Source: Devriesea agamarum
GTDB taxonomy: Bacteria; Actinomycetota; Actinomycetes; Actinomycetales; Dermabacteraceae
NCBI RefSeq assembly: GCF_900070355.1
Contig: NZ_LN849456.1
Span: forward strand, 2,862,238-2,926,237
Length of the DNA: 64,000 bases
Direction: 5' to 3'
Notes under the pieces: model-generated
Databases searched by the model: none
What the model saw: only the letters and a program-made list of their open reading frames with translations
Told to the model about the DNA's origin: nothing
In this document: positions 1-64,000 of the stretch, in pieces
Numbering within the stretch: position 1 is the stretch's first letter
How the letters are laid out: every line of letters begins with the position of its first letter
Made by a program: the position numbers and the translations under genes

Positions 1-19
1 CGGTAGAATCGGGGACGCC

Positions 20-1660
20 ATGACGACCACACCAGCACCCACGCACACTCCGTCCGTCCAGCCCCGAGACGATGAAAACATCAGCTTTGCCTCATCGCCC
101 GGCTCGGCGGCACGCCAACGCACGTATCAGGTGCGCACCTTCGGCTGTCAAATGAACGTGCACGACTCGGAGCGACTGACCGGTCTGCTCGAAGACGCAG
201 GGTATATCAGCGCCCCTCGAGAAGCTGACCCGCGTGATGGCGGGGTCGATGTCGTGGTGTACAACACCTGTGCTGTCCGCGAGAACGCAGCCAACAAACT
301 GTACGGGCACCTCGGCCAGCTGCTGCCCGCAAAAAAACTCAACGGTGACCTGCAAATCGCCGTCGGTGGATGCCTGGCGCAAAAAGACCGATCAACCATT
401 GTGGAGCGAGCGCCCTGGGTCGATGTGGTCTTTGGTACCCACAACATGGGTTCTCTTCCGGTATTGCTCGAACGTGCGCGACACAACCACGAGGCGCAGG
501 TCGAAATCCTGGAATCCCTAGATGTTTTCCCCTCAACCCTTCCCACCCGGCGAGAATCTGCGTACGCCGCATGGGTCTCGATCTCGGTCGGCTGTAACAA
601 CACCTGCACGTTCTGTATCGTCCCGTCACTGCGCGGAAAAGAAAAAGACCGCCGACCCGGAGACATTCTCGCCGAGGTCCGCTCAGTGGTCGAGGACGGC
701 GTGGTTGAGGTAACCCTGCTCGGTCAAAACGTGAACTCATACGGCGTGGAATTCGGGGATCGTGGGGCCTTCGCGAAACTGCTGCGAGCCTGCGGAGAGA
801 TCGACGGACTTGAACGGTTGCGCTTTACCAGCCCCCACCCGGCTATGTTCACCGACGACGTCATTGACGCGATGGCCGAAACGCCCAACGTGATGCCGCA
901 GCTGCATATGCCCTTGCAATCCGGTAGCGACCGGGTGCTTAAGGCAATGCGACGCTCTTATCGATCCACGAAGTTCCTCGGCATCCTCGACCGGGTGCGT
1001 GCCAAAATCCCGCATGCGGCCATCACCACAGACCTGATTGTCGGATTCCCCGGTGAAACGGGCGAAGACTTTGAAAAAACCCTAGAAGTCGTGGAAGCCT
1101 CCCGGTTTTCCAGCGCATTTACCTTCCAGTATTCGATTCGTCCCGGCACCCCTGCGGCGACCATGGCGGATCAGATTCCTAAAGAGGTAGTCCGGGAACG
1201 CTACGACCGGTTAGTCGCCTTGCAGGATCGCATCACGTTTGAAGAGAACCAGAAGCAGGAAGGGCGTGTGGTCGATGTCCTGATCGCAGAGGGCGAAGGG
1301 CAACGAGACCACGAAACTGAGCGCATCTCCGGTCGCGCCCGCGACCATCGGCTGGTGCACCTATCCCTACCCAAAGATCTCCCCGCCGCGGAACGCCCCC
1401 GCCCAGGTGACATCGTCACCACCACGGTGACCCGCGCGGCCCCGCATTACCTCATTGCCGACAGCGCCCGAAGCATTTCAGCGGCAGAATGCGCCCAGAG
1501 CCGAGACCTGTTTTCGATCAGGCGAACCCGGGCCGGAGATGCCTGGGATCGCCTGCACGATGCGAACTCGAACGATCCCGGGTCAGCCGGATGCGGCACT
1601 GGGGCGCCAAAGCCAAAGGGCCCGGTCGGGCTCGGATTACCGACGATACGTCCTAGGTAG
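20..1660 (+). CDS. miaB: tRNA-2-methylthio-N6-dimethylallyladenosine synthase MiaB
   Basis: This radical-SAM methylthiotransferase converts i6A37 to ms2i6A37 in tRNAs that read UNN codons. The N-terminal MTTase domain shows its three cluster cysteines (about C43, C84, C118). The radical SAM CxxxCxxC follows at C192, C196 and C199, and a C-terminal TRAM-like region ends near residue 480. The roughly 60-residue tail after TRAM is a feature I recall from actinobacterial MiaB. At 546 residues it is slightly long because of about 33 poorly conserved N-terminal residues. A TAGAAT hexamer lies at 4-9, so the transcript leader may be only a few bases. It shares a pathway with miaA at 2487, whose product makes its substrate. 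The gene is probably complete. Confidence 0.95.
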
Positions 1661-1749
1661 CTGATCGAGGATGGGCAGGCGCCGTCGAATGCCCGCGCTC
1701 GGTGAAGGCTGATGAGAGCCGATAAGGGAATGGATCCGGCAAGCGCGCT

Positions 1750-2262
1750 TTAGAGTCCAAACGCCCCCGGCTTATCGAGCTCTTCGAGCGGGAGCACAAG
1801 ACGTGACTCCAAAAATTCAAAGAACTCGGTCAGCGCTTCCAGTGCCCGGCCAATAAATCGCTCCAGAGCGCTATCAGTAAGGCCCGTTGCCACATCAAGG
1901 GACATATCCGCGTACAAACCGAGCACGCCGTCACCGTCTTGAAGAATGTATCCCATAGGCCACAGGCGGCTCCCGTTCCATTCATTGATCACCGTCAGCA
2001 TCTCCACGATGCGCTCGGCATCCACGGATTGGTTCCACCGCGCGCGGAACTGCATCAGATCATCATCCCCGCTGACGATCACCATGACGTCGCACCCAGC
2101 GACCGTGACATGCATGATCTCCGCGCTCTCGGTTTCGCTCACCTGCGCATCGACGCCGCGCTGCGCAAGAAGCGCTCGAACTCTTCCGGCAGTCACGGTG
2201 GGAAGCGCCTCAGGAGTCGCGGCGCCTAAACGAAAGAAAGAAGGGTCCGAGGGTGTGCTCAC
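1750..2262 (-). CDS. YbjN domain-containing protein
   Basis: This 170-residue soluble protein resembles the YbjN / type III secretion chaperone-like fold. The visible pattern is an N-terminal helix (TAGRVRALLAQRG), a beta region with a VIVSGDDD turn, then NEWN and an acidic C-terminal helix. Its function in actinobacteria is unknown. It lies convergent to miaB and divergent from miaA. The GTG start at 2262 is supported by a TAGGTT hexamer seven bases upstream, which implies a leaderless transcript. Confidence 0.75.
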   Translation of the reverse strand: MSTPSDPSFFRLGAATPEALPTVTAGRVRALLAQRGVDAQVSETESAEIMHVTVAGCDVMVIVSGDDDLMQFRARWNQSVDAERIVEMLTVINEWNGSRLWPMGYILQDGDGVLGLYADMSLDVATGLTDSALERFIGRALEALTEFFEFLESRLVLPLEELDKPGAFGL

Positions 2263-2269
2263 AGGCTCG

Positions 2270-2275
2270 AACCTA
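2270..2275 (-). promoter_or_regulatory. Leaderless -10 for YbjN gene
   Basis: TAGGTT on the minus strand is followed by seven bases and then the GTG start at 2262. This places the transcription start at or next to the start codon. Confidence 0.45.
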
Positions 2276-2474
2276 CCGCACGTCTATGGGGTGACCGCAC
2301 GTTAATGGGCCTACCCTGCGTTTAAGCCCGACCGTACGCCCATAAGACCTCGTATCCAGGTCTGCATAGCCCGGTCTGCCGTGCGAAGTCGATACGGGAT
2401 TAAGTCAGGCCACCCCATGCATGGTCTGACTGGGCACGTGCTGATCCGGCTGGGATGAACAGGGTAACCCCCAC

Positions 2475-2480
2475 TAGGCT
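2475..2480 (+). promoter_or_regulatory. Leaderless -10 for miaA
   Basis: TAGGCT is followed by six bases and then the miaA ATG at 2487. No ribosome binding site is visible between them. Confidence 0.45.
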
Positions 2481-2486
2481 GCGAGC

Positions 2487-3401
2487 ATGACTGTTCCGCC
2501 GCCACTGCTCGTCGTCGTTGGTGCCACAGCGACGGGAAAGTCTGCGCTCGCCGTTCAACTAGCCCATCGCCTCAACGGCGAGATCATCAATGCTGATGCG
2601 CTTCAGCTCTACCGGGGGATGGACATCGGCACCGCTAAAGTAACGCGCGAAGAACGCGAAGGTGTGCCCCATCATCTGCTCGACGTTCTGGACGTCACCC
2701 AGGAAGCGTCCGTGAAGGCCTACCAGCGAGAGGCGCGCCGTATCTGCGAGGAAATCCGCGCCCGTGGGAAGGTGCCGATTGCGGTTGGCGGGTCCGGGCT
2801 CTATGTGCGCGCATTGACCGATCATATGGACATGCCCGGAACCGATCCTGTTGTGCGCGCACGGTACGAAGCGATCGCAGAACAGCAGGGTCCGGCTGCA
2901 TTGCATCACCTGCTTACACAGCGCGACCCCGAGGCTGCCTCGGTAATTATCCCGAGCAATGTGCGGCGCGTGATCCGTGCCCTCGAAGTGGGGGAGCTGA
3001 CGGGTAAACCCTTTGTCGCAGTTGCCCCGCCGCCGCAATGGCATCTGGACAACACGGTCGCTATCGGTCTGCGCATGCCCCGTGAACACCTCCATCAGCG
3101 AATCGATCTGAGGGCTCGGCGCATGTTTGCCGAGGGTCTCCTAGACGAGACACAGCATCTGCGTGAGCAGGGGCTCGACCGCGGAAAGACTGCGTCCCGT
3201 GCGATTGGATATTCCCAGGCATTGGCTGTCCTCGACGGGACGATGACGCTCGATCAGGCTATTGAGGCGACCACAGTCGGCACCCGACGGTTAGTACGGA
3301 AACAAGACACGTGGTTTCGTCGGGATCAGCGTGTGCGCTGGGTCGATGCGCTGCCCGGAGATGACCTCATTGAACGGGCCATGAAAGCCATTGATGACTA
3401 A
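2487..3401 (+). CDS. miaA: tRNA dimethylallyltransferase MiaA
   Basis: MiaA transfers a dimethylallyl group from DMAPP to N6 of A37 in tRNA, providing the substrate for MiaB. The P-loop GATATGKS is at about residues 12-19. The family signature appears as NADALQLYRGMDIGTAK, where most members have NADSMQ. The SNVRRVIRALE and KTASRAIGYSQ motifs are also present. At 304 residues it has the normal length. The ATG start is consistent with the leaderless -10 at 2475. Confidence 0.95.
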   Translation: MTVPPPLLVVVGATATGKSALAVQLAHRLNGEIINADALQLYRGMDIGTAKVTREEREGVPHHLLDVLDVTQEASVKAYQREARRICEEIRARGKVPIAVGGSGLYVRALTDHMDMPGTDPVVRARYEAIAEQQGPAALHHLLTQRDPEAASVIIPSNVRRVIRALEVGELTGKPFVAVAPPPQWHLDNTVAIGLRMPREHLHQRIDLRARRMFAEGLLDETQHLREQGLDRGKTASRAIGYSQALAVLDGTMTLDQAIEATTVGTRRLVRKQDTWFRRDQRVRWVDALPGDDLIERAMKAIDD

Positions 3402-3430
3402 GCGGGTTCGACGTGGTGGTTCCCGACCAC

Positions 3431-3436
3431 TAGCGT
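3431..3436 (+). promoter_or_regulatory. Leaderless -10 for dapF
   Basis: TAGCGT is followed by six bases and then the ATG at 3443. This supports the long N-terminus chosen for dapF even though no ribosome binding site is visible. Confidence 0.4.
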
Positions 3437-3442
3437 GTTGGC

Positions 3443-4660
3443 ATGACTGACGCGTCCGCTCCTTCCTCCCGGCCAGATCCCACAGCCTGCGCGGGCCCAT
3501 GTAATGCCCTCGAAGACAATGTGAAGAGCCCAGTGTCAAACCCTCGCGACGCTATGGTTGTGGAACACAATTCTGCGTACTCCGCGAAACAGGCCATCCG
3601 AAGTGCCAGCTACAGTGCCGACAAAATCGTGCGCAGCGCAGTAAAAGTCGCCAAGGGGCATGGAACCGCGAACGATTTCGTGATTATTGAAGACCCCGAT
3701 GGGCAGATCCAACTCGATGCTCAGGCCGTGCGGACCCTCACCGATCGGCGCCAGGGGATCGGCGGCGACGGTCTGATCCGAATTGTGCGCACCCGCGCCG
3801 CAGGTCTCGGGAAGCTGCCAGATGACGTCCCTACCTGGTTCATGGACTATCGCAATGCGGACGGGTCAATCGCTGAAATGTGCGGTAACGGAGTGCGCGT
3901 TTTTGCCGTCCAACTCTTGCGCATGGCCGCCCGGGAGAACCTGGTGCCAGAGTCGGGGTTCGGGTTCGCAAGCCGGGACAAACCCACACTTTCGGCGTTC
4001 GGTGATCGATTCGCTATCTGGACCCGCGCCGGTCGCCGCGATGTGGAAATTCTTGCACGACCCGAGAACCCTCTCGACGGCGAGGGCTGGCAGGTGCGTG
4101 TCGGTATGGGACGCTACGACATCCTGGGGCGCAGTCATGTTTACCTCACCCGACGGGATGGTCAGCGAGAAGAGGTGAGTGCAACCGAAGCCTCCATGGG
4201 CAATCCCCATACGGTGGCTGTGATGCCCACGCCCGAGGCGGTGGAGTCGGTCGATCTCACCCGCGCACCGCAGATCGACCCGGTGCCGACGGATGGGACA
4301 AATCTTGAGCTTGTTGCCCTCATTGGGCCCAGACGGGCCCGCATCCGGATTCTCGAACGCGGCGTCGGTGAGACTTGGTCGTGCGGAACCGGCGCCTGTG
4401 CTGTCGCGGCTGTGCTGACTCAGCAAGCTGATGCGATACCCGGTTCTGACACGTCCTCCGGTGACGTGTCTGGCCGGCCCTCTGGTGCGTGCGAGCCGCA
4501 AGCTGAGAATCGCCAAGACGGGACTGCCTGGAAGATTGAGGTTCCGGGCGGGGTGCTGACTGTCGGGATTGATACGACAACCCGCGAGGTCACGTTGGCT
4601 GGGCCTGCGGTGATCGTCGGCGAGGTTGAACTCACCGCGGCTCACGCCCTGGGGCGCTAA
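3443..4660 (+). CDS. dapF: Diaminopimelate epimerase DapF
   Basis: DapF interconverts LL- and meso-diaminopimelate for lysine and peptidoglycan synthesis. The two catalytic cysteines lie in MCGNGVR (C147) and ETWSCGTGAC (C314), and GRGVGE-type and GNPH motifs are present. At 405 residues it is about 100 longer than usual. Some 68 residues precede the conserved KGHGTANDFV, and a hydrophilic loop of about 33 residues (around 329-361) is inserted just after the second catalytic motif. The start at 3443 is supported by a leaderless -10; GTG 3629 would give a family-length protein but has no ribosome binding site. It supplies the meso-DAP that the MurE at 23885 appears to use. Confidence 0.93.
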   Translation: MTDASAPSSRPDPTACAGPCNALEDNVKSPVSNPRDAMVVEHNSAYSAKQAIRSASYSADKIVRSAVKVAKGHGTANDFVIIEDPDGQIQLDAQAVRTLTDRRQGIGGDGLIRIVRTRAAGLGKLPDDVPTWFMDYRNADGSIAEMCGNGVRVFAVQLLRMAARENLVPESGFGFASRDKPTLSAFGDRFAIWTRAGRRDVEILARPENPLDGEGWQVRVGMGRYDILGRSHVYLTRRDGQREEVSATEASMGNPHTVAVMPTPEAVESVDLTRAPQIDPVPTDGTNLELVALIGPRRARIRILERGVGETWSCGTGACAVAAVLTQQADAIPGSDTSSGDVSGRPSGACEPQAENRQDGTAWKIEVPGGVLTVGIDTTTREVTLAGPAVIVGEVELTAAHALGR

Positions 4661-4745
4661 TGCCGGGACGCGGGTCCAGGGCTTGCCCTACCTCAAAGAC
4701 AGCGGTGCCCCAAAGCTGACGGTAACCCCGGGCGACCGCTGCAGG

Positions 4746-5378
4746 TTACAAGCTGGGACCGGAACGGGCCTTAGGGCCGACCGTGAGGATGCGAAATCCT
4801 TTTGCGCTGGCAGTGCGGTTAACAGGCCGGTCAGGATCACGGCTTGCGAGCCAGCGCATCAACGAATCGGCCCCGAGGTTCTTACCCACCGCCATGGACG
4901 CGGTGCCGTCTGGGTGTAGACGCCCTAACCACAGGGCGAGCATTTGGTGAAGCTCGTCTTTACCGATCCTGATCGCAGGATTAGACCAGATGGCATGGAA
5001 TTGAATCTCTGCGGGCACATCCTCAGGTGCGCATACCTCGACGTTTTCTAGCCCGAGCCGGGCAGCGTTTTCAGCGGTCAGCTCCCGGGCACGGTCGGCA
5101 ATGTCCACGGCCCAGACTCGGCACCGCGGCCTGCGCAAGGCGAGCGTTAAAGCGATCGGTCCCCATCCGCTACCCAGGTCGAGCAGATCACCGGTATCCG
5201 GTAAGGGGGGAAGCTCATCTTCATGGGCAAGTAATAGGGCAGTTGCCTTGTCGAGGCTTTTCGCGCTGAACACACCGGCGCTGCTGACGAGGTCACGGCG
5301 GGAACCGGCCAGAGTGACGGATAGTGGAAAGCGCTGTTCTTTAGCGGTGCTCTGCGGGGTGAAATAGTGATCGCTCAC
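4746..5378 (-). CDS. RsmC-like class I SAM methyltransferase
   Basis: A 210-residue methyltransferase-small domain protein related to the C-terminal half of 16S rRNA m2G methyltransferase RsmC. It opens with HYFTPQST, a typical start for this group. The SAM-binding DLGSGWGP is at about residues 67-74, an acidic strand VWAVDI follows, and the catalytic-loop position reads SNPAIRIGK. It is convergent with dapF and divergent from hflX. The rRNA target is inferred from the family. The GTG start fits a leaderless promoter at 5386. Confidence 0.85.
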   Translation of the reverse strand: MSDHYFTPQSTAKEQRFPLSVTLAGSRRDLVSSAGVFSAKSLDKATALLLAHEDELPPLPDTGDLLDLGSGWGPIALTLALRRPRCRVWAVDIADRARELTAENAARLGLENVEVCAPEDVPAEIQFHAIWSNPAIRIGKDELHQMLALWLGRLHPDGTASMAVGKNLGADSLMRWLASRDPDRPVNRTASAKGFRILTVGPKARSGPSL

Positions 5379-5385
5379 CGGGCAC

Positions 5386-5391
5386 AGAATA
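5386..5391 (-). promoter_or_regulatory. Leaderless -10 for the RsmC-like gene
   Basis: TATTCT on the minus strand is followed by seven bases and then the GTG at 5378. Confidence 0.5.
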
Positions 5392-5573
5392 CCGGGCGCA
5401 GGTTAGCTCTCCGTAAAATTCCTCGACCTCCCGGGTTGGTCATGGGATTCTGTAATCACCACGCAAGGCAACCACGACCGCATGTGAATGTCGCGGGTCC
5501 GGTAGGCCGTCGGTTGGCGGCGGTAAGCCGCCTGCTGGCTATGGCGGGCCGAGGCGGCAAGAAAAGGAGCATT

Positions 5574-7184
5574 GTGAGAATTACCTTCCACGAAGAAACT
5601 GTCACCGATGATGATCGCGTAGATGTCGAGACCGCAGCGCACGATGACGCCACTGCCAGTCACGATGATCTGTCGAAGGATCGGCAGCCGGGACGGGAGC
5701 GGAAGGGATCCTCACCCAGTTCGCGCGGGGATGACCTCACCGCCAGGATTCTGGCCCGCCCCGATGCCTCAATTTCCGATGTCACCTATGTGTCGGATGC
5801 CGACGGGGACCAGTTCGATTTGGCTGACCGCCACGCTCTGCGGCGAGTGCACGGTCTTTCGACGGAACTCGAAGACGTCACTGAGGTGGAATACCGTTCG
5901 CTGCGCCTCGAAAAGGTGGTGCTCGCAGGCCTGTTTACCTCCGGTGGTGTGGAGGATGCGGAAAACAGCCTGCGGGAACTGGCGGCGCTCGCCGAAACAG
6001 CGGGGTCCGATGTGCTTGACGGGGTGATGCAGCGGCGCCACCATCCCGACCCGTCGACCTTCCTCGGACGGGGTAAGGCGCAGGAACTTGCCGATATCGT
6101 TGCAGGCTGCGGGGCAGATACGGTGATTGTCGACGGGGCTCTAGCCCCCTCTCAGCGTCGCGCCTTAGAAGACGTGGTGAAGGTCAAGGTTATCGACCGG
6201 ACCGCGCTGATCCTGGATATCTTTGCCCAGCATGCGAGGTCTCGGGAAGGCAAAGCGCAGGTTGAACTTGCACAGCTGGAGTATTTACTGCCGAGGCTGC
6301 GTGGGTGGGGCGAATCGATGTCCCGGCAGGCAGGTGGGCGTGTAGCGGCAGGCGCTGGGATCGGTTCTCGCGGCCCCGGTGAAACCAAAATTGAGTTGGA
6401 CCGCCGCCGTATCCGGTCGCGGATTGCCAAACTGCGTCGTGAAATCAAGGAAATGAAACCCGCCCGGGAGGCTAAGCGCGCTGATCGTAAACGCCACAAG
6501 GTGCCGAGTGTGGCAATTGCTGGTTACACCAATGCCGGGAAGTCATCGTTGCTCAATCGACTGACTGGGGCCGGGGTGCTGGTGGAAAACGCGCTGTTTG
6601 CCACCCTCGATCCGACGGTGCGTCGGGCTGAAACTCCCGACGGACGCGAGTTCACGTTCGCGGACACCGTGGGTTTTGTTCGGCACTTGCCGCATGAACT
6701 GGTTGAAGCTTTCCGTTCCACTTTGGAAGAAGTAGCTGACGCAGACCTTCTGCTGCATGTCGTCGATGCGTCTCACCCGGACCCTGAAGGTCAGATCCAG
6801 GCCGTCCGGGCGGTATTCGCTGACATTGAGGGTTTCGATGTTCCCGAAGTGATCGTCTTTAACAAATGTGATCTCACAGAACCGGAGACGATCGCGCGTC
6901 TGCGCAGTCAGGTGCGCGACTCCTGTACCGTGTCGGCTCGCACAGGCGAAGGAATTGACGAGCTGCGTTCGATCATTGCGGACCGGTTACCTCGCCCGCA
7001 GTCTGAGGTCGATGTGGTAGTTCCTTACACCCGCGGCGACCTAGTGTCGCGAGCATATGACGGGGGCCGGATTCTGGCGGAATCCCATGAGGCCGACGGC
7101 ACCCGGTTGCATGCGTTGGTGGATGCGGGGCTCGCCGCGGAGCTTCACGCAGTGGCCGTACAGGCGGACCCGGCTGAGCACTGA
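5574..7184 (+). CDS. hflX: Ribosome-associated GTPase HflX
   Basis: HflX is a GTPase that binds 50S subunits and can split stalled 70S ribosomes. The N-terminal HflX domain contains the FLGRGKAQELADIV segment. The G domain shows G1 GYTNAGKSS, G3 DTVGFVRHLPHEL, G4 NKCD and G5 SARTGEG. The GTG at 5574 was chosen because AGGAG sits four bases upstream, giving 536 residues. The frame stays open back to 5367, but those extra residues look non-coding (ATG 5541 is the other candidate). The first 75 or so residues are acidic and low-complexity. A perfect hairpin follows the stop. Confidence 0.93.
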   Translation: MRITFHEETVTDDDRVDVETAAHDDATASHDDLSKDRQPGRERKGSSPSSRGDDLTARILARPDASISDVTYVSDADGDQFDLADRHALRRVHGLSTELEDVTEVEYRSLRLEKVVLAGLFTSGGVEDAENSLRELAALAETAGSDVLDGVMQRRHHPDPSTFLGRGKAQELADIVAGCGADTVIVDGALAPSQRRALEDVVKVKVIDRTALILDIFAQHARSREGKAQVELAQLEYLLPRLRGWGESMSRQAGGRVAAGAGIGSRGPGETKIELDRRRIRSRIAKLRREIKEMKPAREAKRADRKRHKVPSVAIAGYTNAGKSSLLNRLTGAGVLVENALFATLDPTVRRAETPDGREFTFADTVGFVRHLPHELVEAFRSTLEEVADADLLLHVVDASHPDPEGQIQAVRAVFADIEGFDVPEVIVFNKCDLTEPETIARLRSQVRDSCTVSARTGEGIDELRSIIADRLPRPQSEVDVVVPYTRGDLVSRAYDGGRILAESHEADGTRLHALVDAGLAAELHAVAVQADPAEH

Positions 7185-7192
7185 GACGGAAG

Positions 7193-7223
7193 CCGCCGAG
7201 TGATGTCGGTCATCACTCGGCGG
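7193..7223 (+). terminator. Hairpin terminator after hflX
   Basis: A perfect 13-bp stem (CCGCCGAGTGATG paired with its complement) and a 5-base loop begin eight bases after the hflX stop. No U tract follows, which is common for actinobacterial terminators. Confidence 0.75.
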
Positions 7224-7373
7224 TCTCAGCTTGGCGCGGCTATCCTTCGTGGTCAGTGGTCAGTGGTCATCTCGAGCCCCGGTGAGACAAGGAGTGCATC
7301 ACGCGAGGAGATACATACGTATACCCTCGCAGAGTTCTCCGCGCGCCTTGAAAACGTGAGACGGGCTAGGTAC

Positions 7374-7379
7374 TAGCCT
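7374..7379 (+). promoter_or_regulatory. Leaderless -10 for the DinG-type helicase
   Basis: TAGCCT is followed by six bases and then the GTG start at 7386. Confidence 0.45.
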
Positions 7380-7385
7380 GTCTCG

Positions 7386-9437
7386 GTGACATCCTCCGCC
7401 ACTGCCAACGAGCCCCAAGACGACCTTGACGCGCTCATGGACGCAGCTGTGCGAGCGGTGGGAGGAAATCCCCGGCGGGGGCAGCAACGCATGGCCGGGG
7501 CTGTTCAGCGCGCGATGGAATCGGGTCGGCACCTACTGGTTCAGGCGGGCACCGGAACCGGTAAATCGCTGGGGTACTTGGTTCCGGCTTTGGCGCGCGC
7601 TGTGCGCACAGGTAAGCCGGTGGTGGTCTCCACGGCCACCATTGCGTTGCAAGCACAGATTGTCACCAAAGACTTACCGCGGCTGGTGGAGGCGCTTGCC
7701 CCGCTTTTGCCTCGGACTCCCAGTTTTTGTCTCCTTAAGGGCCGTGCAAACTATGTGTGCCTGCATAAGGTGGCCGGCGGTTACCCCGATGACATCGAAC
7801 CGGGTGCGCTGTTTGCTGAAGCGAGTGTGCATTCCCCTTCCGGGGATACGTTGACCAGTGAGCGTTTGGGTGATCAGATACGGCGTTTGAGGGATTGGGC
7901 TGAGCAGACCGATACCGGTGATCGCGACGCCCTGGATATGCCGGTCAGTGATCGGGCGTGGCGGCAAGTATCGGTCACCGGTTCGCAATGTCTCGGTACC
8001 TCGTGCCCGATGGTGGGTGAGTGCTTCGCTGAGCGCAACCGGGACATCGCGCGTGGAGTTGATCTGATCGTGACGAATCACGCCCTGCTCGCGGTCGATG
8101 CTTTCTCAGGGCATGGCATTATTCCGGCGCATGACGTCGTTGTCTTTGATGAAGCCCATGAACTCACGGCCCGGGTCACTTCGGCTGTCACCAAAATACT
8201 GACGCACGGTGCCGTGCGCGGTGCGGGCCGGGCTGTGCGTCAGCTTGGGCTCCCGGCGACTGCGCTGGAAGAAGCGGGAGAGGCCCTGTCGAAGGCGCTC
8301 GGTGATGTGGGGGAGGGGCGTCTTCCAAACGGGCTCCCAGAAGTGCTGACCGACGCCCTGGTGGTTTTGGAAGCGGAAGCCCGGCAGCTTCACGCCGATG
8401 CTCGGGCTGCCGGGGATGACGGTGCGGGATCGACCGCTGGCGCCCGTAAGAACGCGCGGACAGCTTTGCAAGAGATCTGCGATGTGGCGCGGAGGGTGGT
8501 TGATGAGCGCGAAGGGGATGTGGTGTGGATTTCGCGCGGTGAAGCCAACGGCAGACTGAGCTTGCTGGTTGCGCCCCTATCCATCGCCGGGTCTATGCGC
8601 TCGAAGATTCTTAGCCAGCGCACGACGGTGATGACCTCGGCCACGCTCGCGTTTGCGGATCGCTTTGAGTCGCCTGCCGGTGCCGTAGGACTGGATCCGC
8701 GCGATCGCCGCCCCGAGGATGAGGATTCTTATCTGCAGGTGCCTGACGGTGAGAATAAACTGTGGTCCGGTATCGACGTGGGGAGCCCGTTCGATTACGA
8801 GAAACAGGGGATTCTCTATATCGCCAGGCATTTACCGACCCCCGGCCGGGAAGGGCCGAGCCTGGCAATGCTGGATCATGTGGTGGAGTTGGTGGAAGCA
8901 TCCGACGGTGGGGTGCTCGGCCTGTTTTCCTCGCGGCGTGCGGCGGAAGCCGCAGCTCAACATGTGCGTGAACGCAGTAGTTTGCCCATTGCAGTGCAGG
9001 GTGAAGACAGTGTGGGCAGGTTGGTGAGCGTTTTTCGTCAGGAAACGCATACGAGTCTTTTTGGGACGCTATCGCTGTGGCAAGGCGTGGACGTGCAGGG
9101 GGATGCCTGCCGGTTGGTGCTCATAGACCGGATTCCGTTCCCGCGTCCGGACGATCCACTGACTTCGGCTCGTCAAGAGCATATTTCGGCGCGTGGCGGC
9201 AATGGATTCATGAGCGTGTCGGCTCAGCATGCAGCATTATTACTGGCCCAGGGGGCCGGACGTCTGGTTCGTTCGGACACAGACCGCGGGATGGTTGCGG
9301 TGCTCGATCCTCGCCTAGCCACGGCGAGGTATGGCGGCTATCTGCTCAGCGCGATGCCTCCGCTGTGGCGTACCAGCGATCCGGAGGTGGCGCTGGGGGC
9401 TTTGCGCAGGCTATCCCAGTCGGTTCGCTCTAGGTGA
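7386..9437 (+). CDS. dinG: DinG/XPD-type ATP-dependent DNA helicase
   Basis: A 683-residue superfamily 2 helicase expected to unwind DNA 5' to 3' during repair. The Walker A is AGTGTGKS (54-61). An iron-sulfur cluster is indicated by C125, C202, C207 and C213. The DEAH box is at 255-258, and the arginine-finger motif VI reads QGAGRLVRSDTDRG near the C-terminus. The cysteine set separates it from non-Fe-S helicases. It could also be named YoaA. No LexA box was seen upstream. It is convergent with lexA. The GTG start matches the leaderless -10 at 7374. Confidence 0.9.
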   Translation: MTSSATANEPQDDLDALMDAAVRAVGGNPRRGQQRMAGAVQRAMESGRHLLVQAGTGTGKSLGYLVPALARAVRTGKPVVVSTATIALQAQIVTKDLPRLVEALAPLLPRTPSFCLLKGRANYVCLHKVAGGYPDDIEPGALFAEASVHSPSGDTLTSERLGDQIRRLRDWAEQTDTGDRDALDMPVSDRAWRQVSVTGSQCLGTSCPMVGECFAERNRDIARGVDLIVTNHALLAVDAFSGHGIIPAHDVVVFDEAHELTARVTSAVTKILTHGAVRGAGRAVRQLGLPATALEEAGEALSKALGDVGEGRLPNGLPEVLTDALVVLEAEARQLHADARAAGDDGAGSTAGARKNARTALQEICDVARRVVDEREGDVVWISRGEANGRLSLLVAPLSIAGSMRSKILSQRTTVMTSATLAFADRFESPAGAVGLDPRDRRPEDEDSYLQVPDGENKLWSGIDVGSPFDYEKQGILYIARHLPTPGREGPSLAMLDHVVELVEASDGGVLGLFSSRRAAEAAAQHVRERSSLPIAVQGEDSVGRLVSVFRQETHTSLFGTLSLWQGVDVQGDACRLVLIDRIPFPRPDDPLTSARQEHISARGGNGFMSVSAQHAALLLAQGAGRLVRSDTDRGMVAVLDPRLATARYGGYLLSAMPPLWRTSDPEVALGALRRLSQSVRSR

Positions 9438-9500
9438 GGGTGTTACGGGATGAGGAGCTAGATGGGATGGGTCGTTCGGTCTAGAAGCCGCGTTCCAGGG

Positions 9501-10211
9501 CTAGATTGCGCGCAGCACCGCTACGACCTTGCCAAGAATTTCAGCATGATCGCCAAGTATGGGCGTGAACGCTGGGTTGTGCGGCATGAGCCATACGTGA
9601 TTGTCGGCGCGTTTGAAGGTTTTGACGGTCGCTTCACCATCCAGCATGGCCGCCACAATTTCTCCCGGCTCGGCAATTTGTTGTCTCCGGATAACTACCC
9701 AGTCGCCATCGCAGATAGCGGCATCCACCATGGAGTCGCCGCTGACTTTTAAGAGGAAAAGGTCGCCGCTGCCGACCAGCTGTTGGGGCAAGGTGAACAC
9801 GTCTTCGACGTGTTCTTCGGCGGTGATGGGTGCACCGGCGGCAATGCGCCCCACAAGTGGGACTGCAACGCTTGTCCCAGCCGTAACGCCAGCTCCAACC
9901 ACGATGTCACTCGGCTCGGGGAGGCTGGCGGCACCGTCCTCGTCGGGCATCACAATTTCCATGGCGCGAGGACGCTTGGGGTCGCGCCGCAGAAACCCTT
10001 TGCGCTCTAAGGCTTGCAGCTGGTGGGACACGGACGAGGGCGAGTTTAGCCCCACTGCATCACCGATTTCGCGCATGCTCGGCGGGTATCCCCGGTGTTG
10101 GATAGCGCTGGCGATTTTTTCGAGGATGCGACGCTGGCGAGGTGTCAGGGTGTCGGGGGCGGGGGACTTATCTGGATGTTGCGACTGCCCTGTGTGGTCG
10201 GTGCGTGCCAT
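9501..10211 (-). CDS. lexA: LexA, SOS repressor and self-cleaving protease
   Basis: LexA represses SOS genes and cleaves itself when RecA is activated. The N-terminal winged helix reads [11 protein letters not shown] to [16 protein letters not shown]. The cleavage site is A125-G126 within VGRIAAGAP. The catalytic dyad is S160 (SGDSM) and K197 (ATVKTFKR). The ATG at 10211 is preferred over an in-frame ATG at 10229 because GGAGG lies ten bases upstream of it. The intergenic region shared with the divergent divS-like gene holds three LexA boxes, so autoregulation is expected. Confidence 0.95.
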
Positions 10212-10273
10212 GTGCCGTCCGCCTCCCATGTCGCCGCGACCGCCGGTCGGAGCCGGTCGGAGCGCGGTGTCTC

Positions 10274-10292
10274 TCGTTTGTCATACCCCCTT
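10274..10292 (-). promoter_or_regulatory. 19-bp motif upstream of lexA, shared with 16427-16445
   Basis: Read toward lexA it is AAGGGGGTATGACAAACGA. It matches 18 of 19 bases of a sequence upstream of the minus-strand gene at 16351. Here it is also the left arm of a CATACCC...GGGTATG inverted repeat (10282-10307). The function is unknown; a promoter element or operator is inferred. Confidence 0.4.
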
Positions 10293-10335
10293 GGTGCAGT
10301 GGGTATGTCCAGCGTAGAGGGGTCCGAGCACAAGA

Positions 10336-10351
10336 TCAAACAGATGTTCGA
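10336..10351. promoter_or_regulatory. LexA (SOS) box, distal
   Basis: TCAAACAGATGTTCGA has one mismatch to the symmetric Gram-positive LexA site TCGAAC-N4-GTTCGA. It lies midway between lexA and the divS-like gene. Confidence 0.75.
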
Positions 10352-10386
10352 TCATCTCTTGCTGGAACGGCGGTTTGGATTTATAG

Positions 10387-10402
10387 TCGAACAAACATTC
10401 GA
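10387..10402. promoter_or_regulatory. LexA (SOS) box, middle
   Basis: TCGAACAAACATTCGA has one mismatch to the palindromic LexA consensus. It directly abuts the proximal box, so the centres are 16 bp apart. Confidence 0.8.
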
Positions 10403-10418
10403 TCGAACAGGAGTTCGA
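10403..10418. promoter_or_regulatory. LexA (SOS) box, perfect, overlapping a ribosome binding site
   Basis: TCGAACAGGAGTTCGA is a perfect palindromic LexA box. Its central bases contain the AGGAG Shine-Dalgarno sequence of the gene starting at 10421. Confidence 0.9.
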
Positions 10419-10420
10419 AC

Positions 10421-10861
10421 ATGAGCCCTCTCGCAGTGAGTAATCAGCAGCACGCATGTGGTGTAGGCGCCCTCGCATGCGGCGGTCAGCGGCATCTGTT
10501 CGTGGTGCGTGATGGGTCACAGACGCCTAACGTATCCTCCGCCCGCCCGGCGGTCTCAGCGCGCATGCGGTTGACGACTCGCGGGCGCATTGTGGTGACC
10601 ATGCTGCTTGGGGCGGCAATTGTGAGCATGCTGCTGTCGCTATTCATTGTCGATATCCCTGCGGCTATGGCCGGCGGGCGCCATCCCGACGAGCTGGCAG
10701 TGGTCATGGTTCAGCCGGGGGAGACCTTATGGAATCTCGCAGAGCGTTACGGGGATGACTCCCTGACGGTTCAAGACAATGTGCGACACCTTCGGGAGAT
10801 CAATCACCTTCCAAATGAGCAGGTCTCGGCGGGGACGGCCCTGTACGTGCCTGCGGGTTGA
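10421..10861 (+). CDS. LysM-domain SOS cell-division suppressor (DivS/ChiZ/YneA-like)
   Basis: This 146-residue protein has a cytoplasmic N-terminus, one transmembrane segment at about 57-78, and an external LysM domain (about 94-145) with VQPGETLWNLAERYG and a terminal LYVP. Its position divergent from lexA matches Mycobacterium Rv2719c/ChiZ, Corynebacterium DivS and Bacillus YneA, which block septation during DNA damage. The role here is inferred from position, topology and the three LexA boxes. The start at 10421 has AGGAG seven bases upstream; the upstream open frame back to 10142 runs antisense to lexA and is not coding. Confidence 0.85.
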   Translation: MSPLAVSNQQHACGVGALACGGQRHLFVVRDGSQTPNVSSARPAVSARMRLTTRGRIVVTMLLGAAIVSMLLSLFIVDIPAAMAGGRHPDELAVVMVQPGETLWNLAERYGDDSLTVQDNVRHLREINHLPNEQVSAGTALYVPAG

Positions 10862-10925
10862 TGACTTCAAGGCTCTGATTGCTTAATATCCGGAGGTTGG
10901 GCGGTCGTCTATCTGCTGCGACCGT

Positions 10926-10931
10926 TAAGAT
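10926..10931 (+). promoter_or_regulatory. Leaderless -10 for nrdR
   Basis: TAAGAT is followed by seven bases and then the GTG at 10939, exactly where the conserved HCPFC segment begins. Confidence 0.5.
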
Positions 10932-10938
10932 GCCTGGT

Positions 10939-11433
10939 GTGCACTGTCCTTTCTGCCGACACCCTGATTCCCGGGTGGTTGACTCCCGTACCTCTGATGA
11001 CGGGGTGACCATCCGGCGCCGCCGTCAATGCCCGTCGTGTGGGCGGAGGTTCTCAACCACGGAATCGGCATCGCTGGTTGTCAATAAGAGATCTGGGGTT
11101 AGTGAACCCTTTAGCCGGGCAAAGGTCATTTCTGGCGTGCGCAAGGCCTGCCAGGGGCGGCCAGTGACCGAGGATGAGCTCGCTGTCCTCGCGCAAAAAG
11201 TTGAAGAGTCGGTCCGAGCAAGCGGACAGGCGGAGATCGACTCCATGGGGGTTGGTTTGGCGATTCTTGAGCCGCTCAAAGAACTCGACCTCGTGGCCTA
11301 TCTGAGGTTTGCCTCGGTCTATCAGAGCTTTGAATCGCTGGAGGATTTCGACGCCGCCATCGCCGCTTTGCGTGGAGAACACCGGGGATCACCCCCAAAT
11401 TCTCAGGATGGTCGAGACACCTCAGAAATCTAG
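10939..11433 (+). CDS. nrdR: Transcriptional repressor NrdR
   Basis: NrdR is a zinc-ribbon and ATP-cone repressor that senses nucleotides and controls ribonucleotide reductase genes. The zinc ribbon cysteines are C3, C6, C31 and C34 (HCPFC and CPSC). The ATP-cone follows from about residue 46. With the GTG at 10939 it is 164 residues and starts as (M)[11 protein letters not shown], the usual family start; ATG 10930 is the alternative. The C-terminal tail after RGEH is not conserved. No ribonucleotide reductase gene lies in the window. A strong terminator follows. Confidence 0.95.
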
Positions 11434-11465
11434 GTATCATATGGTCGTGCGGTTCTGCCGCGCAG

Positions 11466-11508
11466 AGCCGGTGGTCATGGAGGGGAAGCCAAGACCACCG
11501 GCTTTTTC
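11466..11508 (+). terminator. Rho-independent terminator after nrdR
   Basis: A perfect 11-bp stem (AGCCGGTGGTC with its complement) and a 16-base loop are followed by TTTTT. It separates nrdR from the convergent HelD-type gene. Confidence 0.9.
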
Positions 11509-11541
11509 ATGCTTTAACACCTAGATTGGTCTGCCGCTCCC

Positions 11542-13869
11542 TCATTGCTGAGGCTTGTGCGTGGCACAGATTCCGGCCGGAAGGTCTTCGCTGTGCACGA
11601 TGTCCAGCCTGCGAGTGGACCGGGTCATCGCCACGTAAAGATCATTTGCACCCCGTCGATGAGCACGAAGAATCTGCGCCGGTTCCACGATGATGACATC
11701 GTCAAACTCAAGCCCCTTAGCCTGCTCAGCCGTCATCACAGCGACGATGTCGTCAATGCCCCCGCTACCGAGCCCAATGCGATCACCCAGCAGCGCCCGC
11801 GACGTGCCCTGCTCCTGACTCCCACGACAGGGATCGTGCAGTAACACGGATGTGAGCGTCGCCTGAAGAGACTGCGCAGTCTGTGACGGGCAGATCACCG
11901 CCACCCGGCCCTGGTCAGCACGGAGATGACCCATGATGAGGCGTGCGCACAAACTCGATATCGCCTCAGGCTCCACCCGGTGAGTAGCGACATCGTGATC
12001 ACCGTTGCGCACCGACTGTACCTGTGTGACGTGCAAGCCTGCCTGCCGGGCCGTCTCCACTGCACGATCCATAATGCGCCGCGGGGTACGGTAATTCACG
12101 GTAAGTTCGGTGAGCTGATACCTGTCGCCCACAAAAGGAGACAGTGCAGCACCCCAGCGGTCAGCACCGGCAGCGGATGAGGTCTGGGCAATATCGCCAA
12201 CCACGGTGAAGGACTTGGTGGGACACCGGCGCATAAGAACCCGCCAGGCCATAGCCGACAGTTCCTGCGCTTCGTCGGCAACAACGTGTCCGAACGTCCA
12301 CTGTCGATCCTCCAGGGCACGCTCGGCGATGCTGCGCAGACCGGTACGAACCTCCATGCGATCAGCGAGGTCTTCCGCCCGAACCAACCCGTCAGTGTCG
12401 ATGTTCGCCAACACTCCACGGGCATAATCCAGATTTTGTTCCCGCTGTGCGTGGGCGCGGGCATTGAGAACGCGCTCCACTTCGTCGTCCTCACCCAAAA
12501 TCTCGGCCGCCTCATCCAAAAGCGGAACGTCATCGACGGTCCACGGGGAGCCTTTCGGACGGGCCAGTAGATCAACCTGACCGGGTGTTAAGGATGGATC
12601 TGCCGCGTGCAGTCGCTCCGGATGAGCGAAAAGAATATTTAAGAAGGACTGTGGCGTGTAGGGAAGCCAGCATAAATTGAGCAGCTTCCTGATACCGGGG
12701 TGGCGCCGAAGATCATCCAGCCGTTCGCTGCTTTCCTCAGGGGTGACGACCAAGCCTCGGGTAGCCAAAGCGCGCTCATACCGAACCAGAATCCGGTCTA
12801 AGGCGCTGCGCACGAACACGGAACGAGCTTGGTTATGGGGTTTCCGGGTGGCGCGGGCATCTTTGCGCGCCGCAGCGAGATCGCTTACACGGACAACGAA
12901 TTCGACCCCGTCCAGGCGTACCTTTTGGTCGCGCTGGGGAATCCTCTGACGGTCTTTTACAGCGCGGGCTAGCAGTGTCGCCATTCTCGTATCGCCCTTG
13001 AGACGGGCAGTGTCGGGTGCATCGCGAAGCTCGGTGCTCACGCCGGGGAAAAGCTCACCCGGGGTGAGCATCAGAACCCCTGATTCGCCCAGGGAAGGTA
13101 GTACGCGTTCGATATACCGCAGGAAACCGCGAGTGGGAGCGACCACCAGCACCCCGGAATGCTCGAGTTTGCGGCGGTGGGTGTACAGCAGATAGGCGGC
13201 GCGGTGCAGTGCGACCGCGGTTTTACCCGTTCCGGGCCCGCCCTGGACAATGAGCACACCGCGAGTCTTCGCCCGGATGATGCGATCCTGCTCGGCCTGG
13301 ATGGTCGCGACGATTTCTCCCATGCGGCCGGTGCGTTGAGCCCGCAGGGAAGCGAGCAAAGCTCCTTCTCCCTGAAGCACATGGGACCCGGCATCGGCGT
13401 CCTCGAGCAGGCGGGAATCCAGCACGTCGTCCTCGAGGCCGACGACGGTGCGGCCCCGGGTCACTAGATGCCGGCGCAAGCGCACTCCCTGACGTGCCGC
13501 GGGGGTGGCCTGGTAGAACGCTGCTGCCGCGGGGGCTCGCCAGTCAACGAGTAGCTGGTGACGGTCTGGAGTGAATAGGCCAATGCGACCGATATAGTGC
13601 GTCACTTGGTCGTCGCCGTCGAGGCGGCCAAAGACGACGTTGTTACTGACCGAGTCGAGTAGTGCCAGGCGGTCCTGGTACATCGCGGCGAAGGCGTCGC
13701 GTTCTGACCGGTTTTGATGGGTGGAGGCGTGCTGAGAACGCTGAACCTTGCTGAGCTGACCGCCGATCTGCGTGCGGATCTGGTCGAGCCGCTGGTACAG
13801 GCGGTCGACATATTGTTGCTCGGCGGCGATTTCTTCCTGGGGATCGGGTCCCTGCGCGGGCTGAGTCAC
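11542..13869 (-). CDS. HelD/HelR-type UvrD-family helicase
   Basis: A superfamily 1 ATPase related to HelD, which removes and recycles RNA polymerase and in some actinobacteria (HelR) gives rifampicin tolerance. An N-terminal coiled coil (EEIAAEQQYVDRLYQRLDQIR) is typical. It is followed by the Walker A GGPGTGKTA, the VVADEAQEL box, VNYRTPRR, AKGLEFDDVIIV and the C-terminal LYVAMTRSTRRL. The GTG at 13869 (775 residues) was chosen because AGGA lies just upstream and the conserved sequence begins there. The frame extends to 14160, but that part is antisense to the next promoter region and has no homology-like pattern. The RNAP role is inferred from the family. Confidence 0.88.
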   Translation of the reverse strand: MTQPAQGPDPQEEIAAEQQYVDRLYQRLDQIRTQIGGQLSKVQRSQHASTHQNRSERDAFAAMYQDRLALLDSVSNNVVFGRLDGDDQVTHYIGRIGLFTPDRHQLLVDWRAPAAAAFYQATPAARQGVRLRRHLVTRGRTVVGLEDDVLDSRLLEDADAGSHVLQGEGALLASLRAQRTGRMGEIVATIQAEQDRIIRAKTRGVLIVQGGPGTGKTAVALHRAAYLLYTHRRKLEHSGVLVVAPTRGFLRYIERVLPSLGESGVLMLTPGELFPGVSTELRDAPDTARLKGDTRMATLLARAVKDRQRIPQRDQKVRLDGVEFVVRVSDLAAARKDARATRKPHNQARSVFVRSALDRILVRYERALATRGLVVTPEESSERLDDLRRHPGIRKLLNLCWLPYTPQSFLNILFAHPERLHAADPSLTPGQVDLLARPKGSPWTVDDVPLLDEAAEILGEDDEVERVLNARAHAQREQNLDYARGVLANIDTDGLVRAEDLADRMEVRTGLRSIAERALEDRQWTFGHVVADEAQELSAMAWRVLMRRCPTKSFTVVGDIAQTSSAAGADRWGAALSPFVGDRYQLTELTVNYRTPRRIMDRAVETARQAGLHVTQVQSVRNGDHDVATHRVEPEAISSLCARLIMGHLRADQGRVAVICPSQTAQSLQATLTSVLLHDPCRGSQEQGTSRALLGDRIGLGSGGIDDIVAVMTAEQAKGLEFDDVIIVEPAQILRAHRRGANDLYVAMTRSTRRLDIVHSEDLPAGICATHKPQQ

Positions 13870-14099
13870 TGCTGTTCCTGCCCCTGGTCGTCGGTGGTAG
13901 CTGCGCTCTGGGTGTCGCCGGGTGATGTTTGTGTCGCATCCACTTGGCGGCAAGGCGCAGTGTTCCATTATGGTGGAACGCGCTCGGGGTCGAAAGCTCA
14001 GACGACATGATCTGCTTATGCCGTGGACATCTGAATGACGACAAGGCCCCGATCCGGCGGATGCACAGTGGAATACGAGACGACGGGGAGGCGAAACTG

Positions 14100-15032
14100 A
14101 TGCGCGACCCGCGAGAGCTGTACACATTTGCATCTGACGAGGTCGTGGCTGCGGTGCCACGGGGTGGGCTGGTGCTGGTTCATGCGCTGCCTGGGTTTAT
14201 TGATGCGGGTAATGCCTGCCGGATTGCATCGACCTATTTGAAGGACACGTTGCGCACGGTTCGGCTGCTCACATTTGAGACCGACGAAATTCTGGATTAT
14301 CGCGGCTCGCGACCGCAGACCATCTTTACCGGTCGTGCTTTTGGTCCGCTTGAGATTCCTGAGATTGCCCTGTACCTCATGTATGACGAGGCAGACCGGC
14401 CGTTTTTGTTTCTCGACGGTCCGGAACCTGATTTGCAGTGGCGGCGCATGTCGCGGGCACTAATCGACATCGTGGAGTATTTCGAGGTCGATCTGACGGT
14501 GAGTATGCACGCGATTCCGATGGCGGTTCCGCATACCCGTCCGATTGGATTGGTTGCCCATGCGACGGATGAGGGCCTGCTGGGTGAGGTTGACCGGGAT
14601 ACAGAAGCCACAGCTGAATTTGTGGTACCTGCAGGTTTTTACGCCATGCTCGAGACGATGCTGGGGGCGGAAGGGCACGATGCGTTGGGGTATGCCGCAC
14701 AAATTCCCCATTATTTGACTCGCTCGGACTTCCCCGCGGGTGCGCTTGCGCTTTTGCGGCGGGTTTCGGAGGCTGCTCGGTTGGATATTCCGCTGGTGAA
14801 TCTCGGCGATATGGCTGAAGCCGCGGCGAAAACGCTTGAGGGCACGGTTAAGGACAACGATGAAATGCTCCGCATGGTTGCGGAGCTCGAGGAACAGTAC
14901 GATTCGCTGCAGGATGCGGACGGGTCATCGCTGTTAGCCACCACGGTTGATATGCCGACCGCGGCTGAAATCGGGGATCATTTTGAGCGGTTCTTGGCGA
15001 CCCAGGAACCACCGGCATCTGATGACCGGTGA
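14100..15032 (+). CDS. PAC2 family protein
   Basis: A 310-residue protein with the PAC2 (proteasome assembly chaperone 2-like) fold, widespread in actinobacteria and of unknown role. It shows LVHALPGFIDAGNA near the N-terminus, the central FLDGPEPDLQWRRM and VSMHAIPMAVPHTRP segments, and a C-terminal helical EELEEQYDSL region. The ATG at 14100 has a strong GGGGAGG upstream. It is divergent from the HelD-type gene, and the spacer of about 230 bases must contain both promoters. Confidence 0.85.
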   Translation: MRDPRELYTFASDEVVAAVPRGGLVLVHALPGFIDAGNACRIASTYLKDTLRTVRLLTFETDEILDYRGSRPQTIFTGRAFGPLEIPEIALYLMYDEADRPFLFLDGPEPDLQWRRMSRALIDIVEYFEVDLTVSMHAIPMAVPHTRPIGLVAHATDEGLLGEVDRDTEATAEFVVPAGFYAMLETMLGAEGHDALGYAAQIPHYLTRSDFPAGALALLRRVSEAARLDIPLVNLGDMAEAAAKTLEGTVKDNDEMLRMVAELEEQYDSLQDADGSSLLATTVDMPTAAEIGDHFERFLATQEPPASDDR

Positions 15033-15239
15033 GTCCGATACGGCCCTGTTTCCCGAGCTTACGGATTTATTCCCACAAGATTTTGTTATGTGTTCGTAAC
15101 CTCACTTTGGGCTGTGGCGGTCTGTTGAGCTGTATCCCGTGACATGATGGACGGGCTGCAGTGGCGTGATCTAGATGACTCGAAATCCCGTCGACGCGGT
15201 CGGCCCCGACGGCAACCGCTGATGTAGCAAGCATTTCAA

Positions 15240-15256
15240 GGTAGCTTCGAGCTACC
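15240..15256 (+). promoter_or_regulatory. Hairpin in the cold-shock gene leader
   Basis: GGTAGCT-TCG-AGCTACC is a perfect 7-bp stem with a 3-base loop, ending just before the GGGAG ribosome binding site of the csp gene. A structured leader that responds to temperature is plausible but unproven. Confidence 0.45.
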
Positions 15257-15273
15257 AAATTTAGGGAGTACAG

Positions 15274-15480
15274 ATGGCGCAGGGCGCGGTCAAATGGTTC
15301 AACGCTGAAAAGGGCTTCGGCTTTATCGAGGTCGACGGCGGAGGCGCCGATATCTTCGTTCACCACAGTCAGATTGAGATGGACGGCTACCGTGCCCTCA
15401 ACGAGGGACAGCGTGTGGAGTTCGAGGTCATCCAGGGGACGAAGGGTCCGCAGGCTGAGAAGGTGCGGCCCCTGTCGTGA
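15274..15480 (+). CDS. Cold-shock protein (CspA family)
   Basis: A 68-residue single OB-fold RNA chaperone. RNP1 (KGFGFIEV) and RNP2 (DIFVHHSQI) are intact, and the protein ends with the actinobacterial-type [10 protein letters not shown]. The start follows GGGAG. The upstream spacer of about 240 bases holds a hairpin near the start. Its last 53 bases overlap the 3' end of the convergent gene on the other strand. Confidence 0.95.
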
Positions 15481-16351
15481 TGACATCGGTGATGGTGCCG
15501 CTTTGCGCGATCCGGTGAAGATCGGTATCAGAGACTAAGCGCACTGTCACTGCATCCCGCCTGAGCTCACGGTCTAAGGCCGTGGGGATAGGCTGTGAAC
15601 CGGCGAGTACGAGGTAATTCCCGTACCGCCGGTTCTTTAGTTGTCCGGGTTCTGCCACCACATTGACGTGGGGAAACACAGCGCTGGCCGTAGCCACTTC
15701 GTCAGCCAATAGACCGAATCCTGGCCGGTCAGCGCAGTTGGCAATGTACAAGCCACCGGGCGCGAGTATCCGGGAAATATGCCGGGTGAACCCGAGGTCG
15801 CGCACGCTGCGTGGGGTGGTGTCCCCGGAGAAAACGTCGCGGGTCACAATGTCGAATTTGTTATCAGACCACTGCTGGACGGCTCGAACCGCGTCGTCTT
15901 CTCGGATGCGAAGGCGGGGGGAGCGAGGCAGATCGAACCAGGTCCTCGCGTTGCGCACTAGAGCGCCATCAATTTCCACCACTGTCTGCTGTGCGGTGGG
16001 GTGAGTGGCAGCAAGGGCACGGGGTAGGGAACAGCCCCCGCCCCCCAGATGTGCGATCCGTGGACCGCTGGCATGCGAACGCTCATGCGCGGTCTCACGG
16101 TCTCGAAGAACGCAGGAAATCACGGTGTGCATCCAGCGCTGATACTCGAAAATCAGGACTGACGGTTCGGGGTGATGCTGTGAGCTGGGGACTCCATTGA
16201 CGTAGAGAACTACCGATCCGTCGTTTTCCCTGGCGAGTCGGGCGATGCCGGTGTCAATGGGGACATCCTGATCAAAGGGTGGCTGGGGTGCGTTGTCCCG
16301 CTTGCGGGAACGCGAGGCGGAGAGTGGTGCAGGGCGGCGGCGAGGGCTCAT
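15428..16351 (-). CDS. Spermidine-synthase-like SAM-dependent methyltransferase
   Basis: A 307-residue protein with the spermidine/polyamine synthase-type Rossmann fold. [15 protein letters not shown] is the SAM-binding glycine loop (about 98-112), VVEID the following acidic strand, and [15 protein letters not shown] and [12 protein letters not shown] follow. This group is common in actinobacteria and its substrate is unknown. True polyamine synthesis is not implied because no partner genes are nearby. The N-terminal 30 residues are basic and disordered. The ATG fits a leaderless promoter at 16358. The last 17 codons overlap the cold-shock gene on the opposite strand. Confidence 0.82.
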
Positions 16352-16357
16352 GGCGCC

Positions 16358-16363
16358 ACAGTA
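16358..16363 (-). promoter_or_regulatory. Leaderless -10 for the spermidine-synthase-like gene
   Basis: TACTGT on the minus strand is followed by six bases and then the ATG at 16351. Confidence 0.4.
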
Positions 16364-16426
16364 TCGGTGATCTGCTCATATCGCTGTGAAGCCGTCGAGC
16401 AACAGGTGGTGCCGAGGGGTCGAACT

Positions 16427-16445
16427 TCGTATGTCATACCCCCTT
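16427..16445 (-). promoter_or_regulatory. Second copy of the 19-bp motif shared with lexA
   Basis: Read toward the gene it is AAGGGGGTATGACATACGA, differing at one base from the copy at 10274-10292. Both copies lie roughly 60-95 bases upstream of a minus-strand start and have the same orientation. Confidence 0.4.
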
Positions 16446-16589
16446 CTTAGCGTTGTGGATGTGGATAGATCGGGCCGCGGTGCGGTGGTCAAGCTCGGAT
16501 CCCGGGGTGTCGGTTGGTGAGGTCTCACCGGCAGCGTGAGGGGTGAGAAACCGTGGCGTGGCGTGGATAGATGACAAGAGGTGATTCTC

Positions 16590-17183
16590 GTGGGCAAGGC
16601 AACGCTGATGAATCGGGCCAGGCCATCGGTCGGGCGGGGGTGGCACTCAGCGCAGGCTGTGGCAGGGCGGTCGCTGCGGGATCAGCGACGCAAGGATGAC
16701 GCAGATCTCGATGAGCTAGAACGTATCCGTAAGGTTCTGCTCGCGGTGGAACCGGAAATCGCCAGTGGGCACGATGCGGTGATGGTGGGCGATGCCGGAG
16801 CTGCGGTTCCAGGAGTGGCGGTGGGATGCCCTGAACGCGCGGGTGAACGCGATGCCCAGAGGGCTCGTTTCGAGGCTGTTCACCGGGTGGCCTTACGCAG
16901 TGCGGGGGTCATTGTGAATCGGCGCAACCGGCAGAGGAAACGTCGGCTTCCGCTAAATGCGTGGGTGGCCTTGGCTGCATGTGGTGATGACTGGGCTGCG
17001 TGGAGTGAAAGGTTTGCGGGAATGGTCGCTGAACGGGAGCGTCTGCGGGGGCGAGAGGATCTGGCTCCAGCCCCGGGGATTGTAGAGGAGCATCTCTCAT
17101 TGACATCAAGTTTTTTGATGGCGGTGACTGAGCATGTGGTGAAAGATCAAGCGGGTCTTGCCGCGATTGCGTCGGCGGCGTGA
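16590..17183 (+). CDS. SAV_6107-type HEPN domain protein
   Basis: A 197-residue helical protein. The segment around ARFEAVHRVALRSAGVIV, the basic stretch RRNRQRKRRLPLNAWVALA and the following DDWAAWSERFAGMVAERERL fit the SAV_6107 HEPN family, which often sits beside dinB in actinobacteria. HEPN domains are frequently RNases or nucleotide-binding, but no RxxxxH active site is clear here, so no function is assigned. The GTG at 16590 is preferred because AAGAGGTGA lies five bases upstream; GTG 16581 is the alternative. The N-terminal 50 residues are low-complexity. Confidence 0.65.
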   Translation: MGKATLMNRARPSVGRGWHSAQAVAGRSLRDQRRKDDADLDELERIRKVLLAVEPEIASGHDAVMVGDAGAAVPGVAVGCPERAGERDAQRARFEAVHRVALRSAGVIVNRRNRQRKRRLPLNAWVALAACGDDWAAWSERFAGMVAERERLRGREDLAPAPGIVEEHLSLTSSFLMAVTEHVVKDQAGLAAIASAA

Positions 17184-17404
17184 AGTGTTGCTGCTCAATC
17201 ATGGATAAGGCAAGGCAGGGCGGCTCCCGTGAGGTCAAGAGGCGGGCGCAAAGCAGAGCAGATAGCGCCCGATGTGAACAGACGGCGCCTTTGCGCAGGA
17301 GCGAAGCCGACCAATCGTGAGGGATATTGGTAGGGATATGGTGTGGTGCGGGCGGTGCAACAGCCCAAGACAACAGGTGATACGGCCACGGTAAGGGGGC
17401 GCAA

Positions 17405-18625
17405 GTGGGGACTGAGGACGTGGGCGCTATCCTCCACGTCGACATGGACTCCTTTTTCGCTTCGGTCGAAATTCGCGACGATCCCGCGTTGAGGGGGCGG
17501 CCGGTCGTCGTCGGAGGTGTTGGGCCGAGAGCGGTGGTGGCGGCGGCGAGTTATCCCGCTCGTCGCTATGGGGTGCGTTCCGCAATGCCGATGGGGAAAG
17601 CTAGGCGGCTTTGCCCGGACTTAGTGATCGTTCCCCCTCGGATCGCCCACTACCGGGAAGTGTCGCGCGAGGTCATGGCAATCCTGCACGGTATCAGTGC
17701 CCAGGTGCAGCAGATAAGCATTGACGAAGCATTCCTCGACGTCTCCGGGGCAATCCGCCATTTCGGGGCCCCGCCGGACATCGCGACCTTGATCCGCACA
17801 CGGATTCGTACGGAACTGGGGCTGCCGTGCAGCGTCGGAGTGGCCGCATCCAAATCAGTGGCCAAAATTGCCTCCGCACGTGCAAAACCAGATGGGATGC
17901 TGGTCGTGCCCACGGCACACACCCCTGGTTTCCTCGCGCCTCTCCCGGTCGAGGCCTTATCAGGGATCGGCTCGGTCGCCGCAGCCAAACTGCATAACCT
18001 CGGGGTGCGGACAGTCGGGGATCTTCGTGCAGTCCCCCAAGGAACAATGCAGCGAGTTTTCGGAGCGCACGCCGCATATATTTCTCGCGTCGCTCAAGGG
18101 CAGGACGATACCCCGGTCACTGCGGAACGGGTCGAAAAAAGCGTGGGCACCGAACATACCTACGACACGGACCTCACTGACCCCGTAGTCATCCGCCGGG
18201 AACTCACGCGGATGGCGGACGACGTCGCGTCCTCATTGCGCCGGCACCGGCAGTGCGCCCGGACTGTGAGCATTAAGGTCCGGTTCGGTGACGGGCACAC
18301 CGTGACCCGGTCGTCGACTCTTCCGGAGTGGACCACCAGCGGTGAACGAGTGCGGCAAGCTGCGACCTCGCTATGGGACCGATTGGGGGCAGACGGGTAC
18401 CGGGTTCGGCTACTTGGCGTGCGCACAGAACACCTGCGCACAACCGAGGGGTTGTCCCTGCAGGAGGAGCTTGGAACGCGCCCGGGATGGTCAGATCTTG
18501 AGTCCGCGATGGATCGAGCTCGTAACAAATATGGTTCGGCAGTGCTATCGCGAGGGTCCACCATGGCCCCACCTCAACCGGTGAAAACGCATGACGATGC
18601 GCATGACGAGCAGGTTAACCGCTAG
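17405..18625 (+). CDS. dinB: DNA polymerase IV (Y family)
   Basis: A 406-residue translesion polymerase. The catalytic acidic residues are in HVDMDSFFASVE (D13, D15) and SIDEAFLD (D107, E108). Thumb HhH motifs (ALSGIGSVAAAKL, VRTVGDL) and the little-finger domain follow. The GTG start has AGGGGG about six bases upstream. No LexA box was seen in the 221-base upstream spacer, so SOS control is not evident. The gene sits after the HEPN gene, a common pairing. Confidence 0.93.
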   Translation: MGTEDVGAILHVDMDSFFASVEIRDDPALRGRPVVVGGVGPRAVVAAASYPARRYGVRSAMPMGKARRLCPDLVIVPPRIAHYREVSREVMAILHGISAQVQQISIDEAFLDVSGAIRHFGAPPDIATLIRTRIRTELGLPCSVGVAASKSVAKIASARAKPDGMLVVPTAHTPGFLAPLPVEALSGIGSVAAAKLHNLGVRTVGDLRAVPQGTMQRVFGAHAAYISRVAQGQDDTPVTAERVEKSVGTEHTYDTDLTDPVVIRRELTRMADDVASSLRRHRQCARTVSIKVRFGDGHTVTRSSTLPEWTTSGERVRQAATSLWDRLGADGYRVRLLGVRTEHLRTTEGLSLQEELGTRPGWSDLESAMDRARNKYGSAVLSRGSTMAPPQPVKTHDDAHDEQVNR

Positions 18626-18768
18626 CTAGCGACCGCTGACCTGACGGCATTGGGCGGTACGTGACCAAGGTGTCATCCCTGTGAATGACATCCCCTGTTT
18701 TGGGTTCTATGCTGGAGGAACACTAACGTGGTCGACAAGTAGGCGGGCGAGAAACCGAGGAGGTCGAG

Positions 18769-19164
18769 ATGCCACTGTCCGAATATGAGCAGCGGATGCT
18801 CGCCGAAATGGAACGTCAGCTGTTGGCCGAAGATCCAGATCTTGCCCGCTCGCTGGGTGAAGGTCCTCGAATGCGACGAGGTCGCGGACGGATGGGACTT
18901 GGGGTCCTGTTAATTCTCGCCGGGCTCGCACTTTTAATCCTGGCGGTATCTATCCCCATGGTGTGGCTCGGCGTAGGCGGGTTCTTAGTGATGCTCGCCG
19001 GAGCAATCCTCATGATCACCCCGGGCAAACAGAAATCGAAGCTCGTGACCATCGACGAAGAAGGTCTGCGGGCGCGGGCAGCGCACCCGGCAAAAGGTCG
19101 CAACGGGTTCATGCGGAAATTCGAGGAACGCTGGGACCAGCGCGGCGACGATCGCCGCCGCTGA
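18769..19164 (+). CDS. DUF3040 membrane protein
   Basis: A 131-residue protein opening with MPLSEYEQRMLAEMERQL, the DUF3040 signature. Two transmembrane segments follow (about 44-62 and 66-84), then a basic hydrophilic tail. GAGGAGGT precedes the start. Members are commonly encoded just upstream of mraZ in actinobacteria, as here. The function is unknown; a link to envelope or division is inferred only from position. Confidence 0.85.
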   Translation: MPLSEYEQRMLAEMERQLLAEDPDLARSLGEGPRMRRGRGRMGLGVLLILAGLALLILAVSIPMVWLGVGGFLVMLAGAILMITPGKQKSKLVTIDEEGLRARAAHPAKGRNGFMRKFEERWDQRGDDRRR

Positions 19165-19413
19165 TTTCAATCGGTTACACCTTTCGCGCCTTAGTGGCGT
19201 CAACATCTCGCGCTCTCGGCGCACAGATCAGATGCAGCAGCGTTCCAGATAACTTCTGAGCTCACCAGAGATGCCATCGACTCGGCTTTAGCCAGCCCCT
19301 GCGCCTGGTGCTACCTAGCCGATATCAAAATGGCGCCTTGGAAGGGCGATCAATGTGGTCGCAACACACCACGAGTACCACGAGTCATGCCATGGATCGG
19401 ACTTAGCGCTATC

Positions 19414-19486
19414 TTCCACAGCCCTCCACCTCCTCGTGCCCATCCCCTCCACCTCCACACACCTATTCCCCTCCACTTTCCTCCAC
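19414..19486 (-). repeat. Distal inverted MraZ-box-like cluster
   Basis: Read on the minus strand, GTGGAG or GTGGAA occurs at 19414, 19424, 19447, 19453, 19471 and 19481. Two of the pairs are exactly 10 bp apart. The surrounding plus strand is C/T/A-rich. Confidence 0.45.
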
Positions 19487-19787
19487 CCCTTTGAGCAGTC
19501 CACTCGAAGCCGACTGGACTGTCGAAAGCAGTGTGAGCGTTCGCACTGAGTTGCTTGTGCCATCAATAATGGCAGCCGCTTCCCGCCGCCACCACCAATA
19601 ATCGACTGTGACCTGCTGTTATGGCGTCCGGGGTGAATAGGTTAGACGTGGCTGCTGGCGTGTTCTGATCTTCTGTAGGTCTGCTCCGTGCCCCCAGAAA
19701 GTGCGTTGATGCCCGGCTCAATCTGGGACCTCAGCTGTTCCTCCGCTCGCTTGTCGCGGCCAGGTTGAGCTTGCGCGGCAGGAATCA

Positions 19788-19814
19788 CTCCACTTTTGCT
19801 CCACCTCACTCCAC
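19788..19814 (-). repeat. Middle inverted MraZ-box-like cluster
   Basis: Three GTGGAG hexamers on the minus strand begin at plus-strand positions 19788, 19799 and 19809, spaced 11 and 10 bp. Confidence 0.5.
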
Positions 19815-19874
19815 GCGTATGACCTGGCTTTTTCGTCAGTCGCCATGAAATTACATGGCAATAGCAGTGGTCTG

Positions 19875-19900
19875 GTGGGGGAGAGTGGGGTAAAGTGGAG
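19875..19900 (+). promoter_or_regulatory. MraZ operator (three 10-bp-phased boxes)
   Basis: GTGGGG at 19875, GTGGGG at 19885 and GTGGAG at 19895 form three direct repeats with an exact 10-bp period, 50 bases upstream of the mraZ start. MraZ is known to bind such TGGG-type repeats upstream of its own operon, so autoregulation of the dcw cluster is expected. Confidence 0.85.
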
Positions 19901-19950
19901 CGCACGGGAAGAGAAGTGGTTCAGTCGGCAACCGCGGGAGGTGAGGACGC

Positions 19951-20382
19951 ATGTTCCTCGGAACCTTCACACCGCGCCTGGACGACAAAGGCCGTCTGAT
20001 CTTTCCGGCCAAGTTCCGCGACCAACTGGCAGCGGGCCTGGTGATGACCCGAGGGCAAGAGCACTGCATCTCCGTGTACCCGATGCGCGAGTTCGAACAA
20101 GTGCATGAAGAACTTCGCAAGGCACCGGTGACCAGTCGCGACGCTAGGGACTACCTTCGCGTGCTGCTATCTGGCGCCGAAGATGTAGTGCCCGATAAAC
20201 AGGGACGCATCACCATCCCCGCGCACTTGCGCTCGTGGGCCGGACTAGACCGGGAGACCACGGTCATTGGGGCGGGCAACCGCCTCGAGATCTGGTCGAC
20301 CCCCGCCTGGGAGACCTACTTGGCAGCGAAGGAAGAAAGTTTTGCGGAGACGGCTACCGAAGTCGTTCCCGGTTTGTTCTAA
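19951..20382 (+). CDS. mraZ: Transcriptional regulator MraZ
   Basis: A 143-residue protein with two AbrB-like swapped-hairpin repeats. The first is [21 protein letters not shown] and the second [20 protein letters not shown], each with the conserved DxKGR/DxQGR core. MraZ forms a ring that binds phased repeats upstream of the dcw operon. Those repeats are at 19875-19900. GGGAGGTGAGG precedes the ATG. It is the first gene of the dcw cluster, 217 bases before rsmH. Confidence 0.97.
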
Positions 20383-20599
20383 ACAGCACCAAGGGATGGT
20401 TATCCCCGCACAGCGAGGACTCATCCCGGCAATACGGCGCACCGCGAGATCTCTCGCCGCTTTGGCCCCGACGCATCTTCCCCGGTGGCGGGACTAAAGC
20501 GGGAGGGGATCTGGCGGGGCGTCGCCTCGCAAGAGGGCGGGCCCCTGCCCGTCTCGCACACGATGGGCGTATGCCCGTGACCGGCACGAGGGAGGGGCC

Positions 20600-21619
20600 A
20601 TGGATACACCGGAAGCCATTGCCTCCCGTCACATCCCTGTTCTTCGGGATCGCTGCGTCCAACTGCTGGGCCCCGCTCTCGAACGCGAGGGTGCGGTGTA
20701 CATCGACGCAACACTCGGCATGGGGGGACACGCCCACGCGGTGCTTACAGCATTCCCGACCGTGCGGCTGATCGGGATCGACCGAGATACACGCGCCCTA
20801 GACCTAGCGAAGCAAAGGCTGGGCGCGGCGGGTTGCGACGGCAGGTTCGACCTCGTCCACGCAACCTACGACCAGATCCCTGAAGCCCTCGCGCGGCACG
20901 GACTGAGCTCGGCTGACGGCATCCTGATGGACCTCGGCGTATCCAGCCTGCAAATTGACGACGCGGAGCGCGGTTTCGCATACCGCTTCGATGCGCCGCT
21001 GGACATGCGCATGGACCAGAGTTCGGATGCTCCCACCGCGGCAGATCTGCTGCGTGACCTCGACGAACAGAAACTCTCCCGCATTCTGTACGAGTACGGC
21101 GAGGAACGTTACGCGCGCAAAATCGCTCGAACCATCGTGGCGCGCAGAACCACCCAGCCGGTGCTTACCAGCACCGATCTGGTTGAGGTGGTTGAACGAG
21201 CAGTTCCGGCCGCATCGAAACGAACCGGTGGGCATCCCGCGAAGCGAACGTTCCAGGGGCTGCGCATTGCCGTGAACGGGGAGCTGGACATCCTCCGGGT
21301 TGCCTTGCGCCGGGCACTCGACTCCTTAAGCGTTCACGGTCGGCTGGCGGTTGAGTCCTACCACTCGCTCGAAGACCGGATTGTGAAAACAGAATTTGTG
21401 GCGCGGACAAGTTCCTCAGCGCCACCCGGGCTTCCGATTGAACTCGACGAACACCGCCCAGACTTCCGCTTGATCACCCGGGGTGCGGAAAAAGCATCCG
21501 ACCAGGAACAAGCCATTAACCCGCGATCCGCATCGGTGCGCCTGCGGGCAATTGAACGAACGCGTGAAAAGACCTCGACCAGCTCACAACCCAGCAAGCA
21601 CAGGAGGAGGGAGAACTGA
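20600..21619 (+). CDS. rsmH: 16S rRNA m4C1402 methyltransferase RsmH
   Basis: RsmH (MraW) methylates N4 of C1402 in 16S rRNA. Visible signatures are HIPVLRDRCVQLL, the SAM loop DATLGMGGHA, LMDLGVSSLQID, DMRMDQ, and RTFQGLRIAVNGEL followed by YHSLEDRIVK. At 339 residues it has the usual length. GAGGGAGGGG lies just upstream of the ATG. It ends two bases before the ftsL-like gene. Confidence 0.97.
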   Translation: MDTPEAIASRHIPVLRDRCVQLLGPALEREGAVYIDATLGMGGHAHAVLTAFPTVRLIGIDRDTRALDLAKQRLGAAGCDGRFDLVHATYDQIPEALARHGLSSADGILMDLGVSSLQIDDAERGFAYRFDAPLDMRMDQSSDAPTAADLLRDLDEQKLSRILYEYGEERYARKIARTIVARRTTQPVLTSTDLVEVVERAVPAASKRTGGHPAKRTFQGLRIAVNGELDILRVALRRALDSLSVHGRLAVESYHSLEDRIVKTEFVARTSSSAPPGLPIELDEHRPDFRLITRGAEKASDQEQAINPRSASVRLRAIERTREKTSTSSQPSKHRRREN

Positions 21620-21621
21620 GG

Positions 21622-22128
21622 ATGGCACAGCCCGCCCGACAGTACGCCCCCGGTATGCGCTCCGCATCCACCCAACGCGGACCTGCTGCCACGTCCGCGA
21701 GTGCTCCGCGACTGACGGTCGTTGCGCGCCCGCGTCCTTCCCGCAGCAATGTTCCCTTTGTTCTGCTGTGCACCGCAATTCTGCTGGCTACGCTGGGAGC
21801 AGTGTTAGCCCTCAATATCTCCATGGGGCAGGGGTCGTATGAGCTGAGTTCACTTCAGCGCACCTCACAAAAACTGGTCCACGAGAAGCAGACCCTCGCC
21901 GAACGTAACCAAATGCTAGGCGCTCCGCAGGAACTTGAACGTCGGGCGCGAGCCATTGGGATGGTTCCCGCGGGAACATCAGCGTACGTTGACCTCGCAA
22001 CCGGCAAGATTATCGGCGATCCGCACCCGGCAGCGGCCGACGAAGCGCCCAAGCCCGGTGTGCCGGTCCCGGATCTGTCCACCCACGGGCATAAGCCGTA
22101 CCACGGGATGGGTAACGAGGGGGATTAG
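21622..22128 (+). CDS. ftsL: FtsL-like division protein
   Basis: A 168-residue bitopic membrane protein: a basic, disordered cytoplasmic N-terminus, one transmembrane segment (about 48-68), then an extracytoplasmic coiled coil (SLQRTSQKLVHEKQTLAERNQML) and GMVPAGTSAYVDLATGKI. Sequence conservation in FtsL is low; the call rests on topology and the slot between rsmH and ftsI. The start lies two bases after the rsmH stop, with GGAGGAGGGAG about 10 bases upstream. Confidence 0.85.
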   Translation: MAQPARQYAPGMRSASTQRGPAATSASAPRLTVVARPRPSRSNVPFVLLCTAILLATLGAVLALNISMGQGSYELSSLQRTSQKLVHEKQTLAERNQMLGAPQELERRARAIGMVPAGTSAYVDLATGKIIGDPHPAAADEAPKPGVPVPDLSTHGHKPYHGMGNEGD

Positions 22129-22132
22129 GTAG

Positions 22133-23878
22133 ATGCGCAGTATTCCCCCGTCGCGGGTGGGTAACCCCACCACCAGACATCGCGCCATCCTTGCGGTGGT
22201 GCTTGTCGCTATTTTGGTGCTCGCGGGTCGCTTGGTGTGGGTGCAAGGGCTTAACGGGCAGGCCCTTGCCGCCCAAGCGCGCGAAGAGCGCACCGTCACC
22301 ACAGACATTCCCGCTGTTCGCGGTGAGATTATGGACCGCAACGGGACGGTCCTCGCGGCCTCCATCGAAAGGTATGACATCTGGGTTAACCAGCTGCAAG
22401 TGGTGGACTACGGAAAAAACAATAAAAAAGTCGACGTGAAGGGCGTGAAAGGTGCGGCGATGAAGCTCGCGCCGGTGCTCGGTATGTCGGTGGACGAGTT
22501 AGAGCAAAAACTCACCGGTAAGCGCGGTTTCCTCTATCTCGCCAAAGGCGTGACGCCGCAGGTTCGCGATGCGGTCATCAAGCTGAAGATTGATGGGATC
22601 GGGTCCTATCGAGTGGGTGCTCGCGCCTACCCGGCTGGACAGGTCGGAGCGAACATCGTCGGGTTTATGAAAGCCGATGGAACTCCCGCGGCGGGTGCGG
22701 AACTCTCACTGGAAAAAGAGTTGCAGGGCACCAATGGCAAAGTCACGTATGAGCGAGGCGGTGGCGGCCAAACGATTCCCACCGGGGACAACACCACGAT
22801 TCCGGCCGTGGATGGCAAAGATATCGTGTTGACAACTGACCGCGATCTGCAGTGGAAAGCGCAGGATGTGCTCGCCCAGACCGTGCAGAAATGGGGTGGC
22901 ACCGGGGGTAGCGCGGTGGTGATCAACCCGCGCACCGGGGAAGTGCTCGCATTGGCGGATTACCCGACCTATGATCCGAACGCGCCGTCGAAGGGTAAAG
23001 ATACCTATTGGGGAAATCGCTCAATATCGAATGTATTTGAACCAGGGTCGACTGGGAAACTATTCACTATGGCGGCCCTTATCGACCAGGGTAAGGTCAC
23101 TCCTGAAACACAGTTCACCGTTCCTTACGAAAAATACTTCGAGGGTGAACGAATTAAGGATTCCCATGAGCATTCGGTGCAAAAACTGACGCTCGCTGGG
23201 GTGCTGAAAAACAGTTCCAATGTTGGCACTGTGATGGCCTCACTGAAGGTTGAACCGTCGGTGCGCTATGACTATCTGAAAAAGTTCGGATTCGGTTCAC
23301 CCACGGGTATTGATCTCCCCGGGGAGTCCGGCGGAATCTTGCATCCGGCCAACGAATGGCACGGTCGCACCAAGTTCACGACTGCGTTTGGTCAGGGGTA
23401 TGCGGTGACCGCGCTCCAGGTCACCTCCGCGGTCGGAACATTTGCCAACGGTGGAGTGCATGTCTCGCCAACCATTGTGCGCGGCGAGCAACAGCAAAAC
23501 GGCACGATTAAACCGCTGCACGAGAAAAAGCAGACCCAGGTGGTATCGCCGCAGACCGCATCGACCATTTTGCAGATGATGTCGACCAATGTTCCGGATA
23601 ATCCAAAGGAAACCGCGTATGTACCGGGGTACGCGGTGGGTGGTAAAACTGGAACAGCTCAAGAACCCGGGGGAACGTACACCGCGTCGTTTATTGGAAC
23701 AGCCCCGGTGGATTCGCCTCAACTAGTGGTCGGGGTCTTTGTTTACGGTTTGAAGACCTTTATTTCGGGCAGTCAAGCTGCGGCGCCAGCATTTTCAGAG
23801 ATCATGCAGTACGCACTGCAAAATCAGCAGATCGCCCCGACGGGTAGGCCCAGCCCGCAGCTGGCGACGGAATGGTGA
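22133..23878 (+). CDS. ftsI: Septal penicillin-binding protein FtsI (PBP3)
   Basis: A class B PBP that crosslinks septal peptidoglycan with FtsW. One N-terminal transmembrane anchor (about 18-36) is followed by the dimerisation domain (RGEIMDRNG). The transpeptidase motifs are STGK (nucleophile S306), SSN (361-363) and KTG (505-507). Its 581 residues are in the normal range. The spacing from ftsL is four bases, with GGGGGAT before the ATG. Confidence 0.95.
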   Translation: MRSIPPSRVGNPTTRHRAILAVVLVAILVLAGRLVWVQGLNGQALAAQAREERTVTTDIPAVRGEIMDRNGTVLAASIERYDIWVNQLQVVDYGKNNKKVDVKGVKGAAMKLAPVLGMSVDELEQKLTGKRGFLYLAKGVTPQVRDAVIKLKIDGIGSYRVGARAYPAGQVGANIVGFMKADGTPAAGAELSLEKELQGTNGKVTYERGGGGQTIPTGDNTTIPAVDGKDIVLTTDRDLQWKAQDVLAQTVQKWGGTGGSAVVINPRTGEVLALADYPTYDPNAPSKGKDTYWGNRSISNVFEPGSTGKLFTMAALIDQGKVTPETQFTVPYEKYFEGERIKDSHEHSVQKLTLAGVLKNSSNVGTVMASLKVEPSVRYDYLKKFGFGSPTGIDLPGESGGILHPANEWHGRTKFTTAFGQGYAVTALQVTSAVGTFANGGVHVSPTIVRGEQQQNGTIKPLHEKKQTQVVSPQTASTILQMMSTNVPDNPKETAYVPGYAVGGKTGTAQEPGGTYTASFIGTAPVDSPQLVVGVFVYGLKTFISGSQAAAPAFSEIMQYALQNQQIAPTGRPSPQLATEW

Positions 23879-23884
23879 GAGCGC

Positions 23885-25759
23885 ATGGCGGATCTGACAT
23901 CTCAGCACCTCGATGATTCATCGTATGCTCAGGCCGATTGCTTCAAGCCTCAGCCCGAGACTCAGGACCTCACGGCGAAAACCCAACACGTCATGACAGA
24001 CCTTCCACGACCAATAACCCCGAGGTACATTCCACTCACCCGGATCGCTGACTACCTTGCGCAGCTGTGCCAGCTTCACACGGGACCCGTGAAAGACGGG
24101 ACCCAGACCGTGGATACCAACCTCGTAGCCGAAGAGATGGTCGATGCTCCGCCCGACGTATGCGGCGTCAGCCTCGACTCGCGCCGGATCATGCCTGGTG
24201 ATCTCTACGCAGCCTTACCCGGTGCAGTGACCCACGGGGCTCGATTCGCGTCCCAGGCACACAGCGCCGGAGCGGTTGCCGCCCTCACCGACCCGTCAGG
24301 TGCCGCGGACTGCCGAGAAGCTGGACTGGCAACCTTGGTGGTGCCAGATCCTCGCGCTGTTCTCGGCGAGGTATCCGCGCTGATTTACGGCACGAAAGCT
24401 GCCGCTGACACCCCAACCGGTGCGCCCGCCATTGATATGCCGAGGTTGATCGCCGTGACCGGGACCAACGGGAAAACCTCGGTAACTACTATGCTCACCG
24501 ACGCGGTGCGTGTCCTCGGTGAACGGGTCGCCGTGATCGGCACAAACGGTACTCGCTATGACGGCGTCGACGGGGAGCACCGGATCGCTACCGTGCGCAC
24601 CACGCCGGAAGCCCCGGAAGTCCACGGGATTCTAGCGCGTTGCGGGCAAAGCGGCGTGCGCACCGTCGCGATGGAAATCTCATCCCACGCTCTTGTTCTC
24701 CACCGGGTCGACGCGCTGGTGGCAGATATTGCCTGTTTTACGAATCTGAGTCAGGACCATCTGGATTTCCATCACTCGATGGACGAATACTTCCAGGCCA
24801 AAGCCATGTTGTTTACTCCCGAGCGCTGCCGGGAGGCGGTGATCTGCCTCGATGATGAGTGGGGACAGCAGCTCGCAGCGCTCAGCCAGGCGCGTGGCCT
24901 TCGCGTGACAACCTATTCGGTGAGCGCTCACACCCAGGCCGATGATGCGCATCCGGCTTCAGCCCACGCCTCATCCCCTGTTGGCGCCCCCGGGCCGATT
25001 GCGGACTACGTAGCGACCGATCTTCGTGCCGACGGCTACGGCGTGCGGTTCACCATGCTGCATACGTCCTCCGGTCAACGCCGTGAGGTGCACAGTCCCT
25101 TACCCGGGCGTCACTATGTGGCCAACACGATGGCTGTGCTACTGATCCTGGACCGTCTCGGCTACCAGGCTGAGGCGGCGGCCGCCGCGATCTCTACCGG
25201 GCATGGAGTGCCGGGGCGAATGGAACTCGTTCATCGCGAACAGATTCTCGGGGTGGTCGATTACGCCCACACCCATGACGCCTTGGACAAAGCGCTCACG
25301 GCCTTGCGCCCGGCCCTGACATCGGGTGGTCGGCTGCTGGTCGTCATGGGGGCCGGAGGTGATCGCGACCGAGATAAACGGCCCCGCATGGGGCAGGTGG
25401 CTGCTGAGGGAGCCGATGTTGTGATCGTGACCGATGACAACCCACGCAGCGAAAACCCAGCGGATATCCGCGCAGCGATCCGGGCTGGTATCCCGCAGGA
25501 CACCGCGGCCGAGGTGATTGAGATTCCCGGCCGGGCCGAGGCCATCCGCCATGCTGTCACCCTGGCTCGACCCGGCGATATCGTGCTTGTGGCCGGCAAG
25601 GGAGCGGAAACAGGTCAAGACATCGCCGGGGTGATCCATCCCTTTGACGATCGGGCCTGTTTGCGGGAGGCTTTCGGCCAGGCGAGAACACCAAACTCAC
25701 CGCCGCACCCATCACCGTTACATTCGCATCACACCGCTACTGGAGGACCTCAGTGCTGA
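23885..25759 (+). CDS. murE: UDP-MurNAc-tripeptide synthetase MurE
   Basis: MurE adds the third residue to UDP-MurNAc-L-Ala-D-Glu. The ATP-binding loop is VTGTNGKTS. The C-terminal domain contains VTDDNPRSENP; DNPR is the known signature for meso-diaminopimelate, against a different motif in lysine-adding enzymes. At 624 residues it is about 100 longer than usual, with some 55 disordered N-terminal residues and extra loops around residues 350-370. ATG 23993 could be an alternative start. It overlaps murF by seven bases. Confidence 0.95.
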   Translation: MADLTSQHLDDSSYAQADCFKPQPETQDLTAKTQHVMTDLPRPITPRYIPLTRIADYLAQLCQLHTGPVKDGTQTVDTNLVAEEMVDAPPDVCGVSLDSRRIMPGDLYAALPGAVTHGARFASQAHSAGAVAALTDPSGAADCREAGLATLVVPDPRAVLGEVSALIYGTKAAADTPTGAPAIDMPRLIAVTGTNGKTSVTTMLTDAVRVLGERVAVIGTNGTRYDGVDGEHRIATVRTTPEAPEVHGILARCGQSGVRTVAMEISSHALVLHRVDALVADIACFTNLSQDHLDFHHSMDEYFQAKAMLFTPERCREAVICLDDEWGQQLAALSQARGLRVTTYSVSAHTQADDAHPASAHASSPVGAPGPIADYVATDLRADGYGVRFTMLHTSSGQRREVHSPLPGRHYVANTMAVLLILDRLGYQAEAAAAAISTGHGVPGRMELVHREQILGVVDYAHTHDALDKALTALRPALTSGGRLLVVMGAGGDRDRDKRPRMGQVAAEGADVVIVTDDNPRSENPADIRAAIRAGIPQDTAAEVIEIPGRAEAIRHAVTLARPGDIVLVAGKGAETGQDIAGVIHPFDDRACLREAFGQARTPNSPPHPSPLHSHHTATGGPQC

Positions 25760-27276
25760 AGATCAGCGTCCGCGAGATTGCCGACATCGTCGGAGGGCGG
25801 ATCGTCGGAGATATGGACGCGACGGCACTGATCGATGGCGACGTCACCATTGATTCGCGTGCGGTGCGTCCCGGTGATGTGTTCGCAGCTTATGTCGGCG
25901 AACGCGTTGACGGGCACAACTATGCCGCGGCCGCGGTGGATAGCGGAGCTGCACTGTGTCTGCTTACCCGGGATGTAGGGGTGCCTGGGATCGTTATCGA
26001 GGACATGACGCACGCGCTGTCCGCACTCGCGCGGGCCACCCTCGACCGGGCGCGCCAGGTAAACCCGCGTCTGAAAGTTGCCGCAGTCACCGGCTCCGCA
26101 GGTAAAACCGGTGTCAAAGACCTACTCGGCCAGATCCTCAGCAGTCAGGGTCCGACCATAGCCCCGCCAGGCAGTTTGAATAATGAAATCGGCCTGCCAC
26201 TGACGGTGCTGAAACTCCGCGAAAACACCGCATACCTGGTCCTCGAAATGGGGGCCCGGGGCATCGGCCACATCGCCCACCTCACCAGCATTGCCCGACC
26301 CGACGTCGCCGTGGTGTTGAACGTGGGGACGGCACATCTTGGGGAATTCGGTAGCGCGGACGGCACCGCGCAGGCCAAAGGTGAACTGGTGGAAGCACTC
26401 GCCGAGTCAGGCCGTGCCGTGCTGAACGCTGACGACCCGCGCGTTGCAGGCATGGCTACCCGCGCGCAGGCCCCCGTGACCACCTGGGGGCTCGGTCCCG
26501 CGAATATTAGGGCAGAGGATGTACGGCTGAGCCGGGATGCGTGTCCATGTTTCCGGCTGGTTATTGAGCCCGGTCTGCGCGCACTTGGCGGCGAGCCGAT
26601 TGCGGCGGCTGAGTATCGGGTATCGCTTCAGCTGGTCGGGGAACACCAGGTGTATACCGCGCTCGCCGCGATGACGACCGCACTTGTTCTCGGGGTGGAT
26701 GCCGACGCGGTGTGCACCGCAGTGGAGCAGGCGCGCGCCGTCTCGCCCCACCGAATGGCGGTTCACCACGGCGCAGACGGTGTCACGATCATTGACGATG
26801 CCTATAACGCCAACCCGGATTCCATGCGGTCGGCGCTCAGAACACTTGCCCATCTCGGACGCGGGCAGACCAATGGTTCCTCGGCAGGGACCCCTCGGAC
26901 CATCGCGGTGCTGGGTGAAATGCGGGAACTTGGCCCAGACAGTGTCAGACTCCACGATGAGATTGGGCGCCTCGCCGTACGGTATGACATAAATCTGCTG
27001 CTTACCATCGGCGATGGCACCCGTCCTATGCACCAGGGAGCTCTCCTCGAAGGTAGCTTCGGAGGTGAAGCACAGCACGTCGATACCATCGCTGAGGCTG
27101 AGGCTGTGTTACAAACATCAGTGGTCCCGGGCGATATCGTTCTCGTGAAATCGTCACTCTCCGCAGGACTGTGTCATCTTGCTGATCGATTGGTCGCGAT
27201 CCATGAGCCAGCAGCGGGTGGGGATGGCACCACAACGCGAACGAGCAGATTAAACGTCGGAAAGGCACAGGCATGA
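25753..27276 (+). CDS. murF: UDP-MurNAc-pentapeptide synthetase MurF
   Basis: MurF adds D-Ala-D-Ala to the UDP-MurNAc tripeptide. The N-terminal domain carries [13 protein letters not shown]. The ATP loop is [12 protein letters not shown]. The middle region [22 protein letters not shown] and the C-terminal [11 protein letters not shown] are typical. At 507 residues it is slightly long. The GTG start overlaps the end of murE by seven bases and follows GGAGG. Confidence 0.95.
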
Positions 27277-28358
27277 TCCCCATCATTGTGGCCGGAGGCA
27301 TCGGCTTCGTGCTGTCCTTTATCGGGACTCCGATGTTTATCCGTCTGCTCGAGAAAAAGGGATACGGCCAGTTCATCCGGGACGACGGCCCCACATCCCA
27401 CCACACCAAGCGCGGCACGCCCACCATGGGCGGGACCATCATTATTTTGGCGTCGATCATCGGCTTTTTCGGTGCGCACGCTTTGATCTGGCAAGCCCCA
27501 ACCGTCTCAGGCATGCTGGTGCTGTTTTTGATGGCGGGCCTTGGCATTGTGGGATTTGCCGACGACTACATCAAGATCAGCCGTCACCGCAGTCTCGGCC
27601 TGCGACCCCGCTCGAAACTCGCCGGTCAATTCCTGGTGGCGACTGTATTCGCGGTGCTTGCCCTGAGCTTCCCCAATGCTGACGGGCTGACCCCGGCATC
27701 GAGCCGCATATCGTTCGTGCGTGATATTCCCTGGCTTGACCTCGCGGTGGGCGGAACAGTTGTGGGGATCATTCTGTTTGCTATCTGGTCGAACTTCCTG
27801 GTGGCGGCTTGGTCCAACGGTGTAAATCTCACCGATGGGCTCGATGGTCTTGCCACCGGCGCCACCATCTTGTTCACCGGCGCGTATGTGTTGATCGCGT
27901 TTTGGCAGTGGCGCCAATCCTGTGACGATCTGATAGCTGGTGCCTGCTATTCGGTGCGTGACCCCCAAGACATTGCCGTGGTGGCCTCTGCTATCGCCGG
28001 GGCGTGCGTGGGCTTTTTATGGTGGAACACCTCGCCCGCCAAAATCTTCATGGGCGACACTGGTGCGTTGGCGCTCGGTGGGGCGCTGGCCGGGCTCACG
28101 ATGGTCTCGCGTACGGAGCTGCTCGGAGCCATTATCGGTGGTCTGTTCGTGGTGATTTCACTGTCGGTCATCATCCAGGTGGGATCCTTCAAAATGACGG
28201 GCAAGCGAGTGTTCCGAATGGCGCCGCTGCAACATCACTTCGAGCTCAAAGGCTGGGGTGAAGTCACCATTGTGGTGAGATTCTGGATCATCGCAGTGAT
28301 TTGTGCGGCAGCTGGCCTCGGTATCTTCTATCTTGACGCCATTCCGAGGCTGCGATGA
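27273..28358 (+). CDS. mraY: Phospho-MurNAc-pentapeptide transferase MraY
   Basis: A polytopic membrane enzyme of 361 residues that makes lipid I on undecaprenyl phosphate. Landmarks are [21 protein letters not shown] near the N-terminus, GFADDYIKI (catalytic Asp pair), [27 protein letters not shown] and the late [11 protein letters not shown]. It overlaps murF and murD by four bases (ATGA) on each side. Confidence 0.97.
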
Positions 28359-30025
28359 CGACGTCGCCGCAACCGGACGCGAAGCAGCCGAGCCCACAGC
28401 AACTGAACCCACAACAATCTGACCCGCAGCGGGTGGCCATACAGCTAACGGAATTGGAACAGGCAGGCCCGGCACAGTCGGATAGCGCGTCGGTACGCTC
28501 AGTCCCGGTCGCTGATCGGCCTTGGCCCGGCTTAGACGTCACCGGGTTATCGATACTGGTCTGCGGTTTCGGAGTCTCCGGATATGCCGTCGCCGACCAA
28601 ACCATGCAACGCGGAGCCCACGTGCTGGTGGTAGACGCCCAAGAGTCTGATACCAAGCGCGAACAGGCACAGATACTGGGTAATCTCGGGGTCGAGGTGC
28701 GCTTTGGCGATGATCACGTGCGCGTTCTTCCCGACGACCGGCACATCGACTTAGTGGTGACCTCACCGGGTTGGCGTCCAGACCACCAGCTACTCACCGC
28801 AGCCCGAGACAAAGGAATCCCGGTCTGGTCCGAGATTGAACTCGCCCGCCGCATGCAATCTGCCGACGGTCCGGTCTGGTTGGGGGTGACCGGCACCAAC
28901 GGTAAAACCACGGTGGTCACCATGCTCGAGAGCATGTTGCGCGCGGCGGGGATCCGGGCGGTTGCCGCCGGTAACGTCGGGCTACCGGTCATTGAAGCGG
29001 CCCTGTCACCGGAACCGTTCGAGGTACTTGCCGTCGAACTCTCGTCGTTCCAATTGCATTGGACCGATCATGTTCGGTGCGAGAGCGCAGCTGTGCTCAA
29101 TATTGCCGACGATCACCTCGACTGGCACGGCGACCTGGACGCCTACGGCGCAGCCAAAGGGAAGATCTATGACGGGGTTCAGATCGCGTGCGTGTACAAC
29201 ACCGCAGATCACAAGACCCGCCACCTGGTCGAGAACGCGGACGTCGTGGAGGGGGCACGGGCCATCGGAGTGCGGCTTTCCACCCCCGATATATCTGAGC
29301 TCGGCCTGGTCGAAGATATTCTGTGTGACCGCGCCTTCATCCCCACCCGCCAGCACCAGGCCGCTGAACTCGCCACCCTGGCCGACCTTGCACATCTGGC
29401 CCCCGCCCCAGAGCCAGATTCCGACGATGGTACGCCGAACATACCCCCACACCTCGTGTTTAACGCCTTGGCGGCCGCCGCGCTTGCACGCGCACACGGG
29501 GTCAGTCCGCAGGCGGTTCGCGACGGGCTACGGGCATACCGCATGGGCGGGCACCGCAGTGCGGTGGTCGCATCGGACAATGGTGTGACCTGGATTGACG
29601 ACTCCAAAGCCACAAACCCGCATGCTGCCTTGGCGGCGTTCGGCAGCCACTCGAGCGCGGTGTGGATCGCCGGTGGTCTTGCAAAGGGCGCGCACTTTGA
29701 CGATCTCGTTCAGGCAATCGGCCCTAAGCTGCGGGCAGTCGTGCTGATCGGAACCGATCCGGAACCGCTCATCGATGCGTTGGGCCGACACGCCAGCGGC
29801 GTCCCGGTGATCCGGATTGATCCGGGAGAGACTGGAAGTGACCGGCATGCAGATGGCGGACGCGCGGTGATGGCGGCAGCAGTTCGAGCGGCGCACGGGG
29901 TGGCTGAGTCCGGCGATGCCGTGGTGCTCGCACCGGCCTGCGCCTCGATGGACCAGTTCACCGACTACGCCGCCCGGGGTGACATCTTCGCCGCTGAGGT
30001 CGGTGCACTGATGACGAAGGGATGA
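28355..30025 (+). CDS. murD: UDP-MurNAc-L-Ala D-glutamate ligase MurD
   Basis: MurD adds D-glutamate to UDP-MurNAc-L-Ala. After a hydrophilic N-terminal extension of about 55 residues rich in Gln and Pro come a Rossmann-like segment [13 protein letters not shown], the ATP loop [24 protein letters not shown] and [11 protein letters not shown] near the C-terminus. At 556 residues it is about 90 longer than usual. Four-base overlaps link it to mraY and ftsW. Confidence 0.95.
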
Positions 30026-31395
30026 CTATGGCGGTGTTGAACCCCCGTCGGCGCGCAGCTGCTCGCCAGAAACGGGCAGTTGCCGCTTCCCGCGCATCAG
30101 GTTCACCTCGTGAATTGAAACCCGTCGCCGACCCGCCGACACCCCAGCATCGATCACCTGTGACGGCGTGGCTGTCCTCGCCCGCTCTTGACTTCTACGC
30201 CTTGATCGTGCTGGGCATTTTGCTGGTGGGTTTCGGTTTGATGATGGTGCTGTCCAGCACAGCGATCAGCAACATCGCGGTGGATCGCTCCGGGTATGCG
30301 GGCCTGCTTCAGCAGGGACGATTCGCGATCCTCGGCATCGTGGCAGCGGTGGTCGCAGCACTGGTTCCGATCCGGGTGTTCAAACGCTATGCCTGGCCCT
30401 TTATGGTGTTCGCGATTTTGTTCCAGCTGCTCGTGTTTGTGCCCGGGCTGGGATGGGCGGTGGGGGGTAACCGCAACTGGATCAGGATCGCTGGTTTTAC
30501 CGCGCAACCCTCGGAGCTGCTGAAGCTTGCGCTCGCGTTATGGATGGGCGCGGTGCTGGCCATTAAACGACCGTTGCTGCGCGAATTTAGACACTTACTG
30601 ATCCCCGCGGTGCCTATGTTCGGTCTGGTGCTGCTGCTCGTCGCGCTCGGCCATGACCTAGGAACCACGCTGGTTCTGGCGTGTTTAGTCGCGGGGTCGC
30701 TGTGGGTGGCCGGGGTACCGCGCAGAGTGTTCGCGGCATTCGGTGCGGTTGGCCTCATCGGGGTGATTGGTTTGACGGTCACCAGCAAAAACCGGATGGG
30801 GCGCATCCTTGCCTGGCTCACCGGGGACTGCCCGGACGATCTATGTATGCAGCCGGTGCACGGTCTCCAAGCCCTGGCCGAAGGTGGCTGGTGGGGAGTC
30901 GGGCTGGGGGCGTCGCGACAAAAATGGGGGCGGCTACCCGCTGCCGCCAACGACTACATTTTCGCCATTATCGGCGAAGAACTCGGTTTATTTGGCACGC
31001 TCACGGTGATTTTGCTGTTCGTAGCGCTGGCATTGGTGCTGGCCCGCATGGTGGTGCGCCATCACGGTAACCCGTTCGTCCAGATCACCATTGCGGGTGT
31101 GTCAGCTTGGCTATTTGGGCAGGCACTGATGAACATGTGCGTGGTGGTGGGGCTACTGCCGGTGATCGGTGTTCCCCTGCCCTTTATCTCCGCGGGTGGA
31201 TCGGCACTGGTGGTGTCATTGATGGCTCTCGGTGTCATGATTTCGTTTGCCCGACATGAGCCCGGGGCACAGGAAGCAATTTCTGCTAGCTTTGGCCGGG
31301 TTCGCCGGTCGGTCGCTGTGCTGCCGGTTCGTCGCCGGGGTGCTTCGCGTCCCTCCCGTTCAGCTCGAAAGTCATCCCGAAAGGCAGGTTCATGA
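30022..31395 (+). CDS. ftsW: Lipid II polymerase FtsW
   Basis: A SEDS-family glycosyltransferase that polymerises lipid II at the septum with FtsI. About ten transmembrane segments are visible. SEDS motifs include GGNRNWIRIAGFTAQPSELLK and PFISAGGSALV near the end. The cytoplasmic C-terminal tail (RRRGASRPSRSARKSSRK) is strongly basic. Four-base overlaps occur at both ends. Confidence 0.95.
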   Translation: MTMAVLNPRRRAAARQKRAVAASRASGSPRELKPVADPPTPQHRSPVTAWLSSPALDFYALIVLGILLVGFGLMMVLSSTAISNIAVDRSGYAGLLQQGRFAILGIVAAVVAALVPIRVFKRYAWPFMVFAILFQLLVFVPGLGWAVGGNRNWIRIAGFTAQPSELLKLALALWMGAVLAIKRPLLREFRHLLIPAVPMFGLVLLLVALGHDLGTTLVLACLVAGSLWVAGVPRRVFAAFGAVGLIGVIGLTVTSKNRMGRILAWLTGDCPDDLCMQPVHGLQALAEGGWWGVGLGASRQKWGRLPAAANDYIFAIIGEELGLFGTLTVILLFVALALVLARMVVRHHGNPFVQITIAGVSAWLFGQALMNMCVVVGLLPVIGVPLPFISAGGSALVVSLMALGVMISFARHEPGAQEAISASFGRVRRSVAVLPVRRRGASRPSRSARKSSRKAGS

Positions 31396-32534
31396 CCTCA
31401 AAGTCCGCTCCTGTGCGTATTTTGCTAGCTGGAGGGGGCACCAGCGGTCACGTCTCCCCGCTGCTGGCCACCGCCGATGCGCTTCGTCGACGCGCGTCCG
31501 AACCCGAGCTGGTGGTGCTTGGCACCGCGGTTGGTCTCGAAGCGGATCTGGTTCCCGCCGCGGGCTTAGAACTGGTCACCGTGCCGAAGGTTCCGTTTCC
31601 GAGGCGGCCCAATACTGCGGCCTTAAAGTTTCCAGGACGGCTCGTGGGGACGGTGAAAACCGTGCGCCGTCTGCTGACCGACCGCCGAATCGATGCGGTG
31701 GTGGGTTTTGGCGGCTACGTGTGCCCACCGGCCTACATCGCTGCCCGGATCTGTGGCATCCCGGTGGTGCTGCACGAATCCAATGTCAGGCCGGGTTTGG
31801 CGAATCGGCTCGGCGCCAAGTCGGCCCGGCACGTGACAGTTGCATTCGACGGCACCCCGTTACCGGACGCCGTCACCATCGGGATGCCGATGCGTCGCGA
31901 GATCACGCAGTTAGGCGCCGGTGACACGGGCGAAGATCAAAGCACACGAGTGGCATTGCGCGCCCAGGCTTGCGCAGAGTTTGGCCTGGATCCGCAGCGG
32001 CCGGTGTTGCTGGTGACCGGCGGGTCGCTAGGTGCAAAAAGATTGAACGATGCGGTGGCTGAATCAGCTCGAAGGATCATCGATTCCGGCGTACAGATTC
32101 TCCATATCACCGGTCGGGGAAAGCTCGGTGCTACTGAGCGTCCCGGCTACCGTGCGGTGGAGTTCATCTCGCAGATGGAACGTGCCTATGCGGTCGCGGA
32201 TCTTGCAATCACTAGGTCTGGCGCCGGCACTGTGAGCGAACTCGCAGCGGTTGGCCTGCCTGCGATTTTGGTCCCGTTGCCGATTGGTAACGGCGAGCAG
32301 GCGCTGAACGGTCGGCATCTGGTCGAGGCGGGAGGGGCACTGATGGTTCCCGATGCTGAGCTCACCGCGCAATGGCTGCTTGACCATGCGCTGGTGATCC
32401 TTCACGATCCCGCGCGACTTGAGACCATGAAGTCGGCCGTGGCGAAGGCATGTCCTCGGGATGCGGCGGAACGCCTTGCGGATCTTGTTCTTGAGGCTGC
32501 CCATAGCCACGCTGTGAGCGCGGGAGGAAAGTGA
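31392..32534 (+). CDS. murG: UDP-GlcNAc:lipid I GlcNAc transferase MurG
   Basis: A peripheral membrane GT28 enzyme of 380 residues that makes lipid II. The donor and acceptor loops are LLAGGGTSGHVSPL near the N-terminus, VGFGGYVCPPAY and HESNVRPGLANRL, then VTGGSLGAKRLN and the C-terminal ITRSGAGTVSELAAVGLPAILVPLP with NGEQALNG. It overlaps ftsW by four bases and murC by one. Confidence 0.97.
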   Translation: MTSKSAPVRILLAGGGTSGHVSPLLATADALRRRASEPELVVLGTAVGLEADLVPAAGLELVTVPKVPFPRRPNTAALKFPGRLVGTVKTVRRLLTDRRIDAVVGFGGYVCPPAYIAARICGIPVVLHESNVRPGLANRLGAKSARHVTVAFDGTPLPDAVTIGMPMRREITQLGAGDTGEDQSTRVALRAQACAEFGLDPQRPVLLVTGGSLGAKRLNDAVAESARRIIDSGVQILHITGRGKLGATERPGYRAVEFISQMERAYAVADLAITRSGAGTVSELAAVGLPAILVPLPIGNGEQALNGRHLVEAGGALMVPDAELTAQWLLDHALVILHDPARLETMKSAVAKACPRDAAERLADLVLEAAHSHAVSAGGK

Positions 32535-34258
32535 TGAGTGAGTCTCGCCAGGGGATCGCCTCGACCGACGATACGTCGATTAACCTGCCATCCGATGTGC
32601 CCACTGTGCTGCGGCCAGGGCCCGTGATCACCCGCAGCACCTGGCCCGCCTTAGAGCTGGGTGGGGGACCGCAGTCGGTGCATATTGTGTGCATCGGTGG
32701 CGCGGGGATGTCGGCCATTGCCCGGCTCGCCGTGCAGGCGGGCCTGAAGGTTAGTGGATCGGATCCACTCGAGGGGCGCTTTATCGGCCTGCTGCGGGAG
32801 GCCGGGGCCGATATCGCGATCGGCTTTCACACCGACAATGTTCCCGATGACGTCGATATTTTGGCGGTTTCCTCCGCGGTGCGACCCGATAATCCCGAGG
32901 TCAAACGGGCTCATGACCTGGGTATTCCTGTTGTTCACCGGGCGGCGGCGCTGGCGGGTCTGCTTGCGGGACGCCGCACCTTGATCGTGGCGGGGACCCA
33001 CGGGAAGACCACCACCACGGCGATGTCGGTGATGGCTCTGCGCGGGGGGATGACGGGGCAGCACCAGCCTGATTCCGACTTGTCGGGATCGCCGCATGAT
33101 CCGGCGTTCGCTGTGGGGGCGGCGGTGCCAGACCTCGGACACAATGCGTACCTGGGGACAGGGCAGTTCGCGGTAATTGAAGCCGATGAATCCGATGCCT
33201 CGTTTATTGCCTACGCGCCGCAGGTGATCGTCGTCACCAACGTTGAAGCTGATCACCTGGACCATTACGGCGACGAGCACACCATGCTGCGCGCTTACGA
33301 TGCGCTCGTGGCCCGGCTGCCGGAAAGCGGCCACCTGGTGGTGTGCATCGATGATCCCGGAGCGGCAGCGCTCGGACAGCGGGCGCAAAGCCTTGGCTGT
33401 CAGGTGGTGTCCTACGGCACCTCAGCGCAAGCTCAGTGGCGCATTCATGACATTTATGAGACGCCCCAGGGCGTATGCGCCACGGTGCAGGCCCCCGGCA
33501 CCCAATCGCCGTTTACGCTCCGCTTGGCGGTTCACGGGCGCCACAATGCTCTGAATGCTGTGGGTGCGTTGGCGGGTACGGCTTTGCTCCAGCCCGAGCG
33601 TGACCTCAATGATCTTGCGGCTGGTCTTGCCCGTTTCCATGGGGCGGCACGGCGTTTTGAAGCCAAGGGGGAGAGCGGCGGGGTACGGGTGTATGACGAC
33701 TATGCCCATCATCCGCGGGAGGTCGCCGCAACGATCGTGGCGGCCCGTGGGATCGTGGCCCAGCCAGATGGTCAGCCAGTGCAAGCCGGCTTGGGTTCGG
33801 CTGCGGCGAATGCGGATGTAGCGAATGCGGCTGCGGCGAATGTGGACACTGAGCGTCAGCGCGACAGCTCGGCCGGCAATTCGGCCCACGGTCGGGTGCT
33901 GGCTGTATTCCAGCCGCACTTGTTTTCTCGGACCCGCGCCTTTGCCGCGGAATTCGCGCAGGCACTCGCGCTCGCCGACAAGGCCTGGGTGCTGCCGGTG
34001 TATGCCGCACGCGAAGACATCGACGACACCGTGGATGCGAGCACGATTACCCAAGCGCTGCCGGGTGCAGTGGAGGGCTTGGTGGCGCTGACACGCCGTG
34101 AGGACCTTCCCGCGCTGGTCGCTGAGGTGGCGAGGCCCGGAGATGTGCTGTTGATGATGGGTGCCGGCGATATTACTGATGACACCGAACCTGTTCTTGC
34201 GGCACTGGGGCGCGCAGCTGCGCAGCGTGCTCCCGAGGGCGGAGGGTCGCGGCGGTGA
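32534..34258 (+). CDS. murC: UDP-MurNAc L-alanine ligase MurC
   Basis: MurC adds L-Ala to UDP-MurNAc. The Rossmann-like GIGGAGMSAIA, the ATP loop VAGTHGKTTTT (about residue 152), EADESDASF and NVEADHLDHYG are all present, with YDDYAHHPREV later. A low-complexity loop of roughly 50 residues (Ala/Asn-rich, about 405-455, bases 33749-33897) interrupts the C-terminal domain before LAVFQPHLFSRT. ATG 32534 is preferred over GTG 32531 because it is better spaced from GGGAGGAAA. Confidence 0.95.
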   Translation: MSESRQGIASTDDTSINLPSDVPTVLRPGPVITRSTWPALELGGGPQSVHIVCIGGAGMSAIARLAVQAGLKVSGSDPLEGRFIGLLREAGADIAIGFHTDNVPDDVDILAVSSAVRPDNPEVKRAHDLGIPVVHRAAALAGLLAGRRTLIVAGTHGKTTTTAMSVMALRGGMTGQHQPDSDLSGSPHDPAFAVGAAVPDLGHNAYLGTGQFAVIEADESDASFIAYAPQVIVVTNVEADHLDHYGDEHTMLRAYDALVARLPESGHLVVCIDDPGAAALGQRAQSLGCQVVSYGTSAQAQWRIHDIYETPQGVCATVQAPGTQSPFTLRLAVHGRHNALNAVGALAGTALLQPERDLNDLAAGLARFHGAARRFEAKGESGGVRVYDDYAHHPREVAATIVAARGIVAQPDGQPVQAGLGSAAANADVANAAAANVDTERQRDSSAGNSAHGRVLAVFQPHLFSRTRAFAAEFAQALALADKAWVLPVYAAREDIDDTVDASTITQALPGAVEGLVALTRREDLPALVAEVARPGDVLLMMGAGDITDDTEPVLAALGRAAAQRAPEGGGSRR

Positions 34259-35628
34259 CACCGCGCAGGCCTCCTGCCCCTCGGGTCCCGCGGGCGAGCA
34301 GCGGACAGCCACCGAGCGGTGGAAAACCATCGAGCAGTGGAAACTCTTCGAGCGGTGGAAATTCGCCGGGCAGTCGAAATCTCAGGGCCAACGGCAAGCC
34401 CATCGCGGCGGGTAGTTCTCGCGGGCGAGGGAAGCCCCCGGCTCAGATGGATCCGGCCACCGGGAAACCCTCTTCGAGCAGGAGCACGTCACAGCCTCCA
34501 GCGGCCCCGACGGTGCCACCGCGGCGAATTATGGCACAGGGGCGCGACGCGTCTGCTCTGGGGACGAGGCAACCCGGATCGGTCAGACCGTCTCGTTGGC
34601 CGAAGCGTGCGGCGAACGCGGCGGGAGGTGCGCGCGGTTCCGGCGGGGATGGGGTGCACAATCCCGACCCGGGCAAAGAACTTAACCCCAGCCCGGGTAG
34701 TGCTCGTAAACCCGGCGCAGGTGCCGGTGCGAGCGGTGCCCGCGTGGTACAGGCTGGTGACCGTTTTGGTGCCCGAACCCCGGCGCGCAGGGGTGGCGCG
34801 GCGAAAAAAGCGGTACGAAAGACAGATGCGCGTGCGGTGACCTTGGCCGCAGGAGGTCGGCGAAAAGCTCGCAGCGCCGATCCTGGGGGCACCGAACAGG
34901 GGCTGTTCCGCCGGATCCTTTGGGGGAAAAAATCCTGGCGGCGTGGCCGACGGATTGCGACGCTCAGCGCGATCGGTGTTCTGATCGTGGTGGGGATTTT
35001 GTTTGCCCTCGCACTGTTTTTGCCAGCGCTGTCGGTGCAGACCATTGAGGTCAAAGGGCGCACGTATGTGAGTTCCGGCAGCGTCGAGAAGGCATTGTCT
35101 GGGACGAAAGGAAGTCCGCTTCTGTTCGTCAATACCGGCGCTTTGGATAAAAGTCTGGATGCCGTGCCCGGTATTCAGTCGGCGACGGTGGTGCGCAAGT
35201 GGCCTTCCACGCTGGTGGTGACGGTGAAGGAAAGGACACCTCTGGCGATCATTAGCGAGCCCGGCGGAGCCACCAAGGTTGTAGATGCTGAAGGGGTGAC
35301 CTTGCCGGTTGATCCCGGTTCACAAGAAGGACTAGTTCCCCTGACCGTGGGGCAGGGTTCCCAGGATCCCAATGCCGCAGTGGAGACGATGCTGAGCACT
35401 TTGGCGTCGATGCCCCAGGACTTGCGGGGGCGGATCTCTGATATTGCCGCGACCTCACGCGATGATGTGTCTTTTACGATTCGTGCCAATGAGAACGAAA
35501 CTAAGCGCGTGATCTGGGGAAATGCGAGTGATGGGCCGTTGAAGTCGCGGGTGCTCACGGTTTTGCTCGGGCAACCGGGCGGAACTATTGATGTCTCCTC
35601 GCCGACCGCCCCGGTGACGCATCCGTAG
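34255..35628 (+). CDS. ftsQ: Division protein FtsQ
   Basis: A bitopic divisome protein. The C-terminal half holds one transmembrane segment (about 234-259), a POTRA domain starting VQTIEVKGRTYVSSGSVEKAL, and the FtsQ beta domain with VVRKWPSTLVVTVKERTPLAII. The first 230 or so residues are a very long cytoplasmic region rich in Ser, Gly, Pro, Arg and Lys, with an 18-bp repeat at 34315-34386. The GTG start overlaps murC by four bases. The last ten codons, the stop and 19 further bases are duplicated at 37223-37274. Confidence 0.93.
   Translation: MTPRRPPAPRVPRASSGQPPSGGKPSSSGNSSSGGNSPGSRNLRANGKPIAAGSSRGRGKPPAQMDPATGKPSSSRSTSQPPAAPTVPPRRIMAQGRDASALGTRQPGSVRPSRWPKRAANAAGGARGSGGDGVHNPDPGKELNPSPGSARKPGAGAGASGARVVQAGDRFGARTPARRGGAAKKAVRKTDARAVTLAAGGRRKARSADPGGTEQGLFRRILWGKKSWRRGRRIATLSAIGVLIVVGILFALALFLPALSVQTIEVKGRTYVSSGSVEKALSGTKGSPLLFVNTGALDKSLDAVPGIQSATVVRKWPSTLVVTVKERTPLAIISEPGGATKVVDAEGVTLPVDPGSQEGLVPLTVGQGSQDPNAAVETMLSTLASMPQDLRGRISDIAATSRDDVSFTIRANENETKRVIWGNASDGPLKSRVLTVLLGQPGGTIDVSSPTAPVTHP
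34315..34386 (+). repeat. 18-bp coding repeats in the ftsQ N-terminal tail
   Basis: Four imperfect 18-base units begin at 34315, 34333, 34351 and 34369. They encode SGGKPS, SSGNSS, SGGNSP and a degenerate GSRNLR. Confidence 0.7.
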
Positions 35629-35647
35629 CCGTGGTTCGCCGCTGGCG
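35596..35647 (+). repeat. 52-bp direct repeat, copy 1 (end of ftsQ)
   Basis: This copy covers the last 33 coding bases of ftsQ including TAG plus 19 downstream bases. It matches 37223-37274 at 50 of 52 positions (differences at 35612 and 35619). The copies are 1627 bp apart and bracket the P-loop gene. Confidence 0.92.
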
Positions 35648-35818
35648 AGGGACACGATGTGACTTTGATTGGAAGGTGGCGCTCTCTTCGCGACGGCTGT
35701 GGCGTCCTATCCCGCGCTTGGCCGGCGCAAAGTTGCTCCGTACCGGGCCTAATGCAGCTAGCCGCTGAACCGTGATGGCCTGTACCGATCTCGTCTAGAA
35801 ACCCCGGAGGGATCTCCC

Positions 35819-36007
35819 TTGCCCGAGACGTTTTGGTGGTGGACCCTGGAATCGTGGCAGCTCAGGAGGCGCGGACGAGCCCTGGACAGCCTGACTGTTC
35901 GTAATGCTCTGCCTCGTCCCGGTTCGTATTTCGATTTGGCACTGTATGTACGTCTTCGTCGCAGAACGCCTTCCCTAGTTCTTCCAAGGAGTCTTTATGA
36001 CGATTGA
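35819..36007 (+). CDS. Possible 62-residue Trp/Arg-rich small protein
   Basis: A TTG start eight bases after GGAGG opens a frame beginning MPETFWWWTLESWQLRRRGR and ending LYDD. It overlaps the start of the P-loop gene by 11 bases, which would allow translational coupling. I recognise no family. It lies inside the repeat-bracketed insert and could instead be a chance frame in the leader of the next gene. Confidence 0.3.
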   Translation: MPETFWWWTLESWQLRRRGRALDSLTVRNALPRPGSYFDLALYVRLRRRTPSLVLPRSLYDD

Positions 36008-37130
36008 GCAGACTGGACAGACTTCTAAGCTGCCAGATCTCGCCCATGATTCGCTTCCTGTGCTATGGCTCTGCGGGGCCCCGGGAGCGGGCAAGTCGAC
36101 AGTTGCTTGGGAGTTGTTCATAAAGCATGCAAATGAGCAGGTTGCGTATGTAGACATCGATCAGCTGAAGATATTTGCTCCGGGCTCTGGAGAGTCTTTC
36201 GCGCTAGCCATAATGAATTTCGGCACGCTCGTCGATATCCACCGTGAACTTGGAACACAGGCCTTGATTGTGTCAGGTGTCATCGACCCTGAGCAGATGT
36301 CGTTCCTTGAGGCCGGGATCAGTGGCAGAGCTAATGTGACTTGGTGTCTAGTCGATGCTGACGACGCTAGACTCCGCTGTCGTATTCGAGAGCGGGACTG
36401 GCCGGAGCAGCTGGTTGACCTGGTGATCGCCGAAGCTCGCGCATGGCGCGGCATGCGCCACATCGCGAGAGTAGATACCACTTCCACGACTCCCGCAGAG
36501 GCCGGGAAAGACGTCGAAGGGCTCATTGCTCTGCGACCCGCTACTGGGCCCGAGTCATGTCTGCGGCGTGGTGCAATGGGTAGCAGTGACCTCGTCGTCA
36601 TTTATGGACCGCGAGCGGTGGGCAAGTCTACGATCTCCTGGGGCTTATTTGAGAACTGTGTCAACCGAGGTGAGCCGACCGGATACTTGGATGCAGATCA
36701 GCTCGGATTCATCCACGCCGATGAGGTGATTCGTGATCGGCTGATTTGTCTCGCCGTCGTATCCATTGCGCAGAATTTCAGGAAAGCTGGCGCTACCTGC
36801 ACCATAGTCAACGGCAATCTATCGTGGAACCTGATCGCGACTTTAGAAGACAATCAAACAATGCTGGTGTATCTGGATGCATCCCATGAGGTGCTCGTCG
36901 AACGCATAGCGGCTCGGAACGCTGGTGATTATGCCCGTCTGGCAGGTGATGACCTAAGCGGTGCCTCCGATGAGACTCGCGCAATGGTGCTCGAGCAAGC
37001 TCAACGACAACGCGAAGAATACGCTAGGGCTGCCGCGTCTGCTCACAGAATCAACGTCACCACTACTGACACCAACGCCCACGTGGGGGCTCTCATCGGA
37101 CTGCTCTTGGGCCCCCGAGCTCGCCCATAG
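35997..37130 (+). CDS. Tandem P-loop kinase-like ATPase inserted between ftsQ and ftsZ
   Basis: A 377-residue soluble protein built of two related nucleotide-binding halves. Half one has Walker A GAPGAGKS (27-34), then AWELF, YVDIDQL (51-57) and a lid-like RCRIRERDWPEQL. Half two has GPRAVGKS (204-211), SWGLF, YLDADQL (230-236) and VERIAARN. The halves keep the same motif order, suggesting duplication and fusion of an AAA/adenylylsulfate-kinase-like unit. The substrate is unknown. AAGGAG sits five bases before the ATG. Two 60-base samples counted by hand (36001-36060, 36841-36900) were 53% and 47% G+C, lower than the neighbours appear. The place, composition and bracketing repeats indicate acquired DNA. 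Confidence 0.8.
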   Translation: MTIEQTGQTSKLPDLAHDSLPVLWLCGAPGAGKSTVAWELFIKHANEQVAYVDIDQLKIFAPGSGESFALAIMNFGTLVDIHRELGTQALIVSGVIDPEQMSFLEAGISGRANVTWCLVDADDARLRCRIRERDWPEQLVDLVIAEARAWRGMRHIARVDTTSTTPAEAGKDVEGLIALRPATGPESCLRRGAMGSSDLVVIYGPRAVGKSTISWGLFENCVNRGEPTGYLDADQLGFIHADEVIRDRLICLAVVSIAQNFRKAGATCTIVNGNLSWNLIATLEDNQTMLVYLDASHEVLVERIAARNAGDYARLAGDDLSGASDETRAMVLEQAQRQREEYARAAASAHRINVTTTDTNAHVGALIGLLLGPRARP

Positions 37131-37133
37131 CTG

Positions 37134-37149
37134 GCCTCCCACAGGAGGC
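37134..37149 (+). terminator. Hairpin after the P-loop gene
   Basis: GCCTCC-CACA-GGAGGC forms a perfect 6-bp stem with a 4-base loop, three bases after the stop codon. No U tract follows, so termination is uncertain. Confidence 0.4.
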
Positions 37150-37222
37150 GTCGACCACGGCGTCTGCCTGCTGGGTGATCATCGCAGGGTGTCTGGGAAC
37201 GGCAAGAATACGCTGACTCGTA

Positions 37223-37274
37223 TCCTCGCCGACCGCCCTGGTGACCCATCCGTAGCCGTGGTTCGCCGCTGGCG
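37223..37274 (+). repeat. 52-bp direct repeat, copy 2 (ftsQ-end remnant)
   Basis: It repeats the final ten ftsQ codons, the TAG and 19 bases beyond, with two substitutions (37239, 37246). Upstream of it no further ftsQ sequence is recognisable; an in-frame TGA lies just before. It marks the right end of the insert. Confidence 0.9.
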
Positions 37275-37380
37275 GGTCGCATGCCTGAATGGGTACCACA
37301 TCAAAGCCGCTGTCAGTGTCCTGGTGACCGGCTCACGTTAGCCCGTCCCCTGCAGAAGAAGCCATGTAATGATTACATTT

Positions 37381-37420
37381 GGTGCAAGGGTGCAAGGGTG
37401 CAAGGGTGCAAGGGTGCAAG
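37381..37420 (+). repeat. GGTGCAAG x5 tandem repeat
   Basis: Five perfect head-to-tail copies of an 8-base unit lie about 220 bases upstream of ftsZ. Slippage could change the copy number. Confidence 0.9.
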
Positions 37421-37554
37421 GTGTTGGTTGCGGTACCTTGGATTATTTCTGGATTGGGTCTCGTGATTGTTGCGACACGCGAGGGGCGTAGGTTGTTGCA
37501 CCTGCATGATGCCCGCCCTAGCGTCAAAAGAAGAGATGAGCGCACTAAACTATG

Positions 37555-37571
37555 AACCTCAAGTCGAGGTT
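37555..37571 (+). promoter_or_regulatory. Inverted repeat in the ftsZ leader
   Basis: AACCTC-aagtc-GAGGTT, followed by a second TTTGAGG that could pair with the same CCTCAA. From memory, similar CCTCAA/GAGG sequences precede ftsZ in other actinobacteria. The role is unknown. Confidence 0.45.
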
Positions 37572-37640
37572 TAGGGTTTGAGGCGGATGGCATTCCAGCC
37601 CCTCATCAGTATGAATACGTCGAAGAGCAAGGAAAGCGCC

Positions 37641-38939
37641 GTGGCAGGAGCCCAGAACTACCTCGCAGTCATCAAGGTTGTCGGCATCGGTGGCGGTGGT
37701 GTCAACGCTGTAAACCGAATGATTGAGTCCGGTTTGAAAGGCGTCGAGTTCATCGCTATTAACACCGATGCACAGGCTCTTCTGATGTCGGACGCCGACG
37801 TGAAGCTCGACGTTGGTAAGGAAATCACTCGAGGGCTGGGCGCAGGCGCCGACCCAGAAGTTGGGCGCAAAGCCGCAGAGGACCACGCCGAGGAAATCGA
37901 AGAGGTCCTCCGCGGCGCCGACATGGTGTTCGTTACCGCAGGTGAGGGCGGAGGAACCGGCACCGGTGGCGCCCCCGTGGTAGCCAAGATCGCCCGCAGC
38001 CTCGGCGCTCTGACTATCGGCGTAGTCACCCGGCCCTTCACCTTTGAAGGTCGCCGCCGTTCCACCCAGGCTGAATCGGGCATCGCCGCCCTGCAGTCTG
38101 AGGTCGACACCCTCATCGTGATCCCGAACGATCGTTTGCTGTCAATCGCCGACAAGCAGGTTTCCATGCTGGACGCCTTCAAGAGCGCTGACCAGGTGCT
38201 CTTGTCTGGTGTTCAGGGCATAACCGATCTGATCACGACCCCCGGCCTGATCAACCTCGACTTCGCCGACGTGAAGTCCGTGATGCAGGGCGCAGGAAGC
38301 GCCCTGATGGGGATCGGTTCCTCGCGCGGAGACGACCGTGCGCTGCAGGCCGCTGAACTTGCCGTGTCCAGCCCGCTGCTGGAAGCCAGCATCGACGGCG
38401 CTTACGGCGTGCTGCTGTCCATCCAGGGCGGCAGTGATCTCGGCCTGTACGAGGTATCCGAGGCGGCACGTCTGGTGCAGGAAGCTGCTCACCCCGATGC
38501 CAACATCATTTTCGGTGCGGTGATCGACGACGCCCTTGGAGACGAGGTGCGAGTGACTGTGATCGCCGCCGGATTCGAGGCCGGAGGTCCGACCCGGCGC
38601 GAAGAGGTGCGGGTGCTCCCCACCCGTGCACAGCCTGCCCAGACGACACCCCAGGTGTCCGCTCCAGCGCCTGTGTCTCCCGCTGGCCGTCACGAAGACC
38701 GTCCAGCTGCCACGCAGTGGGGTGCTGCTCAGCAGACGTTCCATCCCTCTCAGCCCGCCCCCGCGGCTCCCGCAGGGGAGACGCAGCCGGTCAACGCGGT
38801 GCCTGCCGAGGGTGAGGCATTCGAGACGGACAACCAGCAGGCGGATCCGGCACCGGTTGCCCCGCCGCGCGTACCCCACATTGACGAACCCCGCCGCGGA
38901 CGAGACGACGATCTCGACATCCCCGATTTCCTCAAGTGA
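37641..38939 (+). CDS. ftsZ: Cell division GTPase FtsZ
   Basis: The tubulin homologue that forms the Z ring. The GTP-binding GGGTGTGG is at 103-110, the T7 loop is [11 protein letters not shown], and the C-terminal peptide [11 protein letters not shown] is the partner-binding tail (SepF). A Pro/Ala/Gln linker precedes the tail. The GTG at 37641 (432 residues) is preferred because AAGGA lies just upstream and the sequence then starts (M)[14 protein letters not shown] as in relatives; the frame is open back to 37578. Its separation from ftsQ by the insert means it must have its own promoter. Confidence 0.97.
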
Positions 38940-39706
38940 TGGCCGAGGTCTCCCGGGGTATTCGTCCCGCTCATCTCGGCCACGCTCCGGGAGACCCGAC
39001 CCGCAGTTTCTTCACCACCCGATACGGTGGCGTCTCCTGCACGCCGTTTGATAGCGCGAATCTGGCCTTCCATGTGGGTGATCAGCCAGATCAGGTGAAG
39101 GTGAACCGGGATCGGCTGCGGATGTTCTGCCAGAAGCCGGTGCTGTTTGTTGACCAAGTGCATTCAGCTGATGTCTACACCGTGCCCGAGGACATTAACC
39201 TTCCAGACCTACTCGCCAGGCCCCCGGTCCACGCTGATGCGATAGTGACCCAGCGGCGCGATATCGCGATTGCGGTGATGGTGGCCGACTGTGTTCCCGT
39301 GATCATGCGCGATGACGTGAACGGAGTGATCGGGGTAGCGCACGCTGGGCGCCCCGGACTACTCGCCGGTGTGCTGCAAGCCTGTGTCGCAGCCATGCAG
39401 GCCTACGGAGCAGACCCGGTTGCCATGGTGGCCGCCGTCGGGCCGTCTGTATGCGGACGATGCTACGAAGTGCCAGCCGATATGCGCGAGATGGCCTGCC
39501 AGATCCTGCCGGAGTGTTGGGCTGAAACCTCGTGGAACACTCCGGCTCTGGACCTTCGCGCCGGAGCCCGCTCTGTTCTTCGGTCCCTCGGGCTGAGCGC
39601 TGAGAGCATCGATATGGCCCACCCCTGCACGATGGAAGATGACAGGTTTTTCTCCTACCGCAGAGACGGACGGACTGGCCGCTTCGCAGGGGTCGCGGTG
39701 CGATGA
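38939..39706 (+). CDS. pgeF: PgeF/YfiH-type peptidoglycan editing factor
   Basis: A 255-residue multicopper-oxidase-like (DUF152) protein. The metal ligands are apparent in QVHSADVY, VADCVPVI and HAGRPGLLAG. E. coli PgeF removes wrongly incorporated L-Ser from muropeptides, and other members act as purine nucleosidases. The ATG overlaps the ftsZ stop by one base. In many actinobacteria a yggS gene follows; here it is absent and sepF follows after 208 bases. Confidence 0.92.
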   Translation: MAEVSRGIRPAHLGHAPGDPTRSFFTTRYGGVSCTPFDSANLAFHVGDQPDQVKVNRDRLRMFCQKPVLFVDQVHSADVYTVPEDINLPDLLARPPVHADAIVTQRRDIAIAVMVADCVPVIMRDDVNGVIGVAHAGRPGLLAGVLQACVAAMQAYGADPVAMVAAVGPSVCGRCYEVPADMREMACQILPECWAETSWNTPALDLRAGARSVLRSLGLSAESIDMAHPCTMEDDRFFSYRRDGRTGRFAGVAVR

Positions 39707-39914
39707 GTACCGGTATATGGGCACAAAGGCGTCCCAGTTTGTCCCGATCGGATGATCTGTTCGCGAAATTCCCAACAGAGCTGGCGACACGCCGGGTGAA
39801 AATGTGCGGTAGGGCTCGTGGTCAGGTACGTTCTGGACAAGGACCGTACTGCACTCCCGTGCTTCCCCAAGTCAACGACGCGTCCGATGTAACGACGAAC
39901 AGGGAGACCTCACA

Positions 39915-40403
39915 ATGGCCGGCGCACTGCGCAAGACGATGGTTTACCTCGGTTTGGCCGAGGACGACGACAGGTACTACGAGCAGCCTCAAACCAGTGA
40001 GCCGCATGCGGTCTCTCCAAGGGCCCAGGAGGTCCGACACGACCAGGAGGAGCGGGAGGCACACGTGACGCCAATCCGGAATCGACAGAATATAGCGCCG
40101 GTCCAGATGGCCAGCATCCACGACACAGCTATGCAGCGCATCACTACAATCCATCCGCGCTCGTATAACGACGCCAAAGCGATTGGCGAGTCCTTTAGGG
40201 ACGGCGTGCCGGTGATTATGAACCTGTCCGATATGGATGACGCCGACGCGAAGCGGATGGTGGACTTCTCTGCGGGTCTGGTGTTCGGGTTGCGCGGCGC
40301 TATTGAGCGTGTCACCAACAAAGTTTTCCTCCTCTCGCCAGAACACGTCCAGATTGAGGGCGATGGCAGTGGCGAGGAGAGCAGCTTCTACAACCAGAGC
40401 TGA
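39915..40403 (+). CDS. sepF: Division protein SepF
   Basis: SepF anchors FtsZ to the membrane in actinobacteria. The N-terminal amphipathic segment MAGALRKTMVYLGLAEDDD is the membrane anchor. After a charged linker, the globular domain carries RITTIHPRSYNDAKAIGESFRDGVPVIMNLSDM, DFSAGLVFGLRGAIERV and FLLSPEHVQI. At 162 residues the length is normal. AGGGAGA precedes the ATG. Confidence 0.96.
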   Translation: MAGALRKTMVYLGLAEDDDRYYEQPQTSEPHAVSPRAQEVRHDQEEREAHVTPIRNRQNIAPVQMASIHDTAMQRITTIHPRSYNDAKAIGESFRDGVPVIMNLSDMDDADAKRMVDFSAGLVFGLRGAIERVTNKVFLLSPEHVQIEGDGSGEESSFYNQS

Positions 40404-40412
40404 TCAGACACC

Positions 40413-40703
40413 ATGCAGCTGATTGTAGGCATCGCATATTTGGCGGTGCTGCTCTACATGATTGCGCTCATCACGAGGTTGGTTCTGGAATGGATTCAGG
40501 CCTATGCCCGGGACTTTAGGCCGCGTGGATTAGTGCTGATCCTGTTTGAGGTGGTCTACACCGTGACCGATCCGCCGGTTTCCCTGGCCAGGCGCTTAAT
40601 TCCGCCGCTCCGGTTTGGGGGCATTGCGCTGGATCTAGGCCTCTTTATCGTGCTGATCCTGTGCTCCGTGATCCTTTCTATTCTCGGAGCGTTGGTGTCA
40701 TGA
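40413..40703 (+). CDS. YggT family membrane protein
   Basis: A 96-residue protein with two transmembrane segments (about 4-24 and 73-93) around a YggT core, including VYTVTDPPVSLARRLIPPLRFGGIALDLG. It lies between sepF and divIVA as in most actinobacteria. The function is unknown; a role in division or envelope is inferred from position. Confidence 0.9.
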   Translation: MQLIVGIAYLAVLLYMIALITRLVLEWIQAYARDFRPRGLVLILFEVVYTVTDPPVSLARRLIPPLRFGGIALDLGLFIVLILCSVILSILGALVS

Positions 40704-40783
40704 CCAGCAAAGATAACCAGCTGGCTAGGTTGTGTTCCGAGAACTGTTTCAGCTGCGCCGACATTTCGACTACGCTGATCTAT

Positions 40784-40828
40784 GTACCGTCCATAAGGAC
40801 GGCCAAGTACCGTCCATAAGGACGGCCA
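40784..40828 (+). promoter_or_regulatory. Tandem palindromes upstream of divIVA
   Basis: Two identical 22-base units (40784-40805 and 40807-40828) each contain the inverted repeat CCGTCC-ATAA-GGACGG. Their period is 23 bp, about two helical turns, and they end 31 bases before the divIVA ATG. They could be a double operator or two RNA hairpins in the leader. Confidence 0.6.
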
Positions 40829-40859
40829 GTCATGATCCGATCCACGAGAAGGTGACCCC

Positions 40860-41543
40860 ATGGCCCTGATGCCCGAGGACCTGCTGAATAAGCGGTTCAC
40901 CCCGGTGCGTTTCACCGAAGGCTACGACATGGACGAGGTCGATGAGTACCTCGATAACGACGTCATGCCTCGCCTCCAGGAGCTCATCGACGAAAACGAT
41001 CGTCTGACCAAGGACCTCGAACTGGCGAAGCAGCGCATCGCTGAACTCGAGTCCCGGATCGACGCTCCCGTGGGAGCTGAGGTTCGCCCCGAGTTCCGCC
41101 CTGTCGAGGAGCCGGCGGTCACCGCCGCTGTCGAAGAAACCCCGAAGGCTCCAGCTGCACGCGACGAGGCACCGGTACCCAGCGACACGACCTCCGCCAT
41201 CGCTCAGATGGGCGCAGATGGCGCCGACCGGTCTGCCACCGGCATCATTGCCCTGGCTCAGCGTCTGCACGACGAGTACGTCAAGAACGGCGAGGACGAG
41301 CGCGATCGCCTCATTGCCGAGGCTCGGATCGAGCACCGTCGGATCATCGGCGAAGCGGAAGAGAAGTCTCGCGCCACGCTCGAGCAGCTTGAACAGCGCA
41401 AGATCGGGCTGGAGAAGAGCATCGAGCAGCTTCGCACCTTCGAGCGCGACTACCGCAACCGGCTGCGCAACTACCTCGAGAGCCAGCTGCGCGACCTCGA
41501 GACCAGCGAGACCCAGGACAAGCAGGCGACCTTCGGCCTGTGA
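40860..41543 (+). CDS. divIVA: Polar growth and division protein DivIVA (Wag31-like)
   Basis: A 227-residue coiled-coil scaffold that marks cell poles and septa. The N-terminal lipid-binding domain reads LLNKRFTPVRFTEGYDMDEVDEYLD, followed by a short coiled coil, an Ala/Pro/Glu linker (about 75-125), and a long second coiled coil (about 130-218). GAAGGTGA precedes the ATG. Two tandem palindromes lie just upstream. It overlaps lspA by four bases. Confidence 0.95.
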   Translation: MALMPEDLLNKRFTPVRFTEGYDMDEVDEYLDNDVMPRLQELIDENDRLTKDLELAKQRIAELESRIDAPVGAEVRPEFRPVEEPAVTAAVEETPKAPAARDEAPVPSDTTSAIAQMGADGADRSATGIIALAQRLHDEYVKNGEDERDRLIAEARIEHRRIIGEAEEKSRATLEQLEQRKIGLEKSIEQLRTFERDYRNRLRNYLESQLRDLETSETQDKQATFGL

Positions 41544-42124
41544 CCCAGAAATCGCCCGACGCGGCGGATTCCGAGCGCACCTCGTTCGGCGTCCGCCGCG
41601 TCGTATTACGTTGCATTCTTCCGGCAGTTATGGTCGCAGTGTTTGTGCTGCTGATCGACCAATGGACGAAGTCGTTAGCTCTGACCCACCTCGCTGAGCT
41701 CGAGCCCTATCCCGTCATACCCGGAATCTTGAACTTCACCCTGCTGTTTAATTCGGGGGCAGCGTGGAGCCTGGGTGCGAACGCCACCCCCGTGGTCACA
41801 CTCGTGCAGGTGCTCATTTCGTTGATCGCGGTGTGGTTCTTAATCGCCAAAGTGCGTTCCACCGGGTGGGCCATTGCACTGGGTCTGCTTCTGGGCGGTG
41901 CCTGCGGCAACCTTTACGACCGCCTTTTGCGTCCTCCAGGTTTTGGTCGAGGGCACGTCGTGGACTTCCTGCAACTGCCTCACTGGCCGGTCTTTAATGT
42001 CGCCGACATGTCTGTTGTGTTCGCCGCCATCTCGATTGTTGTGTTCAGCCTGATCGGGATAGGCCCGTCTAACCCCCACCGCCACAGCCCGTCGCCGCAG
42101 GCGGAGGAGTCACCGCATGACTGA
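41540..42124 (+). CDS. lspA: Lipoprotein signal peptidase LspA
   Basis: An aspartic protease that removes signal peptides from prolipoproteins. Four transmembrane segments are visible. The conserved [30 protein letters not shown] and FNVADMSVV motifs contain the catalytic Asp pair. At 194 residues it is slightly long, with extra N- and C-terminal tails. The GTG overlaps divIVA by four bases and the end overlaps rluD by eight. The lipoprotein encoded at 59691 is a likely substrate. Confidence 0.95.
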
Positions 42125-43043
42125 TTCGCGAATGTTGTATGTCCCCGATGGGCTGGCTGGGGAGAGAGTGGATGTGGGACTCTCGCGCCTTCTGGGCATG
42201 TCGCGCTCACGGGTTGCTGACATGGTGGAACAGGGCGATGTTCTGCTTGATGGAAAGTGTCCCGCCAGATCAGAACGCCTCACCGCCGGGGCACTGCTAG
42301 CCGTCGAAATCCCTGCGGAGCGCCCCGGCCCCATGGTGCGGGCCGAAGTGGTTGAAGGGATGGGAATCGTCCACGAAGACGACGACATCGTGGTGGTGGA
42401 TAAACCCGTTGGAGTGGCAGCGCACCCCAGCGTCGGTTGGACCGGCCCCACCGTGCTTGGGCATCTGGCCGCAATCGGTGTGGGTGTGGCCACCTCGGGA
42501 GCCAGTGAGCGTCAGGGCATCGTGCAACGCCTGGACGTGGGCACCAGCGGCCTGATGGTTGTCGCGAAATCAGAAATCGCGTACTCGGTGCTGAAGGATG
42601 CCTTCCGCAAACGAACCGTCTCCAAGACGTACCACGCCGTATGCCAAGGCCATCCTGACCCGCTCTCAGGCACGATCGACGCCCCGATAGGCCGCAGCCC
42701 CAACCATGACTACAAATACGCTGTCATGCGCAATGGAAAGCCGTCTATCACGCATTACGAAGTGCTGGAAATGTTTCGCGCTGCGTCATTGCTTGAGATA
42801 CATCTTGAGACGGGTCGAACCCACCAGATTCGGGTCCACATGTCGGCTATGCGTCATCCGCTGGTCGGTGACCCTCTGTACGGAAGTGATCCGACACTGG
42901 CCGACCGTCTGGGATTGATCCGGCAATGGTTGCATGCAAAGGACCTGTCTTTTGAACACCCCACCTCGCGCCGGATGGTGACCTACACCTCGGCGTATCC
43001 GGAGGATCTGCGCATCGCTTTGGAGAAGCTGCGCGCTGTTTAG
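42117..43043 (+). CDS. rluD: RluD-type 23S rRNA pseudouridine synthase
   Basis: A 308-residue enzyme with an N-terminal S4 domain ([26 protein letters not shown]) and a RsuA/RluA catalytic domain. The catalytic Asp is in [12 protein letters not shown], and [10 protein letters not shown] follows. Family members modify U1911, U1915 and U1917 of 23S rRNA; the exact target here is inferred. It overlaps lspA by eight bases. Its last codons form the first unit of a downstream tandem repeat. Confidence 0.93.
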
Positions 43044-43125
43044 TGAGAAGCCGGGCTGTTTGGGGAGAAACTGCACTGTCTAGTGAGAAACTGTGCAGCC
43101 TGGCGGAAAACTGCGCGGTGCTTAA
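43023..43125 (+). repeat. Degenerate 20-bp tandem repeat derived from the rluD 3' end
   Basis: Units starting GAGAAG, GAGAAG, GAGAAA, GAGAAA and GGAAAA begin at 43023, 43045, 43065, 43085 and 43105. The first unit is the rluD C-terminal codons. The later four are spaced exactly 20 bp and are non-coding. Confidence 0.75.
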
Positions 43126-43247
43126 GTGCCCAGCCGATCACCGGCGCCGGATGTCAACTCGCGCCGATGGCTTCCAGGTCAGGCCGACGGGACCCAGGCG
43201 TGATTGGTGCGACCCTCCCGCCGTGCCCGCGAGAGATTCAAGCTCGC

Positions 43248-43253
43248 TAGGCT
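43248..43253 (+). promoter_or_regulatory. Leaderless -10 for dnaE
   Basis: TAGGCT is followed by seven bases and then the ATG at 43261, where the PHP-domain sequence begins. Confidence 0.5.
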
Positions 43254-43260
43254 GTACCGC

Positions 43261-46200
43261 ATGGCCGCCGCATCAGACTTTGTCCATCTGCATGTCCACA
43301 CCGACTACTCGCTCCTGGATGGAGCCGCCAAGATCGACAAGCTCATCGCGGAAGCGTCCAAGCAGGGTCAACGCTCGATAGCGATCACCGACCACGGATA
43401 TGTCTTTGGCGCCTACGAGTTCTACAACACGGCCAAAGCGGCGGGCATTAAACCAATTATCGGCGTGGAAGCCTATGTGACCCCGGGTACTTCTCGGCAC
43501 GACCGTACGCGCGTGCAGTGGGGAACCAAAGAACAGCAAGCGGCGGGCGATGACGTCTCTGCGCGGGGTGCCTACACCCACCTCACCCTGCTGTCGCGCA
43601 CCACCGAAGGCATGCACAATCTGTTCCGGCTCGCATCGGCGGCATCCCTCGACGGACAGATGGGCAAGTGGCCCCGGATGGACCGGGAAATCCTCGCGAA
43701 ATTTGCCCCGGGGCTGATCGCCTCCACGGGCTGCCCCTCGGGGGAGGTGCAGACTCGTCTACGTCTGGGGCAGTGGGATGAGGCGGTCAAAGCCGCGGCT
43801 GACTACCAGGACATATTCGGTAAGGAAAACTACTTCGTTGAGCTGATGGATCACGGCCTAGAGATCGAAACTCGGGTTACCAAACAGCTGCTGGAACTAT
43901 CCAAGACCATCGGCGCACCCCTTATCGCGACCAACGACCTTCACTACGTGACCGAGGGCGACGCACCAATCCAGGACGCCATGCTGTGCATCAACTCCGG
44001 CTCGACCTTCGATGCTCCGGGGCGGTTTAAGTTCGACGGGTCTGGCTACTACCTGAAGTCCGCACAGGAAATGCGGACCCTGTTCAAAGAACTGCCGGAG
44101 GCTTGCGACAACACGCTGAAAGTCGCCGAAATGTGCGACGTGCACTTCACAACCACCTCTGACGGTGCGAACTTTATGCCGGTGTTTCCCTGTCCACCCG
44201 GGGAAGACGAGCATTCCTGGTTTATTAAAGAGGTGCAGCGGGGCCTCGAATATAGATTCCCGCAGGGCATCCCGGATGAGGTGCAAGAACGGGCGAATTT
44301 CGAGGTGTCCGTGATTACCCAGATGGGCTTTCCCGGATACTTCCTGGTGGTGGCGGACTTCATTAACTGGGCGAAGGACCACGACATTCGCGTGGGCCCC
44401 GGTCGCGGATCTGGGGCAGGGTCCATGGTCGCCTATGCCATGCGTATTACCGACTTGAACCCGATCGACCACGGGTTGCTGTTCGAGAGGTTCCTGAATC
44501 CCGACCGTATTTCCATGCCGGACTTCGACGTTGACTTCGACGATCGTCGTCGCGGTGAGGTGCTGGAATACGTGACGAAGAAGTACGGAGATGACCGGGT
44601 CGCCCAGCTCATTACGTACGGCGTCATGAAAACGAAGAACTCGTTGAAAGATGCGGCCCGAGTGCTGGGGTACCCGTATGCGTTGGGCGATAAAATCACT
44701 AAGGCGCTGCCGCCGTCGGTCATGGGCAAAGACATTCCGATCAACGGGATTTTTGACACCGCTCATAAGCGCTACGCGGAGGCCGAGGAATTTCGCAAAC
44801 TGCACGCCGAGGATCCGGATGTCCAGAAGGTTGTGGAGATTGCCAAAGGGGTTGAGGGGCTGACTCGAGGATGGGGCGTGCACGCCTGTGGTGTGATCAT
44901 GTCCAGTGTTCCGCTGACGGATGTTATTCCGATTATGCGGCGTCCCTCGGACGGTCAGATCATCACCCAGTTTGAATACTCGACCTGCGAAACCCTCGGT
45001 CTGCTGAAAATGGACTTCCTGGGGCTTCGTAACCTGACCGTCATTTCCGATGCCCTGGAGAATATTCAAACCAACGGGAAAACCCCGCCGGACTTAGAGA
45101 CTCTCGGCACCGACGATCCGGCATCTTACGAACTGCTTTCACGCGGGGACACCTTGGGTGTGTTCCAGCTGGACGGTAGCGGAATGCGGACGCTGCTGCG
45201 GCAGATGAAGCCAGACAACTTCGAGGACATCTCGGCTGTCAGCGCTCTGTATCGTCCTGGTCCGATGGGCGCGAACTCTCACACTAACTATGCGCTGCGC
45301 AAGAACGGCTTGCAGGAGATCACCCCGATTCACCCCGAGCTGGAAGAGCCGCTGGCAGAGATTCTTGGCACCACCTACGGGTTGATTGTGTACCAAGAGC
45401 AGGTAATGCAGATTGCGCAGAAGGTGGCGGGATTCAGCCTCGGACAGGCAGATATTCTTCGCCGCGCGATGGGCAAGAAGAAAAAGGCGGAACTGGATAA
45501 GCAGTTCGCTGGGTTCCGGCAGGGAATGCTCGACAACGGGTTCTCCGATGCGTGCGTGAATACGCTGTGGGAGATCCTGGTTCCGTTCTCTGACTATGCG
45601 TTCAATAAGTCGCACTCTGCCGCGTACGGCCTGGTGTCCTACTGGACCGCATACCTGAAGGCAAACTTCCCGACCGAATACATGGCGGCCCTGCTCACGT
45701 CGACCCAGGAAAATCGCGACCGGTTGGGACTGTACCTCGGTGAGTGCCGCCATCTTGGGATTACCGTGCTGCCTCCGGATGTCAATGAGTCCGGCATGCA
45801 CTTTTCCGCGGTGGGGGCGGATATTCGCTTTGGTCTATCGGCTATTCGTAACGTGGGCGCCAACGTGGTCGACGCGATTATCCAGGCTCGGGAAGAGAAA
45901 GGAGCGTTCACCTCGTTTAGGGACTTCTTGAAGAAAGTTCCACTGGTGGTGTGCAATAAACGCACCGTCGAGTCCCTCATTAAGGGCGGGGCTTTCGACT
46001 CTCTGGGGGAAAACCGCCGCACGCTCACGCTGCACCATGAAATGGCTGTGGATGAGTACGTGGGCGTGAAGAAGATGGAGAGCCACGGTCAGTTTGATCT
46101 GTTCGGCGGAGCCTTGGATGCCGGAACCGATGCCAGTTCCGAGTTGGAAGATCGTCCCTACCCGGAGGTACCGGAATGGGACCGGAAAGAAAAACTCGCG

Positions 46201-46812
46201 TTTGAACGCACCATGCTCGGCCTGTATGTGTCAGACCATCCGCTATCCGGGCTTGAACATGTGATCGCGCAGAACTCGTCCTGCTCGATTTCCAAGCTGT
46301 CCGATCCTGAAGCGGTCTCGGACGGCGCCATGGTCACCATCGCTGGTCTGATCACCGGGCTTCAGCGCAAGACCACGAAAACTGGCAATATGTGGGCGAT
46401 TGCCACGGTGGAAGACCTCGAAGGAACGGTTGACTGCCTGCTGTTTCCATCGACCTATCAAACCGTTGCTACGGAACTAGCCGAAGATCTCATCGTCTCG
46501 ATGAAGGGCCGGATCGACCTGTCTAAAGGCATGGCCGAGATGCGGGTGATGGAGATGACCATCCCGGAGATCACCGGTGGATCGGAAGGGCCTGTGGTGA
46601 TTACGGTCCCGGCGATGCGCTGCACCGAAAAGCTTGCCGATGAATTGAGAAACATTTTGAGTGTGCACCCGGGGATGAGCGAGGTGCGGATGAAGCTCAC
46701 GGAACCGGGCCGAACCACCGTTATGCAACTGGACAACAGACTGTCTGTGCAGCCCTCCGCGGCGCTGTATGCATCGTTGAAGGCGTTACTCGGGCCAGCT
46801 TGCCTCGGCTAA
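43261..46812 (+). CDS. dnaE: DNA polymerase III alpha subunit DnaE
   Basis: The replicative polymerase, 1183 residues from ATG 43261. The N-terminal PHP domain starts FVHLHVHTDYSLLDGAAKI. The C-family catalytic acids are in PDFDVDFDD (about 420). GPGRGSGAGSMVAYA, RPGPMGANSHTNY, HSAAYGLVSYWTAYLKANFP and a late OB-fold follow. The frame is open back to 43204, but the leaderless -10 at 43248 and family length favour 43261. It is transcribed separately from rluD. Confidence 0.96.
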   Translation: MAAASDFVHLHVHTDYSLLDGAAKIDKLIAEASKQGQRSIAITDHGYVFGAYEFYNTAKAAGIKPIIGVEAYVTPGTSRHDRTRVQWGTKEQQAAGDDVSARGAYTHLTLLSRTTEGMHNLFRLASAASLDGQMGKWPRMDREILAKFAPGLIASTGCPSGEVQTRLRLGQWDEAVKAAADYQDIFGKENYFVELMDHGLEIETRVTKQLLELSKTIGAPLIATNDLHYVTEGDAPIQDAMLCINSGSTFDAPGRFKFDGSGYYLKSAQEMRTLFKELPEACDNTLKVAEMCDVHFTTTSDGANFMPVFPCPPGEDEHSWFIKEVQRGLEYRFPQGIPDEVQERANFEVSVITQMGFPGYFLVVADFINWAKDHDIRVGPGRGSGAGSMVAYAMRITDLNPIDHGLLFERFLNPDRISMPDFDVDFDDRRRGEVLEYVTKKYGDDRVAQLITYGVMKTKNSLKDAARVLGYPYALGDKITKALPPSVMGKDIPINGIFDTAHKRYAEAEEFRKLHAEDPDVQKVVEIAKGVEGLTRGWGVHACGVIMSSVPLTDVIPIMRRPSDGQIITQFEYSTCETLGLLKMDFLGLRNLTVISDALENIQTNGKTPPDLETLGTDDPASYELLSRGDTLGVFQLDGSGMRTLLRQMKPDNFEDISAVSALYRPGPMGANSHTNYALRKNGLQEITPIHPELEEPLAEILGTTYGLIVYQEQVMQIAQKVAGFSLGQADILRRAMGKKKKAELDKQFAGFRQGMLDNGFSDACVNTLWEILVPFSDYAFNKSHSAAYGLVSYWTAYLKANFPTEYMAALLTSTQENRDRLGLYLGECRHLGITVLPPDVNESGMHFSAVGADIRFGLSAIRNVGANVVDAIIQAREEKGAFTSFRDFLKKVPLVVCNKRTVESLIKGGAFDSLGENRRTLTLHHEMAVDEYVGVKKMESHGQFDLFGGALDAGTDASSELEDRPYPEVPEWDRKEKLAFERTMLGLYVSDHPLSGLEHVIAQNSSCSISKLSDPEAVSDGAMVTIAGLITGLQRKTTKTGNMWAIATVEDLEGTVDCLLFPSTYQTVATELAEDLIVSMKGRIDLSKGMAEMRVMEMTIPEITGGSEGPVVITVPAMRCTEKLADELRNILSVHPGMSEVRMKLTEPGRTTVMQLDNRLSVQPSAALYASLKALLGPACLG

Positions 46813-46899
46813 AGCGGTAACGGGGCGGGTAGTGGGATGAGCTATCGGCTGAGGCAGGCAGTCACAGCTCGAAACGTGCACCGGCAGGTTATACGCGTA

Positions 46900-46930
46900 G
46901 CGCGGTCCGCTCTAGGTGAGCGAACCGCGC
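46900..46930 (+). terminator. Hairpin terminator after dnaE
   Basis: GCGCGGT-c-CGCT pairs with AGCG-a-ACCGCGC around a 7-base loop, giving 11 pairs and one C/A mismatch. It may serve both convergent genes. Confidence 0.55.
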
Positions 46931-47004
46931 CAAGGTTTACTGCGATGTGCGCCGCTGCGGCATGTTCGTGCGTGTTGCCGTATTGCTGCGCCGCCGTGTC
47001 AGCC

Positions 47005-47046
47005 TGTCACTGTCACTGTCACTGTCACTGTCACTGTCACTGTCAC
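47005..47046 (+). repeat. TGTCAC x7 microsatellite
   Basis: Seven perfect copies of a 6-base unit in a non-coding spacer. Confidence 0.95.
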
Positions 47047-47141
47047 TGCGCCAGCGTGTCGGCACCTCAGCGCCGTCCACACCTCAGCAGGTCATCGCGT
47101 GGGCCTCAGGTCGGATCAACCATCGACGAAGTCGTGGCCGA

Positions 47142-49238
47142 CTAATCGTCGTGCTGACCTCGTTGAGTCTCCCGGCGGTGGGTCTGCCGGTGCCGAGGCA
47201 AGGTATCCGATGCCGACGACTCGGAGATGGGATGGTCACTGACCACGCTGTTGTCCCCGTTTGCATGCTGTCCAGCGGATGCGAGATCGGGGCTGCCTGC
47301 CTGAACGGTTGCGCCCTGAAGCTCAGCGCCCTCAACGCGAGCTATGGGGCCGGAGGCCGTTTTCGGGTGCGAGTGATCGGGATGTGACCCGTCAGGATGC
47401 GTGCCGTCAGGGTGCGAGGGCTCAGGGTGAGATGAGGAATGGCGTCCAAACCCTCGGGTATCAGCGCGGTGCGCGTGAACGGTGCGATTGACCGGCTCCG
47501 CAGTGGCCAGGGCCGCGAGTCCTTCGCCGATCGGCTCGGTCTGCTCACGCAAAGCTGCGGCAGCCGAGGTGGTGCGCAGTTCGATCTTCGGCAGGAACAG
47601 CAGCACAATGAACCCGATCAGGGCCACCCCGGCGGCTACGAAGAACACGTGGTCCATGGAGGTGGCGAACCCAACCTCGAAGGGGTGGGCGAGGGCCGCG
47701 GGCATCCGGGTGAGAACTGCCGAGTCCTTGCTGATCGCGTCCAGTCCACTGGCATGGTGGGCGGGGTCGAGCAGGGCCTGAACGATATCCCACTGGGATG
47801 GATCGGTGGTGCGCAGATTGGTGTCGGTCGCAACCTGGCGGAGAGCCTGGCTGAACGACGGGGTGTGGGCCGCAGTGACCAGGGCATCTTTCATAGACCC
47901 GGCAACGGTGGAGAACAGAACCGAGAGGAAGACTGCCACACCGGCGGTGCCGCCCATCTGACGGAAGAAGGTTGCCGAGCTGGTGGCGACCCCAATTTCC
48001 TGGGGTGCAGCTACCGACTGCACAATCAGGGTCAACGGCTGCATACAAAGGCCCAGGCCAAGACCGATGATCGGGGTCATCAGCAGAACATGCCAGAGCT
48101 GGGTGTCAGCGGTGATCGTGGACAGTAGCACCAGTCCGGTCGTCAGCAGCAGGGTGCCAATGAGCGGGAAGATGCGGATCGCGCCGGTCTTTGAAATCAG
48201 CTGACCGGAGATGATCGAGGAGAACATCATTCCGACCACCATCGGCAGCATCATCAGGCCGGAATCCATGGGGTCGGCGCCGTGCACGATCTGGAAGTAC
48301 AGCGGCAGCATGGTCATTGCGCCGAACATGGCGAAACCGATGATCAGAGAGGCGACGATGGTGACGCTGATGGAGCGCAAGCGGAACAGGCGCAGAGGAA
48401 TCAGAGCGTTTTCTCCGGCCCTCCATTCGGAGAGGATGAACAGGATGATGCCGATACCGCCGATCACGAATGCGGCGATGGAACGGGTGGAGTCCCAGCC
48501 CCAGGTGCGTCCTTGCTCGGCTACGACCAAGAGCGGAACCAGAGCGATGATGATGGAGGCAGCGCCCCACCAGTCAATTGTGCGCTGCTGGCGGACATGG
48601 TGCAGGCGTAGGGTGCGGCTGACCACGATGAGGGCGAGGATGCCGATTGGCACATTGACCAGGAAGACCCAGCGCCAGCCGGTGACCCCAAGGATTGAGG
48701 ATTGTCCGGCGAAGAAGCCGCCGATGACCGGTCCGAGCACGCTGGAGGTGCCGAAGACGGCGAGGAAGTACCCCTGGTATTTGGCGCGTTCACGAGGTGC
48801 GACGATGTCGCCGATGATTGCCAGGGCGAGCGAGAAGAGGCCACCGGCGCCAATACCTTGGATGGCGCGGAATGCGGCGAGCATGTACATGGAGCTCGCA
48901 ATGGTGCACAACAGCGAGCCGACGATGAAGACCGCGATGGCGAAGAGGAAGAATCCTTTGCGACCGTAAATGTCGCTCAGTTTCCCATACAGCGGGGTGG
49001 CGATGGTGGAGGTGATGAGGTAGGCGGTGGTAACCCACGCCTGAATATCGAGCCCGTGGAGGTCGTCGGCGATGGTTCGGATCGCCGTGGTGACGATGGT
49101 CTGGTCCAGCGAGGCCAGAAACATTCCGAGTAGTAACCCAACAAGGATCGTGAGAACCTGCCGGTGGCTTAATTCGCCGGGCGCGGTGTTCGGAGGATCT
49201 TTGGGGGAGGGCCTGGTACTCGTCATAGTCGTGCTCAT
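47142..49238 (-). CDS. DHA2-type multidrug efflux MFS transporter
   Basis: A 698-residue drug:H+ antiporter of the EmrB/QacA type with 14 predicted transmembrane segments. Motif A reads GKLSDIYGRKGFF, and GIGAGGLFSLALAIIGD and GPVIGGFF match motifs B and C. The cytoplasmic C-terminal tail of about 130 residues is unusual: it carries a run of (S/T)HP(D/E) repeats. The ATG overlaps the marR stop by four bases (ATGA) and has GGAGA just upstream. The substrate is unknown; control by the adjacent MarR protein is likely. Confidence 0.9.
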   Translation of the reverse strand: MSTTMTSTRPSPKDPPNTAPGELSHRQVLTILVGLLLGMFLASLDQTIVTTAIRTIADDLHGLDIQAWVTTAYLITSTIATPLYGKLSDIYGRKGFFLFAIAVFIVGSLLCTIASSMYMLAAFRAIQGIGAGGLFSLALAIIGDIVAPRERAKYQGYFLAVFGTSSVLGPVIGGFFAGQSSILGVTGWRWVFLVNVPIGILALIVVSRTLRLHHVRQQRTIDWWGAASIIIALVPLLVVAEQGRTWGWDSTRSIAAFVIGGIGIILFILSEWRAGENALIPLRLFRLRSISVTIVASLIIGFAMFGAMTMLPLYFQIVHGADPMDSGLMMLPMVVGMMFSSIISGQLISKTGAIRIFPLIGTLLLTTGLVLLSTITADTQLWHVLLMTPIIGLGLGLCMQPLTLIVQSVAAPQEIGVATSSATFFRQMGGTAGVAVFLSVLFSTVAGSMKDALVTAAHTPSFSQALRQVATDTNLRTTDPSQWDIVQALLDPAHHASGLDAISKDSAVLTRMPAALAHPFEVGFATSMDHVFFVAAGVALIGFIVLLFLPKIELRTTSAAAALREQTEPIGEGLAALATAEPVNRTVHAHRADTRGFGRHSSSHPEPSHPDGTHPDGSHPDHSHPKTASGPIARVEGAELQGATVQAGSPDLASAGQHANGDNSVVSDHPISESSASDTLPRHRQTHRRETQRGQHDD

Positions 49239-49732
49239 ACGTTCTCCGTCTGGTGATGCGTGTCCTCGCTGGCGAGGACGATTTCGGGAAGGTGGGGGAG
49301 GCTATCGGTGAGGCCGTCGGCTAGTCGTCCCAGCAGGGATGCTAACTGCGCGATATCGGCCTCGGGCCATCCGCCCATCAGGTGGTTCAAAAGGCGTTCG
49401 CGGCGCAAGGTCCAGGTACTGAGCAGGTGGCGGCCGTCCTCGGTGAGATCGAGAAGCCTGGCTCGGTGGTCGTCCGGGTCGCGGACTTTTTGGACGAGGC
49501 CGTCAGTTTCGAGCCTCGCGACATGGCGACAGACTGTCGAGATGTCGGTGTGGGTGATGTCCGCCAGAGTTGTCAGCCGTTTGGGACCGTTGTTCAGGGC
49601 GAACAGGATGGGGTAGTGGGTTTGGTCGGAGGCTGCGCCGGATTCGACGAACCTGTGTTTGACGGCGGACATGAGGCGGGCCATTCGGAGGAGTTGATGC
49701 CCGACCTGCGAGGCGTCAGAGATCTCACCCAT
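49235..49732 (-). CDS. MarR family transcriptional regulator
   Basis: A 165-residue winged-helix regulator. RLTTLADITHTDISTVCRHVARLETDGLVQKVRDPDDHRAR is the recognition helix and wing, with the DxR motif typical of MarR. It is first in an operon with the efflux gene and probably represses both until a ligand binds. The likely operator region is the pair of 17-bp direct repeats at 49820-49856. AAGGA lies nine bases before the ATG. Confidence 0.9.
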   Translation of the reverse strand: MGEISDASQVGHQLLRMARLMSAVKHRFVESGAASDQTHYPILFALNNGPKRLTTLADITHTDISTVCRHVARLETDGLVQKVRDPDDHRARLLDLTEDGRHLLSTWTLRRERLLNHLMGGWPEADIAQLASLLGRLADGLTDSLPHLPEIVLASEDTHHQTENV

Positions 49733-49819
49733 GCCCTAAGTCCTTCCCACTATGTCCAGTTGTAGCCGATGAGGCAACTTTGTGCCGCATTTGCGGTGTG
49801 TCGTTGTGACATCACCATC

Positions 49820-49856
49820 ATGCAATAATTGGTTGGTGCATGCAACTATTTGTTGG
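49820..49856. promoter_or_regulatory. Putative MarR operator, two 17-bp direct repeats
   Basis: ATGCAATAATTGGTTGG (49820-49836) and ATGCAACTATTTGTTGG (49840-49856) are 14 of 17 identical with a 20-bp period. A perfect TGCATGCA palindrome (49837-49844) lies at their junction. They sit 88 bases upstream of the marR start. Confidence 0.55.
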
Positions 49857-49925
49857 GGGCTTATGTCGGCTACCTGGCTATCTCGCGGGGTGATCGCCGA
49901 CCCGACACCCTCCCAACTCGGCGCC

Positions 49926-49931
49926 TAAACT
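49926..49931 (+). promoter_or_regulatory. Leaderless -10 for the his operon
   Basis: TAAACT is followed by six bases and then the hisD ATG at 49938. Confidence 0.5.
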
Positions 49932-49937
49932 AGAGCT

Positions 49938-51425
49938 ATGACCTATCTTCGACGCCATGACGTGCGCGGACGCCAACTCACGGTCCGTGAACTCCTTACC
50001 CTCGTACCACGCCCTGCCGTCGATGTTCATTCCGTCACGCCCGCCGTGCGCGAGATCGTCCAGGACGTCGCCGCCAGGGGAGCGGTGGCCGTGAGCGACT
50101 GGTCACAACGACTAGACGGAGTACGCCCACCCTCGTTGCGGGTACCCCAAGAAGCCATAGCCGAGGCAGAACGAAACCTCGATCCCGCCGTGCGCCAAGC
50201 CCTCATGACCGCAATCGAACGCGTCAAAGCCGTGGACTCCCAGCAACGACGCCAGGACGACGTGGTCGAGGTGATCCCCGGCGGAGTCGTACGCCAACGA
50301 TGGGTGCCGGTGCGCCGAGTCGGACTCTACGTTCCCGGCGGACGCGCGGTGCTGCCCAGCAGTGTCGTCATGAACGCCGTCCCAGCCCTCGTCGCCGGAG
50401 TTAAACAGCTCGCCCTGGCCTCCCCGCCGCAAAAGGAACACGGCGGCCTGCCACACCCCACCGTCTTAGCGGCCTGCGCACTCCTAGGCATTGACGAGGT
50501 CTACGCCGCAGGCGGAGCCCAAGCCATCGCGCTCTTCGCCTACGGCTCCACCGGACGCACCGCAGGTTTCGCCGATCCCGATGCCCCAATAAATGGGACC
50601 GACCCCGCCGGTGCCGCCGATGCCATGGATACGACAGCCCCAGTAAACGCGGCAGGCCCCGTAAACGCGACGGCCCCGGTGGATGCGGCAGACTCGCTAT
50701 ATGCGACCGACCAGGTTGACCCCGTGGACCTGGTCACCGGCCCCGGTAACGTCTACGTTGCAGCAGCAAAACGCCTCGTCAACGGCACGGTCGGAATCGA
50801 TGCCGAAGCTGGGCCCACCGAAATAGCTATCCTCGCCGATGACAGCGCCGATCCCACCGCCGTTGCAGCCGACCTCATCTCCCAGGCCGAACACGATGTG
50901 CTCGCCGGCAGTGTGCTCGTGACCGACAGCGACGAACTCTTGACCGCCGTCGAAAAACAGCTCGCGATCCAGGTGCCGCAAGCCCGCCACCACAGCCGCA
51001 TCGACGAAGCGCTCCGCGGACCCCAGTCAGGTGTCGTCATGGTGGACGATATCGACCAAGGCCTCGCCGTCGTCGATGCATACGGTGCTGAACACCTCGA
51101 AATCATGACCCGCAACGCCGCCGAGGTGGCTAGCCGCGTCACCAATGCGGGAGCTATTTTCGTGGGCCCCTATGCGCCGGTCAGCCTCGGTGATTACGCA
51201 GCTGGTTCCAACCACGTGCTGCCCACCGGAGGAACCTCACGACACAGCGGAGGACTCGGCGTACAGACCTTCCTGCGCGGAATCCACGTGGTCGAATACA
51301 GCAAAGAAGCGCTGGCTGCCTCCCGTGAAGCAGTCCTCACCCTCTCCACGGCAGAAGACCTTCCCGCCCATGGCCGCGCGGTCACCATCCGGTTGGAGGA
51401 TGAAAGCTCACCCAGCAAAGGCTGA
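49938..51425 (+). CDS. hisD: Histidinol dehydrogenase HisD
   Basis: HisD oxidises histidinol to histidine in two NAD-dependent steps. Motifs include [64 protein letters not shown] and AEHLEIMT. At 495 residues it is about 55 too long. The excess is one low-complexity loop (residues about 206-260, bases 50553-50717) of Asp, Ala, Pro, Asn and Thr, placed between AYG and [11 protein letters not shown]. The loop keeps the frame and all catalytic motifs. It heads the his operon. Confidence 0.95.
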
Positions 51426-51556
51426 CAGTGTGATCATTGGCGGTTAGGCGCTGACGAGGCGACGAATAATAAAAGCCGCCCCGAGACTAAACCGCCACCG
51501 CGCGACTAAAACGCCCCGCTGAGGCTACACGCCGCCGCGCAGCCAAAACCGCGTTG

Positions 51557-51931
51557 TTAAGAAGCCGCGTTCGCCCGGGACCGGCGCATCACCAGCAGGG
51601 CAATAAGACGCCACCCCAGCAGGAAGATCGCCAGAGTGATCGAGGTGACCACCACGAAACCGGTTGCCGTCCCCAAACCGATCAGCGTTCGCAACGCCAT
51701 CGCCCCCACCACCGTGATCGCCCACAGAAGAACACCGTGCGGCCATATCCGCACCGGGTGATGCCAAGAGCGCAACGCAAGGTGGCCGAGTAACAGCGCC
51801 GCCAAGAACGGCCACGCGGTCAAAAGGACCAGGGACATCGACAAAGGTTCACCGTGCTGGGCACGGCCGATAGTGGCAAACACCACCACCAGGATGATGT
51901 CGAGAGCAAGAGCCAGGGCCGGGAGTTTCAC
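51557..51931 (-). CDS. DUF3054 membrane protein
   Basis: A 124-residue protein with four transmembrane segments. It opens with KLPALALALDIILVVVFATIGRAQHGE, the DUF3054 start, and ends with a basic RRSRANAAS. The function is unknown. It is inserted in opposite orientation between hisD and hisC. The GTG at 51931 was chosen because a leaderless -10 (TAGGGT) lies seven bases upstream; the frame is open to 52003. Confidence 0.82.
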   Translation of the reverse strand: MKLPALALALDIILVVVFATIGRAQHGEPLSMSLVLLTAWPFLAALLLGHLALRSWHHPVRIWPHGVLLWAITVVGAMALRTLIGLGTATGFVVVTSITLAIFLLGWRLIALLVMRRSRANAAS

Positions 51932-51938
51932 GCCCCAC

Positions 51939-51944
51939 ACCCTA
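51939..51944 (-). promoter_or_regulatory. Leaderless -10 for the DUF3054 gene
   Basis: TAGGGT on the minus strand is followed by seven bases and then the GTG at 51931. Confidence 0.45.
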
Positions 51945-52020
51945 CGCCAGATCGCCCACCTCACGGTGCGGTAACACCTACCCTGAACACCAGAACACCC
52001 CACGAGCCAGGACCTTTACC

Positions 52021-53183
52021 ATGGAGTTTATGAGTGCAACCACCTCGCCCTCACCGGGATCCACCACAGTTCCGACGCACACCAGCTTCACCGCACCGGT
52101 GCGCGACGACTTGGTGGGCCTCCACGCCTACGGGGCCCCCAGTTGCGGGTTCGACACGCACTCAACGTCAACGAAAATCCCTTCCCCCCATCCGCGGCCC
52201 TCGCGGACGACCTCGCCACGGCAGTGCGCACAGCCGCCGTTGAGCTAAACCGCTACCCCGACCGGGACTTCATGACCCTGCGGACCGCGCTGAGTGACTA
52301 TCTTGCGCGCGAGTCGCAGATCTCGCCGCCTCCCGCCGACACAGTGTGGGCCGCGAACGGCTCCAACGAAGTGATGCAGCATCTCTTCCAGGCCTTCGGC
52401 GGTCCGGGCCGCACCGCGCTCTCGTTCTCGCCGCACTACTCGATGTACAGCGAATACGCCCGCACCAGCCTGACCACCTGGGTGGCAGAAGACCGAGGAC
52501 CCGCACCCAAGTTCGAGCTAGACGCCAACCGAATCGTCGCCGCCATCCAACGGCACCGACCCGCGTTACTGCTGTTGACCAGTCCAAATAACCCGACCGG
52601 AACAGCGCTGGACCTAGACAGTGTGCGGGCAGCAGCACACGCCCAATCCGCGCACGGGGGCCTGGTCATCGTGGACGAAGCGTATGCAGAATTTCGACGT
52701 GACGGCGTGAAAAGTGCGCTCAGCGTCATAGATGACCATCCCAACCTCGTGGTATCGCGCACAATGTCCAAAGCCTTTGCGTTTGCCGGCGCCCGAGTTG
52801 GATATCTAGTAGCGCACCCGGCCATTGTGCAGGCGGTGGAACTGGTTCGCCTGCCCTATCACCTGTCGGCGATTACCCAAACCGTAGCTCTGACCGCACT
52901 TGCCCACGCGGATGAATTGCTTGGCCACGTCGAGATATTGCGGACCGAACGCGACCAGCTTGCAGAGCATCTGCGTCACCGCGGATACGACGTCGCTCCC
53001 TCCGACGCCAACTTCCTGCTCGTGGGAACCTTTGCTGATCGCCGAGCGGTATGGGAAGGTCTGCTGGAACGCTCCGTGCTGATTCGTGAAACCGGACCCG
53101 ACGGCTGGCTCCGCGTATCGGTGGGAACCCCGCACGACAATCAGGCATTTAAAGCCGCTTTGAAGGAGATTGATCCGCGATGA
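52021..53183 (+). CDS. hisC: Histidinol-phosphate aminotransferase HisC, N-terminal frameshift
   Basis: A PLP enzyme for step seven of histidine synthesis. The main frame (from TTG 52143) shows [28 protein letters not shown] and the PLP-lysine [13 protein letters not shown]. The expected N-terminus ([16 protein letters not shown]) is present but in another frame, from ATG 52021. The break is in the G4C5 run at 52132-52140: one extra C would give [17 protein letters not shown], the family sequence. Either the base call is wrong or the gene is frameshifted; translation from TTG 52143 would lack the N-terminal arm. It overlaps hisB by four bases. Confidence 0.85.
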
Positions 53184-53884
53184 CCACTACCTCTGACGCG
53201 GCCGCATCACACCCCGCAAAGAGCCACGCCACGACCCAGGCGCTATCCGAATCCCACAACAGTGCACCTGAACCGGGGCAGCCTCAACCGCGCCGCGCCC
53301 GAATCGAACGCACCACATCAGAATCCAGCGTCATCGTTGACCTCACAATTGACGGAAGCGGACACTGCGATATCCAAACCGGCGTTGCGTTCTACGACCA
53401 CATGCTGACTGCGCTCGGCACTCACGGACGGTTCGACCTGCGCATCCAAGCCCACGGCGACACCCATATCGACGTTCACCACACCGTTGAAGACACCGCA
53501 ATCGTGCTCGGGCAAGCATTGCGCCAAGCCCTCGGAGATAAACGCGGAATCCGCCGATTCGCCGATGCCTGTGTCCCGCTCGATGAAGCACTGGCCCACT
53601 GCGTGGTGGACGTGTCCGGCAGGCCCTACTGCGTTCACAGCGGTGAACCCGCTGGCCAGGAATACCATCTCATCGGTGGACACTTCACCGGTTCTCTGAC
53701 CCGTCACGTGCTGGAATCCTTCGCTCACCACGCAGCGATCTGCCTACATATGCGCGTGCTCGCCGGAAGAGATCCGCACCATATCGTCGAGGCGCAGTTC
53801 AAAGCCCTCGCACGGGCACTGCGCACCGCCTGCGAACACGATGATCGGGTGGGGGACATCCCCTCTACGAAGGGATTGCTATGA
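53180..53884 (+). CDS. hisB: Imidazoleglycerol-phosphate dehydratase HisB
   Basis: A manganese-dependent dehydratase of 234 residues. After about 40 disordered N-terminal residues come [36 protein letters not shown], the metal-binding [15 protein letters not shown] and [12 protein letters not shown]. It is the monofunctional type without a phosphatase domain. Four-base overlaps join it to hisC and to the following gene. Confidence 0.95.
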
Positions 53885-54663
53885 ATGAAGGCACGCCACA
53901 GGACCCTCGGACACCGGGGCGCGACGGCGATCACGATATTGACGCTGAGTTCGCCCGGCTCATGCAAGGGGCCGGCTTTGGAACCTTGGCAGATGATGCC
54001 AACACATCCGCAACCGACGACGCTGCCACCTCCCCGACTGATGCCGCTGATACAGAGCTAAGCGGCACACAGGCTGAACCGAGTGGCACGCGCGCTGACC
54101 TGAACGATCCAGGTGCTGGCACCCCCGCCGAGGATGCGCAGCTCATCAGCCCCGACAGTGAGCTGACCGTTGACGATATTCTCGCCGCCGGTGACGCAAA
54201 CAAAACTCCGCCGATGGCCGTGATCGTGACCCCGATCGCCTCAGCCAAAGGGCTCGCGGGCCTGCTCCGAATCAGACGCGATGCCGGTGGGAAAGACCCG
54301 GACGCCGCGCTACCGGAATCGCTGCGCGTCATCCCCTGCCCATCAGGGGCTATCGCCGTGGCATCCCTCGACGAATCCACCGCGCACCGCGTCGGTGAAC
54401 TGATCTCGCGCGTTTTAGTCCGTGTTCCCGTCGCTCTTTTCTGGCGGCGCGGTGATCAGATGACCGCGACCCGATACCACGGGGGAGAACGCGGGGATGA
54501 CGTGCCACCTGCCCTAGTACTCGGTGCCTGCGATGACCTCGTGGAAGATTTCCTGCTCGGCGTCGCAACGGTGGACGACCGCGATGACGCAATCGACCCC
54601 TTCTCAATTGGAAAAATGCAGGCTCTGGCGTGGATCGCCTCAGCCGGGCGGAGACGGGAATGA
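53881..54663 (+). CDS. Conserved hypothetical protein of the his operon
   Basis: A 260-residue soluble protein with no function I can name. The N-terminal third is acidic, Ala/Thr-rich and disordered ([16 protein letters not shown], then repeated Thr-Asp-Ala runs). The conserved-looking part runs from [19 protein letters not shown] through [45 protein letters not shown] to [16 protein letters not shown]. It overlaps hisB and hisH by four bases each. Similar genes occupy this slot in other Micrococcales, from memory, so a link to histidine synthesis is possible. Confidence 0.7.
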
Positions 54664-55379
54664 CCGGGGTCAACGGCGCACAGACGGCATCATTGCACGT
54701 AGTGGTGCTGGATTACGGTTCCGGCAATGTTCGTTCAGTAGTGCGTGCGCTCGCCGCCCAGGGCGCAACCGTGGAACTGACCGCTGACCCCGACACGGTC
54801 ATGGCCGCCGACGGACTGGTGGTACCGGGCGTTGGCGCCTTCGCGGCATGTATGAGCCAGCTGCGAAAAGCCGGTGCCCCCGCCCTCATCGACCGTCGAT
54901 TAGCTGGAGGACTCCCGGTACTCGGCATCTGCGTAGGCATGCAAGTTTTGTTCACCTCCGGAGAAGAACACGGCGTACGCAGCGAAGGCCTCGGACAATG
55001 GCCCGGCGCGATCACCCGTCTAAACGCACCAGTCGTCCCCCATATGGGATGGAACACCGTGGACGTGCCGCCGGGATCCCGGCTATTCCAGGGCATTGAG
55101 GACCAGCGTTTTTACTTCGTCCATTCCTATGCGGCCCATAGCCTGGACCTCGACACCTACGGCCCGTTCCCCGCCCCGCACCTGACCTGGTCGCAGCACG
55201 GCAATGACCGATTTTTGGCGGCGATTGAAAACGGCCCGCTCAGCGCCACCCAATTTCATCCCGAAAAGTCTGGAGCCGCGGGAGGTCGTTTGCTGCGCAA
55301 CTGGCTAGCCACCCTGCCCCAGCGCGGTGGCATTCGTAAACCCGGTGAAGGAGACGCCACATGCTGTACGGATACCTGA
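54660..55379 (+). CDS. hisH: Imidazole glycerol phosphate synthase glutaminase subunit HisH
   Basis: A class I glutamine amidotransferase supplying ammonia to HisF. The catalytic triad is C91 (GICVGMQ), H200 and E202 (QFHPEKSG). [10 protein letters not shown] and VPGVGAF are typical. The ATG at 54660 overlaps the previous gene by four bases; the open frame to 54630 is not needed. Its partner hisF is not in the window. The last 19 bases overlap a small membrane gene. Confidence 0.95.
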
Positions 55380-55525
55380 GTCTGGCTATGGGTTGCATTC
55401 TGATCGGCGGATCCTGGTCGTTCTTCCGACAGAAAAAGCCGTGGTGGTCCATTGCGGTGCTGCTCGTTTTAGGGCTGATCACCGCAGGTGCCGGGCTCTG
55501 GCGCATTGTCACCGAACCGGTGTAA
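55361..55525 (+). CDS. 54-residue membrane protein in the his operon
   Basis: A short gene with AAGGAG eight bases before its ATG. It encodes [20 protein letters not shown], then FFRQKKPWW, a second hydrophobic segment with [13 protein letters not shown], and ends RIVTEPV. Two transmembrane segments with a short basic loop are predicted. It overlaps hisH by 19 bases in another frame, indicating co-translation. No function is known to me. Confidence 0.7.
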
Positions 55526-55602
55526 CCCGTACCCTCTCCCACCCCGCTGAGGCCTTGGCACCCACCCGTGCGTAATTCCCCCGATAATCAAAGGAAAACA
55601 GT

Positions 55603-56337
55603 ATGACCACCCCGATTCTCGACCTCCTTCCCGCCGTCGATGTCGCCGACGGACAGGCCGTTCGCCTTGTGCAAGGCGAAGCCGGGTCTGAGACCAGGTA
55701 CGGGGCGCCGCTGGATGCTGCCCGAGTGTTTGAGCGAGCGGGAGCCCGGTGGCTGCATTTAGTGGATCTCGACGCCGCATTCGGACGGGGCAGCAACGCT
55801 GATCTGCTTGCAGAAGTCGTGGCGTCGGTGTCCATGGACGTTGAGTTATCCGGCGGAATTCGCGACGACGACTCACTTGCCCGCGCGCTCGCCACGGGGT
55901 GCCGCCGGGTCAACCTCGGCACCGCAGCCCTTGAAAACCCCGAGTGGACAGAGAGGGTCATCGCTGAGCACGGCGACAAAATCGCGGTCGGCTTGGACGT
56001 GCGCGGAACCACCCTGGCCGCACGAGGATGGACTCGCGACGGAGGCGATCTGTGGGAGACTCTCGCCCGGCTCGATGCCGCTGGCTGCGCACGCTACGTC
56101 GTCACGGATGTTCAGCGCGATGGCACCCTTACCGGCCCGAACCTGGAGCTTCTGCGGCAGGTATGCGAGGCCACCTCCGCCCCGGTGATCGCATCGGGTG
56201 GAGTCTCCAACCTCGAGGACCTCGCTGCTTTGCGCACCCTCGTTCCGGCAGGTGTCGAAGGCAGCATCGTCGGTAAAGCCTTGTATGCGGGCGCATTTAC
56301 GCTGGATGAAGCCTTTGAGGTGGCGGGTCGGCCATGA
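55603..56337 (+). CDS. priA: Bifunctional HisA/TrpF isomerase PriA
   Basis: A (beta-alpha)8-barrel isomerase of 244 residues that serves both histidine (ProFAR) and tryptophan (PRA) synthesis in actinobacteria. The catalytic acids are D13 ([10 protein letters not shown]) and D173 ([11 protein letters not shown]), with D132 in GLDVRG. The RGW at 141-143 and GRGSN phosphate loop match PriA. AAAGGAAAA precedes the ATG. No separate trpF is seen here. Confidence 0.93.
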
Positions 56338-57152
56338 CCGCCGCGGATCGTTCCCTCCCTGGTTCCAGCGGGCGAGGTGCAGGCTTGCCAGAACATTTCC
56401 GCACTAAGGACCCCATGACCGATACCGCGGGGACTCCGTGGGCTGGGCGCGGGCATGTCACAAATCCCTTCGCGGGTGATCGTGGGGAGATAAACCCTCA
56501 GGTCGCCGAGGCACTTGCGCGCTTTGATGCAGGTGACGATGAGGCTGCCGTCGGGGTGGTGCAGACTCTGGCTGGTCAGCGAGTGTTGGTGCCCGTGCTC
56601 GCAGTCAGCACCGAGGAAGAAGTTACGGCTGACGGGCACCGAGCCGACAACGCCGCCGAGATGTCGATGGTTACGCTATCTGGTCCCGATGGCACCCTGG
56701 CCCTGCCCGTCTTCACCTGCGTATCCGCGATGACAGCCTGGAACCCGCAAGCCCGCCCGGTCCCCATGGTTATTGAACAAGCAGCGCAAGCGGCTGTTGC
56801 GGAAGAGTGCACCGTGTTAGTGGTGGATGCTGCGCGTGCACGTCCGCTAGTTCTTGGTCGGGGAGTTCTGTGGGCATTAGCGCAGGGCCGCGCATGGATC
56901 CCGCCCTGGGAAGATCCCGACGTGATGGCCGTGCTCCAAACGTTACCGCAGCAGGATTCACGTATTTGCGCGGTGAGTGCGGGACCGGGACAGCGGCGTG
57001 AGGTTGATATTGCGCTCCATTTGATTGACGGTCTCGACGAGCAAGAGCTGCAAGATGTCGTCGCCGGAGTGGAAAGTGCTTTAGCTGTGTCCCAGGCTGT
57101 CGCGGAACGCGTGAGTTCTTTGCGGATCGTATTGCGGCGTCGCGATATCTGA
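56334..57152 (+). CDS. SseB family protein
   Basis: A 272-residue protein containing an SseB N-terminal domain: [55 protein letters not shown]. SseB-like proteins are of uncertain function in actinobacteria, where they often follow priA. The ATG overlaps the priA stop by four bases; ATG 56415 ([11 protein letters not shown]) is another possible start. The C-terminal 50 residues form a separate helical segment. Confidence 0.85.
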
Positions 57153-57294
57153 GGGGATGCGCGGTGGTGCGCTTCGATATGTGATCCGGTGAGTGAAGGT
57201 GCCGCGTCGCGGCACGTGAGGTCGCGAGAGGTGGTGCGCCGTTGCGAGACCAGAGGTGATGTGTCGCCTACTCGACGTGTGCCTGTGAATCGGC

Positions 57295-57300
57295 CACAAT
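57295..57300 (+). promoter_or_regulatory. Leaderless -10 for the MFS gene
   Basis: CACAAT is followed by six bases and then the GTG at 57307. Confidence 0.4.
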
Positions 57301-57306
57301 CGACTG

Positions 57307-58611
57307 GTGGCCCTTTCCCAGTACCGCCAGGTGCTTCACCGCCCGGGCGCAGCTTCTCTCCTCATCCTTGGTTTCATTGCTCGCATCCCATTTTCGACGA
57401 TGGGGTTATTGCTGACCCTGCATACCGTGACGACTCTGGGCGAGACTTATTTTGCGGCAGGCTTGATTGTGACCGCCTCGACGTTGGGGTCAGCAATTTC
57501 ATCGCCGTGGCGTGGCCGGCTCGTCGATAAATACGGGCTGCGCCGGGCACTGCTGCCCTCGGTCATCGTGGAAGCTGTGGTGTGGCTGGTGGCCCCGCAT
57601 GTGGGGTATTGGTTGCTGCTACCGCTGGCTTTAGTCGGTGGTCTGTTCAATGTGCCGATCTGGTCGGTGATCCGGGTTGCCCTAGCGATTATGGTTCCGG
57701 CATCGCTCCGGCGCAGTGCCTATGCCCTGGACTCTGTGTTCACCGAGATCGTCTACATGATCGGTCCCGCCGCTATTACGGTGGTCGCCGTGGTCATTGG
57801 AACCCGTCCGTCCATGATGATCGTCGGGGTTGCGGTTGCTCTGGCCGGGCTCGGTCTGATGTGGGCGAATCCGCCCACCCGCAGTGACGATATGACCATC
57901 CCTGCAAAACTGGATGCCCCGTTGGACGTGATGGAAAACGCGGCGTTGGCTGCGGACGGTGAACTGGGCGAAAAGCGTGCCAGGGAAGACCATGACATCC
58001 GGAGTGCCCGCACCCCGGATGGTCGCATCACTGCCCGTCGTCAGTTGCTTCAACCCGGTGGGATCGCAGCTTTAGTGGCAACAGCTGTGGGCAGCATGAT
58101 CATTACGGCAACCGACGTCTCTGTTGTGGCCGTTCTCGGTCCCGACAAGAACACAGTGCTGATTGGGATTGTGATCGCTACCTGGTGTGTGGGCTCGGCA
58201 ATTGGTGGATTGGCATACGGCGCTTTGCGTACGGCGATCTCACCTCTGTGGGTGCTCTTTATTCTGGGTGCTCTGACGATCCCGATTATGTGGGCGCATA
58301 GTGTGTGGCAGGTTGCGCTGTTGATTCTGGTTGCGGGGCTTGGATGCGCACCGATTATTGCCTCGACCGGGGATGCGATTGCTCAGCGAGTTCCGGAGGA
58401 AGCCCGGGGCGAAGCCATGGGATGGCACGGTTCGGCTATGACCGTCGGTGCGGCGGTAGGTGGCCCCATTATCGGTTTCGTGATTGACACGTTGTCTCCG
58501 GGGTGGGGGTTCGGCGTGTCCGGGATGATCGGCGTGATCTGCGCGGTCGCTGGTTTGCTGGCTACGCGTCATCACCGTATGAAGCTTCGGGCTGCGCTAG
58601 CGCGGAGCTAG
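57307..58611 (+). CDS. MFS transporter
   Basis: A 434-residue carrier with about 12 transmembrane segments in two halves joined by a hydrophilic loop (about 190-245). GRLVDKYGLRRALLPSV is the motif A-like loop after the second segment. The substrate cannot be assigned. It has its own apparent promoter and stands between sseB and the secreted-protein pair. Confidence 0.85.
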   Translation: MALSQYRQVLHRPGAASLLILGFIARIPFSTMGLLLTLHTVTTLGETYFAAGLIVTASTLGSAISSPWRGRLVDKYGLRRALLPSVIVEAVVWLVAPHVGYWLLLPLALVGGLFNVPIWSVIRVALAIMVPASLRRSAYALDSVFTEIVYMIGPAAITVVAVVIGTRPSMMIVGVAVALAGLGLMWANPPTRSDDMTIPAKLDAPLDVMENAALAADGELGEKRAREDHDIRSARTPDGRITARRQLLQPGGIAALVATAVGSMIITATDVSVVAVLGPDKNTVLIGIVIATWCVGSAIGGLAYGALRTAISPLWVLFILGALTIPIMWAHSVWQVALLILVAGLGCAPIIASTGDAIAQRVPEEARGEAMGWHGSAMTVGAAVGGPIIGFVIDTLSPGWGFGVSGMIGVICAVAGLLATRHHRMKLRAALARS

Positions 58612-58869
58612 TGGACTGGACGAGTCCTGGGCCCGGGTGTGATGTTGCCGGGCGCGGATCGGGTGCCTTACCTGATGCATAGGCCCATCCATGCGCCGTG
58701 TCGGCTGCCAGGAGTGTCGGTTTGTGTTGCTCCCACGCTGTCTTTATACCGTTTCTCGCTGGGCGAGGCTAACCCTTGGCCTCGCGATCCCTTTGTGCTC
58801 AGGGGCAGTTGGTGGCTGTGGGTGGTGTTTGCTGGTTTGGTTGGGTTGGTGTTGTGTTGGTGGGGTGGT

Positions 58870-59715
58870 TTAGGTGAGGGGTGTGGCGAGGGTGGTGTAT
58901 TGGGTGATGAGGAGTTGTTTGGTGGTGGTGAGGGTGAGGGGGATGGTGCCGTGTTGGGTGGGGGTGGTCCAGGTGATGGTCCAGTGGGCGGTGGTGGTGA
59001 TGGTGTAGGTGTGGTGGGGTTGGTGGGTGCTGGTGTGGGTGTAGGTGTGTCCGCAGGTGGGGGAGGGGTTGGTGCCGTGTCCGGGGTAGGGGGTTGTGGT
59101 GGTGCAGGTGAGGGTGGTGTGGTCGCCGGTGGTGATGGTGAGGTGGGTGAGGTGGGCGGTGGCGGTGATGGTGGTGGTGTGGTTGGGGGTGGTGGCGGTG
59201 ATGGTGAGGGGTCCGGTGGTGTGGGGGTTGGGTGTGGTCCAGAACCAGACGGGTAGGCCGATGGCTCCGGGGGTGTGGGGGTTGTCGGGGGTGGAGTGGA
59301 GGGTGGGTGGTTGGAGGTGCATGGTGTTGAGGATGGTGGTGGTGATGGTGGTGGGTGTGTGGGGTGGTGTGTTGGGTGTGGGTGTGGTTGGTGTGGTGGG
59401 GTGTGGGGCGTTGATGGTGGCGGTGAGGTTGGTGTGGGGGAAGTGGATGGTGTAGCCCTGGGTGGTGGGGGTGAGGGTTGTGGTGGGTTGTGTGGCGGGC
59501 ACGGCGCTGGCGGTACCGCTGTGATGGGTTGTGTGGCTGGTATTGATTGTTTTGGTTTCGGTAACTCCGACGGTCACCGAACCTATCCCGCTCCTAAAAT
59601 GATTTTGAACGTCTATGTAGCTTTTGTCGTCAGCGTGGGCTGACGGGGCTAGTCCGACTAGCCCGGCGATGCTCAGAGCTGTGGCGGCTATTAGTGTTTG
59701 AAATGTTCTGCGCAT
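58870..59715 (-). CDS. Secreted Thr/His/Pro-rich protein
   Basis: A 281-residue exported protein with a Sec signal peptide (MRRTFQTLIAATALSIAGLV, cleaved after SAHA). More than a third of the mature C-terminal part is threonine, with much His and Pro. Two conserved-looking Cys (TLTC, SPTCGHTYTHTS), GLPVWFW and TAHWTITWTTPTQHG recall a family of secreted actinobacterial proteins with a VPVWLW...C...C-YTYxxSS...W-x-V-x-W pattern (from memory). The coding strand is almost all A and C over about 700 bases. The ATG overlaps the upstream lipoprotein gene by 25 bases. Confidence 0.75.
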   Translation of the reverse strand: MRRTFQTLIAATALSIAGLVGLAPSAHADDKSYIDVQNHFRSGIGSVTVGVTETKTINTSHTTHHSGTASAVPATQPTTTLTPTTQGYTIHFPHTNLTATINAPHPTTPTTPTPNTPPHTPTTITTTILNTMHLQPPTLHSTPDNPHTPGAIGLPVWFWTTPNPHTTGPLTITATTPNHTTTITATAHLTHLTITTGDHTTLTCTTTTPYPGHGTNPSPTCGHTYTHTSTHQPHHTYTITTTAHWTITWTTPTQHGTIPLTLTTTKQLLITQYTTLATPLT

Positions 59716-60254
59716 GACATGCTTTCCGGGTAGTAGCCCATTTCTTTGATCATCCAGGGAGATTTGTCGTCGCGGCGGATAAGGGTGAATCTGGAAACTG
59801 CTTCGCCGTTTCCTTCATTGCTGATGGTGACTGGTTTTCCGTCTTTGCTGGCTTTTTGGTCGCGGATGTTGTTGCAGAATTCGATGATGGAGGTGGTGCT
59901 GGTGGTGTTGATGGTGGTCCAGTCGGTGAGGTGTCGTGGCCCGGTGATGATGGCTCCGGTGGCTGCGTTGTCCTTATCTCCTTCTTCGCTTTTAGCGGCG
60001 ACGTCAGGAACAAGGAATTCGTGGTTGTAGCGGAGGTCTTTCCAGCCGTGGGCGGCGGCTTGGTCGGCGGCATTGAAGAAGTTTTGGACGCGTTCTTTGG
60101 GGTTTTGTTGTGCGATGGGTTTTGGGGTGGGAGAGGTTGTTGTGGTGTGGGTTGGGGTGGGTGGTGGTGGGGTGTGTGAGGCGCAGGCCGTGGTCAGGGC
60201 GAGGCTGAGCAGAGCCAGGGTGAGAGTGGCGATGCGACGCATAACAGGGGTCAT
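59691..60254 (-). CDS. Lipoprotein, NTF2-like or DUF4878-like
   Basis: A 187-residue lipoprotein. The signal peptide MTPVMRRIATLTLALLSLAL ends in a lipobox LTTAC (lipidated Cys). A Pro/Thr spacer follows, then NPKERVQNFFNAADQAAAHGW and a compact domain ending MIKEMGYYPESMSCAEHFKH. The layout suggests an NTF2-like fold, but I do not recognise the family. ATG 60254 has AGGAAG seven bases upstream; the frame is open to 60311. It is translationally coupled to the Thr-rich protein gene, so the two probably act together at the cell surface. Confidence 0.78.
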   Translation of the reverse strand: MTPVMRRIATLTLALLSLALTTACASHTPPPPTPTHTTTTSPTPKPIAQQNPKERVQNFFNAADQAAAHGWKDLRYNHEFLVPDVAAKSEEGDKDNAATGAIITGPRHLTDWTTINTTSTTSIIEFCNNIRDQKASKDGKPVTISNEGNGEAVSRFTLIRRDDKSPWMIKEMGYYPESMSCAEHFKH

Positions 60255-60527
60255 GATGTTTCTTCCTGGGCATAGCTCGCTCGAAGCTCTCGCGGCATGA
60301 CAAGCGTGCACGCTGTGGTCTGAGGATCATGCCCATGATCAAAAGGTCCCATGTGGGTGGATGAGAGCGATGCTAGACCTGAAAAACCCAATACGGGGCG
60401 TTGTGGAAGAAAGTGTTGATAACTGCTGTGGATGCGTGCTTATCGTCCAGCAATGCGCGGCCGACACGGCCGATGCGGCCCGCTACAGCAACGTCAGTGA
60501 TCTAACCGCTGTCGAGCCTGCTGTCCT

Positions 60528-61022
60528 CTAGCTGACGCGGCCGGTGTATTTCTCGCCGGGACCTTCTCCCGGTGCATCGGGGAAGGGTAACGCCTCGGCG
60601 AATGCTAGCTGGAGGGAGCGTAAGCCGTCTCGGAGTGAGCGAGCATGGTCGCCGCCGATTTCCGGTGCTCCGGCGGTGATCAGGCCAGCCAGAGCGGTGA
60701 TGAGTTTACGGGCCTCGGCAAGGTCCTGGTAGTGGCCGGTGTCTTCGTCGTCCGCGAGGCCGATCTTGACCGCTGCGGCACTCATCAGGTGGACGGCGGC
60801 GGTGGTGATGATTTCGACGGCCGACACGTCGGCGATATCGCGAGCAGCCGACGCAACAACGTCTGACTCTGAGGAGGTTGTGCTGAGGTAGTCATCGGTG
60901 GCATCTAGGCCTGAAGCTGGGATGGCTGTGTTTGCGTCTGTGGAGACGGCATCTGTATATGAGGCGGCGGGGTCCGTGTCCGTGGTGTTCTTCGGCGAGG
61001 GGATGGACGAGGGTGAGGGCAC
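60528..61022 (-). CDS. DUF1844 protein
   Basis: A 164-residue protein. The C-terminal DUF1844 domain reads AVEIITTAAVHLMSAAAVKIGL, DLAEARKLITALAGLI and SLRDGLRSLQLAFAEA. The N-terminal half is disordered and rich in Asp, Thr, Ser and Ala. Such genes often lie divergent from infC in actinobacteria, as here. The function is unknown. The GTG at 61022 is chosen because AAGGAG sits five bases upstream; TTG 61064 is the alternative. Confidence 0.85.
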   Translation of the reverse strand: MPSPSSIPSPKNTTDTDPAASYTDAVSTDANTAIPASGLDATDDYLSTTSSESDVVASAARDIADVSAVEIITTAAVHLMSAAAVKIGLADDEDTGHYQDLAEARKLITALAGLITAGAPEIGGDHARSLRDGLRSLQLAFAEALPFPDAPGEGPGEKYTGRVS

Positions 61023-61556
61023 GGTCGCTCCTTGACCTGGATCGAGTTCTGTGGCGCTATACAACGCTGTATGAGCGTACGTCGCTGCGCCCGTTGGCGT
61101 GCGACCGCCCTCGCCTATGGTAAACGCGAACGACGTCAGGTAAGTAAATAGGTGGTCGTGCTGCCGGTAATAGGTGGTGTGCCCTTATGTGCTGTATCCA
61201 GGATCCCTCATAACGGCTGCTGTGCGGGTTCCAACTATCGACTCCGCAATTGCCCGAGCCACCGGGTCTAACCGGGAGGCGACGCAGCTCACGGTGTGGA
61301 TTGGGTGGGTGACTGCTACACTCATGTCAAGGAATATGACGTTCCGACGTTGAAGTGGAGACCTCTCCCACCTCGTAGTCGACTGTCCACCCTGCGCTTT
61401 AGTAGCGGGAATTGGCGACAGATTACCTGGTCAGTGCCGAACTTTTCGGTTTGGATGAACGCTCACAGTGCGCGATGCACGCTGTGTTCGCTGAGGCCCT
61501 CATGGAAACGTGGGGGCTTTTGTCATGTTCGACAGGCAACAAGGTGAGGAGCCACC
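61023..61556 (+). other. Intergenic region and infC leader
   Basis: This 534-base spacer between the divergent DUF1844 gene and infC holds no supported gene. A TACACT at 61317-61322 is a possible infC -10, which would give a leader of about 230 bases. A CACAG...CTGTG hairpin (61464-61486) precedes the terminator-like hairpin at 61496. Confidence 0.5.
61496..61521 (+). terminator. Attenuator-like hairpin upstream of infC
   Basis: GCCCTCATG-GAAA-CGTGGGGGC forms a 9-bp stem (two G-T pairs) with a GAAA tetraloop, followed by TTTT, 35 bases before the infC start. In other bacteria infC operons are controlled by leader attenuation or by L20; such control is inferred here. Confidence 0.65.
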
Positions 61557-62180
61557 ATCAGCGAACCACGTATTAACGACCGCATCCGCGTCTCCGAGGT
61601 CCGACTCGTCGGACCGGGCGGCGAACAGGTCGGCATCGTGCGATTGGACGATGCGCTGCGACTCGCACGGGAGGCCGATCTCGATCTAGTCGAGGTCGCC
61701 CCCGACGCTCGTCCGCCGGTGTGCCGACTCATGGATTACGGCAAGTACAAGTACGAGGCCGCCATGAAGTCTCGCGAGGCGCGGAAGAATCAGGCGAACA
61801 TGGATCTTAAAGAGATCCGTATGAACCTGAAGATCGACAAGCACGATTACGAGACCAAGCGCGGGCATATTGAGCGCTTCCTGTCCGGCGGAGACAAGGT
61901 GAAAGTCACGATCCGTTTCCGCGGTCGTGAGCAGTCCCGCCCAGAAATGGGCATTAGGCTGCTGTCGCGCCTGGCGGAAGATGTGTCCGAGCATGGATTT
62001 GTCGAGTCGCACCCCCGCCAAGACGGTCGCAACATGGTCATGGTGATTGGCCCGACCAAGAAGAAGGCGCAGGCTCGGGCGGAGGCGCGCAAGCGTAAAA
62101 CCGACGCCGAAAAGGCCCAGCGTTCAGCCGCTGCGGGGAGCGGTGCAGCGAAGGCAGAAACCGCCACCGCCAGCGAGTAA
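61557..62180 (+). CDS. infC: Translation initiation factor IF-3
   Basis: IF-3 prevents subunit joining and checks the start codon. The complete protein (207 residues) starts at an ATC: (I)[25 protein letters not shown] lies five bases upstream, and an in-frame TGA (61545-61547) excludes any upstream start. The first standard start (GTG 61638) would delete conserved N-terminal residues. Non-AUG starts allow IF-3 to repress its own mRNA, as with AUU in E. coli. The linker ([11 protein letters not shown]) and C-terminal domain ([21 protein letters not shown]) are normal, with an Ala/Lys-rich tail. Confidence 0.95.
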
Positions 62181-62270
62181 GTAATACTCGCGACCCAGCA
62201 GTCGTAGTTCCGTCCGGACCCGTCTGTCCCTCGACCGGCGGCCCACCCGAGAATGAAGGAGAACGGCACG

Positions 62271-62465
62271 ATGCCGAAAAACAAGACCCATAGCGGTACG
62301 AAGAAGCGCGTGCGCGTGACCGGATCCGGCAAGCTCATGCGCGAGCAGGTCGGCACTCGTCACCTCAACGAGCACAAGTCGGCCAAGCGCAAGCGTCGCT
62401 TGGGCCTGGATACGGCAGTTGCCAAGTCCGATGTCAAGCGCGTTAAGCGACTCCTCGGGCGCTGA
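62271..62465 (+). CDS. rpmI: 50S ribosomal protein L35
   Basis: A 64-residue basic ribosomal protein starting [20 protein letters not shown] and ending KRVKRLLGR, the full family length. GAAGGAGAA precedes the ATG at 62271; the open frame to 62253 contains that ribosome binding site and is not coding. It lies in the infC-rpmI-rplT operon. Confidence 0.97.
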
Positions 62466-62548
62466 CTTTCGCCCCAGCGTCCGACTGATGCCCCACTGAG
62501 CGGGCGTCACGGCGCACCCCTCACACGTCACCAACAAAGGAGAATCAC

Positions 62549-62929
62549 GTGGCACGCGTGAAGCGGGCGGTTAACGCCCAGAAGAAGCGTCGGGAGATCC
62601 TCGAACAGGCTAGTGGTTACCGTGGACAGCGTTCACGCCTGTACCGCAAGGCCAAAGAGCAGGTCCTCCACTCGATGACCTACAACTACCGCGACCGGAA
62701 GGTGCGCAAGTCCGACTTCCGTCGGCTGTGGATTCAGCGCATCAACGCGGCAGCTCGTGCCAACGGCATGACCTACAACCGGTTCATTCAGGGCCTCAGC
62801 CTGGCAGGCGTGGGCGTGGACCGCCGCATGCTGGCCGAGCTCGCCGTCAACGACCAGGCAGCGTTTGCCGCCCTGGTCGAGGTTGCGAAGAAGGCACTGC
62901 CCAAGGACGTCAATGCGCCGGCCGCCTGA
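62549..62929 (+). CDS. rplT: 50S ribosomal protein L20
   Basis: A 126-residue ribosomal protein starting [26 protein letters not shown], with [18 protein letters not shown] in the middle. AAAGGAG lies seven bases before the GTG. In several bacteria L20 represses its own operon through the leader mRNA. Confidence 0.97.
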
Positions 62930-62937
62930 GCCGTCGT

Positions 62938-63843
62938 ATGACCCCTCATATCTCTGAGCACGAGCGTCCGGACGACGCAATGCTGGCTAACCCTCGGTCC
63001 GACCGAGTCCGCCGCATTAGCGCCTTGTCCGGGCGCTCGTTGCGTCGACGTACCGGGCTATTCCGAGTGGAAGGTCCGCAGGCAGTGCGCTCCCTCGTGC
63101 GTTATCGCAGTGACCTTCTCTGCGAGCTGTATGCAACACCGGAAGCCGCCCGCCGTCACCCGGATATCCTCGACCGCTGCACCGGCAAGGTTCTCACGGT
63201 GACCGACGAGGTTCTGGCCGCCATGGTCTCTGCCCGAACCCGAGACGACGATACTGGGCCCGCGCAAACTATGGTCACGCCCCAGGGGATCGTGGCGGTT
63301 GCGCGCACTGAACACACCGCACTAGCTGACCTGCAACCGATTCTGACTGCCGGTGCAACTGCCCGCACCAGCCTCACAATCGCTGTTATGCACGAGGTCC
63401 GGGACCCAGGGAATGCCGGAACCGTGATCCGCGCTGCAGACGCCGCCGGTGCACAGGCCGTCATCCTCACCCGTGCCAGCGTCGACGTGTTCTCCCCCAA
63501 AGTCGTGCGCTCCACAGCAGGTAGCCTCTTTCACCTGCCGGTGATCACCGGTGCTGATCTTGGCGAGACCTTGAACGTCCTGCGCACAGCCCAGGTGCAA
63601 ACGCTTGCAACCTCCGGACGCGCAGAACACGACCTATTCACCGCCAATCTGTCTGCGCGACGGGCATGGATCTTCGGCAACGAAGCGCATGGGCTCGACG
63701 CCGATGCTCTGGCCAATGCTGATATGCGGGTTCGGATTCCTTTGAAGGGGCGCGCGGAGTCATTAAACCTCGCGATGGCGGCCACCCTCTGCTTGTTCTC
63801 CGGGACTGGTTCGAGCACTCATCCAGAGCACGCCCCAGGCTAG
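62938..63843 (+). CDS. SpoU/TrmH family 2'-O-methyltransferase (RlmB/TsnR-like)
   Basis: A 301-residue RNA ribose methyltransferase with an N-terminal substrate-binding domain (RVRRISALSGRSLRRRTGLFRVEG) and a SPOUT knot. Its three motifs are HEVRDPGNAGTVIRAADAAGA, FGNEAHGL and RIPLKGRAESLNLAMAATLCLF. The 23S rRNA target is inferred from the family. The ATG at 62938 follows the rplT stop by eight bases; the longer open frame runs antisense to nothing but overlaps rplT and is rejected. Confidence 0.9.
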   Translation: MTPHISEHERPDDAMLANPRSDRVRRISALSGRSLRRRTGLFRVEGPQAVRSLVRYRSDLLCELYATPEAARRHPDILDRCTGKVLTVTDEVLAAMVSARTRDDDTGPAQTMVTPQGIVAVARTEHTALADLQPILTAGATARTSLTIAVMHEVRDPGNAGTVIRAADAAGAQAVILTRASVDVFSPKVVRSTAGSLFHLPVITGADLGETLNVLRTAQVQTLATSGRAEHDLFTANLSARRAWIFGNEAHGLDADALANADMRVRIPLKGRAESLNLAMAATLCLFSGTGSSTHPEHAPG

Positions 63844-64000
63844 GAAAAGCGCGTTCAGGGCTGGGGGAACGGTCTGCGCGAGTGACCGGTCGTGACATCG
63901 CCTCGAGCGACCGACCGGCACCGTATTGTCGACACTGTACTGCCGACACCGTATTGCGTGAACGGCCGACCCGCCGCGTTAACGGACCGAGAGCCGTCAG

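What the first reader, a model, noticed from the sequence alone, without database searches (positions are those of the whole stretch)
19414..19900. Several phased MraZ-box arrays, two of them inverted, upstream of mraZ
The canonical operator (GTGGGG/GTGGGG/GTGGAG, exact 10-bp period at 19875-19900) is joined by minus-strand GTGGAG arrays at 19788-19814 and 19414-19486, also with 10-11-bp spacing. Opposed arrays about 90 and 400 bp away could let an MraZ ring bridge sites and loop the 786-base leader. A single array near the promoter is the usual picture.
Basis: partly seen in the sequence, partly recalled or inferred. Interest (0 to 1): 0.55.

Follow-up and report, generated by a model that had tools for sequence, protein, structure and literature searches.

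The report
Inverted MraZ half-operator upstream of mraZ
Next to the usual switch that controls the bacterial cell-division gene cluster, many actinobacteria carry mirror-image copies of the same switch sequence at a fixed distance upstream, so the master regulator MraZ probably grips its own promoter at two places rather than one.

Summary
The arrays are real, far above chance, and conserved. The + array (19875-19900) is the ordinary MraZ operator and overlaps a predicted -10 (TAAAGT, 19891-19896). So the other arrays lie upstream of the promoter, not in a 786-base leader. The middle inverted array (19788-19814; steps 10 and 11) belongs to a composite, CYCCAC-N4-CYCCAC-N5-TGACCTG, at a fixed distance upstream of the + array. 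A near-match to its two boxes is in register in 35 of 38 distinct family upstreams and 33 of 111 genera. Exact copies in 198 genomes of the order number 28, all just upstream of mraZ on its strand. The distal cluster (19414-19486) is only partly phased (2 of 5 steps are 10 bp), but distal inverted pairs occur in 44 of 111 genera against 2 with + pairs. Bases flanking inverted boxes resemble those flanking + boxes. Outside the class such pairs are rare (2 of 40 genomes) and absent upstream of E. coli mraZ. Best reading: a bipartite MraZ autoregulatory operator. MraZ binding to the inverted boxes is inferred; bridging by a MraZ ring is plausible but untested. A second motif, TGACCTGC, has no known binder.

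The parts
19875..19900 (+). Canonical MraZ operator: GTGGGG-N4-GTGGGG-N4-GTGGAG, period 10; box 3 overlaps the predicted -10
   Evidence: the same kind of + array anchors 244 mraZ upstreams
19891..19896 (+). Predicted -10 element TAAAGT of the mraZ promoter (start predicted near 19903)
   Evidence: TA...T at this slot in 100 of 111 genera; TTGAC (4 of 5 or better) 6 bp before the array in 49 of 111. Not a sigma-70 consensus hit in this window itself
19788..19814 (-). Proximal inverted MraZ-box array: GTGGAG x3, steps 10 and 11
   Evidence: near-match in register in 35 of 38 distinct family upstreams and 33 of 111 genera
19820..19826 (+). TGACCTG motif, 5 bp from the inverted array; unknown binder
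   Evidence: TGACCTG with at most 1 mismatch in this slot in 45 of 111 genera, 18 families
19414..19486 (-). Distal inverted cluster: five GTGGAG and one GTGGAA, steps 10, 18, 6, 23, 10
   Evidence: distal inverted pairs in 44 of 111 genera
19609..19616 (+). Second TGACCTGC copy between the distal and proximal arrays
   Evidence: similar second copies seen in relatives
19951..20382 (+). mraZ (143 aa)
   Evidence: TIGR00242, 134 bits; PF02381
18769..19164 (+). Upstream gene, SCO2097-family / DUF3040, same direction as mraZ
   Evidence: NF058603, 126.3 bits; PF11239

Best explanation
The region is a bipartite autoregulatory operator for the division and cell-wall (dcw) cluster. MraZ, an oligomeric ring, binds the three direct boxes that overlap the core promoter and represses it. 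It also binds the inverted two-to-three-box array that begins about 60 bp (six helical turns) upstream, next to TGACCTG. Occupation of both raises the effective strength of autorepression, most likely by cooperative contact or bridging, and may control access of an unknown factor to TGACCTG at about -80 from the start. Shown: the sequence arrangement, its fixed spacing, its mraZ-specificity and its conservation. Inferred: that MraZ binds the inverted boxes, that binding is cooperative, and that the net effect is repression. Distal inverted pairs probably act as extra MraZ sites.
For: Proximal inverted 10-bp pairs in 30 of 111 genera against 1 of 111 for + pairs and 1 of 111 for a reversed control; Markov expectation 0.10. 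Distal: 44 of 111 against 2 and 1; expectation 0.24. Successive inverted boxes sit exactly 10 bp apart 87 times; next is 12 bp, 18 times. Inner-box distance to the + array has sd 1.05 bp over the 21 genera (of 28 with a proximal pair in that call) in the main register, while distance to the start codon has sd 16.4. Bases between are little conserved. The exact composite occurs 28 times in 198 genomes, all upstream of mraZ on its strand, 0 in the backwards control (coordinates compared by eye). Flank log-odds of proximal inverted boxes correlate 0.74 and 0.71 with + boxes 1 and 2; distal 0.65 and 0.53. PDB entry titles include cryo-EM of MraZ with its promoter and with a 4-box promoter.
Against: No binding data. 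78 of 111 genera lack the near-match element in the main register, so it is not essential to mraZ control. Strict orientation of distal pairs is not explained by flexible looping. Flank correlation may partly reflect a G-rich strand. Helical-phase evidence outside the main register is weak: 7 families, R 0.51-0.58. Correlation with + box 3 is low, 0.35 and 0.39.
Confidence: 0.7

Rival explanations
1. The upstream inverted boxes are an activating MraZ site, or a site where MraZ competes with or helps an activator at TGACCTG. The + array represses at high MraZ (dual control, lambda-CI-like).
For: By the predicted start, inverted boxes sit near -105 and -95 and TGACCTG near -83 to -77, positions where upstream activators can act (inference from established knowledge). 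TGACCTG and the inverted element co-occur: 29 both, 9 element only, 16 TGACCTG only, 57 neither, Fisher p 4e-8, not corrected for kinship.
Against: No expression data. TGACCTG also occurs without the boxes in 16 genera.
Confidence: 0.3
2. The inverted arrays are the operator of a divergent promoter (moxR side), kept as a relic elsewhere.
For: A moxR-like gene lies divergently upstream in 62 of 111 genera.
Against: Inverted pairs are as frequent with a co-directional DUF3040 gene (17 of 32) as with moxR (31 of 62). Inverted boxes lack the TA of a -10 that follows + box 2. The register is fixed to the mraZ promoter.
Confidence: 0.08
3. The C-rich tract acts in RNA: a Rho-loading site, or a leader element pairing with the ribosome site.
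For: The distal tract is C-rich and G-poor on the + strand. A weak terminator-like hairpin lies at 19529-19548.
Against: Upstream of the predicted start. Present at equal rate where the upstream gene diverges and no + transcript is expected. No Rfam family there: mraW RNA lies downstream. Strict 10-bp period across genera.
Confidence: 0.06
4. Chance or composition: phased GTGGAG in a skewed tract.
For: The region is locally skewed in strand composition.
Against: Expectations 0.10 and 0.24 genera against 30 and 44 seen; all 28 exact composites upstream of mraZ.
Confidence: 0.02

Closest known systems
MraZ operator (E. coli, Burkholderia, Mollicutes)
   Same: GTG-core direct repeats with 10-bp period close to the mraZ promoter; E. 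coli K-12 seen here; Burkholderia: four 7-nt repeats with 3-nt spacers, downstream of the -10 (PMC7761207, passages); Mollicutes AAAGTG[T/G] direct repeats (PMC8475190, passages)
   Different: Here additional arrays in inverted orientation lie upstream of the promoter at a fixed distance; none found upstream of mraZ in E. coli
Bipartite repressor-loop operators such as lac and gal (recalled)
   Same: Two operators for one oligomeric repressor flanking a promoter region, with conserved spacing
   Different: Arrays rather than palindromes; opposite orientation; bridging not shown here
FtsR operator upstream of ftsZ in Actinobacteria
   Same: A conserved actinobacterial upstream site for a division regulator
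   Different: Motif AACCCTAAAGTAAAGGTTGAGGGTA (PMC6683498, passages) does not match TGACCTGC or the boxes
MtrA control of mraZ in Dietzia
   Same: MtrA was tested for binding to the mraZ promoter fragment by gel shift and direct control is reported (PMC9602371, passages)
   Different: No motif given in the passages seen; relation to TGACCTGC unknown

Membership tests
MraZ operator | GTGG-core hexamers in direct repeat with 10-bp period | tested here: met
   Window + array and proximal inverted array (one proximal step is 11); 87 inverted pairs at exactly 10 bp across genera. The distal window cluster meets it for only 2 of 5 steps
MraZ operator | Located upstream of mraZ | tested here: met
   All 28 exact composites in 198 genomes
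MraZ operator | Overlaps the core promoter | tested here: not met
   Met for the + array by predicted -10; not met for the inverted arrays, the nearest of which lies 77-103 bp upstream of that -10. So they are filed as upstream accessory arrays, not as the core operator
MraZ operator | Bound by MraZ | not testable with these tools
   Supported only indirectly by matching flank preferences
Mirrored promoter-operator of a divergent gene | -10 element next to the boxes, as on the + strand | tested here: not met
   T and A after + box 2 in 94 and 96 of 101; after distal inverted boxes T 13 and A 49 of 206
Bipartite repressor loop | One oligomer contacts both sites at once | not testable with these tools
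   Fixed spacing is compatible; phase test off the main register inconclusive

The most novel reading that the evidence does not exclude
In Actinomycetes one MraZ ring clamps the dcw promoter by holding direct boxes at the core promoter and opposed boxes six helical turns upstream, making a tight loop that gates an unknown TGACCTGC-binding activator. Distal pairs let the DNA wrap or recruit further rings. It would be a conserved topological switch for cell division.
Probability: 0.3. Interest if true: 0.72.

Novelty: new variant of a known kind. Interest (0 to 1): 0.55.

Why it matters
The regulator MraZ and its promoter are nearly universal, yet how a ring uses its many DNA-binding faces is poorly understood (my recollection of the field). 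A conserved, opposed second array at fixed spacing gives a direct test of ring bridging, and a new conserved motif, TGACCTGC, points to an unidentified regulator of the division cluster in a class that includes mycobacteria and corynebacteria (recalled).

Tried and rejected
Divergent-promoter relic: rejected on equal frequency with either upstream gene and lack of a -10. RNA element, Rho site or Rfam family: no match in the arrays, only mraW RNA downstream; arrays are upstream of the predicted start. FtsR site for TGACCTGC: motif differs. Genome-wide search for TGACCTGSRNNDWYR in the own genome: 54 hits against 6 in the backwards control; of the 30 loci returned (of 54), 28 lay in open frames of 120 codons or more and 2 were possibly intergenic. 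One of these 2 lies near what looks like a sigma-factor gene (my reading); the other was not identified. No regulon claim is made. G-quadruplex: a G4 is reported in the S. aureus mraZ promoter (PMC11796246, abstract and passages); the conserved inverted box GTGGAG has only GG runs, so I did not pursue it. Helical phasing beyond the main register: 7 families, R 0.51-0.58, not convincing. The early strict pair search missed Microbacteriaceae-like arrays (CTCCAT-N4-CTCCAC; compare); corrected with a looser score. One search also scanned some minus-strand loci in the wrong orientation; fixed from then on. The AlphaFold model of MraZ is of modest confidence, mean pLDDT 68.8, used only to find PDB titles.

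Paper searches: in their listings I found no report of inverted MraZ arrays or of MraZ looping. The library lacks most subscription papers.

Full report
What is there. The mraZ gene (19951-20382, +; TIGR00242 134 bits) follows a co-directional SCO2097-family / DUF3040 gene (18769-19164). The gap of 786 bases holds three groups of GTGG boxes at the coordinates given in the observation check.

Chance. In the window GTGGRG-N4-GTGGRG occurs 4 times against 0.09 expected. In the whole 2.96-Mb genome the N4/5 pattern occurs 8 times, 5 of them in this gap, with 5 for the backwards-read control.

Where the promoter is. In an ungapped alignment anchored on the + array, the bases between box 2 and box 3 and the start of box 3 read TAAAGT in the family and TAnnGT widely. 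In one representative per genus, TA...T is in that slot in 100 of 111 and TTGAC (at least 4 of 5) lies 6 bp before the array in 49 of 111. The anchor choice gave a small bonus to TA, so the first number is slightly inflated. In this window the -35 is poor and no sigma-70 consensus was found. By this prediction the start is near 19903, the leader is about 45-50 nt, and all inverted arrays are upstream of the promoter.

How the set was made. From searches for MraZ in 29 relatives, 198 genomes of the order (190 with MraZ) and 148 of the class (131 with MraZ) I took 46 loci and 120 fetched stretches; not every genome with a match was taken. With 80 named loci this gave 246 upstreams besides the window. 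Two shorter than 150 bases were dropped, leaving 244 anchored. Families are numbered, not named; that family f1 is Dermabacteraceae follows from matching coordinates.

The inverted arrays are conserved. Proximal inverted pairs: 30 of 111 genera, against 1 for + pairs, 1 for the reversed control, and 0.10 expected from a first-order Markov model. Distal (-400 to -110 from the + array): 44 of 111 against 2, 1 and 0.24. Successive inverted boxes are exactly 10 bp apart 87 times; the next commonest step is 12 bp, 18 times. In the 21 genera of the main register (of 28 with a proximal pair in that count) the inner box lies within sd 1.05 bp of the + array, while the + array to start-codon distance has sd 16.4. 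A looser score (11 of 12) finds the element in register in 33 of 111 genera, 14 families, against 5 of 111 for a reversed control, and in 35 of 38 distinct Dermabacteraceae upstreams. In Microbacteriaceae-like genera the pair is CTCCAT-N4-CTCCAC, displaced by about one helical turn.

A composite, specific to mraZ. TGACCTG with at most one mismatch occupies one slot in 45 of 111 genera, 18 families, with about 1 expected; the consensus extends to TGACCTGCGNNTAYG, while bases from 15 to 29 after its start carry little information. The exact composite CYCCAC-N4-CYCCAC-N4-6-TGACCTG occurs 28 times in 198 genomes; comparing coordinates by eye, all 28 lie just upstream of mraZ on its strand, and the backwards control gives 0.

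Same factor? The bases flanking inverted boxes, which the search pattern does not fix, resemble those of the + boxes: log-odds against 498 control boxes correlate 0.74 and 0.71 (proximal) and 0.65 and 0.53 (distal) with + boxes 1 and 2, but only 0.35 and 0.39 with + box 3. The second base after the box is mostly a purine and the next prefers A on both strands. Some of this may be strand skew. The + array's TA (the -10) does not follow the inverted boxes, so they are not mirrored promoters.

Upstream gene. A divergent moxR-like gene is found in 62 of 111 genera, a co-directional DUF3040 gene in 32, neither in 17. Any inverted pair is present in 31 of 62, 17 of 32 and 5 of 17. The arrays are thus not tied to a divergent promoter, nor to an RNA read through from upstream.

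Depth. Of 40 genomes fetched from outside the class (out of those found), 2 have an inverted pair; 2 have a TGACCTG within 400 bp of the array and neither lies in the usual slot; + arrays of varying quality were found. E. coli K-12 has the + array only and no CYCCAC in the 634 bases checked. So the inverted arrays look like an elaboration of the class Actinomycetes.

Mechanism. PDB titles include MraZ with its promoter and with a 4-box promoter from Mycoplasma genitalium; I saw titles only. That MraZ forms an octameric toroid is stated in PMC7761207 (passage). I commit to a bipartite autoregulatory operator: MraZ on the + array blocks the core promoter, and MraZ on the inverted array strengthens or gates this. 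Bridging by one ring is the boldest form; the fixed spacing fits it, while the kept orientation of distal pairs at variable distance is unexplained. The phase test outside the main register is inconclusive. Dual control with activation from upstream is the main rival.

Literature. Passages only were read of PMC6683498, PMC8475190, PMC9602371, PMC7761207, PMC11796246 and PMC5138195. The E. coli MraZ paper is not held. No listing named inverted MraZ arrays.

Noticed in passing
20431-20532 (+): mraW cis-regulatory RNA (RF01746), 56.3 bits, between mraZ and rsmH/mraW.
   Followed up: no
19820-19826 and 19609-19616 (+): TGACCTG(C) motif, conserved upstream of mraZ in 45 of 111 genera (at most 1 mismatch), with a second copy near the distal array; binder unknown.
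   Followed up: partly
genomes of family f37 / genus g92: All 10 sampled genomes, 7-10 Mb, have no MraZ match; size suggests Streptomyces (guess).
   Followed up: no
L194 (G204), upstream of mraZ: A distal run of eight inverted boxes with steps 10, 12, 10, 13, 10, 13, 10, as if pairs repeat every 22-23 bp.
   Followed up: no
19529-19548 (+): Weak terminator-like hairpin between the distal and proximal arrays.
   Followed up: no
L036, distal region upstream of mraZ: The composite appears inverted: GCAGGTCA-N5-GTGGGG-N4-GTGGAG on the + strand.
   Followed up: no
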